A stretch of 32,597 nucleotides of DNA from Candidatus Egerieousia equi (GTDB lineage Bacteria; Bacteroidota; Bacteroidia; Bacteroidales; UBA932), in the NCBI GenBank assembly GCA_018065035.1, contig JAGHUC010000083.1:1-32597 (forward strand). Direction: 5' to 3'. This document shows, piece by piece, positions 1-32,597 of the stretch (its first letter is position 1; every line of letters begins with the position of its first letter). Position numbers and translations under genes: made by a program. The notes under the pieces are model-generated. The model made no database searches, had not been told where the DNA came from, and was given only the letters and a program-made list of their open reading frames with translations.

Positions 1-246
1 AGAAGAAACACTGAGACAACTCAGAGACAGACCACTAACGTGATGAAGGACAACAAGGCTTCCAGCAGAACAACTACCAGCACAAGCGGCAATACATATC
101 GCAAGAGTACCAATTCCCAGAAGGCAGCTCAAAGCAACAAGGCGTCAACAACAGTTACAAGCCGTGTAAAGAAATCCGGTGCGGCAAACACCAAAGTCAA
201 CAAGGTATCATCCACCGGTGAGAAGACCACATACAGGCGCAAATAA
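1..246 (+). CDS. 3' end of a gene entering from the left; basic Ser/Thr/Lys-rich tail
   Basis: The frame ending at the stop at 244-246 is open all the way to base 1, so this is most likely the C-terminal tail of a longer protein rather than a 68-residue protein starting at the GTG at 40. The visible 81 residues are rich in Ser, Thr, Lys, Asn and Gln, with no acidic or hydrophobic stretches, and end in a basic Arg-Arg-Lys. Such tails are usually disordered. No domain is recognisable and the function is unknown. It converges on the methyltransferase gene that ends five bases downstream. Confidence 0.55.
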   Translation, partial: RRNTETTQRQTTNVMKDNKASSRTTTSTSGNTYRKSTNSQKAAQSNKASTTVTSRVKKSGAANTKVNKVSSTGEKTTYRRK

Positions 247-251
247 CAGTT

Positions 252-1004
252 CTACACGGTTTTCCTGAACAGGGCGCAGACTATTGCAGTGGCAGTTGCC
301 ACATTGAGGGATTCGCTTGAAACAGCATCCTGCGGATAGGTAGGAATAAGGATCTTGTCTGTAATCCTCGCCCTCAATTCCATGGAAATACCGTTTGATT
401 CATTACCCATTACGATAAGGCCTCTTTTAGGGGCCTTATCAATTTTACTGTATATGTTCTCCCCGTCGAGAAGTGTGCCCCATACCGGGAGTTTGCGCAT
501 GGCAAACGCATCAGCGACCTCACCGAGATTGGTATAAATGATTTTCTTGCGGAAAATGGCTCCCATTGTGGCCTGGATACATTTTGGATTGTATATTTCT
601 ACGCTTCCTTCGTTTGCAAAGATATAATCGAGGCCGAACCAGTCGGCTGTCCTTATTATGGTTCCCATGTTTCCGGGATCGGATATTCCATCAAGGCCGA
701 GGCAGAGGAAGTCGGATCTGTTCAATGAACTATCGAGAGTGGAAGATAAGGAAAATGAAGACCAGTCTTTCTTTTCTATTACTGCAAGTGCAGGGGAGGG
801 GCTGCTGAGTGAGCTGATTCTGCTCATGCAGTTTTCTCCTATCTCAGAGATTCTGTAAACTTCCCTTACATTGTAATCGGAGGCAAGGGCTTCATTTACG
901 AGTTTCTCTCCTTCTACCACGAACAATGAATATTCATCCCTGAATTTTTTCTGGGAAAGGGATTTTATGAATTTTATCTGCTTTGCGCTCAGTGTACCAG
1001 CCAT
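252..1004 (-). CDS. SpoU/TrmH-family RNA 2'-O-methyltransferase
   Basis: Predicted SAM-dependent 2'-O-ribose methyltransferase of the SPOUT (TrmH/SpoU) class acting on rRNA or tRNA; the target nucleotide cannot be told from sequence. An N-terminal substrate-binding region (about residues 1-90) precedes a SPOUT knot domain with all three family motifs: motif 1 at 110-121 (PGNMGTIIRTAD, with the conserved Asn and Arg), motif 2 at 198-207 (VMGNESNGIS) and motif 3 at 220-238 (IP then SLNVATA). Its 250 residues fit the family. The ATG at 1004 is 23 bases downstream of a good Bacteroidetes promoter. The gene is divergent from tamL. Confidence 0.92.
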   Translation of the reverse strand: MAGTLSAKQIKFIKSLSQKKFRDEYSLFVVEGEKLVNEALASDYNVREVYRISEIGENCMSRISSLSSPSPALAVIEKKDWSSFSLSSTLDSSLNRSDFLCLGLDGISDPGNMGTIIRTADWFGLDYIFANEGSVEIYNPKCIQATMGAIFRKKIIYTNLGEVADAFAMRKLPVWGTLLDGENIYSKIDKAPKRGLIVMGNESNGISMELRARITDKILIPTYPQDAVSSESLNVATATAIVCALFRKTV

Positions 1005-1027
1005 GTTCCAGAGAATATAAGTTTATG

Positions 1028-1059
1028 CAAAAATAGGCATGACGCAGTCATTTATCAAA
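1028..1059 (-). promoter_or_regulatory. Bacteroidetes-type promoter of the TrmH-family gene
   Basis: On the minus strand a TTTG (-33 element, 1056-1059) is followed by a 20-bp spacer and TATTTTTG (1028-1035), matching the Bacteroidetes TTTG-N19-21-TAnnTTTG consensus. The start codon follows 23 bases later. Confidence 0.7.
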
Positions 1060-1068
1060 TGATTTGGT

Positions 1069-1076
1069 TAAATTTG
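1069..1076 (+). promoter_or_regulatory. -7 box for tamL
   Basis: TAAATTTG matches TAnnTTTG exactly; no clear -33 element is visible. A transcript from it would begin near 1083, which excludes the TTG at 1081 as the start codon and supports the ATG at 1108. Confidence 0.5.
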
Positions 1077-1107
1077 TAGATTGGATTGGAAGAGTGAGCA
1101 TTTCATC

Positions 1108-3402
1108 ATGAAAAGAACACATTTTTACCGGAGTTTCAGGGCAATGGCCGCAGTGACGGCCCTTGTGCTTCTTTTCTCATGCAGCGTTACAAAGAATCTT
1201 CCGGAGAATGAGTCCATTCTGAGATCCAACAATATAATTGTCACCAATTCAAAATCATATAATACCCTTGAACTGTTTCAATATCTGAAACAGAAACCTA
1301 ATTCAGGATACATTCTAGGCTGGAACCCTTCGGTAAATCTCTATTATAGAAAAAACGGCAATGGAGGTGGATGGGACCGATTCATTGATAAATATGCCAG
1401 CGCGCCCGTCCTCTACGATGCAGAGCTTGTTGAACAGTCTGTGACCAATCTCAAGGAACACCTGAAATATGAGGGTCTGTTCGATTCAAAGGTGGATACA
1501 GATGTTGTCACTAAAAACAGGAAGACCAGCGTAACTTACAATGTAACGCTAGGGAAGCAATACGTGATTGACAGCGTTGAATATTTCGTTCCGGACGGTA
1601 TGATCAAGGATGATTTCTACAGCCTTGGCCTTGATAAATACATTCCGAAGGGCGGATATCTTTCAGAATCGTCACTTGAAAGCATTTCCGAGAATCTTGC
1701 ACAGGCACTCAGGGACAACGGTTATTTTTCGGTTACCAAGAATCATTTCTCGTTCATTGCCGATACTCTGAGCTATGACGGGCATTCAACACTTGAAGTA
1801 TATCTGAAAAATCACAGCAGAAAAGAGAACGAAGAGAATTCAATCATTCATAATAAATACAAATTCGGCAGGATTGATGTCATAATCAACAAGAACAACA
1901 CCAATACAGGACTTGTTGTCTCCGACACAACGGAAATGGACAGTGAGAACTACAGGGGGCTGCATCTCTATTACAAATCACCGATTCTGATAAGACGCTC
2001 GGTGATTAACAGGTACATAATGATGAATGAGGGAGATGTGTATTCCGATGCGGACGTTGCAAGTTCATATAAGAGTTTCACGGACCTGGGAGTGTTCTCT
2101 TCCGTCAATGTGACTTTGAACAACCGTGACTCTTCTGTGGTTGATACGAAATTCGAGCTGAATTCATCACCTCTGCAGGGATACAAGCTGAATCTTCAGG
2201 CATCGGTGAACTCAAACGGACTGCTGGGTATCAGCCCTAACATTTCATATTATCACAAGAACATATTCAAGGGTGGCGAGAAACTTACGGTTTCCGTGAT
2301 GGGTGATTTCCAGTTCCATCTGCACAACAATATTCACTCAAATGAGTTCGCCGACGCTATAAACCTGTCATTCCCTGACTTTGTCCTGCTTCCGAAGAGC
2401 TGGAATATGCGCGTATTGCAGCCTAGAAGCGAGATAGCGTTCTCGCACGACTTCCAGTACAGACCGGAATACACACGTATGCTGCTGTCCCTTTCATACG
2501 GTTATACCTGGATGTCAAAGAGCCGGAAGTTCCAGTTTGCATTCAATCCGCTTTCCGCCCGGATAACCAAGATTTACAACATATCCGATGAATTCCTGAA
2601 AAAGCTGATGGATCCTTTCCTGAGGGACTCATATATGGACCATTTTGATTTTGGAATGACATCGAGCATTCTGTACAATTCAAATCCAAGCAATAACCAG
2701 AAGAGGAGCTATCACTATGTACGAATTCTCAATGATCTGAGCGGTAACATTCTGAGCGTCTTCAACGGTCTGATGAAAACCGATGATGAAGGGAAGAGAC
2801 TTTTATTGGGAACACCATACGCCCAGTACTTCAAAACTGAAATCTCTTATGCCAGAACCCTGCGTTTCGGACATAATGACAATCAGCAGTTTGCAGTACG
2901 TGCACTTGTAGGAGCCGGCACAGGATACGGCAACAGCAGCACTCTGCCATTCGAGAAAAGATTCTGGTCAGGAGGTGCATACAGTCTCAGAGGATGGTCC
3001 GCAAGGTCTGTAGGGCCGGGCGCCGCCCAGCTCGACACCACATTCAGTATCCCTAGCCAGACCGGTGATGCAAGGCTTGAATTGAATGCGGAATACCGCT
3101 TCCCTATAGCCTGGGTGCTGGAAGGTGCCTTGTTCGCCGATGCCGGTAACGTCTGGAACTGGGACAAGAATTCCGAAGATACCGAGGAGGCGCAGAAAGG
3201 AGTTTTCAGATTCGACACATTCTACAAGCAGATAGCCTGCGACTGGGGTCTGGGCATACGCCTTAATCTTAAGTTCGCCATTCTGAGGCTTGACTGGGGC
3301 TTTAAAATATATGAACCAGGCAAAGACCGTTGGATGGGGTTCTCTGACTGGTTCACAAGAGGCCAGAATGCCTTGCAGTTCGGCATTGGCTATCCGTTCT
3401 AA
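1108..3402 (+). CDS. tamL: TamL-type outer-membrane lipoprotein of the Omp85/BamA superfamily
   Basis: Predicted outer-membrane assembly factor of the Omp85 family, in the lipidated form typical of Bacteroidetes. The ATG at 1108 gives 764 residues with a lipoprotein signal and lipobox ending LLFSC (Cys25), followed by SVTKNLPENE, close to the C-S-x-T-K-x-P-E start seen in TamL proteins. POTRA-like repeats occupy about the first 350 residues, then a surface-antigen beta-barrel with an SLRGW motif (the Omp85 RGF-like loop) and a terminal Phe (IGYPF), a usual outer-membrane barrel ending. The family works in outer-membrane protein or lipid export; TamL versus another Omp85 member is inferred from the lipobox and from the methyltransferase neighbour. 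It converges with the next gene, leaving three bases between stops. Confidence 0.82.
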   Translation: MKRTHFYRSFRAMAAVTALVLLFSCSVTKNLPENESILRSNNIIVTNSKSYNTLELFQYLKQKPNSGYILGWNPSVNLYYRKNGNGGGWDRFIDKYASAPVLYDAELVEQSVTNLKEHLKYEGLFDSKVDTDVVTKNRKTSVTYNVTLGKQYVIDSVEYFVPDGMIKDDFYSLGLDKYIPKGGYLSESSLESISENLAQALRDNGYFSVTKNHFSFIADTLSYDGHSTLEVYLKNHSRKENEENSIIHNKYKFGRIDVIINKNNTNTGLVVSDTTEMDSENYRGLHLYYKSPILIRRSVINRYIMMNEGDVYSDADVASSYKSFTDLGVFSSVNVTLNNRDSSVVDTKFELNSSPLQGYKLNLQASVNSNGLLGISPNISYYHKNIFKGGEKLTVSVMGDFQFHLHNNIHSNEFADAINLSFPDFVLLPKSWNMRVLQPRSEIAFSHDFQYRPEYTRMLLSLSYGYTWMSKSRKFQFAFNPLSARITKIYNISDEFLKKLMDPFLRDSYMDHFDFGMTSSILYNSNPSNNQKRSYHYVRILNDLSGNILSVFNGLMKTDDEGKRLLLGTPYAQYFKTEISYARTLRFGHNDNQQFAVRALVGAGTGYGNSSTLPFEKRFWSGGAYSLRGWSARSVGPGAAQLDTTFSIPSQTGDARLELNAEYRFPIAWVLEGALFADAGNVWNWDKNSEDTEEAQKGVFRFDTFYKQIACDWGLGIRLNLKFAILRLDWGFKIYEPGKDRWMGFSDWFTRGQNALQFGIGYPF

Positions 3403-3405
3403 ATA

Positions 3406-4176
3406 CTACTTGAACTCTACGCTTCCAAAGAATTGAGGAGTGTGGAAATTAGGTTTCTCAAGCAGAATAGGATTCCAGCTCATGTAATGAGGATATGGTG
3501 TGTTGTCACCGCAATGGTAGAAATTGGCTCTGATGCTTCTGCCTTTCAGCGGTTTGACTTCGCTTCTGAAATACGCTTCGTAAGGAATGGCAACTGTCAT
3601 TGTGTATTCAATGAGTGTGCCGTTGGCCTCCCTGTTTCCAAAAGGCTCGCTTCCAAGAGTTGAATGCCTTCTTATGAGTGCGAGAGTTTCCTTCTCTGCA
3701 CGTACCCTGTCCTTCCTATCAACGCCACTGCCCAGAATACCGATTCCTATGCAATTGAGTTCAAGGTTGTAATACATCTGGTCGTTTCCTGGTATGCAGA
3801 AGAATTCAAGGCAAGTGTCTGTCCAAGGCTGTGCTACAACATCCTCTCCGAATGTTGCACGAACGCATTTCTCAGCCACCTTGTACTGAATGTATATTTC
3901 CCTGTTCACATCTGAATAAGCGATCCTGAAGGCTGAAAACGGATTATAGCCGGTGTTTCTGTCAGGCCACTGGGCGTGGTCGATAGGGTAGAAGGGAGTG
4001 TTGGCATTTTCAAATGCTGCATTGATCTCCTCCCAGGAAGGTTTGCTGCTGTTGAACTTGAGTTCGTAAGCACTTGCTGTTCTGCTTATGTTTTCCATAT
4101 TGCTTGAAACAACTTGTGCCCGGCTTGAAAAAGCAAGGCACAAGATTAAGATTATAGATAATATATTACGTATCAT
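3406..4176 (-). CDS. Exported CBM9-like carbohydrate-binding-domain protein
   Basis: A protein of 256 residues with a Sec signal peptide (about residues 1-20, ending SSRAQ). The remainder resembles the family-9-like carbohydrate-binding beta-sandwich found alone in many Bacteroidetes proteins: a W-P-D-R-N-T-G-Y-N-P segment, a DTCLEFF motif and an N-L-E-L-N-C-I-G segment, and a C-terminal HYMSWNPI motif. No catalytic domain is visible, so it is probably a periplasmic or surface sugar-binding protein. Its ATG overlaps the stop of the upstream deaminase-LmbE gene by one base, so the two are translationally coupled and may act on the same amino-sugar material. Confidence 0.7.
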   Translation of the reverse strand: MIRNILSIILILCLAFSSRAQVVSSNMENISRTASAYELKFNSSKPSWEEINAAFENANTPFYPIDHAQWPDRNTGYNPFSAFRIAYSDVNREIYIQYKVAEKCVRATFGEDVVAQPWTDTCLEFFCIPGNDQMYYNLELNCIGIGILGSGVDRKDRVRAEKETLALIRRHSTLGSEPFGNREANGTLIEYTMTVAIPYEAYFRSEVKPLKGRSIRANFYHCGDNTPYPHYMSWNPILLEKPNFHTPQFFGSVEFK

Positions 4177-6086
4177 CAGTCTTCGAATTTATACTTTACG
4201 AACAGCTCCATAGCCTGATATTCGGCCATTCCGAGCTTGTCGTAAAGGATTGCTGTGTTGCGGTTCCTGTCCTCAGCTCTCTGCCAGAACTCGCGTGGGT
4301 CAGAACCAGGGAACAAAGGTCTGTCCTTCTGTGACTGGTGTTTGAAGATTGCCTCACGCTTGATGGTAACCTCCTCAGGTGAAAGTGGAACTGCCATCTC
4401 AGCCTCTGCAACATCCCATTCCTGCCAAGCGCCTCTGTACATCCATACGTGGCAGTCCTTGATCCAGTCATTGCCTTCTGCGCGGAGTTCCCTCCAGGCC
4501 TGGAGAACAGCCATGAAACATACTCTGTGTGTTCCATGAGGATCTGAAAGGTCACCGGCCGCAAAGATCTGATGAGGCTGAACGTCCTTGATAAGTTTCT
4601 TTACGATATCAACATCGGCTCTTCCAAGAGGATTCTTCTTCACTCCACCTGTCTCGTAGAAAGGAAGTTCGAGGAAGTGAACTCTCTCTTCAGGAATTCC
4701 GAGATATCTGCAGGCTGCTCTTGCCTCACCGCGTCTGATTACAGTCTTGATGTGGCGTACATCCATAGGATCGGCTTCGCCCGGATGTTTCTTCTTGAGT
4801 TCCTTCTTGACCTCTTCGTAAACAGCCTCGGCCTTCTTTACGTCATAACCGTAAATGTCACAGCTCTCACGGATGAAATCAAGATATCTTACAACATCGT
4901 GGTCAAACACTGCAATGTTTCCAGAAACCTCATATGCCATATGGAGTTCGTGTCCCTGTGAAGAAAGACGTGCAACTGTACCGCCCATGGAAATCACATC
5001 ATCATCAGGATGTGGAGAGAACACGATAACTCTCTTAGGGAATGGTTTGGACTTTACAGGTCTTGTTGAATCGTCTGCATTAGGTTTTCCACCCGGCCAT
5101 CCGCTGATAGTATGCTGAAGGTCGTTGAACACCTTGATATTGATCTCACTTGCAAGAACACCGCGCTGGGTGATGAGCTCGCTCATACCGTTATCGTTAT
5201 AATCCCTGTCGGTAAGCTTGAGGATTGGTTTGCCAAGTTTCTTGCAGAGCCAGAACACAGCCTTTCTTGTAAGATAATCTGTCCACTCGCACTTGCCTGT
5301 GAGCCAAGGAGTATCGATTCTTGTAAGAGATACGGAAGCTGCCTCGTCAATGAAAATGTTCAGGCACTTGTGAGACTGAAGATATGATGAAGGCATCTGG
5401 TCTGTGATTTCACCTTCAACAAGTTTCTTGATCATTGAAGCCTTGCCCTCGCCCCAGGCCATGAAATAAATCTTGGATGCATCGAGAATTGTTCCAATAC
5501 CCATTGTGATTGCGTGATAAGGAACATTTTCGGTAGCAAAGAAATCTGAAGCGGCTGCAACTCTTGTTGTATGGTTGAGAGTGATCTGTCTGGTGCGTGA
5601 GTTGTATGGGGAACCTGGTTCGTTCATGGCCATTCCGGTAGTGATTACAATGTCAAGTCCGCCTGCATTGTGAATCTCCTGCTCATATCCATTGCAGTAT
5701 GAATCAACATCATCCATTTTCTCTGAATTGATGCAATGTATGTTCTCTGCAGGAATATCAACCTGATCGAAGAGATACTCCTTGAAGAATCTGTAATGGC
5801 TCTGAAGTTCGTTCCTGTCGAGAGGATAGTACTCATCCATAGTGAACACTTCAATGTTCTTGAAACTCAGTCTGCCGTTCTTATAAGCCTTTACAAGGTC
5901 CTCATAAACCTGGACACAACCCGATGAAGCGGAAAGTGCAAGCACAAGCTTCTTGCCGAGCTTGCCCTTTGCGTATGCCATCTGGATGATGTCATCAACA
6001 ATAATCTGTGAAGGCTCCACCTGATCCTTGAAAATGCTTACAGGCGCCTTCTCATACCTTCTTGAAAAATCTGATGAAAGATTCAT
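4176..6086 (-). CDS. NagB-like glucosamine-6-phosphate deaminase domain fused to LmbE/PIG-L deacetylase domain
   Basis: The 636-residue two-domain protein has the layout often annotated as glucosamine-6-phosphate deaminase in Bacteroides. Residues about 20-270 form a NagB/RpiA-like domain with the MDEYY motif (83-87). Residues about 350-636 form an LmbE/PIG-L N-deacetylase domain with HPDDD (359-363) and DPHGTH (515-520), the expected zinc ligands. The NagB active-site loop is abnormal: the classical G-x-x-G-N-D-G-H-I-A-F-N-E-P is reduced to TTGMAMNEPGSP (149-160), losing the catalytic Asp and His and some residues, while N-E-P is kept. The N-terminal sugar-phosphate loop (SASSGCVQ) is also divergent. 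Deaminase activity is therefore doubtful; the deacetylase site looks complete. It lies 52 bases after kdsA with no promoter seen between them. Confidence 0.85.
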   Translation of the reverse strand: MNLSSDFSRRYEKAPVSIFKDQVEPSQIIVDDIIQMAYAKGKLGKKLVLALSASSGCVQVYEDLVKAYKNGRLSFKNIEVFTMDEYYPLDRNELQSHYRFFKEYLFDQVDIPAENIHCINSEKMDDVDSYCNGYEQEIHNAGGLDIVITTGMAMNEPGSPYNSRTRQITLNHTTRVAAASDFFATENVPYHAITMGIGTILDASKIYFMAWGEGKASMIKKLVEGEITDQMPSSYLQSHKCLNIFIDEAASVSLTRIDTPWLTGKCEWTDYLTRKAVFWLCKKLGKPILKLTDRDYNDNGMSELITQRGVLASEINIKVFNDLQHTISGWPGGKPNADDSTRPVKSKPFPKRVIVFSPHPDDDVISMGGTVARLSSQGHELHMAYEVSGNIAVFDHDVVRYLDFIRESCDIYGYDVKKAEAVYEEVKKELKKKHPGEADPMDVRHIKTVIRRGEARAACRYLGIPEERVHFLELPFYETGGVKKNPLGRADVDIVKKLIKDVQPHQIFAAGDLSDPHGTHRVCFMAVLQAWRELRAEGNDWIKDCHVWMYRGAWQEWDVAEAEMAVPLSPEEVTIKREAIFKHQSQKDRPLFPGSDPREFWQRAEDRNRNTAILYDKLGMAEYQAMELFVKYKFED

Positions 6087-6138
6087 ATTATATTTAATTT
6101 TAACTCTATACTCTTTTTCTATATTCTACAGCGATGGT

Positions 6139-6948
6139 TCAGATCACGGCCTTGCGGATCTTTATGAGAGATTCAAGCAACTCCTCAACCTTATCCAGCT
6201 GGAGCATGTTGGCACCATCAGACTTTGCTTCCGCAGGATTAGGATGCGTCTCCATGAAAATACCGTCCGCGCCTGCGGCGATACCTGCCTTGGCAACGGT
6301 TGAAATAAGCTGTGGGAGACCTCCGGTAACTCCGCTGCTTGTATTTGGCTGCTGCAATGAATGCGTGATATCCAGAACAACAGGATATCCGAAGGACTGC
6401 ATCTGCGGAATTCCTCTGTAATCCACAACCAGGTCATAATATCCGAACTGGCTTCCACGCTCGGTAAGCATTATCTTTGAATTGCTGGCGGCAACTTTCT
6501 CCGCAGCGAACTTCATTGCGGCAGGGGAGAGGAACTGACCCTTCTTGATATTCACATATTTGCCTGTAGCAGCGGCTGCTTCCAGCAGATCTGTCTGACG
6601 GCAAAGGAATGCAGGAATCTGAAGAACGTCAATACCATACTCAGCGGCCTGTGCAGCCTCTGGAGCGGAATGAATGTCTGTAACAACAGGTATCTGCAGT
6701 TCCTCCCTGATCCTTTTGAGGATTTCCAAACCCTCCCTGTCACCAATACCGGTGAAAGAATCACGTCTTGAACGGTTGGCCTTTCTGTATGAAGCCTTGA
6801 AAATGAATGGAATCTGCAGTCTGGAAGTGATTTCCTTGAGTCTTCTGGCAATTGAAAAAGTAATTTCCTCGCCTTCTATCACACAAGGACCGGCAAGAAG
6901 GAAAAACATATTGTTGCCGTAGTCTTTCAGATTGGTAATATTAAGCAT
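6139..6948 (-). CDS. kdsA: 3-deoxy-8-phosphooctulonate synthase (Kdo-8-P synthase)
   Basis: Cytoplasmic aldolase-type enzyme condensing phosphoenolpyruvate and arabinose-5-phosphate to Kdo-8-phosphate, the first committed step to the Kdo sugar of LPS. All family motifs are present in 269 residues: AGPC (19-22), FKASYRKANRS, TDIHSAPEAA, QIPAFLCRQTDLLEAAA, NIKKGQFLSP, TERGSQFGY, DITHSLQ and FMETHPNPAEAKSDG. Cys22 together with the later His, Glu and Asp matches the metal-binding set of the metal-dependent class (Aquifex type) rather than the E. coli type, which has Asn in place of the Cys; this is inferred from motif comparison. It has its own -7 box 22 bases upstream and probably drives the following deaminase-LmbE and CBM9-like genes. 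Confidence 0.96.
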   Translation of the reverse strand: MLNITNLKDYGNNMFFLLAGPCVIEGEEITFSIARRLKEITSRLQIPFIFKASYRKANRSRRDSFTGIGDREGLEILKRIREELQIPVVTDIHSAPEAAQAAEYGIDVLQIPAFLCRQTDLLEAAAATGKYVNIKKGQFLSPAAMKFAAEKVAASNSKIMLTERGSQFGYYDLVVDYRGIPQMQSFGYPVVLDITHSLQQPNTSSGVTGGLPQLISTVAKAGIAAGADGIFMETHPNPAEAKSDGANMLQLDKVEELLESLIKIRKAVI

Positions 6949-6970
6949 ACTATATGTTTGTTTTGCGCCG

Positions 6971-6978
6971 CAAATTTA
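6971..6978 (-). promoter_or_regulatory. -7 box for kdsA
   Basis: TAAATTTG on the minus strand, an exact TAnnTTTG match, 22 bases before the kdsA ATG in an AT-rich 77-bp gap. The -33 element is not clear. Confidence 0.5.
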
Positions 6979-7025
6979 ACAATAATATGCTTAAACAGGA
7001 ATTTTAATTTAAAAATGATACTATT

Positions 7026-8339
7026 TTAATATTTGTACTTAGGCCAGAGCTGCTGCAAGCGCTGCTCTATCTGCTTCTCCTTTACATTGTTGCCCGGCTC
7101 GTAGAACCTTGTACATTTCAGTTTCTCCGGAAGGAATTCCTGATCAACAAAGTTGCCCTCGAAAGCGTGCGCGTACTTGTAATCCTTTGCGTATCCTAGT
7201 TCCTCCATAAGCTTGGTAGGAGCGTTCCTCAAGTGAAGCGGAACAGGCTGTGCACCTTGTTTCCTTACTGCGGAAAGTGCTTTATCTATCGCCATGTAGG
7301 CACTGTTGCTCTTAGGGGAGGTTGCCAGGTAAATGGCTGTTTCAGAGAGAGGGATGCGGCCTTCGGGCATACCAATGTTCTGAACTGTCTGGAAGCAGGC
7401 GTTGGCAAGCAGGAGAGCGTTCGGATTGGCCAGGCCTATGTCCTCGCTGGCAAGAATGACCATTCTGCGGGCAATGAAAAGAGGGTCCTCGCCGCCATCT
7501 ATCATACGCGCAAGCCAGTACACAGCACCATTCGGGTCAGAACCGCGCATGCTCTTGATGAAAGCTGAAATGATATCGTAATGCTGCTCGCCGTTCTTGT
7601 CATAGGTAGCTATGTTCTTCTGTAAAATGCTTTCAACCAGCGTGTTGGTAATTTCAAGTGCTGTACCTTCAGTATCACTTTTCAACGGAAGCTTGTGCGA
7701 TGGGGTTGATGCCACTATCAAGTCAATGATATTCAGCAGTTTGCGGGCATCGCCACCGGAAAAACGTAAAAGAAGTTCGTAATCCTTTATGACAATATTG
7801 AACTGCTTGAGATATTCGTCCTTAGTAAGAGCACTGACAGCCAGCGATTTAAGATTTTCTGCACTGAGTTCCTTGAGAACATACACTTGAGCACGGCTCA
7901 ATAGAGGAGTAATCACCTCAAAACTAGGGTTTTCCGTGGTTGCGCCTATCAAAGTGAACGTTCCGTCCTCAACAGCCCCGAGCAATGCATCCTGCTGAGA
8001 CTTGCTGAAACGGTGAATCTCATCAATGAAAAGAACCGCCTTGTTCGTGTTGAACAGATTGCTTTTGCGGCACTTGTCAATGATCTCACGGACATCCTTG
8101 ACACCGGAACTTACAGCCGACAAAGTATGGAAAGGAAGATCCAGAGAGTGTGCGATAATCTGAGCAAGAGTTGTCTTGCCAACACCCGGAGGTCCCCACA
8201 GAATGAAACTTGAGAGACGTCCAGACTCAATCATGTTCCTGATTATTCCTCCCTGACCAACAAGATGTTCCTGACCAAGATAATCATCGAGGCAGGTAGG
8301 GCGCATACGTTCGGCAAGAGGAATATTTGTATTTAACAT
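7026..8339 (-). CDS. rarA: Replication-associated recombination protein A (AAA+ ATPase)
   Basis: RarA/MgsA-family clamp-loader-like AAA+ ATPase acting at stalled replication forks. In 437 residues it shows Walker A GPPGVGKT (49-56), Walker B FIDEIH (104-109), the sensor-1 GATTENPSF (132-140), LLSRAQVY, the arginine-containing SGGDARKLLN segment, and the C-terminal family block RGSDPNGAVYWLARM and YKYAHAFEGNFV. Length and domain order are normal. It starts 13 bases after the stop of the upstream carboxypeptidase-regulatory-domain gene without a promoter in between, so it is probably cotranscribed with it. Confidence 0.96.
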   Translation of the reverse strand: MLNTNIPLAERMRPTCLDDYLGQEHLVGQGGIIRNMIESGRLSSFILWGPPGVGKTTLAQIIAHSLDLPFHTLSAVSSGVKDVREIIDKCRKSNLFNTNKAVLFIDEIHRFSKSQQDALLGAVEDGTFTLIGATTENPSFEVITPLLSRAQVYVLKELSAENLKSLAVSALTKDEYLKQFNIVIKDYELLLRFSGGDARKLLNIIDLIVASTPSHKLPLKSDTEGTALEITNTLVESILQKNIATYDKNGEQHYDIISAFIKSMRGSDPNGAVYWLARMIDGGEDPLFIARRMVILASEDIGLANPNALLLANACFQTVQNIGMPEGRIPLSETAIYLATSPKSNSAYMAIDKALSAVRKQGAQPVPLHLRNAPTKLMEELGYAKDYKYAHAFEGNFVDQEFLPEKLKCTRFYEPGNNVKEKQIEQRLQQLWPKYKY

Positions 8340-8352
8340 AATATAAATTGTG

Positions 8353-9624
8353 TTAATTTTCTATATTGTGCTTTTTAAGCTGTTTTACAATCTTCTTAAT
8401 GATTTTCTCAATGGACTGGTCAGGCTCGATGATATTGTAGTTCTCCCAGAAATTCTCATCGGTGAACGCTTCAACCTTCTCAGTCATATAATCCCTGAAT
8501 TTGATCCGTGCATCATTTTTGATTGGAATCACACCAGGCTTGAAATCCGTGACGGCAATCTCCGAAGTTACAGTGAATGTATTCCTGAACAGCGAATGTT
8601 TCTTTCTTGTGGCGAACCTGACTTCGGACTTTGCATATTCATAATACCATTTGTTGCCGCTCATCCTGTAATTCACGACATACTGCGCGCTCAGAACTTC
8701 AATCCTTATCTGTGGCGGACGCTTGAGAATAAAAATTGAAACGGCATCGTCACGGCCTTCAACATTGATTGACATTTCAGTACGGCCGATTGCAAGTGTC
8801 TCACTGTCAATGAAAACACGGCCACGCATAAGTATATCGGTGATATAGGATTTCTTTGTGAACTCAACAACGCGGAAGAATCTGTTGCCAAGGACCTGCG
8901 GCGTGCCGTTTCTGAACTCATAATACATTCCAAGTTCGTCAAACGGAACTCCGGCAAAAGGATTCTTCACATTGTCAATCTCAAGAAGTGCGCCAAGACC
9001 GCCAACATATTTGATGAACAGCGTGTCAGTGGAGTCATAGTTCTTGCTGCCGCGGCCTTTATAGATTCCTGCCCTATCGCCATGGTATGAGCTGTAGGAA
9101 GCCTTGTTGATATCCACAATTGCCTCATTCATAGCAAGATACTTACTACTACCCTTCTTCACCATCTCCCTGTAGAAAGCGAGCATCCCTATATTTTCGG
9201 TTGCATAATTCTCATTGATCTTCATTATTGCAGCCTTGAGCAGTTCCAGCGGATCATGAGCACTCACTATGGCCGGATCGAGAGTGTAATTGACCGGTAC
9301 AATACTGATTTTCAGCGGCTTTTCCGGAGATGAATGATCCTTGAAATCGGATATCCTCAGAACGGCTTCGGCATAGCCGAGATGGCTTACGGTAACAAGT
9401 CCGTCCGCAAGCTGCGATGCAGGTATCTTGAGCGTAAAGACACCTTCGGAATTGGTCACGTTGGAAATATTCGTACCGGCAAGTGTTACAGATGCGAAAT
9501 GCAGTGGTTGTGAACTGCCCTTGACCACCACTTTTCCGGCAATCTGAACAAAATCGGAGGACTCCTGAGCATACAGATTCAGGATGCAAAGAAGCATAGC
9601 GGCAAGCAGAACCAGGCGTTTCAT
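8353..9624 (-). CDS. Exported protein with N-terminal carboxypeptidase-like regulatory domain
   Basis: A protein of 423 residues with a Sec signal peptide (about 1-19, ending LYAQ) followed by a CarboxypepD_reg-like beta-sandwich (about 26-100: IAGKVVVKGSSQPLHFASVTL, then S-N-V-T-N-S-E-G-V-F-T-L). The remaining 300 residues carry no motif I can name; similar large C-terminal regions occur in Bacteroidetes periplasmic or outer-membrane proteins. The fold suggests an envelope role, but no enzymatic activity is indicated. The gene precedes rarA in one transcription unit and has a back-to-back promoter with rlmD. Confidence 0.75.
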   Translation of the reverse strand: MKRLVLLAAMLLCILNLYAQESSDFVQIAGKVVVKGSSQPLHFASVTLAGTNISNVTNSEGVFTLKIPASQLADGLVTVSHLGYAEAVLRISDFKDHSSPEKPLKISIVPVNYTLDPAIVSAHDPLELLKAAIMKINENYATENIGMLAFYREMVKKGSSKYLAMNEAIVDINKASYSSYHGDRAGIYKGRGSKNYDSTDTLFIKYVGGLGALLEIDNVKNPFAGVPFDELGMYYEFRNGTPQVLGNRFFRVVEFTKKSYITDILMRGRVFIDSETLAIGRTEMSINVEGRDDAVSIFILKRPPQIRIEVLSAQYVVNYRMSGNKWYYEYAKSEVRFATRKKHSLFRNTFTVTSEIAVTDFKPGVIPIKNDARIKFRDYMTEKVEAFTDENFWENYNIIEPDQSIEKIIKKIVKQLKKHNIEN

Positions 9625-9646
9625 TGTTTACGGATTATATTATCTA

Positions 9647-9654
9647 CAAATATA
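9647..9654 (-). promoter_or_regulatory. -7 box for the carboxypeptidase-regulatory-domain gene / rarA unit
   Basis: TATATTTG on the minus strand, an exact TAnnTTTG match, 22 bases before the ATG at 9624. Confidence 0.55.
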
Positions 9655-9657
9655 ACT

Positions 9658-9665
9658 TATCTTTG
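9658..9665 (+). promoter_or_regulatory. -7 box for rlmD-mnmE
   Basis: TATCTTTG on the plus strand, an exact TAnnTTTG match, 21 bases before the rlmD ATG and only three bases from the divergent -7 box. Confidence 0.55.
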
Positions 9666-9686
9666 CATAATTGAAAAACTATTGTA

Positions 9687-11768
9687 ATGAGCAGACACAA
9701 GAAGAAAAACTTTGAGTTGGAGAACGTTCTGATTGAGGGCATTGCTGCCGAAGGAAACGCTGTAGCACACATTGACGGCAAGGCGCTTTTCGTTCCTCAG
9801 TGCGTTCCAGGTGATGTGGTGAACGTATTCGTATGCAAGGACAAGAAGAAATACATGCAGGGTTATGTAACGGAAATCGTAAAGAAATCGCCTGATCATC
9901 TCGAGCCATTCTGCGAACATTTCGGAACCTGCGGTGGCTGCTCCTGGGAGATTCTCCCATACCCCATGCAGCTCGAGAACAAGAGGCAGCAGGTTGTAGA
10001 CCAGTTTGTAAGGATCGGTCACCTTGAAATCCCGGAGTCCGGAGTTGAACCTACCCTTGGCTCTGAGAAAACAACCTGTTACCGCAACAAACTTGAATAT
10101 ACCTTCTCCAACCGGCGATGGGTTGAGAACAAGGAAGAGGCAGACTCACTCAGCGATAGTGAAAAACTGGGCGTAGGCTTCCACATAAGCGGTCTTTTCG
10201 ACAAAGTGCTGGATTTGAAGAAATGCCATCTACAGTGTGAACCTTCTAATGAAATAAGGCTTTTCATAAAGAAATATTCCATTGATAAAGGGCTGAGTTT
10301 CTATGATCTGCGCAATCAGGTAGGCTTCATGCGCAACCTTATGATACGAATCACCAGCACTGGAGAAATAATGCTTCTGGTTGTTTTCGGACCTGATGCT
10401 ATAAAGAACTGCTCCGACTCGAAGTTCACTCCAAAGGCCGAAGCACTTGAACTTCTCGAAGCCATCAGGGTAAAATATCCTCAAATAACTTCCTTGCAGT
10501 ACTGCCTGAACCCCAAGTGCAACGATGCGCTCGGAGACCTGCCATGTGTTGTATATAGCGGAAACGATGCGGTTTACGAAAAGATGGAGAATCTGAGCTT
10601 CAAGATAGGGCCAAAGTCCTTCTACCAGACAAACTCCGATCAGGCATACCGCCTGTACAGCATTGTAAGACAGGCAATCAAGGACAATTATACTAAAGAC
10701 TCCAAGCCAGTTGTTTACGACTTGTATACAGGTACCGGAACTATAGGTCTGTTCCTGTCGCACATGGCTGAAAAAGTCATTGGAATTGAATATGTTCCGG
10801 AAGCTATTGAGGATGCAAAAGTCAATGCTCGGAACAACAATATAGGCAATGCTGAATTCATTGCCGGCGATATGAAGGACATACTTGTTCCTGATTTCAT
10901 AAAGGGACACGGTACACCGGACATTGTTGTGCTTGATCCGCCAAGAGCGGGAATCCATCCGGATGTGGCTCAGGTTCTGCTTGATACCGCCGCTCCGCTT
11001 ATGGTTTACGTAAGCTGCAATCCTGCTTCGCAGGCCCGTGACCTTGAAGTTCTTTCAAAGAAATACAGGATTGTACGAATACAGCCAGTTGATATGTTCC
11101 CGCACACGGTTCACGTTGAGAATGTTGTGACTTTGAAATTGAAGGAACAGTACACCGTTGTAAGGAAAGAGATTACAGAATATGTTGAGAATCAGATTCT
11201 TCCTCAGTACAACAACTATGACAAAGGGCATCAGCAGGGCCATATACGCGCCGTGATTGATTCCGCAATGCATCTTTCTCATTTCTATGATGTTGACAAG
11301 GAAATGATTTACACGGCGGCCGCATTCCACGATATAGGCATCTGTGAAGGCCGCGAGAACCATCATATTGTTTCAGGAAGGATCATACGCGATGACAGGA
11401 ACCTTAAGAAATGGTTCACTGCGGAGCAGATAGAAATCATTGCGCAGGCTGCAGAGGATCACAGGGCATCTTCAAAGAATGAGCCAAGAGGCGTTTACGG
11501 AAAGATTCTTGCCGAGGCCGACAGGCAGATAGACCCTGAAACCGTTATTCGCCGGACAATTGAATTCGGCCAGGCAAACGAGCCTGAATATGATAAGGAA
11601 CAGCAATGGCAAAGGATGTGCAATCACCTGGAGGAGAAATACGGAGAGAACGGATACCTGAAATTATGGATACCGGAATCGCCTAACGCCGCCAAGCTGG
11701 CTGAACTCAGGAAGATAATTGCGGACAAGGTGGAACTCAGAAGAATTTATGAGAAATATGTCGATTGA
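9687..11768 (+). CDS. rlmD: 23S rRNA (uracil-C5)-methyltransferase RlmD-type, fused to a C-terminal HD phosphohydrolase domain
   Basis: The N-terminal 486 residues are a complete RlmD/TrmA-family RNA m5U methyltransferase: TRAM domain (about 10-65), Fe-S cysteines C76, C82, C85 and C180, SAM-binding DLYTGTGTIGLF (345-356), DPPRAG (417-422) and catalytic Cys444 in VSCNP. The frame continues without a stop into about 200 residues with an HD-domain pattern: GHIRAV (His519), AAAFHDIG (His548-Asp549), EDHRAS (592) and AEADRQI (Asp613). Similar HD proteins occur as separate proteins in Bacteroidetes as I recall them. The HD substrate is unknown. Full length is 693 residues against about 450 for the methyltransferase alone. 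The stop overlaps the mnmE start by 11 bases. Which uracil is methylated is inferred from family membership. Confidence 0.9.
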   Translation: MSRHKKKNFELENVLIEGIAAEGNAVAHIDGKALFVPQCVPGDVVNVFVCKDKKKYMQGYVTEIVKKSPDHLEPFCEHFGTCGGCSWEILPYPMQLENKRQQVVDQFVRIGHLEIPESGVEPTLGSEKTTCYRNKLEYTFSNRRWVENKEEADSLSDSEKLGVGFHISGLFDKVLDLKKCHLQCEPSNEIRLFIKKYSIDKGLSFYDLRNQVGFMRNLMIRITSTGEIMLLVVFGPDAIKNCSDSKFTPKAEALELLEAIRVKYPQITSLQYCLNPKCNDALGDLPCVVYSGNDAVYEKMENLSFKIGPKSFYQTNSDQAYRLYSIVRQAIKDNYTKDSKPVVYDLYTGTGTIGLFLSHMAEKVIGIEYVPEAIEDAKVNARNNNIGNAEFIAGDMKDILVPDFIKGHGTPDIVVLDPPRAGIHPDVAQVLLDTAAPLMVYVSCNPASQARDLEVLSKKYRIVRIQPVDMFPHTVHVENVVTLKLKEQYTVVRKEITEYVENQILPQYNNYDKGHQQGHIRAVIDSAMHLSHFYDVDKEMIYTAAAFHDIGICEGRENHHIVSGRIIRDDRNLKKWFTAEQIEIIAQAAEDHRASSKNEPRGVYGKILAEADRQIDPETVIRRTIEFGQANEPEYDKEQQWQRMCNHLEEKYGENGYLKLWIPESPNAAKLAELRKIIADKVELRRIYEKYVD

Positions 11769-13239
11769 AGAAACCATCTGTGCTAACGCTACAGCTCCAG
11801 GCGGTGCTATTGCCGTTATACGTGTCAGTGGAGCGGATGCTATTGACACTGTTTCCAGGATTTTCGTGCCTGCATCAAAGGAGAGCACTCCCCTAACCTC
11901 TGCCAATGGATACACAATGCATTACGGTTCAATTGGTACTCAGACAGAAACCATTGATGAAGTTCTGGTGTCAGTTTTCAGGGCTCCTCATTCGTATACC
12001 GGCGAAAACAGCATGGAGATCTCCTGTCACGGCTCCAACTACATAGTTCAGAGGATACTATCGCTCCTGGTAGAGAATGGATGCAGAATGGCGCAACCTG
12101 GAGAATTCACGCAAAGAGCCTTCATTAACGGGAAGATGGATCTTTCTCAGGCTGAGGCTGTTGCAGATTTGATTGCTTCTCAGACAGAAGCCGCGCACAG
12201 AATAGCGTTTAAGCAACTTAAAGGAGGTTTCAGTCAGGAATTGGCATTGATGCGCCAGGAATTGCTCCATATAGTATCGCTGATGGAACTTGAACTGGAT
12301 TTCAGCGAGGAGGAAGTAGAATTCGCGGACCGCAGCGAACTGCGACAGCTGCTGGACAAAGTTACGCAGCACATTGATAAGCTTATTTCCAGTTTCAATT
12401 TAGGTAACGCCATCAAAAACGGTGTACCAGTGGCAATTGTAGGAGCAACAAATGCAGGAAAGAGCACTTTGCTGAACACAATAATCGGTGAAAACAGAGC
12501 CATTGTTTCAGATATTGCAGGTACCACCCGCGATACCATTGAAGAGAATTTCAATATTGGCGGAGTGCTGTTCCGGTTCATTGATACTGCCGGACTGCGC
12601 CAAAGCAACGATTCCATTGAGAAGATAGGCATTGAACGAGCATACGAGAAACTGGCAGAAGCTACACTGGTTCTGGCGGTAATTGATCTCAGCTCCCCTG
12701 TTGACCTTATCTTAAGCAGCGCTGAAGATATCTTGAGCAAAGTGAATGCAAATCAGAAACTTATATTTCTACTCAACAAAACAGACAAGGCTGAGGATGC
12801 ATATATAAATCAGGTGGAAAGACGTTTGGCTGAACTGGTACAAACACTGGATTGCAATGCTGAATCGCTGAAGAAAACTGATAATATATTCCTTGAAACA
12901 GACTCTAAATTAACAGAGAAGAATTTCAAAAGCTTCAGAATATCGGCCAAAAACAAAACGGGCATACAGGAATTCATAAACCACGTTTCGGAAACGTTTC
13001 AAACGCTCAACGCATCGTCCGAGACCACACTCGTTTCAAACGTACGCCACCTCGAAGCACTCAAATCCGCTAACACCGCACTTTACCGTGTCCGCGAATC
13101 TCTTGACAGCTCCACCCCTACCGACCTCATTTCCCAGGACATACGCGAAGCCCTCTACCACCTCGGCTCCATCGTAGGTGAAATCTCCACCGACGAAATT
13201 CTCGGAAACATCTTCCGAAATTTCTGCATCGGTAAGTGA
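11758..13239 (+). CDS. mnmE: tRNA uridine-5-carboxymethylaminomethyl modification GTPase
   Basis: MnmE acts with MnmG to install the (carboxymethyl)aminomethyl group on wobble uridine 34 of tRNAs. Choosing the ATG at 11758 gives 493 residues beginning MSIEETICANATAPGGAI, the normal family start; earlier in-frame ATGs lie inside rlmD. The N-terminal folate-binding domain is followed by a GTPase inserted in a helical domain: G1 GATNAGKST (229-237), AGTTRDT (254-260), DTAG (276-279), NKTD (340-343) and SAK (396-398). The C-terminal FCIGK carries the essential Cys. The stretch between NKTD and SAK is about 50 residues, longer than the roughly 20 of E. coli MnmE. It is translationally coupled to rlmD. 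Confidence 0.96.
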   Translation: MSIEETICANATAPGGAIAVIRVSGADAIDTVSRIFVPASKESTPLTSANGYTMHYGSIGTQTETIDEVLVSVFRAPHSYTGENSMEISCHGSNYIVQRILSLLVENGCRMAQPGEFTQRAFINGKMDLSQAEAVADLIASQTEAAHRIAFKQLKGGFSQELALMRQELLHIVSLMELELDFSEEEVEFADRSELRQLLDKVTQHIDKLISSFNLGNAIKNGVPVAIVGATNAGKSTLLNTIIGENRAIVSDIAGTTRDTIEENFNIGGVLFRFIDTAGLRQSNDSIEKIGIERAYEKLAEATLVLAVIDLSSPVDLILSSAEDILSKVNANQKLIFLLNKTDKAEDAYINQVERRLAELVQTLDCNAESLKKTDNIFLETDSKLTEKNFKSFRISAKNKTGIQEFINHVSETFQTLNASSETTLVSNVRHLEALKSANTALYRVRESLDSSTPTDLISQDIREALYHLGSIVGEISTDEILGNIFRNFCIGK

Positions 13240-13311
13240 TTGATATACAAATAGTTATAGATAAATATCGCTAATTATTAAAGGATCAGTCGGTTAGGCT
13301 GACTTACATTT

Positions 13312-13355
13312 ACTTCCAATTTGGTACGTATTCCTACCATTTTGGAAGTTTTTTT
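13312..13355 (+). terminator. Rho-independent terminator after mnmE
   Basis: Arms 13312-13326 (ACTTCCAATTTGGTA) and 13335-13349 (TACCATTTTGGAAGT) pair over 15 positions with a small internal mismatch, an 8-base loop, and are followed by a run of seven T. It lies 72 bases after the mnmE stop and marks the end of the core transcription unit just before the mobile element genes. Confidence 0.75.
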
Positions 13356-13426
13356 ACGCCTTTTCTACTGCATATCTACTGCAGAGGTCTAAAAGCCGTC
13401 CGAACATCCCAAGGTTGTTGATACAC

Positions 13427-13466
13427 TGGGACACCATGGGACGTGACGGGACACAGTGGGACACAT
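13427..13466. repeat. Four tandem 10-bp GGGAC repeats (iteron-like operator)
   Basis: TGGGACACCA, TGGGACGTGA, CGGGACACAG and TGGGACACAT occupy 13427-13466 end to end, so the GGGAC cores at 13428, 13438, 13448 and 13458 are one helical turn apart. A fifth TGGGACA begins at 13480, overlapping the start codon of the next gene. A near -7 box, CACATTTG (13462-13469), overlaps the last unit, so a bound protein would block the promoter. Probable binding site for the neighbouring multi-HTH protein; this is inference. Confidence 0.75.
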
Positions 13467-13478
13467 TTGGCGAAATAA

Positions 13479-14456
13479 ATGGGACATCTATCCTACAAAA
13501 AGACGTGTGAATGGTGTGGCAAGGCCTACTATGCACAAAAGATCACCACAAACTATTGCAGCCATACATGTGCGAGCCGTGCCTATAAGGCACGAAAGCG
13601 TGCAGAAACCATGGCTAAGTTCGAAACCGAGAATGCTAGAGTACAGAACAAGGATCCGGCTGTTACTACCAAAGGACAGACCGTTTCAGAATTGGATGTG
13701 ATGACTCCACGAATAGCAGCTTCGTACCTTGGAATCGGGAAGACCACTCTATATAGATATATAGAAGGAGGGAAGATCAAGGTCCTTAAACTGTCCGGCA
13801 AGACTTTGATCAGGAGATCTGACCTGGATAGCATGTTCGTAGTCGGGGCCACTCCCCTTGCGGCTCCCAAGGCGATGCCGTCCAATGACGAAGTTGCCGT
13901 CAGCGAGAATGACTACTATACCACTCGCCAGATCTCAGAGATTCTTGGGATGTCGATGGCCGGAACGTGGGCGCTCCTTAAAAGGGAGAAGGTCAAGTCT
14001 ATCTCTGAGCGTGGCATGACCTATTATGAGAAGAAGCATATAGACAGGATCAAGGCTTTGAGAGAAACAGAAGGGCATTCGGAGATTACAGAGTGGTACT
14101 CAACTTCAGAGGTCATTCAGAAGTTCAATATGACTCAGGCTGCAGTCTATACGATGGCATTCGACTTCGGAATTCCTAAGAAGAAAGTCAAGAACCAGGT
14201 CTTCTATTCGAAGGCTCATGTGGATGCTGTCAAGAACAAGTCGAAATCCAACGAGGCTATTGTCGGCTCCGGTGACTACTATTCCGTGAAACAGATTATG
14301 GAGAAGTATCACATGACCCGTGACCGTGTCGATCACTACTTGAGATACTACAAGATACCTCGTATTAAAGTCGGGAAAATCATCATGATACCTTGCAAGG
14401 AGTTCGATGACCTGTTTGCAATTTCGCTGAAAAATTGCTTAAATACTAAAAGATAG
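13479..14456 (+). CDS. Zinc-ribbon protein with four tandem excisionase/MerR-like HTH domains (mobile element regulator)
   Basis: A 325-residue DNA-binding protein. It begins with a Cys4 zinc-binding motif (C10-x2-C13-x13-C27-x3-C31) followed by a basic segment. Then come four similar winged-HTH units at about 75-120, 146-191, 207-251 and 267-313; units 2 to 4 open with an aromatic-Y-[ST] start (YYTTRQI, WYSTSEV, YYSVKQI), and each runs HTH, wing, then an acidic helix. The first (MTPRIAASYLGIGKTTLYRY) is closest to excisionase HTHs. Genes of this type commonly lie just upstream of integrases of Bacteroidetes conjugative elements, as here. A role in directionality, integrase control or autoregulation is inferred. 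Its start codon overlaps the fifth GGGAC repeat. Confidence 0.8.
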   Translation: MGHLSYKKTCEWCGKAYYAQKITTNYCSHTCASRAYKARKRAETMAKFETENARVQNKDPAVTTKGQTVSELDVMTPRIAASYLGIGKTTLYRYIEGGKIKVLKLSGKTLIRRSDLDSMFVVGATPLAAPKAMPSNDEVAVSENDYYTTRQISEILGMSMAGTWALLKREKVKSISERGMTYYEKKHIDRIKALRETEGHSEITEWYSTSEVIQKFNMTQAAVYTMAFDFGIPKKKVKNQVFYSKAHVDAVKNKSKSNEAIVGSGDYYSVKQIMEKYHMTRDRVDHYLRYYKIPRIKVGKIIMIPCKEFDDLFAISLKNCLNTKR

Positions 14457-14479
14457 TATAAAATAAGAAAAGAATAATA

Positions 14480-14487
14480 TAACTTTG
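14480..14487 (+). promoter_or_regulatory. -7 box for the integrase gene
   Basis: TAACTTTG fits TAnnTTTG exactly. Transcription would begin near 14494, after the first possible ATG at 14485, so this box decides the start in favour of the ATG at 14524. Confidence 0.5.
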
Positions 14488-14523
14488 TGCTTGCAAAAGC
14501 AAAGAATACCAATAGATATTAGT

Positions 14524-15645
14524 ATGATACATAAGGTATATATCAGGGAAAAGACAATGAGAAGCGGAAGGACCTACCTGTACCTTCAGTTCTACCCGGC
14601 GATCAAGAACAAGATAACTGGAAAGTCAGTTGAGTGGGAATCACTGCATCTTGAAGTATTCCCTGGAACGAGAGATAAGGAGAAGCGCCAGCAGGATAAG
14701 TTCAACCGTGATGTCGCCTACCAGATCTATATGAAGAGAGCCATGCAGATCGCTGCTGAAGACTATGATTTTGCAGATCCTTTCAGAAGAGAATCGGATG
14801 CGCTTGCTTACTTCAAAGAACTTGCTGAGTACAAGAACAAAATCAACTGCAAGTGGAATGTGGTCTATGGTTACTTTGAGAAGTTTACGAAGGGGTCGTG
14901 CAAGTTCGGCGAGATAGACGTATTCCTGGTGGAAAAATTCAGGGATTATCTGTTGACCACGACTGACACCAGACTTGGCGTGCGATTGAACAGGAACGCA
15001 GCATCAGCATACTTCGGATTATTCAAGACAATGCTCAGATGCGCCTATAAGAGGCATCTTCTAACTGAGAATCTGAGCGACCAGGTGGATGGTATCAAGA
15101 CTCTGAAGACACATAAAGAATTCCTTACGATAGAAGAGGTTAAAGCATTGTCACTCACCTATTGCGAGATTGACGTTTTGAAGCGTGCAGCGCTCTTCTC
15201 GTGCTTTACAGGACTTCGTATCAGCGACGTTATGAACTTGAAATGGGAAAACATCATCAAGAACCAGTTCGGAGGTTACAGTATAGAGCTCAATACTGTC
15301 AAGAACGGCAAGCTATGCGAGAATCCCCTCAGTCCTGAAGCTCTTGAATTCTGCGGAGAAAGAGGTGTTGGGCTGGTGTTCCCCGGACTTGAGAGATCGA
15401 TGCTATACAAGGAGATGCCGGAATGGATCAGGGATGCAGGAATTGACAAGCACATCACATTCCACTGTTTCAGGCACACGTACGCAACCTTGCAGATTGC
15501 TGCCGGAACAGACATCTACACCGTATCCAAGATGCTCACTCACTCTAACGTTGCTACGACCCAGATCTATGCAGAACTTGTGAATGAAAAGAAGATGGAA
15601 ACCATATCGAGAATATCACTGAAGGATGTAAACACCACACTATAA
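14524..15645 (+). CDS. int: Tyrosine recombinase (integrase) of the conjugative element
   Basis: Site-specific recombinase for integration and excision of the element. From the ATG at 14524 it has 373 residues: an N-terminal arm-binding region, a SAM-like core-binding domain (about 90-190) and a catalytic domain (about 198-365). The full catalytic set is visible: Arg232 in TGLRISD, Lys260 in TVKNG, His314 and Arg317 in HCFRHTYAT, His340 in LTHSN and nucleophile Tyr349 in QIYAEL. Nothing is truncated, so it should be active. Position between the multi-HTH gene and an excisionase-like gene is typical of Bacteroidetes elements. It faces away from mnmE; the attachment site core was not identified. 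Confidence 0.92.
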   Translation: MIHKVYIREKTMRSGRTYLYLQFYPAIKNKITGKSVEWESLHLEVFPGTRDKEKRQQDKFNRDVAYQIYMKRAMQIAAEDYDFADPFRRESDALAYFKELAEYKNKINCKWNVVYGYFEKFTKGSCKFGEIDVFLVEKFRDYLLTTTDTRLGVRLNRNAASAYFGLFKTMLRCAYKRHLLTENLSDQVDGIKTLKTHKEFLTIEEVKALSLTYCEIDVLKRAALFSCFTGLRISDVMNLKWENIIKNQFGGYSIELNTVKNGKLCENPLSPEALEFCGERGVGLVFPGLERSMLYKEMPEWIRDAGIDKHITFHCFRHTYATLQIAAGTDIYTVSKMLTHSNVATTQIYAELVNEKKMETISRISLKDVNTTL

Positions 15646-15650
15646 CGCTT

Positions 15651-16208
15651 ATGGATAAGTCACAGACAGACAAGATGATTACTATCCCGGAAAGCCATTA
15701 CAACGAGATAGTTCGAGGCTACTTCTCCCTTCAGGAGGAGAACAAGTCCCTCCATGAGGAAATTATGAGATACACCTACCCTAAGGAATCCAGCGACCTG
15801 GACTATATGAAGGGTATACGGCTGTATCTTATGGATACCCTCCTGGACTTCACGTCTGTCCGTGACATTGAGATTCTGTATGATGACATCTGCGTCTATG
15901 CTGATGAGTTCTCCACAGGGATAGACCCCAAAAGCTACAATCCGGTCTGGATCCCGAAGATTCTGAAAGGATATGACATATGCAGGATGTTCTGGGGCAT
16001 CAACAAGGCGATTGGAGCTACCGGGCATGATGCCGGGGTGTTTCTCAAGTGCGTTTTCCCTACTCTCTTCAAGAATTCGAATCCAACTTCCCTTGGGTCG
16101 AACCTCACGAAGTATGAGTCAAACATGGTCCTGACCAACGTGATGTTCGGCCGGGAACACCCAAGGGAATACTTCAGGAGACTATATCATGAAAAACAAA
16201 ACAGATAA
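15651..16208 (+). CDS. Uncharacterised mobile-element protein
   Basis: A 185-residue soluble protein of unknown function, starting six bases after the integrase stop and overlapping the following excisionase-like gene by 20 bases, so the three are one unit. There is a polar N-terminus with a short coiled-coil-like segment (about 24-42, LQEENKSLHEEIMRY), then mixed helical sequence with aromatic residues and the C-terminal REHPREYFRRLYHEK. No catalytic motif, signal peptide or membrane segment is visible. Tight linkage to int suggests an accessory role in recombination or its control. Confidence 0.65.
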   Translation: MDKSQTDKMITIPESHYNEIVRGYFSLQEENKSLHEEIMRYTYPKESSDLDYMKGIRLYLMDTLLDFTSVRDIEILYDDICVYADEFSTGIDPKSYNPVWIPKILKGYDICRMFWGINKAIGATGHDAGVFLKCVFPTLFKNSNPTSLGSNLTKYESNMVLTNVMFGREHPREYFRRLYHEKQNR

Positions 16209-16584
16209 GAATATGAAGAAGATCACTTTTGATGACATGCCGGATGCAATCAGCGGCATCATGGAGGAAATCGGAAACCTCAGAAAGGAGGTCACTGCTC
16301 TCAGTGAAACCTGCAACAGGATGGCTATGACAGAAACAAACGCGAGACTGGCAGAGCTCTACAACACAAAGCAGGTCGCATCGTATCTCAACGTAAGTGT
16401 CAATACCATCTACAAGATGGTCAATGAGGGACGCATCCCATATCTCAAGGCCGGGCACCATCTTCAGTTCTCCAGGGATGAGATCAAAGCCTGGCTCAAG
16501 GAGCGAAGCCATCTGGTAGTTGCGAAAACAAAGGAGGATGTAAAACAAGCTGCTGCAAAATACCGAAAACCAATCGGACTATAA
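16189..16584 (+). CDS. Excisionase-family HTH protein
   Basis: A small DNA-binding protein of 131 residues, probably the recombination directionality factor. A coiled-coil-like N-terminal stretch (about 20-45) leads to a winged HTH of the excisionase/MerR type (58-105): YNTKQVASYLNVSVNTIYKMV, then the wing with GRIPYLKAGHHLQFSRDEIKAWL. The tail is basic. Translation may start at 16189 or at the internal ATG at 16213; the former overlaps the upstream gene. It converges on traN. Confidence 0.8.
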   Translation: MKNKTDKNMKKITFDDMPDAISGIMEEIGNLRKEVTALSETCNRMAMTETNARLAELYNTKQVASYLNVSVNTIYKMVNEGRIPYLKAGHHLQFSRDEIKAWLKERSHLVVAKTKEDVKQAAAKYRKPIGL

Positions 16585-16590
16585 CAAAGA

Positions 16591-16615
16591 CCGGGCGCCT
16601 ACAAAAGGCGTCCGG
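16591..16615. terminator. Hairpin between convergent excisionase-like gene and traN
   Basis: CCGGGCGCCT and AGGCGTCCGG pair around a short A-rich loop with one G-T type mismatch. There is no long T-run on either strand. It overlaps the last codons of traN and could act as a weak bidirectional terminator. Confidence 0.45.
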
Positions 16616-17375
16616 CATTGTTTATATCCTTAGCTGTAAGAGTCAGAACGAAGTTTCTGGATCCTCCTGTTTCGTACAGATAGATACGAAGAACCTGGTC
16701 ATTTGAAAGGGTGATTTTATCCATAGTATAAACCACTTTTGATGTCTTACTTGGAGCTGTACTTAAAGTGCCGTATCTGCTCTTTGATGGCAGTGTCTTC
16801 TGGTAATCCAGTGACCTTCTGGACCGTTTTCTGGACTCTACCATGAATGCAGCCTCTCCACATTCGAAACTGATTCCCGATCTGTTTCTGAGGCTAAGAA
16901 CAAAGTGGGTGACATCGTTTGACACGAGGATCTCCTCGCAGCAAACGGTAAGATGATACTTGGTGTCCGCGATATGGAAGAGTCTCTGGCGCTGTTGTGC
17001 CACTTCAGGAGCCTGGACTGACGGACTACGCTGTACCGATGCTGCTTTCCTTGGCGATCCGTTCCTCAGGTCTATCACCAGATCTGAAGGTGAATCATCG
17101 AAACATACGATGTATGTATGCATATTGCCGTCCGACTCCAGAGCGGAGACAGTAGTTGTATAGTCGAACGGATATTTAGCCTTGATGGCGAGTATGTTCT
17201 TGCTGGAATCCACAATCTTGGCAGCAATAGCCTTGTTGGATATGTCCACATAAGCCAGCTCGGACTGGAAGATCAGGTGTGTAGTGTACAAAGTTGAAAG
17301 GCGCAGTGTATCTGTCTGAGCCTTGAGGGATACTGTCGCCAGTATGGCGAACGCAAGAAGGGCAATCCGTTTCAT
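16599..17375 (-). CDS. traN: Conjugative transposon protein TraN (DUF4138)
   Basis: An exported transfer-apparatus protein of 258 residues with a signal peptide (about 1-19, ending LKAQ). It follows the Bacteroidetes TraN pattern: an N-terminal half with a THLIF-x-S-E-L-x-Y-V-D segment and an NILAIKAK strand, and a C-terminal half ending with a YLYETGGSRN-type block and Lys-Asp-Ile. It is usually grouped as a VirB9-like periplasmic component of the conjugation pore. The start overlaps the traM stop by four bases (ATGA). In known elements traO, traP and traQ follow; here the convergent integrase module lies there instead. Confidence 0.85.
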   Translation of the reverse strand: MKRIALLAFAILATVSLKAQTDTLRLSTLYTTHLIFQSELAYVDISNKAIAAKIVDSSKNILAIKAKYPFDYTTTVSALESDGNMHTYIVCFDDSPSDLVIDLRNGSPRKAASVQRSPSVQAPEVAQQRQRLFHIADTKYHLTVCCEEILVSNDVTHFVLSLRNRSGISFECGEAAFMVESRKRSRRSLDYQKTLPSKSRYGTLSTAPSKTSKVVYTMDKITLSNDQVLRIYLYETGGSRNFVLTLTAKDINNAGRLL

Positions 17376-18421
17376 CGTCTTGATTTCATTATATAGAATT
17401 CATATCCGTTGGTGAGATTGACATAGCTCTCACCGGTAGCTGTCTGGAAGATGCTTGCGCCGGTTCTTACCACAGCGCTTGCTATTGCACCCATGCGTCC
17501 ACCAACCATTGAAGCTCCCTGACCGACAGCCTGGCTTGCAGCAGTCCTGCCACCTTTGCTTGTGCCTGTCTCAGGGCAATAAATCCCCTTGCTGCCGTCA
17601 AAATCAAACGCTTGATATTCAAGAGGAATAATGATTCCACTTATTTCAATACTTGAGATTGTGAGCATAAGCCTTTCGTTAATGGAGCATGTTGCTGAGA
17701 GATGGGTGTTGGCGGGAATCAGATGCCCACCTGCAACGAAATCCTGCAGTGTCCTGAAGGTGACTCTCTGCCCGTTCTTCACTTTCTCGTCCCTGATGAA
17801 CATACATTTTACAGGCATGCTTTCATCCGTCAGAGGACCGTCATAATCCTCGTCCCATTCATCCAGAGAAGAGATGATTCCGGAATGCTTGACTGGAGTT
17901 TCAAACACATCAATCCTTTCAGGTCTCTCGTCCTCGGGGGCAGCCTGGGCTTCTTCTCCCATACCCATGGCAGCCGCTATCATCTTTGCCCTTTCCATAT
18001 CCTGGACGAACTTCTCATCTGATGTCATTGACGCCTGAGAATTTGATTTGGCGCGAGTGCCTGAGCCGGACCCACCTTTGGATTTTGGCGTAGTAGCAGG
18101 TTTCACTTCCGTGCTTACGTCAATTCCAAGAACGGCGTTGACCCTGTCCTCCGTTGTGCCAGAACCCTCTTTCTCCTCCTCGTTGTCGGTCAGTAGCGAA
18201 TCAAAATATTCATCATAGGATGATTGCATGCCGGCTGCCTTGCGATAAGCTTCGGACTTGCTGCTCTGAAGTCCCTCGCTGTCCCCTTCTGGAATGTCAA
18301 TCATGACGCTCTCCTCGCTCTGTTCCGGTTCCTTCTTTCCGCCCAGCATCAGCCATGCTATCACGCCGCCCATTGCCAGGATGACTCCTGCCATGATCAG
18401 GTACTTGTAAATTGTCTTCAT
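17372..18421 (-). CDS. traM: Conjugative transposon protein TraM
   Basis: VirB10-like component of the Bacteroidetes mating apparatus. The ATG at 18421 is preferred over an upstream in-frame start because it yields an N-terminal membrane anchor (about 8-26, LIMAGVILAMGGVIAWLML) directly and overlaps the small upstream gene by ATGA. The 349-residue protein has a long polar linker with a Ser/Gly-rich stretch and a C-terminal beta domain (VKCMFIRDEKVKNGQRVTFRTL; LIPANTHLSATCSI; IIIPLEYQAFDFDGSKGIY) ending in a Gly/Ala-rich helix region, as in TraM. Confidence 0.88.
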   Translation of the reverse strand: MKTIYKYLIMAGVILAMGGVIAWLMLGGKKEPEQSEESVMIDIPEGDSEGLQSSKSEAYRKAAGMQSSYDEYFDSLLTDNEEEKEGSGTTEDRVNAVLGIDVSTEVKPATTPKSKGGSGSGTRAKSNSQASMTSDEKFVQDMERAKMIAAAMGMGEEAQAAPEDERPERIDVFETPVKHSGIISSLDEWDEDYDGPLTDESMPVKCMFIRDEKVKNGQRVTFRTLQDFVAGGHLIPANTHLSATCSINERLMLTISSIEISGIIIPLEYQAFDFDGSKGIYCPETGTSKGGRTAASQAVGQGASMVGGRMGAIASAVVRTGASIFQTATGESYVNLTNGYEFYIMKSRR

Positions 18422-18531
18422 TGTATCAGTTTTCCAAACAGTGTAACTATCCAGATCAGCAGCCCGATGACTGCGACCGTGCATACCACCCACGGCAGCA
18501 CCTTATCTCTTCCTGGTCTCGAGTTCTTCAT
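18418..18531 (-). CDS. traL: 37-residue single-membrane-pass protein at the traL position
   Basis: A short open frame on the minus strand begins at the ATG at 18531 inside the end of traK and stops at 18418 in an ATGA overlap with traM. It encodes 37 residues: a basic polar start (MKNSRPGRDKVLP) and one hydrophobic segment (about residues 14-32, WVVCTVAVIGLLIWIVTLF) followed by GKLIQ. Gene order K-L-M in Bacteroidetes elements places TraL here; the product is shorter than the TraL I know of, so the symbol rests on position. The overlaps on both sides argue that it is translated. Confidence 0.65.
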   Translation of the reverse strand: MKNSRPGRDKVLPWVVCTVAVIGLLIWIVTLFGKLIQ

Positions 18532-19129
18532 TTCTTGTAACCTTGAATTGTTCTATGATCATTCCGTGAGGGTTCACCGAAGACCGCTTGGTGTCTATGA
18601 CTCGGCACTGACTCTCGAAAGCATAGACAGAAATCTTGCTTTCTCTGACTACGTACTGTCTGGCATAAGTCTTTGCCGTGTAAGGATATGTTGCAGTATT
18701 GACGACCACGGAGTCAACCATCATCTGCTGGCTGATATTTGCAGAGATAAGGCGCGAGTAATATCCCTTTTCTGCAAGGTCCTGCGAGTACTTCCATGCG
18801 CTCTGGTCCGAAAGGTTCAAAGCCTTGTCAAGACTTTCCTTGATAGAATCCGAGTTCGGTGACATCGTGAAGAAGAGTTCATGGAAACGGGCCACATGGT
18901 CCTTGACCTCCAGTTCCTTGTTGGCAGCCTGATCAGACTGCAAGGCGAGGAAGGATTTGCCATCGTCGAGGATATAGATCTGGCGGTCCTTTTCATTGGC
19001 GTACCATATAGCCGCAGCTGTGGACGCAACGGCGACAAGAGCACTGCAGCACAGAGCTGCGATGCAGAGTTTTGACATCACTTCAAACCTTGAATTGATG
19101 TTGGAGAAATGCTTTATAAGAGAGTTCAT
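18503..19129 (-). CDS. traK: Conjugative transposon protein TraK
   Basis: An inner-membrane protein of 208 residues with VirB8-like architecture: a short cytoplasmic N-terminus (MNSLIKHFSNINSRFEVM), one membrane segment (about 20-42) and a periplasmic domain. Family features include the RF-E start, the IYILDDGKSFLAL segment, HVARFHELFF, and the RLISANISQQMMVDSV block. It is the third gene after the traG stub and starts three bases after traJ. It should help nucleate the transfer channel; all motifs look intact. Confidence 0.9.
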   Translation of the reverse strand: MNSLIKHFSNINSRFEVMSKLCIAALCCSALVAVASTAAAIWYANEKDRQIYILDDGKSFLALQSDQAANKELEVKDHVARFHELFFTMSPNSDSIKESLDKALNLSDQSAWKYSQDLAEKGYYSRLISANISQQMMVDSVVVNTATYPYTAKTYARQYVVRESKISVYAFESQCRVIDTKRSSVNPHGMIIEQFKVTRNEELETRKR

Positions 19130-19132
19130 AAC

Positions 19133-20134
19133 TTATAGTTTACTAGCGACTTTTACTGCAACAGCACCTGCCCTTTGGGCAAGGCCACGGTATACATTTG
19201 ACGCACCGGTTGACTGAATGATCCAGTTAGCCATTGATGGGACGGCGAAGAGCATTCCAAGCATGATTATGTTCAGCAACAACTGGTGGATCGGGAATGT
19301 CATCATGGTTTCAGTATTGCACTGATTGAAGGTGCCGATCATGGCCACTCTCATCTTGCAGTTGACGAAATCCACGATGGATGTGAGAGGTATCCACATC
19401 GAGACCTGGATGTATCTGGCAACCCATTGCCAGATGGAGTTCTCGAAGGTCGGTATCAATGAGATTGCAAGGACAAGCGGCCCCAGGATGCCGATGACCA
19501 TCAGATAGACGCCAGAAGCGCCGACAAGGATGTACCGGACGCAGTTCATCATGAATGACACAATGAACGAGAGCAGATTTCCGGTGGACTTGATCACAAA
19601 TCCCTGCACCTCGCTCGCCCATCCTGTGATCCTGTTCCAGATGGCCTTGTACCATGGCACTTCATCATTGCTGTTCGATGCGTTGTCGGCATAGGCCTCT
19701 CCTGCCACGTTGCTGTCCCCTGTCAGTCCCTCGACACTGACGGATGATGAAAGGGCATTCTGAAGGGTGCCCATCCAGTCATCACTGCTTGTTATGCTCT
19801 CAACCTTGGCAACCATGGAGGCGTACATGGCATCGTAGTTGTCCTTGTCGTTGGACACACCGTTCCATATTGCATCCGCGATGTTGGTGGTGATGTCGTC
19901 CACAAACAGGACGATGTTGTTGAACATCGGAAGTATGACAAGTATTGCCAGTGGCCGCCACACCTTCCAGTTGTTGCCGCTCTGTTCCAGGACTATCTCT
20001 TTTGTTATCGAGACGATCGCGAAACAGGCGAAGATGGCCGCGACGATCGACGCCACAGTCATCACCACGTTGTTGTCAGTCGACAGTACCTGTCGCTTGA
20101 CTTCCGTGACCAGTCCGTAGAATGTGTAATTCAT
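19133..20134 (-). CDS. traJ: Conjugative transposon protein TraJ (VirB6/TrbL-like)
   Basis: A polytopic inner-membrane channel component of 333 residues. Several hydrophobic segments are visible: about 22-45, 60-78, and a cluster from about 185 to 310. A central polar loop (about 95-165) is periplasmic or cytoplasmic. Motifs such as WRPLAILVILPMFN and the C-terminal SMANWIIQSTGASN fit the Bacteroidetes TraJ family. Start and traI stop share one base (TGATGA context), so translation is coupled. No truncation is seen. Confidence 0.9.
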   Translation of the reverse strand: MNYTFYGLVTEVKRQVLSTDNNVVMTVASIVAAIFACFAIVSITKEIVLEQSGNNWKVWRPLAILVILPMFNNIVLFVDDITTNIADAIWNGVSNDKDNYDAMYASMVAKVESITSSDDWMGTLQNALSSSVSVEGLTGDSNVAGEAYADNASNSNDEVPWYKAIWNRITGWASEVQGFVIKSTGNLLSFIVSFMMNCVRYILVGASGVYLMVIGILGPLVLAISLIPTFENSIWQWVARYIQVSMWIPLTSIVDFVNCKMRVAMIGTFNQCNTETMMTFPIHQLLLNIIMLGMLFAVPSMANWIIQSTGASNVYRGLAQRAGAVAVKVASKL

Positions 20135-20748
20135 CAGCGTAATGAGTTTTCAATGCTCTTTGAGTACAGTGCCATCGTATGGGCATCCTCAAGGACGCTC
20201 AATTGTTCCTTGACTTCCTTGGTCATTGCCACATTGACGGCTGACATCTTCTTGTTGCTATCTTCAAGGATCTTCAGCCTTTCAGCTTCGGTAAGTTCCG
20301 AAGAGGCATCAAGGGCCTGACGTACCTTCTTGACTTCCCTGCTCGACAGTATCAGAAAGTACCAGGCCTGATTGGTGGCACTTCGGATGTCATAGTAAGA
20401 TGGCTTGTCCATCACCTTCAACCGGTTCACATACTCCTTGAAGAGCTTGATTGTGTACTCGTAGTTGTTGACGGTATAGACGGCCTGCTGACCTTTGGCA
20501 AGGTATGATGAAACCTTCTGATACCTGTCATTCCACTTCTTCAGATTGTCCAGCTGCTCCTCTATGATACCCATGTTGGCGGCGAACTGACTGGCATTCT
20601 GCACCATGTTGTCGCCGTCCTGGATATAGGAGATGATCGCCTGCAGGAAATTCTGCTCGTCAAAGGTGACCAGCTGTGCACTGGCCTTGTGCTGTCCTGC
20701 CAGCATGATTGCCAGCGACAGGAAGAGTATTGATGTTATCCTTTTCAT
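20134..20748 (-). CDS. traI: Conjugative transposon protein TraI (DUF4141)
   Basis: An exported protein of 204 residues with a signal peptide (about 1-24, ending HKASA). The mature part is helical with a VirB5-like look: NFLQAIISYIQDGDNMVQNASQF, LKKWNDRYQKVSSYL, and a C-terminal NKKMSAVNVAMTKEVKEQLSVL. It follows the pattern of DUF4141 TraI proteins that lie between traG/H and traJ. Its start overlaps the traG stop by ATGA. Confidence 0.88.
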   Translation of the reverse strand: MKRITSILFLSLAIMLAGQHKASAQLVTFDEQNFLQAIISYIQDGDNMVQNASQFAANMGIIEEQLDNLKKWNDRYQKVSSYLAKGQQAVYTVNNYEYTIKLFKEYVNRLKVMDKPSYYDIRSATNQAWYFLILSSREVKKVRQALDASSELTEAERLKILEDSNKKMSAVNVAMTKEVKEQLSVLEDAHTMALYSKSIENSLR

Positions 20749-21080
20749 TCCATTATCTTTTTGATTGCGCCGATTGCACTGCCCAGCCTCTCTGCGAGGT
20801 CCAGAAACGGCTGTTTCTTCTCCTTGTTGGACTGGTAGGCTATCTGCTCCGCCTTAGAAGCTTCGATTCCATATACGCCACTTTTACGGCCTATCTGGAT
20901 GAATACCTCACGGTAGGAATACGCAGGGTTCTGTCCTTTTCTGGTGCTTAGCACCAATGCGGTTTCCTTCTGACTGAGTCCGAACAGACCGGCAATAGGA
21001 GCGAAGTTGTTCTTATTGTTGGACTGGTCCAGAAGAATCTTCGTGGACGAGTTGTTGATGATCACGTTCTTGATGGGGTA
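20745..21080 (-). pseudogene. traG: 3' remnant of traG (conjugation ATPase)
   Basis: About 110 residues match the C-terminal end of the Bacteroidetes TraG ATPase: P-I-K-N-V-I-I-N-N-S then KILLDQS, FGLSQKETALVLST, YREVFIQIGRKSGVYGIEAS and LAERLGSAIGAIKKI. The Walker A and B motifs, which lie far upstream in TraG, are missing. The recognisable similarity ends at the Pro codon near 21078; beyond it the sequence is unrelated and non-coding. The truncation point sits in a small GGGG...CCCC inverted repeat (21075-21089). A GTG at 21065 could start a peptide, but a functional protein is unlikely. Confidence 0.75.
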
Positions 21081-21545
21081 GCACGCCCCAATTGTACAAA
21101 TGTATCAATAAGCACCTGTGACTGTCAAATTCCTATAAAATTTGCACAATAAGGCCTTCGACTCCTCATTATTGGGGCCTTGCCAACAATCGCACCTAGG
21201 TCACAATAAGACTGCCTGAACTTCCGATAGGGTTAGGGGCGTTAAACATGTAGGTTTGATGGCCGGCAAGAGTCTTCGGATTTCGGAAACAAGTTAGCTT
21301 GTTAGAGCGACAAATTCACCAAGTTTCAGATAACAGAAAGCGGCCCCTGCTGTTTAGCAGAGACCGCTGCTTGAGTTTAAGCGTCCCAGCGCCCCGCGGG
21401 CGCTGGATAAGGGCTTTCAAGGATTTTAAATTTGGTCACCTTGCCTGTGGCTTAATGTCCGGCGGGCTAAAGCCCTGCTGCTCGGGCCGCAAGCATCAAA
21501 ATGCTTGCTGTGAACACCCTCGCGACCTTGGGCAAGGTGCTTTAT
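21081..21545. other. 465-bp non-coding stretch between the traG stub and the FISUMP gene, with a hairpin cluster
   Basis: No protein-coding frame is convincing here. The part from 21081 to about 21330 has no feature I can name. The part from 21339 to 21538 contains five inverted repeats: 21339-21368 (13-bp arms, 4-base loop), 21386-21406 (8-bp perfect, 5-base loop), 21464-21475, 21489-21508 (8-bp perfect, loop CAAA on plus, TTTG on minus) and 21525-21538. The first pairs fully only as minus-strand RNA, through two G-U pairs, so it is probably transcribed downstream of the FISUMP gene. Confidence 0.6.
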
Positions 21546-22397
21546 CTATTTTGATTCTGTAATGAGGCGGACACTACTGCCACGGTTGCGGAAGTCGCTG
21601 AGGCCAGGGTAGACATCGTTGCTAATGAAGTACACGTTGTACGCGTCGTTGCTGCTGCCTGCAGTAGATGACCAATAGTAGCCGACGTCGCCGACATAGT
21701 AGACATTGGAACCATGGCGGTAGCCCGCAGCGGGAAGACATACCAGACCGGCTGTCTCTGCTGTTGCCCAGGCTGTAGCATCGTATGAAGTCTCGATTGT
21801 ACCGGTGAAACCGTCAGGAGCGATGACAACGCAATTGGTCTTGCCGCATACGGTGACTTCGCATTTGTAAAGGCCGGATGCATTGGTGCGGGTCTCGAAA
21901 AGATATACCCACTCGTCTTTGCTGAGCGTGCGCCAGGTGCTGCCGTCGCCGATGTTATTTCCCCAGTCCACGAAGTCTCCGGAATAATCGCCGTTAGAAG
22001 TTGATGTGCTGATTCCATAGGTTGTAGCAACTGTCGACCAGCCGAAGAGGTCAACGTCACCAGCGGCTGTGCCGATAGTCTTGTTCGCTCCGCCTTCTCC
22101 GAGATAGTCATACTGGTTCGCTGCAAACTTCCAGGCAGTAGGTGTGCCTGCTGCATCAATCGTTGCGACGAGGTTGCCCTTGGAGAACTGAACCTGCTTG
22201 CTGGCGCTGACGGAGAACTTGCCTGCAAGCGCACTCTCCGGAGAGTCTCCAGAACCAGAACCTGAACCGCCGCCGATTTCAATGTTCTCTATCGCCGTCT
22301 TGAGCTCTTCTAGCTTCTGGATGATTGCAGCGAGAGCTGTGGCGGCATCGGTGTTGCCGCTGCTGACCTCGGCGATGAGGTCCTCGATGGCCGACAC
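21546..22397 (-). CDS. FISUMP-type (Fib_succ_major) C-type-lectin-fold protein, possible DGR target
   Basis: A frame of 283 residues from a GTG at 22397, which stays open upstream to about 22470, so the true N-terminus is uncertain; there is no signal peptide. Residues 1-50 form a helical or coiled-coil segment (AIEDLIAEV, LAAIIQKLEELKTAIENI), then a Gly/Ser linker (GGGSGSGSG), then a FISUMP domain: FSVSASKQVQFSKGNL, NQYDYLGEGG, DLFGWST, FVDWGNN, WRTLSKDEWVYLF, LPAAGYR, YYWSST and terminal SVRLI. This fold is used by diversity-generating-retroelement variable proteins, and the last 60 codons are almost all NNY where variable positions are expected. The ligand is unknown. No reverse transcriptase lies in the window. 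Confidence 0.75.
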   Translation of the reverse strand: MSAIEDLIAEVSSGNTDAATALAAIIQKLEELKTAIENIEIGGGSGSGSGDSPESALAGKFSVSASKQVQFSKGNLVATIDAAGTPTAWKFAANQYDYLGEGGANKTIGTAAGDVDLFGWSTVATTYGISTSTSNGDYSGDFVDWGNNIGDGSTWRTLSKDEWVYLFETRTNASGLYKCEVTVCGKTNCVVIAPDGFTGTIETSYDATAWATAETAGLVCLPAAGYRHGSNVYYVGDVGYYWSSTAGSSNDAYNVYFISNDVYPGLSDFRNRGSSVRLITESK

Positions 22398-22409
22398 GGC
22401 GTTGCCGAT

Positions 22410-22700
22410 CTGAAGGCGCTTGACCTGGCCGGGGGCCTCAACCTTCTCGGCTACCTCACCCTCGTGATATTCGGTTCACTCATCCTCCAGGTCGTTCTGG
22501 CGAAAATTTTCAAGATCGACTCCGACACCATGGTCATCGCGTCCGTGGCTTTCATCTGCTCCCCTCCTTTCGTTCCGATGATGTCGGCAGCAATGAAAAA
22601 CCGCCGGGTGTTGGTCAGCGGTCTTTCTATCGGTATCGTGGGATATGCGGTGGGAAACTATCTCGGCTATCTCATATCGCAGCTTCTGGCCATTCTCTGA
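22410..22700 (+). pseudogene. 3' fragment of a DUF819 membrane-protein gene
   Basis: On the plus strand the frame encodes about 95 residues resembling the end of DUF819 integral membrane proteins: LKALDLAGGLNLLGYLTLVI, a hydrophobic segment, then ICSPPFVPMMSAAMKN, VSGLSIGIVGYAVGNYLGYL. A complete DUF819 protein has about 400 residues, so three quarters is missing and the break lies near 22395-22425, where the opposite-strand FISUMP frame begins. The upstream part is not in the window. The fragment has no promoter and should be non-functional. Confidence 0.65.
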
Positions 22701-22738
22701 TCATTCAAGCCACTGGCCGTCAGCATAGACAGCAGACA

Positions 22739-23299
22739 TCACTCATTCTCAATATTGACTATCAGGCTGCCATTGGTTTGAAAGATGATGGAACAGCGCT
22801 TGCGGGCCGCTGAGGAGGCTTCATACATGTTCATACCCATAAATGAACTCTCGTCAGCATCGATTGTGAAACCATGCTGTTTGAAGCGGCTTACCATGGC
22901 GTTGAAATCTGACAACTTTCTGTTTCTGAGTGTAAGGATATAGTCCTCACCGTCGTTGAAGAGGCTCTCTCCCTGGCCCAGATTTCCTGATAGAACCCAG
23001 CTGTAGTTGCCGTCCTGAGCGGATGAACTTGACGAAGAACCTGCTCCGGATGAAGTGATCTTCGATGTTTCCTTCAAAAGACCCAATTCTGCAATCTCCA
23101 CCCCGGTTCCCATATTGCCGGTCTTGAAAGGTGTTCCCTTGCCGTCATTCGGATTTTCCGCCTTGATCTTCAAGGCGTCCTTGATCATGACAAGCTCCTC
23201 CGGAGTGTATTCCTTCGGATCTATGGATGATATTTCCTGGCTCCACGCATTAGCCATGAACAGCGTCATGGACAAAACTATCAAAATTATCTTTTTCAT
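22739..23299 (-). CDS. Exported protein of unknown function, last gene of the LuxR-headed operon
   Basis: A protein of 186 residues with a clear signal peptide (about 1-20, ending NAWSQ). The mature part has a YTPEELVMIKDAL helix, a Ser/Gly-rich linker (about 85-96), and a C-terminal alpha/beta segment (YSWVLSGNLG; YILTLRNRKLSDFNAMVSRFKQHGF; CSIIFQTNGSLIVNI). I recognise no family. It begins five bases after the stop of the upstream gene, so it is the distal member of the exported-protein operon. The site is periplasm or outer membrane, by signal peptide only. Confidence 0.7.
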   Translation of the reverse strand: MKKIILIVLSMTLFMANAWSQEISSIDPKEYTPEELVMIKDALKIKAENPNDGKGTPFKTGNMGTGVEIAELGLLKETSKITSSGAGSSSSSSAQDGNYSWVLSGNLGQGESLFNDGEDYILTLRNRKLSDFNAMVSRFKQHGFTIDADESSFMGMNMYEASSAARKRCSIIFQTNGSLIVNIENE

Positions 23300-23304
23300 A
23301 CTGC

Positions 23305-24891
23305 TTACTCGATCAGCATTTGAGCGGGGCCGTTCAGGTCAGAAAAAATGTCCCTATCAGTCATCAGCGTGGTTTTTTCCACGACTTTGTCCCAGCTGCC
23401 GTGAAAGACTTTGCCTTCGACTTGGGCAAAACTCTGATCTTTCTGGTTCATTCCATAAAGGACAAATACGCGTTTGTCGTTTTGCATTTCAGCAGTAATA
23501 TCTATTGTTGCATCTGCCTTGCCGATGATGCCTGGTGCTGACAGGACACCGTCTACATACGCCCCTGCCGTGACTTTGGCGGACAACAAATGGGACAGAT
23601 TGAAAACAGTATTGTCGCTGAGCTGCCCCAACTCCAGATCCACAAGGACATTGCTCTCACCGAGTCCCTCATTAATGGTGTATGTTGAATCGGACTTACC
23701 GTCTCCGGAAGTGTCAACGATGAAATCTGACGAGGAAAGATATTTTACCAGAGTGGTCGGCACCAATGGATTGTCCGAAAGATCCAAAGGAGCCTGACGC
23801 AACGCTTGAACAAGTTCTGTCTTCTCCAATGTGCCGTCCATGAACGCCTTGTCATAGTCACCGGTGATATGGTAGATGTCAATGTTCATGCTGCCTTGGA
23901 AAACGCCGCGATAGCCGAAGATGCTCCCCTGCTCGCCACTGACCCTTTTCAGGTTGCAGCTAAAATGCCATGCTTGTTTGAGAGGGGTTTGGAAAAGAGA
24001 CTTTTTCGGGTTCATATACCAGGTATTGCACTCGATCTTCCAGCCAAGGTCATACTTTTTCGCCAGCAGTTCCATTGTCCTGCGCGGAACGGCGTGGTAA
24101 AAGGCGTCCAAACGGACGATATCAGTCCAATACTGCGCGAAAGAACTGTTCTTGTCCCGGAGTGAAATGCCAGCGGTTTCATCCAGATATTTGGCAAGAT
24201 CATAACCGGCATTAAGAAAGTCCAAAGTATTCTGAGCGGAACCGGCTATATCCATCACGCCGTTTATGGTTCCTATCACCTTTCCTCTGGTTCCGAGCAA
24301 GTCCAGAACAGTATTCTCCAGTTCCTGCCCTCTTCCGCCTGCTATTTCAGACGCAGCAGTCTGAAAAGCGGACGACGCCACGTCTCCCCCACTCGCCCTT
24401 CCATTATAGTTGTCTATAACTGTGCTGGCCACACCGAGCGGAGAATAATAGATACTGCCTGCCTTCAGAACATACGAAAGCATCGTCAGCATATTCTTGC
24501 TGCTGAGAAGTTCCTGGTAAAGCTTGGCCTGCTTCTCTTCAACGCCTTTGGATGCAAGCTCCTTCAGTTCATTCTCCAAGGTTTTCATCCTTTGCAGAAA
24601 TCCCATGTTGATACCCGTCTCATCCATAAGCTGTTTTACAGCGTTGTCCGTCTCCGCGCTTATTCTCTGCTTTGTCAGGGCATTTGCGTCCGGGCCAATT
24701 GTCCCTCTGAAAGAAGCGCCTCCGATAGTAATGATTACAGGATGGCTTGTAGCTTTAACGATTTCGTCCATATTGATCTGGTCGAAATCAATACCGGAAT
24801 ACACCAGCTGCTCATGCAGTGTCGTCGGTCTCTGTGCCCATATGGGTATCTGAACCAACGATAACATGATAAGGATTAATGCTTTTCTCAT
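23305..24891 (-). CDS. Large exported protein of unknown function
   Basis: The ATG at 24891 is preferred over 24912 because it starts directly before a basic and hydrophobic signal peptide (MRKALILIMLSLVQIPIWAQ). The mature protein, about 510 residues, has an N-terminal region with a helical or coiled segment (about 90-130), a Gly/Ala-rich stretch (VASSAFQTAASEIAGGRGQE), and a C-terminal half with beta-rich, Asp/Gly-rich sequence (DTSGDGKSDSTYTINEGLG, a single calcium-loop-like DxSGDGxSD). No known family is evident. It is the fourth exported product of the operon. Confidence 0.7.
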   Translation of the reverse strand: MRKALILIMLSLVQIPIWAQRPTTLHEQLVYSGIDFDQINMDEIVKATSHPVIITIGGASFRGTIGPDANALTKQRISAETDNAVKQLMDETGINMGFLQRMKTLENELKELASKGVEEKQAKLYQELLSSKNMLTMLSYVLKAGSIYYSPLGVASTVIDNYNGRASGGDVASSAFQTAASEIAGGRGQELENTVLDLLGTRGKVIGTINGVMDIAGSAQNTLDFLNAGYDLAKYLDETAGISLRDKNSSFAQYWTDIVRLDAFYHAVPRRTMELLAKKYDLGWKIECNTWYMNPKKSLFQTPLKQAWHFSCNLKRVSGEQGSIFGYRGVFQGSMNIDIYHITGDYDKAFMDGTLEKTELVQALRQAPLDLSDNPLVPTTLVKYLSSSDFIVDTSGDGKSDSTYTINEGLGESNVLVDLELGQLSDNTVFNLSHLLSAKVTAGAYVDGVLSAPGIIGKADATIDITAEMQNDKRVFVLYGMNQKDQSFAQVEGKVFHGSWDKVVEKTTLMTDRDIFSDLNGPAQMLIE

Positions 24892-24956
24892 ATAAGACAA
24901 CATATCCTGCACTGACCTATCGATGATAATTTATTTCTCGGAACAATCAAGAACAA

Positions 24957-25538
24957 CTACTGTGTTACGTTGTATTTCCCGTGAACATACAGTTTGACCC
25001 CATAGTACTTCTCAGGATACTCCTTGACGAAGTCGTCATGCTGCACTTTGTGAGAGGCATCGAAACGATACCACACACCGTCATGCTGGTAGATGCAGGA
25101 GAAATCGCCGAATGACTTGTCCGTGACGACAGGGCCTGTGATCTCGTCTCCGCGCTGAGTGTCACCGAAAGCTCCCGGCTTATAGATTTTCCCGTCATCC
25201 GAGGCAGCTTTTGCCGCCTCATAGACCGTGCTGAACCATTTGTTGAGCTGCTCCGGGGTGATGACGTTGACATTGTCCCCCACATAGAGATACACACCTC
25301 TGCATACGTCAGTACCCAGGGATTTTTCCGTTTCACTGATTTCTTTGGCAAAAGATGGCACCAGTTTGTCGGAGTCAAGTCCTGCAAAGGCAAATTTGTC
25401 TCCCAGCTTGATTGAGGCAGCTTTCGTGGATTTCTCTGTCTTTGCCTGTTCACCGTCATTGGAGGAAGCTTTCGGCGTGCCGTTTCCGCATGAAGCGAGA
25501 ATCAGCAGTGCCGATGCAATAGCAAGTAATTGTTTCAT
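24957..25538 (-). CDS. Lipoprotein of unknown function
   Basis: A protein of 193 residues with a lipoprotein signal: MKQLLAIASALLILASCGNG, lipobox ASC with Cys17. A polar linker (about 20-45) follows, then an alpha/beta domain of about 145 residues with LGDKFAFAGL, GVYLYVGDNVNVI, CIYQHDGVWYRFDASHK and YYGVKLYVHGKYNV. There is no acidic +2 signature that decides inner or outer membrane. It sits between two exported proteins of unknown function with 44 and 5 bases of spacing. Confidence 0.75.
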   Translation of the reverse strand: MKQLLAIASALLILASCGNGTPKASSNDGEQAKTEKSTKAASIKLGDKFAFAGLDSDKLVPSFAKEISETEKSLGTDVCRGVYLYVGDNVNVITPEQLNKWFSTVYEAAKAASDDGKIYKPGAFGDTQRGDEITGPVVTDKSFGDFSCIYQHDGVWYRFDASHKVQHDDFVKEYPEKYYGVKLYVHGKYNVTQ

Positions 25539-25543
25539 ATTAA

Positions 25544-26647
25544 TCAGAAATTGTAGTTGTCAATATATCCGGCAGATTCAAGGTAACTGAAGGCAGCGCT
25601 GAAAGGCAGCTGGTCCCCACCCATATATTCGTGGCTGCCTGTCAATTCGTATGCCTTAGCATAAGCTTCTTTCAGTTCATACTGGAGAGGCAGAACTTCG
25701 GCGCGGTACACATCCATCGATGCGATGACAGCGTTTCGCCATACCGGGATGGCCTTTGAATAGAAGTCATGCATGAAGCCGTCGATCTGCTCGTTTATAG
25801 CGTCAATCCGGGCACCTGCTTCCCTGCCTTTTGCCTCTTCGGTTGCAGTTCCATTCTCTCCTCCGCCTACAAAAACGGACAATGCTCTGAATTCTTCCTG
25901 GAGGGGCTCTATCTTGCCCTTATAATCTTTGGCATACAAGTCCTTGCCGAAGGCGTCCCCTTCCTCGCGGAGTCTGATGCTCTTCTGTGTAAGTTCTGCA
26001 ATTCTTTCCTGAAGGGATGTAATCTTCTGCACCACAGAAGTCAGCTCTGCCTTGCCGGCCGAAGCCTTGCTGTTTCTGGCAGCTGCTGCCTGTGTGCTGG
26101 CAGAAAGGCCGGAGTTCTGCATGAACTCGATCTTCTCCTCCTCCGACATGTTGGACATAGCTTCAAGGTCCTTCATCGTAAGGACGCCCGTTCTCTGAGC
26201 GAGGATGCTGCTGGCAAGATCCTCCTCCGACATAGTACCATTCTGGGCACTCTGCAGATCGGCGGCGCTTACACCCATGGAGGCAACCCGGCCCATTGCT
26301 GCCGCTTTAGCCAGTGCCTGCAGCCCCGACTTGCTCATGTTCTTAGCCTGCGCAACAGAGACATTTGTCCCCGGAACCTTTTCCTTCATAGCCTGGGATT
26401 TGACATCATGCGCGAGGGATGCTGTGGCCTTGTCCATCATTTCCTGGCACTGCTTCTGCGCGTCGCTGAGTTTCGCATGAAAATCACTATAAAGGTCCGG
26501 ATCCTGTTCTTCGGTCTCATAGGCTATCATCTGAGCGAGTGTCGGCAGATCGGGAAGGGTCGCCATCACGCCTTCCGGCGTAAGCTGGGCATAAACTCCA
26601 ATGCTCATAAAGAGCACTAGAGCAAGTGAGATCAATATCTTCTTCAT
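25544..26647 (-). CDS. Exported helical/coiled-coil protein of unknown function
   Basis: A protein of 367 residues with a signal peptide (about 1-20, ending VYAQ). The mature protein is predominantly helical and rich in Ala, Gln, Met and Glu: CQEMMDKATASLAHDV, KSGLQALAKAAAMGRVASM, MSEEEKIEFMQ, and a coiled coil about 200-245 (VVQKITSLQERIAELTQKSIRLREE). It ends in an aromatic helical segment (YAKAYELTGSHEYMGGDQLPF). No family is recognised. Two bases separate it from the upstream OmpA-family gene, so they are cotranslated; a periplasmic spacer or scaffold role is a guess from composition. Confidence 0.7.
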   Translation of the reverse strand: MKKILISLALVLFMSIGVYAQLTPEGVMATLPDLPTLAQMIAYETEEQDPDLYSDFHAKLSDAQKQCQEMMDKATASLAHDVKSQAMKEKVPGTNVSVAQAKNMSKSGLQALAKAAAMGRVASMGVSAADLQSAQNGTMSEEDLASSILAQRTGVLTMKDLEAMSNMSEEEKIEFMQNSGLSASTQAAAARNSKASAGKAELTSVVQKITSLQERIAELTQKSIRLREEGDAFGKDLYAKDYKGKIEPLQEEFRALSVFVGGGENGTATEEAKGREAGARIDAINEQIDGFMHDFYSKAIPVWRNAVIASMDVYRAEVLPLQYELKEAYAKAYELTGSHEYMGGDQLPFSAAFSYLESAGYIDNYNF

Positions 26648-26649
26648 TA

Positions 26650-27909
26650 TTATTTCTTTATGAATTCGACTCTGCGGTTCTGGGCACGACCTTCCTCGGT
26701 CTTGTTGTCAGCCACAGGCTCATGAGAGCCCTTGCCGACTGCGCGGAGGTTCCACTCGTCCACACCGAGTTTCACGAGTTCGGCCACGATGGCTTCGGCG
26801 CGCTGCTGGCTCAGAGGGTCATTGACCTTGTCGGAGCCCTGGTTGTCGCAGTGGCCCTGGACCTCGAAGCGGACTGAAGGGTTCTTCTTCATATAGTCTG
26901 CAACTGACTGGATGTCAGCCATCGACTCCGGCTTGAGAGTAGCCTTGCCGGTCTCGAAGAGGATGTTGTTGGTCACGAACTTGCCGGTCTCCTGCATGGA
27001 CTTCTCCACTGCTGTCAGGTCTGAGGCGTTGCGCTCATAGAGCTCAACGGCACCCTGTCCGAGGCGCACATTGGAGATGCAGCAGTACGGATAGTTCCTA
27101 CTGTTGACATATTCGAACTTGAAATTGCTTGGAGCAGCCATATTCGGCACATTCGCCACACGCACTCCATTGACGTAAATCTTGAAAGCGCGCTTGTTGA
27201 ATGATACTGCAAAATGGTTCCATCCCCCACGCTTGAAATTCGATTTTTCATTCTCCGCTTTTCCCTCGGTCGTTCCTTCGCCCGGTTTACTGCAATCCCA
27301 TGAAATACCGTACCCGCCATCAGGATCATACCAGATTCTGCTGGAGCTGTTTTTCTCCTTGCCGTCGAATCTAATATCGAATCCGAATATTTCACCTTCG
27401 GTACCACGGTCAGCAAAATACATATCCCATTCAAGAGTGAATATGTCAGGAAGATAGTTTTCCTGATTCTTCTCCATAAGCGGGTATATCCTGCCTTCGC
27501 CTTCAAACTTAGGTACGGTGCGGCCGGCCATCTTTGCAATCTGGATGTCTCCAAAGTCAACTTCCCATCTGCTTGGGAACTCGCCGACCTGTTCTCCTTC
27601 GAAGTTATCCTCGAACAGGACTACAGGGCCCTGTACAAAGTCACTCTTGGCAGTTTCCACGGCAACATCGGCGACACTTTCTTCGACAACATCCGCATTG
27701 CCGGAATTCTGTTTTGTACTTTCTCCGTTCTTGCCTTTCTTTGAAGCGGCTTTGTCAATCGCCCCTGTCACTGCGTTCTCAATCTTTTTGCCGACTGCGT
27801 TTTCGGCAGCGTTCTTTGCGCGTTCGGCGAGACGGCCGAGGACATTCTGCGCACTTGCGGCAGAACAGACGAGCAGCATGGCAGCTGCAATGGTAATAAG
27901 CTTTTTCAT
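26650..27909 (-). CDS. OmpA-family protein with central laminin-G-like domain
   Basis: An exported protein of 419 residues. After the signal peptide (about 1-20, ending SAASA) an Ala/Lys-rich helical segment (NVLGRLAERAKNAAENAVGKKI) precedes a beta-sandwich resembling a laminin-G/concanavalin domain (about 95-300: VLFEDNFEG, WEVDFGD, LEWDMYF, WNHFAVSFNKRAFKIYVNG). The C-terminus (about 310-419) is an OmpA peptidoglycan-binding domain with LFETGKATL, VQGHCDNQGS, LSQQRAEAIV and NRRVEF. It probably links the envelope to peptidoglycan, with the central domain free to bind a partner. It is the first exported gene of the operon, 11 bases after the small LuxR gene. Confidence 0.85.
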   Translation of the reverse strand: MKKLITIAAAMLLVCSAASAQNVLGRLAERAKNAAENAVGKKIENAVTGAIDKAASKKGKNGESTKQNSGNADVVEESVADVAVETAKSDFVQGPVVLFEDNFEGEQVGEFPSRWEVDFGDIQIAKMAGRTVPKFEGEGRIYPLMEKNQENYLPDIFTLEWDMYFADRGTEGEIFGFDIRFDGKEKNSSSRIWYDPDGGYGISWDCSKPGEGTTEGKAENEKSNFKRGGWNHFAVSFNKRAFKIYVNGVRVANVPNMAAPSNFKFEYVNSRNYPYCCISNVRLGQGAVELYERNASDLTAVEKSMQETGKFVTNNILFETGKATLKPESMADIQSVADYMKKNPSVRFEVQGHCDNQGSDKVNDPLSQQRAEAIVAELVKLGVDEWNLRAVGKGSHEPVADNKTEEGRAQNRRVEFIKK

Positions 27910-27920
27910 TCTATATGGAT

Positions 27921-28136
27921 TTATATCAATTTCTGCTCAATCGCACTGGCAACCACGGCTGCGACCGATTTCACTTCGAATTTTTTTAGCAACTGCTTCC
28001 TGTACCAATAAATAGTCTCGACACTGAGGCAAAGTTCCTGTGCCATCTGCTCGGAATCCATGCCCCGGCGGAGCATCCGTATAATCGCTATTTCGTTCTT
28101 GTTCAAATTAGGTATCATGGCATTTTCTTTATTCAT
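27921..28136 (-). CDS. Stand-alone LuxR/GerE-type HTH regulator
   Basis: A 71-residue protein that consists almost entirely of a LuxR-type HTH: LNKNEIAIIRMLRRGMDSEQMAQ, then LCLSVETIYWYRKQLLKKF, with a C-terminal VAAVVASAIEQKLI. There is no receiver, sensor or signal peptide. The recognition helix (LSVETIYWYRK) is nearly the same as that of the divergent TPR-LuxR protein (LSLETIYWYRK). It is the first gene of the minus-strand exported-protein operon, with 11 bases before the OmpA-family gene. Probably an operon regulator or competitor. Confidence 0.85.
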   Translation of the reverse strand: MNKENAMIPNLNKNEIAIIRMLRRGMDSEQMAQELCLSVETIYWYRKQLLKKFEVKSVAAVVASAIEQKLI

Positions 28137-28167
28137 ACAAAATTCAGATTATCAAGACGGAAAAACA

Positions 28168-28199
28168 CCACCGCTGGCAGGGGAAACGCCACCGCTGGC
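28168..28199. promoter_or_regulatory. Paired direct repeat CCACCGCTGGC, likely LuxR operator
   Basis: CCACCGCTGGC occurs at 28168-28178 and 28189-28199, 21 bp apart start to start, two helical turns, in the 129-bp divergent intergenic region. The second copy is flanked to give ACCGC-TG-GCGGT, an inverted repeat suited to a dimer. These are the only clear repeats between the two LuxR-type genes. Confidence 0.5.
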
Positions 28200-28253
28200 G
28201 GTAGAAATGATGGTTGGGTGCTATGATTTCCGGCGAAATAGGATTGAAATACC

Positions 28254-28261
28254 TATATTTG
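28254..28261 (+). promoter_or_regulatory. -7 box very close to the TPR-LuxR start
   Basis: TATATTTG matches TAnnTTTG exactly, but lies only four bases before the ATG at 28266, so a transcript would be leaderless or nearly so. A TTTC at 28227-28230 is a weak -33 candidate with a 23-bp spacer. Confidence 0.45.
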
Positions 28262-28265
28262 CGAT

Positions 28266-29438
28266 ATGAAAAGAATTGTTCCAAGCATCATATTTTTGAT
28301 GGCGTTCTGCCACTTGTCATCAGCAGAATACATCGACCATCGGGGCCACAATATTGACTCTCTGCAGGCTGTTGTGAATAACAATGCCAAAGACTCGGCC
28401 TATTTTAACGCCGTGTTCAATCTTGCGTCAGCCTACAGGCAGTCGGACCCTCATTTTGCACTGGAGCTTTCACGGATTCTGGTCAATGAATACCCAAACC
28501 ACGGATGGCCTAGGCTGGCTGCCGCAGGCGCAGACAATATTTCCATGTACTACAGGGCGAAAGGTGTTCAGGACAGCGCGCTCGTGTGGTCGCTGAAAGC
28601 ATTCGATTTCATAGAGGATATGAGAGCGGGCGGCAGATATGATGAAGACAAGATTGACGATGAATATTCCAGGTGCTGTGGCGGAATAGGCAACGTATAT
28701 TGTGAAATGGGCGACTATGAAAAGTCCATCGAGTATTACCTTAAAGCACTTGAGATCTTCGAAAAACATAATTGGATCGAAAGCAAGACCATCCTGTACG
28801 GAAACCTCGGTTATCTGTACGAAGAGACAGGTGATTTCAAGGAAGCCGGACGATGCCTGCTCAAATGCATGGAAAATGCAAAAGAGTCAGGAGACTCGGC
28901 CATGGTGGCATTCGGTCATTCCCAGCTCGGCGAATATTACATTAAAACCGGGAAATACAAAAAGGCTCAAAAGGAGTATCTCGAAGCGGACATCTATTAT
29001 TCGACACACGAAGACGAAGAGCAGGAAAGGCGTCTGGAAACCCTTGACAACTTGAACGTTATCAGGCAGGCACAGCTGAAGATGTACAGGACCATCACGG
29101 CTCTGGCCATAGTAGCGGTGCTGCTTCTGACAGCGGTGCTGATTTTGTTCCGCAAGTCAAGACACCAGGAAAAAGTGATTTCAGAGACATCCGAAGTGTT
29201 CGAAGAGACCATCGACTCGCTGCCTGTGCCAAAACCTGACCAGGACATGAATCTTAATGACAGAGAAATAGATATCCTGAAAATGCTTGCCGACGGAAAG
29301 GACAGCAAATATATGGCAGAGAAGCTATTCCTCAGCCTGGAGACCATCTATTGGTATCGCAAGCGCTTGCGGGTCAAGTTCAACACCGACTCCACCACAG
29401 CCATGATCTCAGAGGCCATACGCCGCGGACTCATCTGA
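28266..29438 (+). CDS. Membrane-anchored TPR protein with C-terminal LuxR HTH (transmembrane regulator)
   Basis: A 390-residue one-component transmembrane regulator. A signal peptide (about 1-20, ending LSSA) is followed by a region of about 250 residues with tetratricopeptide repeats; clear ones include YCEMGDYEKSIEYYLKALEIF, GYLYEETGDFKEAGRCLLK and YYIKTGKYKKAQKEYLEA. A membrane segment (276-296, TITALAIVAVLLLTAVLILF) and a linker lead to a LuxR/GerE HTH (328-390) with LSLETIYWYRKRL. The topology should be TPRs in the periplasm and HTH in the cytoplasm, so a periplasmic protein or cue could control DNA binding. It is divergent from the small LuxR gene, whose HTH is closely similar. Confidence 0.85.
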   Translation: MKRIVPSIIFLMAFCHLSSAEYIDHRGHNIDSLQAVVNNNAKDSAYFNAVFNLASAYRQSDPHFALELSRILVNEYPNHGWPRLAAAGADNISMYYRAKGVQDSALVWSLKAFDFIEDMRAGGRYDEDKIDDEYSRCCGGIGNVYCEMGDYEKSIEYYLKALEIFEKHNWIESKTILYGNLGYLYEETGDFKEAGRCLLKCMENAKESGDSAMVAFGHSQLGEYYIKTGKYKKAQKEYLEADIYYSTHEDEEQERRLETLDNLNVIRQAQLKMYRTITALAIVAVLLLTAVLILFRKSRHQEKVISETSEVFEETIDSLPVPKPDQDMNLNDREIDILKMLADGKDSKYMAEKLFLSLETIYWYRKRLRVKFNTDSTTAMISEAIRRGLI

Positions 29439-29878
29439 TATCACGTGATTTGGACAAAACGCTGGACATTTCCTGCTCCCCATCACCTTGAACAATACAA
29501 AGGAATTCCCGTCCATGCTTTGTTTCGCCGGAATATACCTGACGGACTCTTTGTGGGCGTAGTCCGAATTATTTTCTGTGTCTACTTCTCGCGCGCGGTA
29601 CACGTGGACTCCATCAAGGCCAGCGAGATGACGAAATTGAATGGGCTATTATAAAACCTAATCTATCAATTAGAATCAACCAATCTTTGCTATCTTAGAA
29701 TCGTTCCGTCTGATTGCACTGTGCTGCATTTCAGATTCAACGGAAACCAGCATAGTTTCCTCCTCGTCAGTAGCCCCATTATTTCTCTAACCCTTCTCTC
29801 AAAGTCACTCAACTGCGAGCACCTTATTTTTAATGAATTCCGGCCAAAATTGTCACACTTTTTGGCACACTATTTACG

Positions 29879-29907
29879 AAAAATGGCTCTGAGATAACTC
29901 AGAGCCA
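29879..29907 (-). terminator. Strong Rho-independent terminator, minus strand
   Basis: On the minus strand TGGCTCTGAG-TTAT-CTCAGAGCCA forms a perfect 10-bp stem with a 4-base loop, followed by five T (29883-29879). It lies about 290 bases downstream of the membrane-protein gene that ends at 30194, so it may end that transcript or a separate RNA. Confidence 0.75.
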
Positions 29908-29972
29908 CATATCAGCGGAGAGGACGATACCCACGCCTTGTGCTAGCCTTTTGCGTCCGCAAAGTCAGAGGG

Positions 29973-30045
29973 TTCTAGGTTGTTTTTCAATAAAGATTCT
30001 TTTCTTTCAGTTACCAAGAACTTACATGTATAGGCGGCTTCAGTC
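29973..30045. repeat. 73-bp direct repeat, copy 1
   Basis: Near-identical to 31103-31175 in the same orientation. The core (29987-30045) differs from copy 2 by five substitutions and one single-base gap. It includes CAATAAAGATTC, CTTTCAGTTACCAAGAACTT and ATAGGCGGCTT. Confidence 0.8.
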
Positions 30046-30193
30046 ATATCAGGACTCCAGATATGATGAGGGGCATTAAACATATCAGTTTGGCGCGTAT
30101 GTTCGCACATAGTCTATCCCGTGCATATCATATGAAGCATCTTTTTTTGCGCACCAACTTAACTCTACATAGTTACAGGCGCGAGTCATTATG

Positions 30194-30994
30194 CTACCTC
30201 TTTTTTCTCCACTCGACGATTTCGTCAGGCTTGGCTCCAATCGAGTCAGCGTATGTGCGAGCTAAATAAAAAGATGAGAAGTACATGCCGCGTACGGTGT
30301 AACCCTCCTGACCGGGATTCGGATTTTGCGCCATGATGTCATTTATATGGTTTCTTTCTTCGGCCTTTCTGCGCTCGTTCTCTCTCCACTCCTTAGTGTG
30401 GCCGCCACTTAGGAAGATTAACAGCAGAATTGCAAAGAATCCCGTGATGCCCACCACGGCGAGGAGGAGTTTGAGACCGATGGTGGCCAGAAGTATGATA
30501 GCCAATATGCCTGAGGCCACTGCACAAAGCAAGAATATGCTCCCAAGCAAGGATGACAATACGCCTTTGCGGGCTTTGTTGACGAGCAGGAATAGCAACA
30601 GGAACACCAGAGCTGCAGCCGCTGCAAGTATGCCCATGAGAAGATGGTCCTTGGTGTCGCTGCCTGTCGCTGGTTTACGGGCGCCACGTCCGATGGAGAC
30701 TTCTCCGACGACGCTCTTTGTATCTTTGTCCCAGAACGTCAGTTTGTAGGTTTTGCTCAGTTTGTGATCGGCAAAGTATTCTTCGATCTGACTGATTTTT
30801 GCTTCCAGATCCGCTTCGTCTTTATAGGTGACACTCCCTCCGCGCAACTCTGGGCAGGCTTTCATAATATCTTCGTCCTCAGGTATCACGGTGCTTTTTA
30901 TGCCCGAACCGCTCACCATGACCGCCGCCTGCCTTGCCATTGCGACCGTCCCGGCAAGCAGCACCGCCAATATTATCAGGATTATTCTTTTCAT
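30194..30994 (-). CDS. Exported membrane protein of unknown function
   Basis: A protein of 266 residues with a signal peptide (about 1-20, ending VAMA). An extracytoplasmic region (about 21-115) contains one Cys and a short acidic helix (ADLEAKISQIEEYFADHKLSKTY). Three hydrophobic segments follow at about 118-138, 147-170 and 172-197, then a cytoplasmic-looking basic tail of about 65 residues (HTKEWRENERRKAEERNHI, YFSSFYLARTYADSIGAKPDEIVEW). No family is recognised. It stands alone, bracketed by the two 73-bp direct repeats, which suggests it was acquired or duplicated as a unit. Confidence 0.7.
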   Translation of the reverse strand: MKRIILIILAVLLAGTVAMARQAAVMVSGSGIKSTVIPEDEDIMKACPELRGGSVTYKDEADLEAKISQIEEYFADHKLSKTYKLTFWDKDTKSVVGEVSIGRGARKPATGSDTKDHLLMGILAAAAALVFLLLFLLVNKARKGVLSSLLGSIFLLCAVASGILAIILLATIGLKLLLAVVGITGFFAILLLIFLSGGHTKEWRENERRKAEERNHINDIMAQNPNPGQEGYTVRGMYFSSFYLARTYADSIGAKPDEIVEWRKKR

Positions 30995-31102
30995 TTATTT
31001 TTATTATCAGTTATTTCAAACCCTATGGTCGTATGTATTTTACCTCTCTGGGATTCCCGAATATCACGATAAAATTAGCAATTAATTATCAAACTCATTG
31101 TA

Positions 31103-31175
31103 TTCGAGGCTTGTTTGTCAATAAAGATTCTTTCTTTCAGTTGCCAAGAACTTACAGAGATAGGCGGCTTAAGTC
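31103..31175. repeat. 73-bp direct repeat, copy 2
   Basis: Second copy of 29973-30045, starting 1130 bp further on. It lies 33 bases beyond the stop of the toxin gene (minus strand), just as copy 1 lies beyond the stop of the membrane-protein gene. Confidence 0.8.
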
Positions 31176-31208
31176 TATCTGTCTGTTCTCTCTAAACCCT
31201 CTGTCACT

Positions 31209-31511
31209 CTATTTGTCGTCCTTCCGCAGTTTCTCCTCGTACTTCTTGTCATAGGCTTCGCCTCTCGGGACGAGGTACTTGAAGAACACGCAGTCATCGA
31301 TGATCTGTATGTGGAAGATGAAGAACGCACGGAGGCTTCCGATGCGGATACGGTACACGTTGTCATAGCCGACCAGCTTCTTGCAGTCGGTAATCTCATC
31401 CAGGCATGACGCATTCTTGACTTCAAGAATCGTGTTCCTGACGGAATTCAATGTCTTGCCCGACAGCTTGCGGACTGATTTCTCAAAATCCTTCGAGTAC
31501 TTCGTCTTCAT
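31209..31511 (-). CDS. RelE/ParE-superfamily toxin
   Basis: A protein of 100 residues with the RelE/ParE fold pattern: MKTKYSKDFEKSVRKLSGKTL, an LDEITDCKKLVGYDNVYRIRIG strand block, and ...RAFFIFHIQ...VFFKYLVPRGEAYDKK. The pattern G-Y-x-N-x-Y-R-I-R-x-G-x-x-R is a good family match; the toxin is probably an mRNA endonuclease or gyrase inhibitor, which I cannot decide. The start overlaps the antitoxin stop by four bases, with the antitoxin first, the usual type II order. Confidence 0.85.
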   Translation of the reverse strand: MKTKYSKDFEKSVRKLSGKTLNSVRNTILEVKNASCLDEITDCKKLVGYDNVYRIRIGSLRAFFIFHIQIIDDCVFFKYLVPRGEAYDKKYEEKLRKDDK

Positions 31512-31759
31512 AATCCCAGCCAGTTCTCAAAGTCCTTGGTCTCTTCTTCGGAAAGCTCAACGTCTCCGTCAGGACGGACATTGCAAAGATACTGGTAGGT
31601 TGCCGCCTCGTTCATATCCTCCACCTCTTTTTCGAGGAGTGCTTCGATATAGCTCTTGAGGTTTGTGCCGGATGCGGCCGCCTTGATGGAAAGGAAGCGA
31701 TATACATCTTCTCGGATGTCTATGTTCTTTCTTTTTGTCTGAACTGCTGCAGTATTCAT
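31508..31759 (-). CDS. RHH-type antitoxin
   Basis: An 83-residue partner of the toxin. The N-terminal half (about 11-47: KNIDIREDVYRFLSIKAAAS then GTNLKSYIEALLEKEV) has the beta-alpha-alpha ribbon-helix-helix pattern that binds operator DNA as a dimer; the acidic C-terminal half (DVELSEEETKDFENWLGL) would wrap the toxin. It is first in the operon, with a -7 box 24 bases upstream. The pair should autorepress its own promoter. Confidence 0.8.
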   Translation of the reverse strand: MNTAAVQTKRKNIDIREDVYRFLSIKAAASGTNLKSYIEALLEKEVEDMNEAATYQYLCNVRPDGDVELSEEETKDFENWLGL

Positions 31760-31783
31760 AATTCTTTACTTTTATATTATGTG

Positions 31784-31791
31784 CAAATGTA
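31784..31791 (-). promoter_or_regulatory. -7 box of the toxin-antitoxin operon
   Basis: TACATTTG on the minus strand matches TAnnTTTG; ATTG (31811-31814, minus strand) is at 19 bp as a partial -33 element. The surrounding 31785-31870 is very AT-rich. Confidence 0.5.
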
Positions 31792-31928
31792 TATAATATA
31801 TTTGAGAATACAATATACCAGTTTCAATTTGTATTGAGATATAGCGAATATACGATATACAGAATGTAATGTTATACAGATGGCCTGTATACAAAACCTT
31901 CGTTTTACGCACATTTCCTTGATTAGTC

Positions 31929-31959
31929 TTTGACCGGTCAGAATTTTTGTCTATCTTTG
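31929..31959 (+). promoter_or_regulatory. Full Bacteroidetes promoter upstream of the rhuM-family gene
   Basis: TTTG at 31929-31932, a 19-bp spacer, then TATCTTTG at 31952-31959. A second TATCTTTG lies at 32006-32013, 30 bases before the ATG at 32044. Which one is used cannot be told. Confidence 0.6.
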
Positions 31960-32043
31960 TTTACAAATTTGGGCGAAAAACAAAATATATTAATATCCCC
32001 TAATTTATCTTTGTAAACAGCAAAATTCAGCATCGGAACGAAA

Positions 32044-32597
32044 ATGGGCAAGGACATCATCATCGAGGAGGAAGGCAAAGGCGGGATAATTCTTTATCAG
32101 GCCCCGGATGGGCAGACCAGTCTTGAAGTGAAGCTTGAAAACGAAACGGTATGGCTTACCCGTCAGCAGATGGCCATACTGTTCGACAGGGATGTGAAGA
32201 CAATCGGCAAACATGTCAACAACGCCTTGAGGGAGGAACTGGCAGGCGAGCCGGTAGTCGCAAAATTTGCGACACCCAAGAAATACGGCCGAAGGGAAGG
32301 CTTCGAACAGACTCAATATCCCGAATACTACAGCCTAGAGATGATTACCTCGGTCGGCTTCAGGGTTAAGAGCAGAAACGGTATAATTTTCAGGCGTTGG
32401 GCCAACTCCGTCCTGAAGGACTATCTCATCAAGGGATATGCCGTCAAGAACAACCTCATTCAGGAGCGCTATAACGAGCTCAAGGCACTTGTAGATACCA
32501 TGGGACGTACGTTGCTGCGACTTGAAACTGGAGCAGATGAGCAGGTCCGGTCGATATTCGATGTCGTTCGAGATTACACGTATGCCCTCGATACTCT
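32044..32597 (+). CDS. RhuM-family protein, 5' part (runs off the window)
   Basis: The frame from the ATG at 32044 is open to the end of the window (about 184 residues) and is cut by it. It has the RhuM-family N-terminal domain: IILYQAPDGQTSLEVKLENE, VWLTRQQMAILFDRDVKTIGKHVN, YPEYYSLEMITSVGFRVKS, FRRWANSVLKDYLIKGYAVK. The end begins an RSIFDVVRDYTYALDT segment, which in Bacteroidetes homologues leads into a Fic domain, so a RhuM-Fic fusion is likely but not seen. Such proteins are common on mobile elements. Two -7 boxes lie upstream. Confidence 0.8.
   Translation, partial: MGKDIIIEEEGKGGIILYQAPDGQTSLEVKLENETVWLTRQQMAILFDRDVKTIGKHVNNALREELAGEPVVAKFATPKKYGRREGFEQTQYPEYYSLEMITSVGFRVKSRNGIIFRRWANSVLKDYLIKGYAVKNNLIQERYNELKALVDTMGRTLLRLETGADEQVRSIFDVVRDYTYALDT

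Follow-up and report, generated by a model that had tools for sequence, protein, structure and literature searches.

The question raised by this locus is which protein reads a short array of direct repeats lying just before the gene of a multi-domain DNA-binding protein, and what the reading is for. The window, by which we mean the whole stretch of 32,597 nucleotides of Candidatus Egerieousia equi that was analysed, carries four GGGAC copies at 13428, 13438, 13448 and 13458, spaced exactly 10 bp as an earlier note on this DNA had seen, and that note proposed that one molecule of the neighbouring protein, with its four helix-turn-helix (HTH) units, reads them with one HTH per repeat. We think, with a probability of roughly three in four, that the answer is another: the array would be a private operator on the left att arm of an integrative element sitting at the 3' end of mnmE, where several copies of the protein would bind with cooperativity, each occupying one 10-bp repeat and contacting it with the recognition helix of its first HTH unit (HTH1), shaping recombination and probably also the expression of the operon.

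Table 1. Features at the left end of the integrated element, in window coordinates
Feature	Positions	Strand	Basis
attL core TGCATCGGTAAGTGA, the last mnmE codons, inferred integration site	13225..13239	+	second copy elsewhere in the assembly; core in homologous loci
Inverted repeat followed by a T run, terminator-like	13312..13349	+	15-nt arms, 87% complementary
Pair of TCTACTGC copies at 11-bp spacing, candidate arm sites of the integrase	13364..13382	+	sequence; function inferred
Operator array, four TGGGAC units (the third CGGGAC), 10-bp spacing	13427..13462	+	sequence; homologous arrays
GGCGAAAT motif beside the array	13469..13476	+	often adjoins the array in relatives
TnpA-like protein, 325 aa	13479..14456	+	Pfam, NCBIfam, AlphaFold2, profile and fold searches; homology to Tn4555 TnpA
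Fifth GGGAC, overlapping the start codon (ATG 13479)	13481..13485	+	off-register; 1 of 50 four-HTH loci
Codons for Thr89 to Arg93 (89 and 93 being the two HTH1 specificity positions)	13743..13757	+	covariation
Tyrosine recombinase (integrase)	14527..15645	+	Phage_integrase 1e-18, Phage_int_SAM_5 8.2e-14 (ORF taken from 14485)
Single-HTH_17 protein, Xis-like, separate gene	16189..16584	+	HTH_17 8.7e-16; TIGR01764 (excise) 1.2e-14

The TnpA-like protein consists of a zinc ribbon (residues 6-31), a long helix (29-56) and four winged HTH units. Both the ribbon and the four units, which had been recognised from the translation, are borne out: Cys10, 13, 27 and 31 do not vary in either of two alignments, of 26 and 39 sequences, and AlphaFold2 places winged HTHs at about 77-121, 146-197, 206-263 and 267-322, in a model built from 39 sequences whose mean pLDDT of 78.4 and pTM of 0.28 make the domains usable and their mutual arrangement not. 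Pfam finds HTH_17 in three stretches of the protein. HTH1, with its recognition helix at residues 88-96 of the model, falls in the excisionase group (HTH_17; TIGR01764 at 35.8 bits, cut-off 28.8), and a profile of the N-terminal part with HTH1 matches the solved Pukovnik Xis (4j2n, E 4.6e-8). Foldseek with single domains returns BldC-DNA, Pukovnik Xis and RdfS with high probability but E values of 0.045 or more, the best BldC chains superposing at an rmsd of 1.2-1.5 A. The whole-chain fold search put UFL1 complexes on ribosomes at the top; these matches are misleading and were set aside, the single-domain matches being used.

The element that carries this gene begins after mnmE, which runs to 13239 in the window. 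The segment 13219-13239 recurs, with 20 of 21 bases identical, on another contig of the assembly (L002:775-795), and from its sequence this second copy is probably the attR of the same element. Of the homologous loci, 138 could be tested for a core of the form TG[CT]AT[CT]GG (the remaining 3 of 141 are too short), and 111 of the 138, from all classes of HTH number, have one at 120-420 bp before the first Cys codon; 12 of the 28 two-HTH loci are without it, and these are mostly also without a good array. The 3' end of trmE (mnmE) is listed in a table of PMC5704250 as the known insertion site of SGI1. After the array the order of genes is the 325-aa protein, the integrase, a 185-aa ORF and the single-HTH_17 protein, and genes further downstream in the element match TraM, TraG and DUF4138, the match to TraJ reaching only E 0.019 (Pfam). 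The 185-aa ORF (15651-16208, between the integrase and the Xis-like gene) has no match in Pfam, NCBIfam or PHROG, and its similarity to TnpC, with a best E of 0.038, does not convince us.

Some smaller observations belong to the same stretch. Pairs of repeats 11 bp apart were seen by eye between core and array in several of 17 related left ends, reading TCTACTGC in the window and TTTGTACC or TTTGTTGC in other loci, and on their sequence they are candidate arm sites of the integrase. The GGCGAAAT/GGAGAAAT motif follows the array in 29 of 50 four-HTH loci, and among 33 one-HTH loci it stands before the array in 6 and after it in 7, and is absent from 20. To the right of the probable attR (L002 1069-2294) there are, as labelled by eye, an HTH protein and a HipA-like ORF; in the window, two small adjoining ORFs on the minus strand at 31209-31759 resemble a RelE-type toxin and its antitoxin, again by eye.

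A first scan of genome contigs with the single window protein as query gave no relative. Within the order, 80 of 393 genomes have a relative (E up to 1e-3), and within the class 55 of 395 (1e-8); at 1e-20, relatives occur in two families (66 of 198 and 3 of 5 genomes) and in two other orders (42 of 346 and 1 of 5). The loci that we compared are part of these matches (L010 to L197): 185 have the N-terminal domain and 141 are non-redundant, and an integrase ORF was located downstream in 116 of the 141. Two contigs, G899:C2 (L158-L161) and G866:C7 (L163-L166), hold four elements each in the same orientation, every one starting at an mnmE-type core, with repeat words that mostly differ.

The check proposed with the repeats, that homologues should have a 10-bp array upstream, came out clearly: over the 160 bp upstream, the period that scores best is 10 bp in 126 of the 141 non-redundant loci, whereas single shuffles give this in 13 of 141. 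When loci are classed by HTH number, which was assigned by length and may be too low for proteins at contig ends (8 flagged) or cut by a stop, none of 60 shuffles attains the observed 10-bp score in 37 of 41 loci with one HTH, 16 of 28 with two, 12 of 12 with three and 53 of 59 with four, nor in the single longer locus. An array caller, which gave a bonus to units ending in AC, finds arrays in 107 of 141 real upstreams and in 2 of 423 shuffled ones (90 of the 107 real arrays and 0 of the 2 shuffled calls end in AC; the 107 are counted at a threshold of 6.3, close to that used for repeat numbers). In the window the four-unit pattern has one exact match, and none in 100 dinucleotide shuffles even at 3 mismatches, and the three-unit pattern is exact only at this array in the whole 1.92-Mb, 150-contig assembly. 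The fifth copy that had been counted with the array does overlap the ATG, but it lies 23 bp past copy 4, out of the 10-bp register, and among the 50 four-HTH loci with a called array the window is the only one that has its own word at the start codon; to judge from this comparison, the fifth copy is probably a coincidence.

What the array serves may be approached from its position. In 41 of 46 four-HTH loci, 201-206 bp separate the core from the first unit (SD over the 46, 3.0 bp), whereas the distance between array and ATG has an SD of 13.4 bp; the two values are 3.2 and 10.7 in six four-HTH loci whose core-to-array DNA is less than 65% identical, 7.1 and 18.8 in two-HTH loci (n=9), and 7.2 and 23.0 in three-HTH loci (n=9), while in one-HTH loci (n=27) they are 13.1 and 14.1 and the contrast is lost. 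A four-HTH spacing that is tighter to the core than to the ATG points, we think, at least as much to a role in recombination as to one in expression. The rival that survives best is that the array is purely an autoregulatory operator, through which the protein would repress or activate its own promoter with no part in recombination. It has in its favour that the median gap from the end of the array to the ATG is 34 bp in 50 four-HTH loci and 5 bp in 32 one-HTH loci, and that 19 of 32 one-HTH loci, against 2.5 expected from base-shuffled sequence, have a Bacteroidota-type promoter pattern within the upstream 320 bp, its -7 box lying mostly about 50-80 bp before the array, so that a bound array would be a roadblock. 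The same pattern is not enriched in four-HTH loci (3 of 50 against 1.8 expected), and it is to the att core, not to the ATG, that their arrays keep a tight distance; we therefore consider autoregulation alone unlikely. Autoregulation as such, which the earlier note had also suggested, is plausible from the position of the array, and an array placed so close ahead of the start codon would probably also control the tnpA-like/int operon.

No comparable array was seen in 12 right ends, whose own-word scores of 13-16 out of 24 are within the range of 30 shuffles for 11 of them. The window's probable right end scores 15 out of 24, on the other strand, against a maximum of 14 in 30 shuffles, at best a weak trace; in the case of the remaining 11 right ends, the stretch left of the next core was assumed to belong to the preceding element. 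On these 12 scores we reject an array at both ends of the element.

The identity of the reader may be approached from the diversity of the repeats. Each unit is made of four variable bases followed by AC, and the words include TGGGAC, TGGTAC, TGGAAC, TGAGAC, TGATAC, TGACAC and TGGCAC, and further AGCTAC, TTGCAC, TTAGAC, ATACAC, TTTTAC, GTTGAC and ACGGAC; there are 32 distinct words among the 88 well-called arrays of the 141 loci (53 were dropped for an array score below 6.3, a unit not ending in AC or an incomplete HTH1). When all aligned N-terminal columns of these 88 loci are ranked by APC-corrected mutual information, residue 93 comes first for base 2 and residue 89 for base 4 (with residue 96 almost level), and both 89 and 93 lie inside the modelled HTH1 recognition helix; bases 1 and 3 have as their top columns residues 21 and 78, outside the helix, and no clear partner within it. 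At residue 93, Arg goes with G at base 2 in 44 of 47 loci, Lys with T in 15 of 16, Asn with T in 8 of 10, Gly with T in 6 of 6 and Asp with C in 4 of 4. At residue 89, Gln goes with G at base 4 in 15 of 16, Arg with C in 14 of 15, Met with T in 11 of 11, Ala with G in 8 of 8 and Pro with T in 7 of 7, Thr (G 5, A 3, T 3) and Trp being mixed. The window itself, with Thr89 and Arg93, fits the rule at base 2, and its base 4 is unpredicted by Thr.

When kinship is taken into account, the relation is clearer for one position than for the other. Of the 16 disjoint closest pairs, 15 are concordant for residue 89 and base 4 (p 0.0014), whereas residue 93 and base 2 changed jointly in 4 and stayed jointly in 7 (p 0.09), the other 5 being changes of residue 93 among non-Arg residues that kept T at base 2. 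Among hold-out loci, whose N-terminus is at most 90% identical to any earlier one as judged by ungapped comparison (16 of 82 and 18 of 29 loci were kept, of which 2 and 7 are without a callable array), base 4 was predicted rightly in 5 of 7 and 6 of 7, hence 11 of 14, and base 2 in 14 of 14 and 8 of 11, hence 22 of 25, the latter being the weaker test because a constant guess of G scores 19 of 25. Mantel tests on 33 four-HTH loci relate word distance to the HTH1 helix with r 0.51, and the rest of HTH1 adds some correlation beyond the helix (r 0.22). Conditioned on the helix, the values for the zinc ribbon, for HTH2-4 and for the three regions of the integrase fall between -0.13 and 0.00; without this conditioning they reach r 0.05-0.13, with p from 0.010 to 0.057 in five of the seven regions and 0.146 for HTH3, the integrase and the zinc ribbon showing a small correlation with the word (r 0.09-0.13, p 0.010-0.044). 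On these comparisons, then, the integrase and HTH2-4 do not explain the word, and the covariation of the HTH1 helix with it supports the earlier idea that the neighbouring protein reads the array.

The same conclusion is suggested by elements that are close relatives. Taking pairs of loci whose integrases are at least 85% identical in the N-terminus and at least 80% in the catalytic part gives 36 pairs, which overlap; in the 28 with different words the mean identity is 44% in HTH1, 82-86% in HTH2-4 and 97% in the integrase N-terminus, and in the 8 with the same word HTH1 is on average 82% identical. When the DNA of L171/L174, L177/L182 and L017/L020 is aligned, the stretch from core to array is 80-100% identical per 40 columns, the array, zinc ribbon and HTH1 drop to 28-82% over about 480-560 columns, and HTH2-4 and the integrase return to mostly 80-100%; L011/L023 is a similar mosaic, with a less regular left part, which diverges again at its far end. 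In all 4 aligned pairs identity is lost over the array-to-HTH1 stretch and regained at HTH2, and since the drop spans the array through HTH1, array and reader move together: as read from these alignments, they change as one cassette in closely related elements.

Could the diversity of words mean exclusion, such that elements with the same word cannot coexist? The six elements with six words in G866 would agree with this; co-resident pairs nevertheless share their word in 8 of 44 cases against 4.25 expected, so there is no depletion, and the same-word co-residents are partly near-identical copies, as in G899 and G826, the G899 assembly holding three same-word copies, which makes us regard exclusion or incompatibility as improbable. 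Still less can be said for taking the repeats as arm-binding sites of the integrase. They do lie on the att arm, and lambda-type systems have phased arm sites, but the integrases of L017, L018 and L020 have identical N-terminal domains beside three different words, no residual correlation of the word with the three integrase regions is left after the HTH1 helix, and a comparable array is absent from the 12 right ends; we give this reading very little credence.

The proposal of one molecule reading the array with one HTH per repeat fares as badly. Four-HTH loci taken by themselves would fit it, with 4, 5 and 6 repeats in 47, 2 and 1 of the 50 loci (of 59) that have a callable array, but beside one-HTH proteins there are 4, 5, 6 and 7 repeats in 11, 13, 6 and 3 loci (33 of 41 callable), beside two-HTH proteins 4, 5 and 6 in 5, 7 and 1, beside three-HTH proteins 4 or 5 in 7 and 3, and the single longer locus has 5, so that counting HTH units against repeats yields no one-to-one match. 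Moreover, in the close-integrase pairs changes of word track HTH1 while HTH2-4 stay alike, and in the window the four HTHs have differing recognition helices while the four repeats share one common word. On these counts and sequences the one-to-one reading is excluded as a rule, and we see next to no chance of it.

We return to the reading that we prefer, of several protomers bound through HTH1, and compare it with known systems. The window protein is, by sequence, a distant relative of Tn4555 TnpA (tblastn E 3e-20, 25% identity over 90% of the query), and of the 12 plasmid records with relatives two are annotated as Tn4555 TnpA. Like the window protein, the latter is a homologous multi-HTH protein, encoded upstream of a tyrosine integrase with an excisionase-family gene further on (the order in the Tn4555-type region being tnpA, integrase, tnpC, excisionase). 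Tn4555-type left ends also carry 10-bp arrays, but two of them, of the GTTGAC type, as found with Q/K helices; both are inside the element because the flanks diverge only further left. In one such left end (L278 3823-3938) we noted two four-unit 10-bp arrays with starts 79 bp apart. Unlike the window's element, Tn4555 is not at mnmE, and its TnpC has no convincing match to the 185-aa ORF of the window. TnpA was reportedly described in 1999 as the targeting protein of this Bacteroides mobilizable transposon. Deletion of tnpA is stated, in a passage of PMC5704250, to make Tn4555 insertion essentially random, and the literature passages on Tn4555 that we drew upon mention no TnpA-bound array.

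Apl of phage 186, lambda Xis and related excisionases are described, in passages of PMC7498355, as acting at att on direct repeats of some 6 bp that are set at intervals of one helical turn, presumably with one monomer on each repeat, cooperatively and with bending; the same passages credit Apl with repression of promoters and Apl/Xis-type excisionases with relaxed specificity. The window system is like these in its excisionase-group winged HTH and in its direct repeats one helical turn apart on the att arm, and unlike these small proteins in its zinc ribbon, up to four winged HTHs, many words and residue-to-base relation. RdfS of ICEMlSymR7A, an HTH_17 excisionase, forms head-to-tail oligomers and binds attP, and according to the part of that report used here its authors found no consensus motif (PMC11963761), whereas the window system has an explicit one. 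BldC of Streptomyces likewise forms head-to-tail winged-HTH oligomers on direct repeats, as stated in part of PMC5859096; it is a stand-alone domain, a developmental regulator with 9-bp repeats, and the 10-bp period and extra domains of the window system set it outside the BldC family. The best-ranked matches in the open-licence literature include no account of such arrays beside TnpA-like proteins, nor of a code relating words to readers, and as far as that literature goes the diversity of words, the residue-to-base relation and the exchange of cassettes are new.

The mechanism that we propose is thus one in which the TnpA-like protein would occupy its direct repeats in the manner of Xis, Apl and BldC proteins; the filament so formed would bend the att arm in the part that lies between integrase sites and gene, and would thereby aid integration, the choice of target or excision. 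For excision, however, such a role is not needed, because the window has a separate Xis-like gene. HTH2-4 would be a conserved accessory module with another partner, either DNA or the integrase; that they read mnmE is not supported, because mnmE is also the site of 34 of the 41 one-HTH members, a count that takes in those truncated by a contig end. Residues 89 and 93 of HTH1 would largely determine the word of each element, and a switch of word would come about by exchange of the array, zinc ribbon and HTH1 as a cassette.

In more general terms, we lean towards seeing here a private-address system, in which each element may carry on its att arm its own 6-bp word, repeated once per helical turn, together with the matching reader. 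Swaps of a roughly 500-bp array-plus-HTH1 cassette between close elements would then diversify the words, and the residue-to-base rules would amount to a natural recognition code for winged helices of the Xis/BldC type. With 32 words and their readers alongside in a large Bacteroidota family, the code by which this class of proteins recognises sequence can be put to a direct test. The finding offers a molecular handle on Tn4555 TnpA, in that it predicts the place where this protein would bind, and it suggests that specificity modules are swapped among the mobile elements of gut bacteria.
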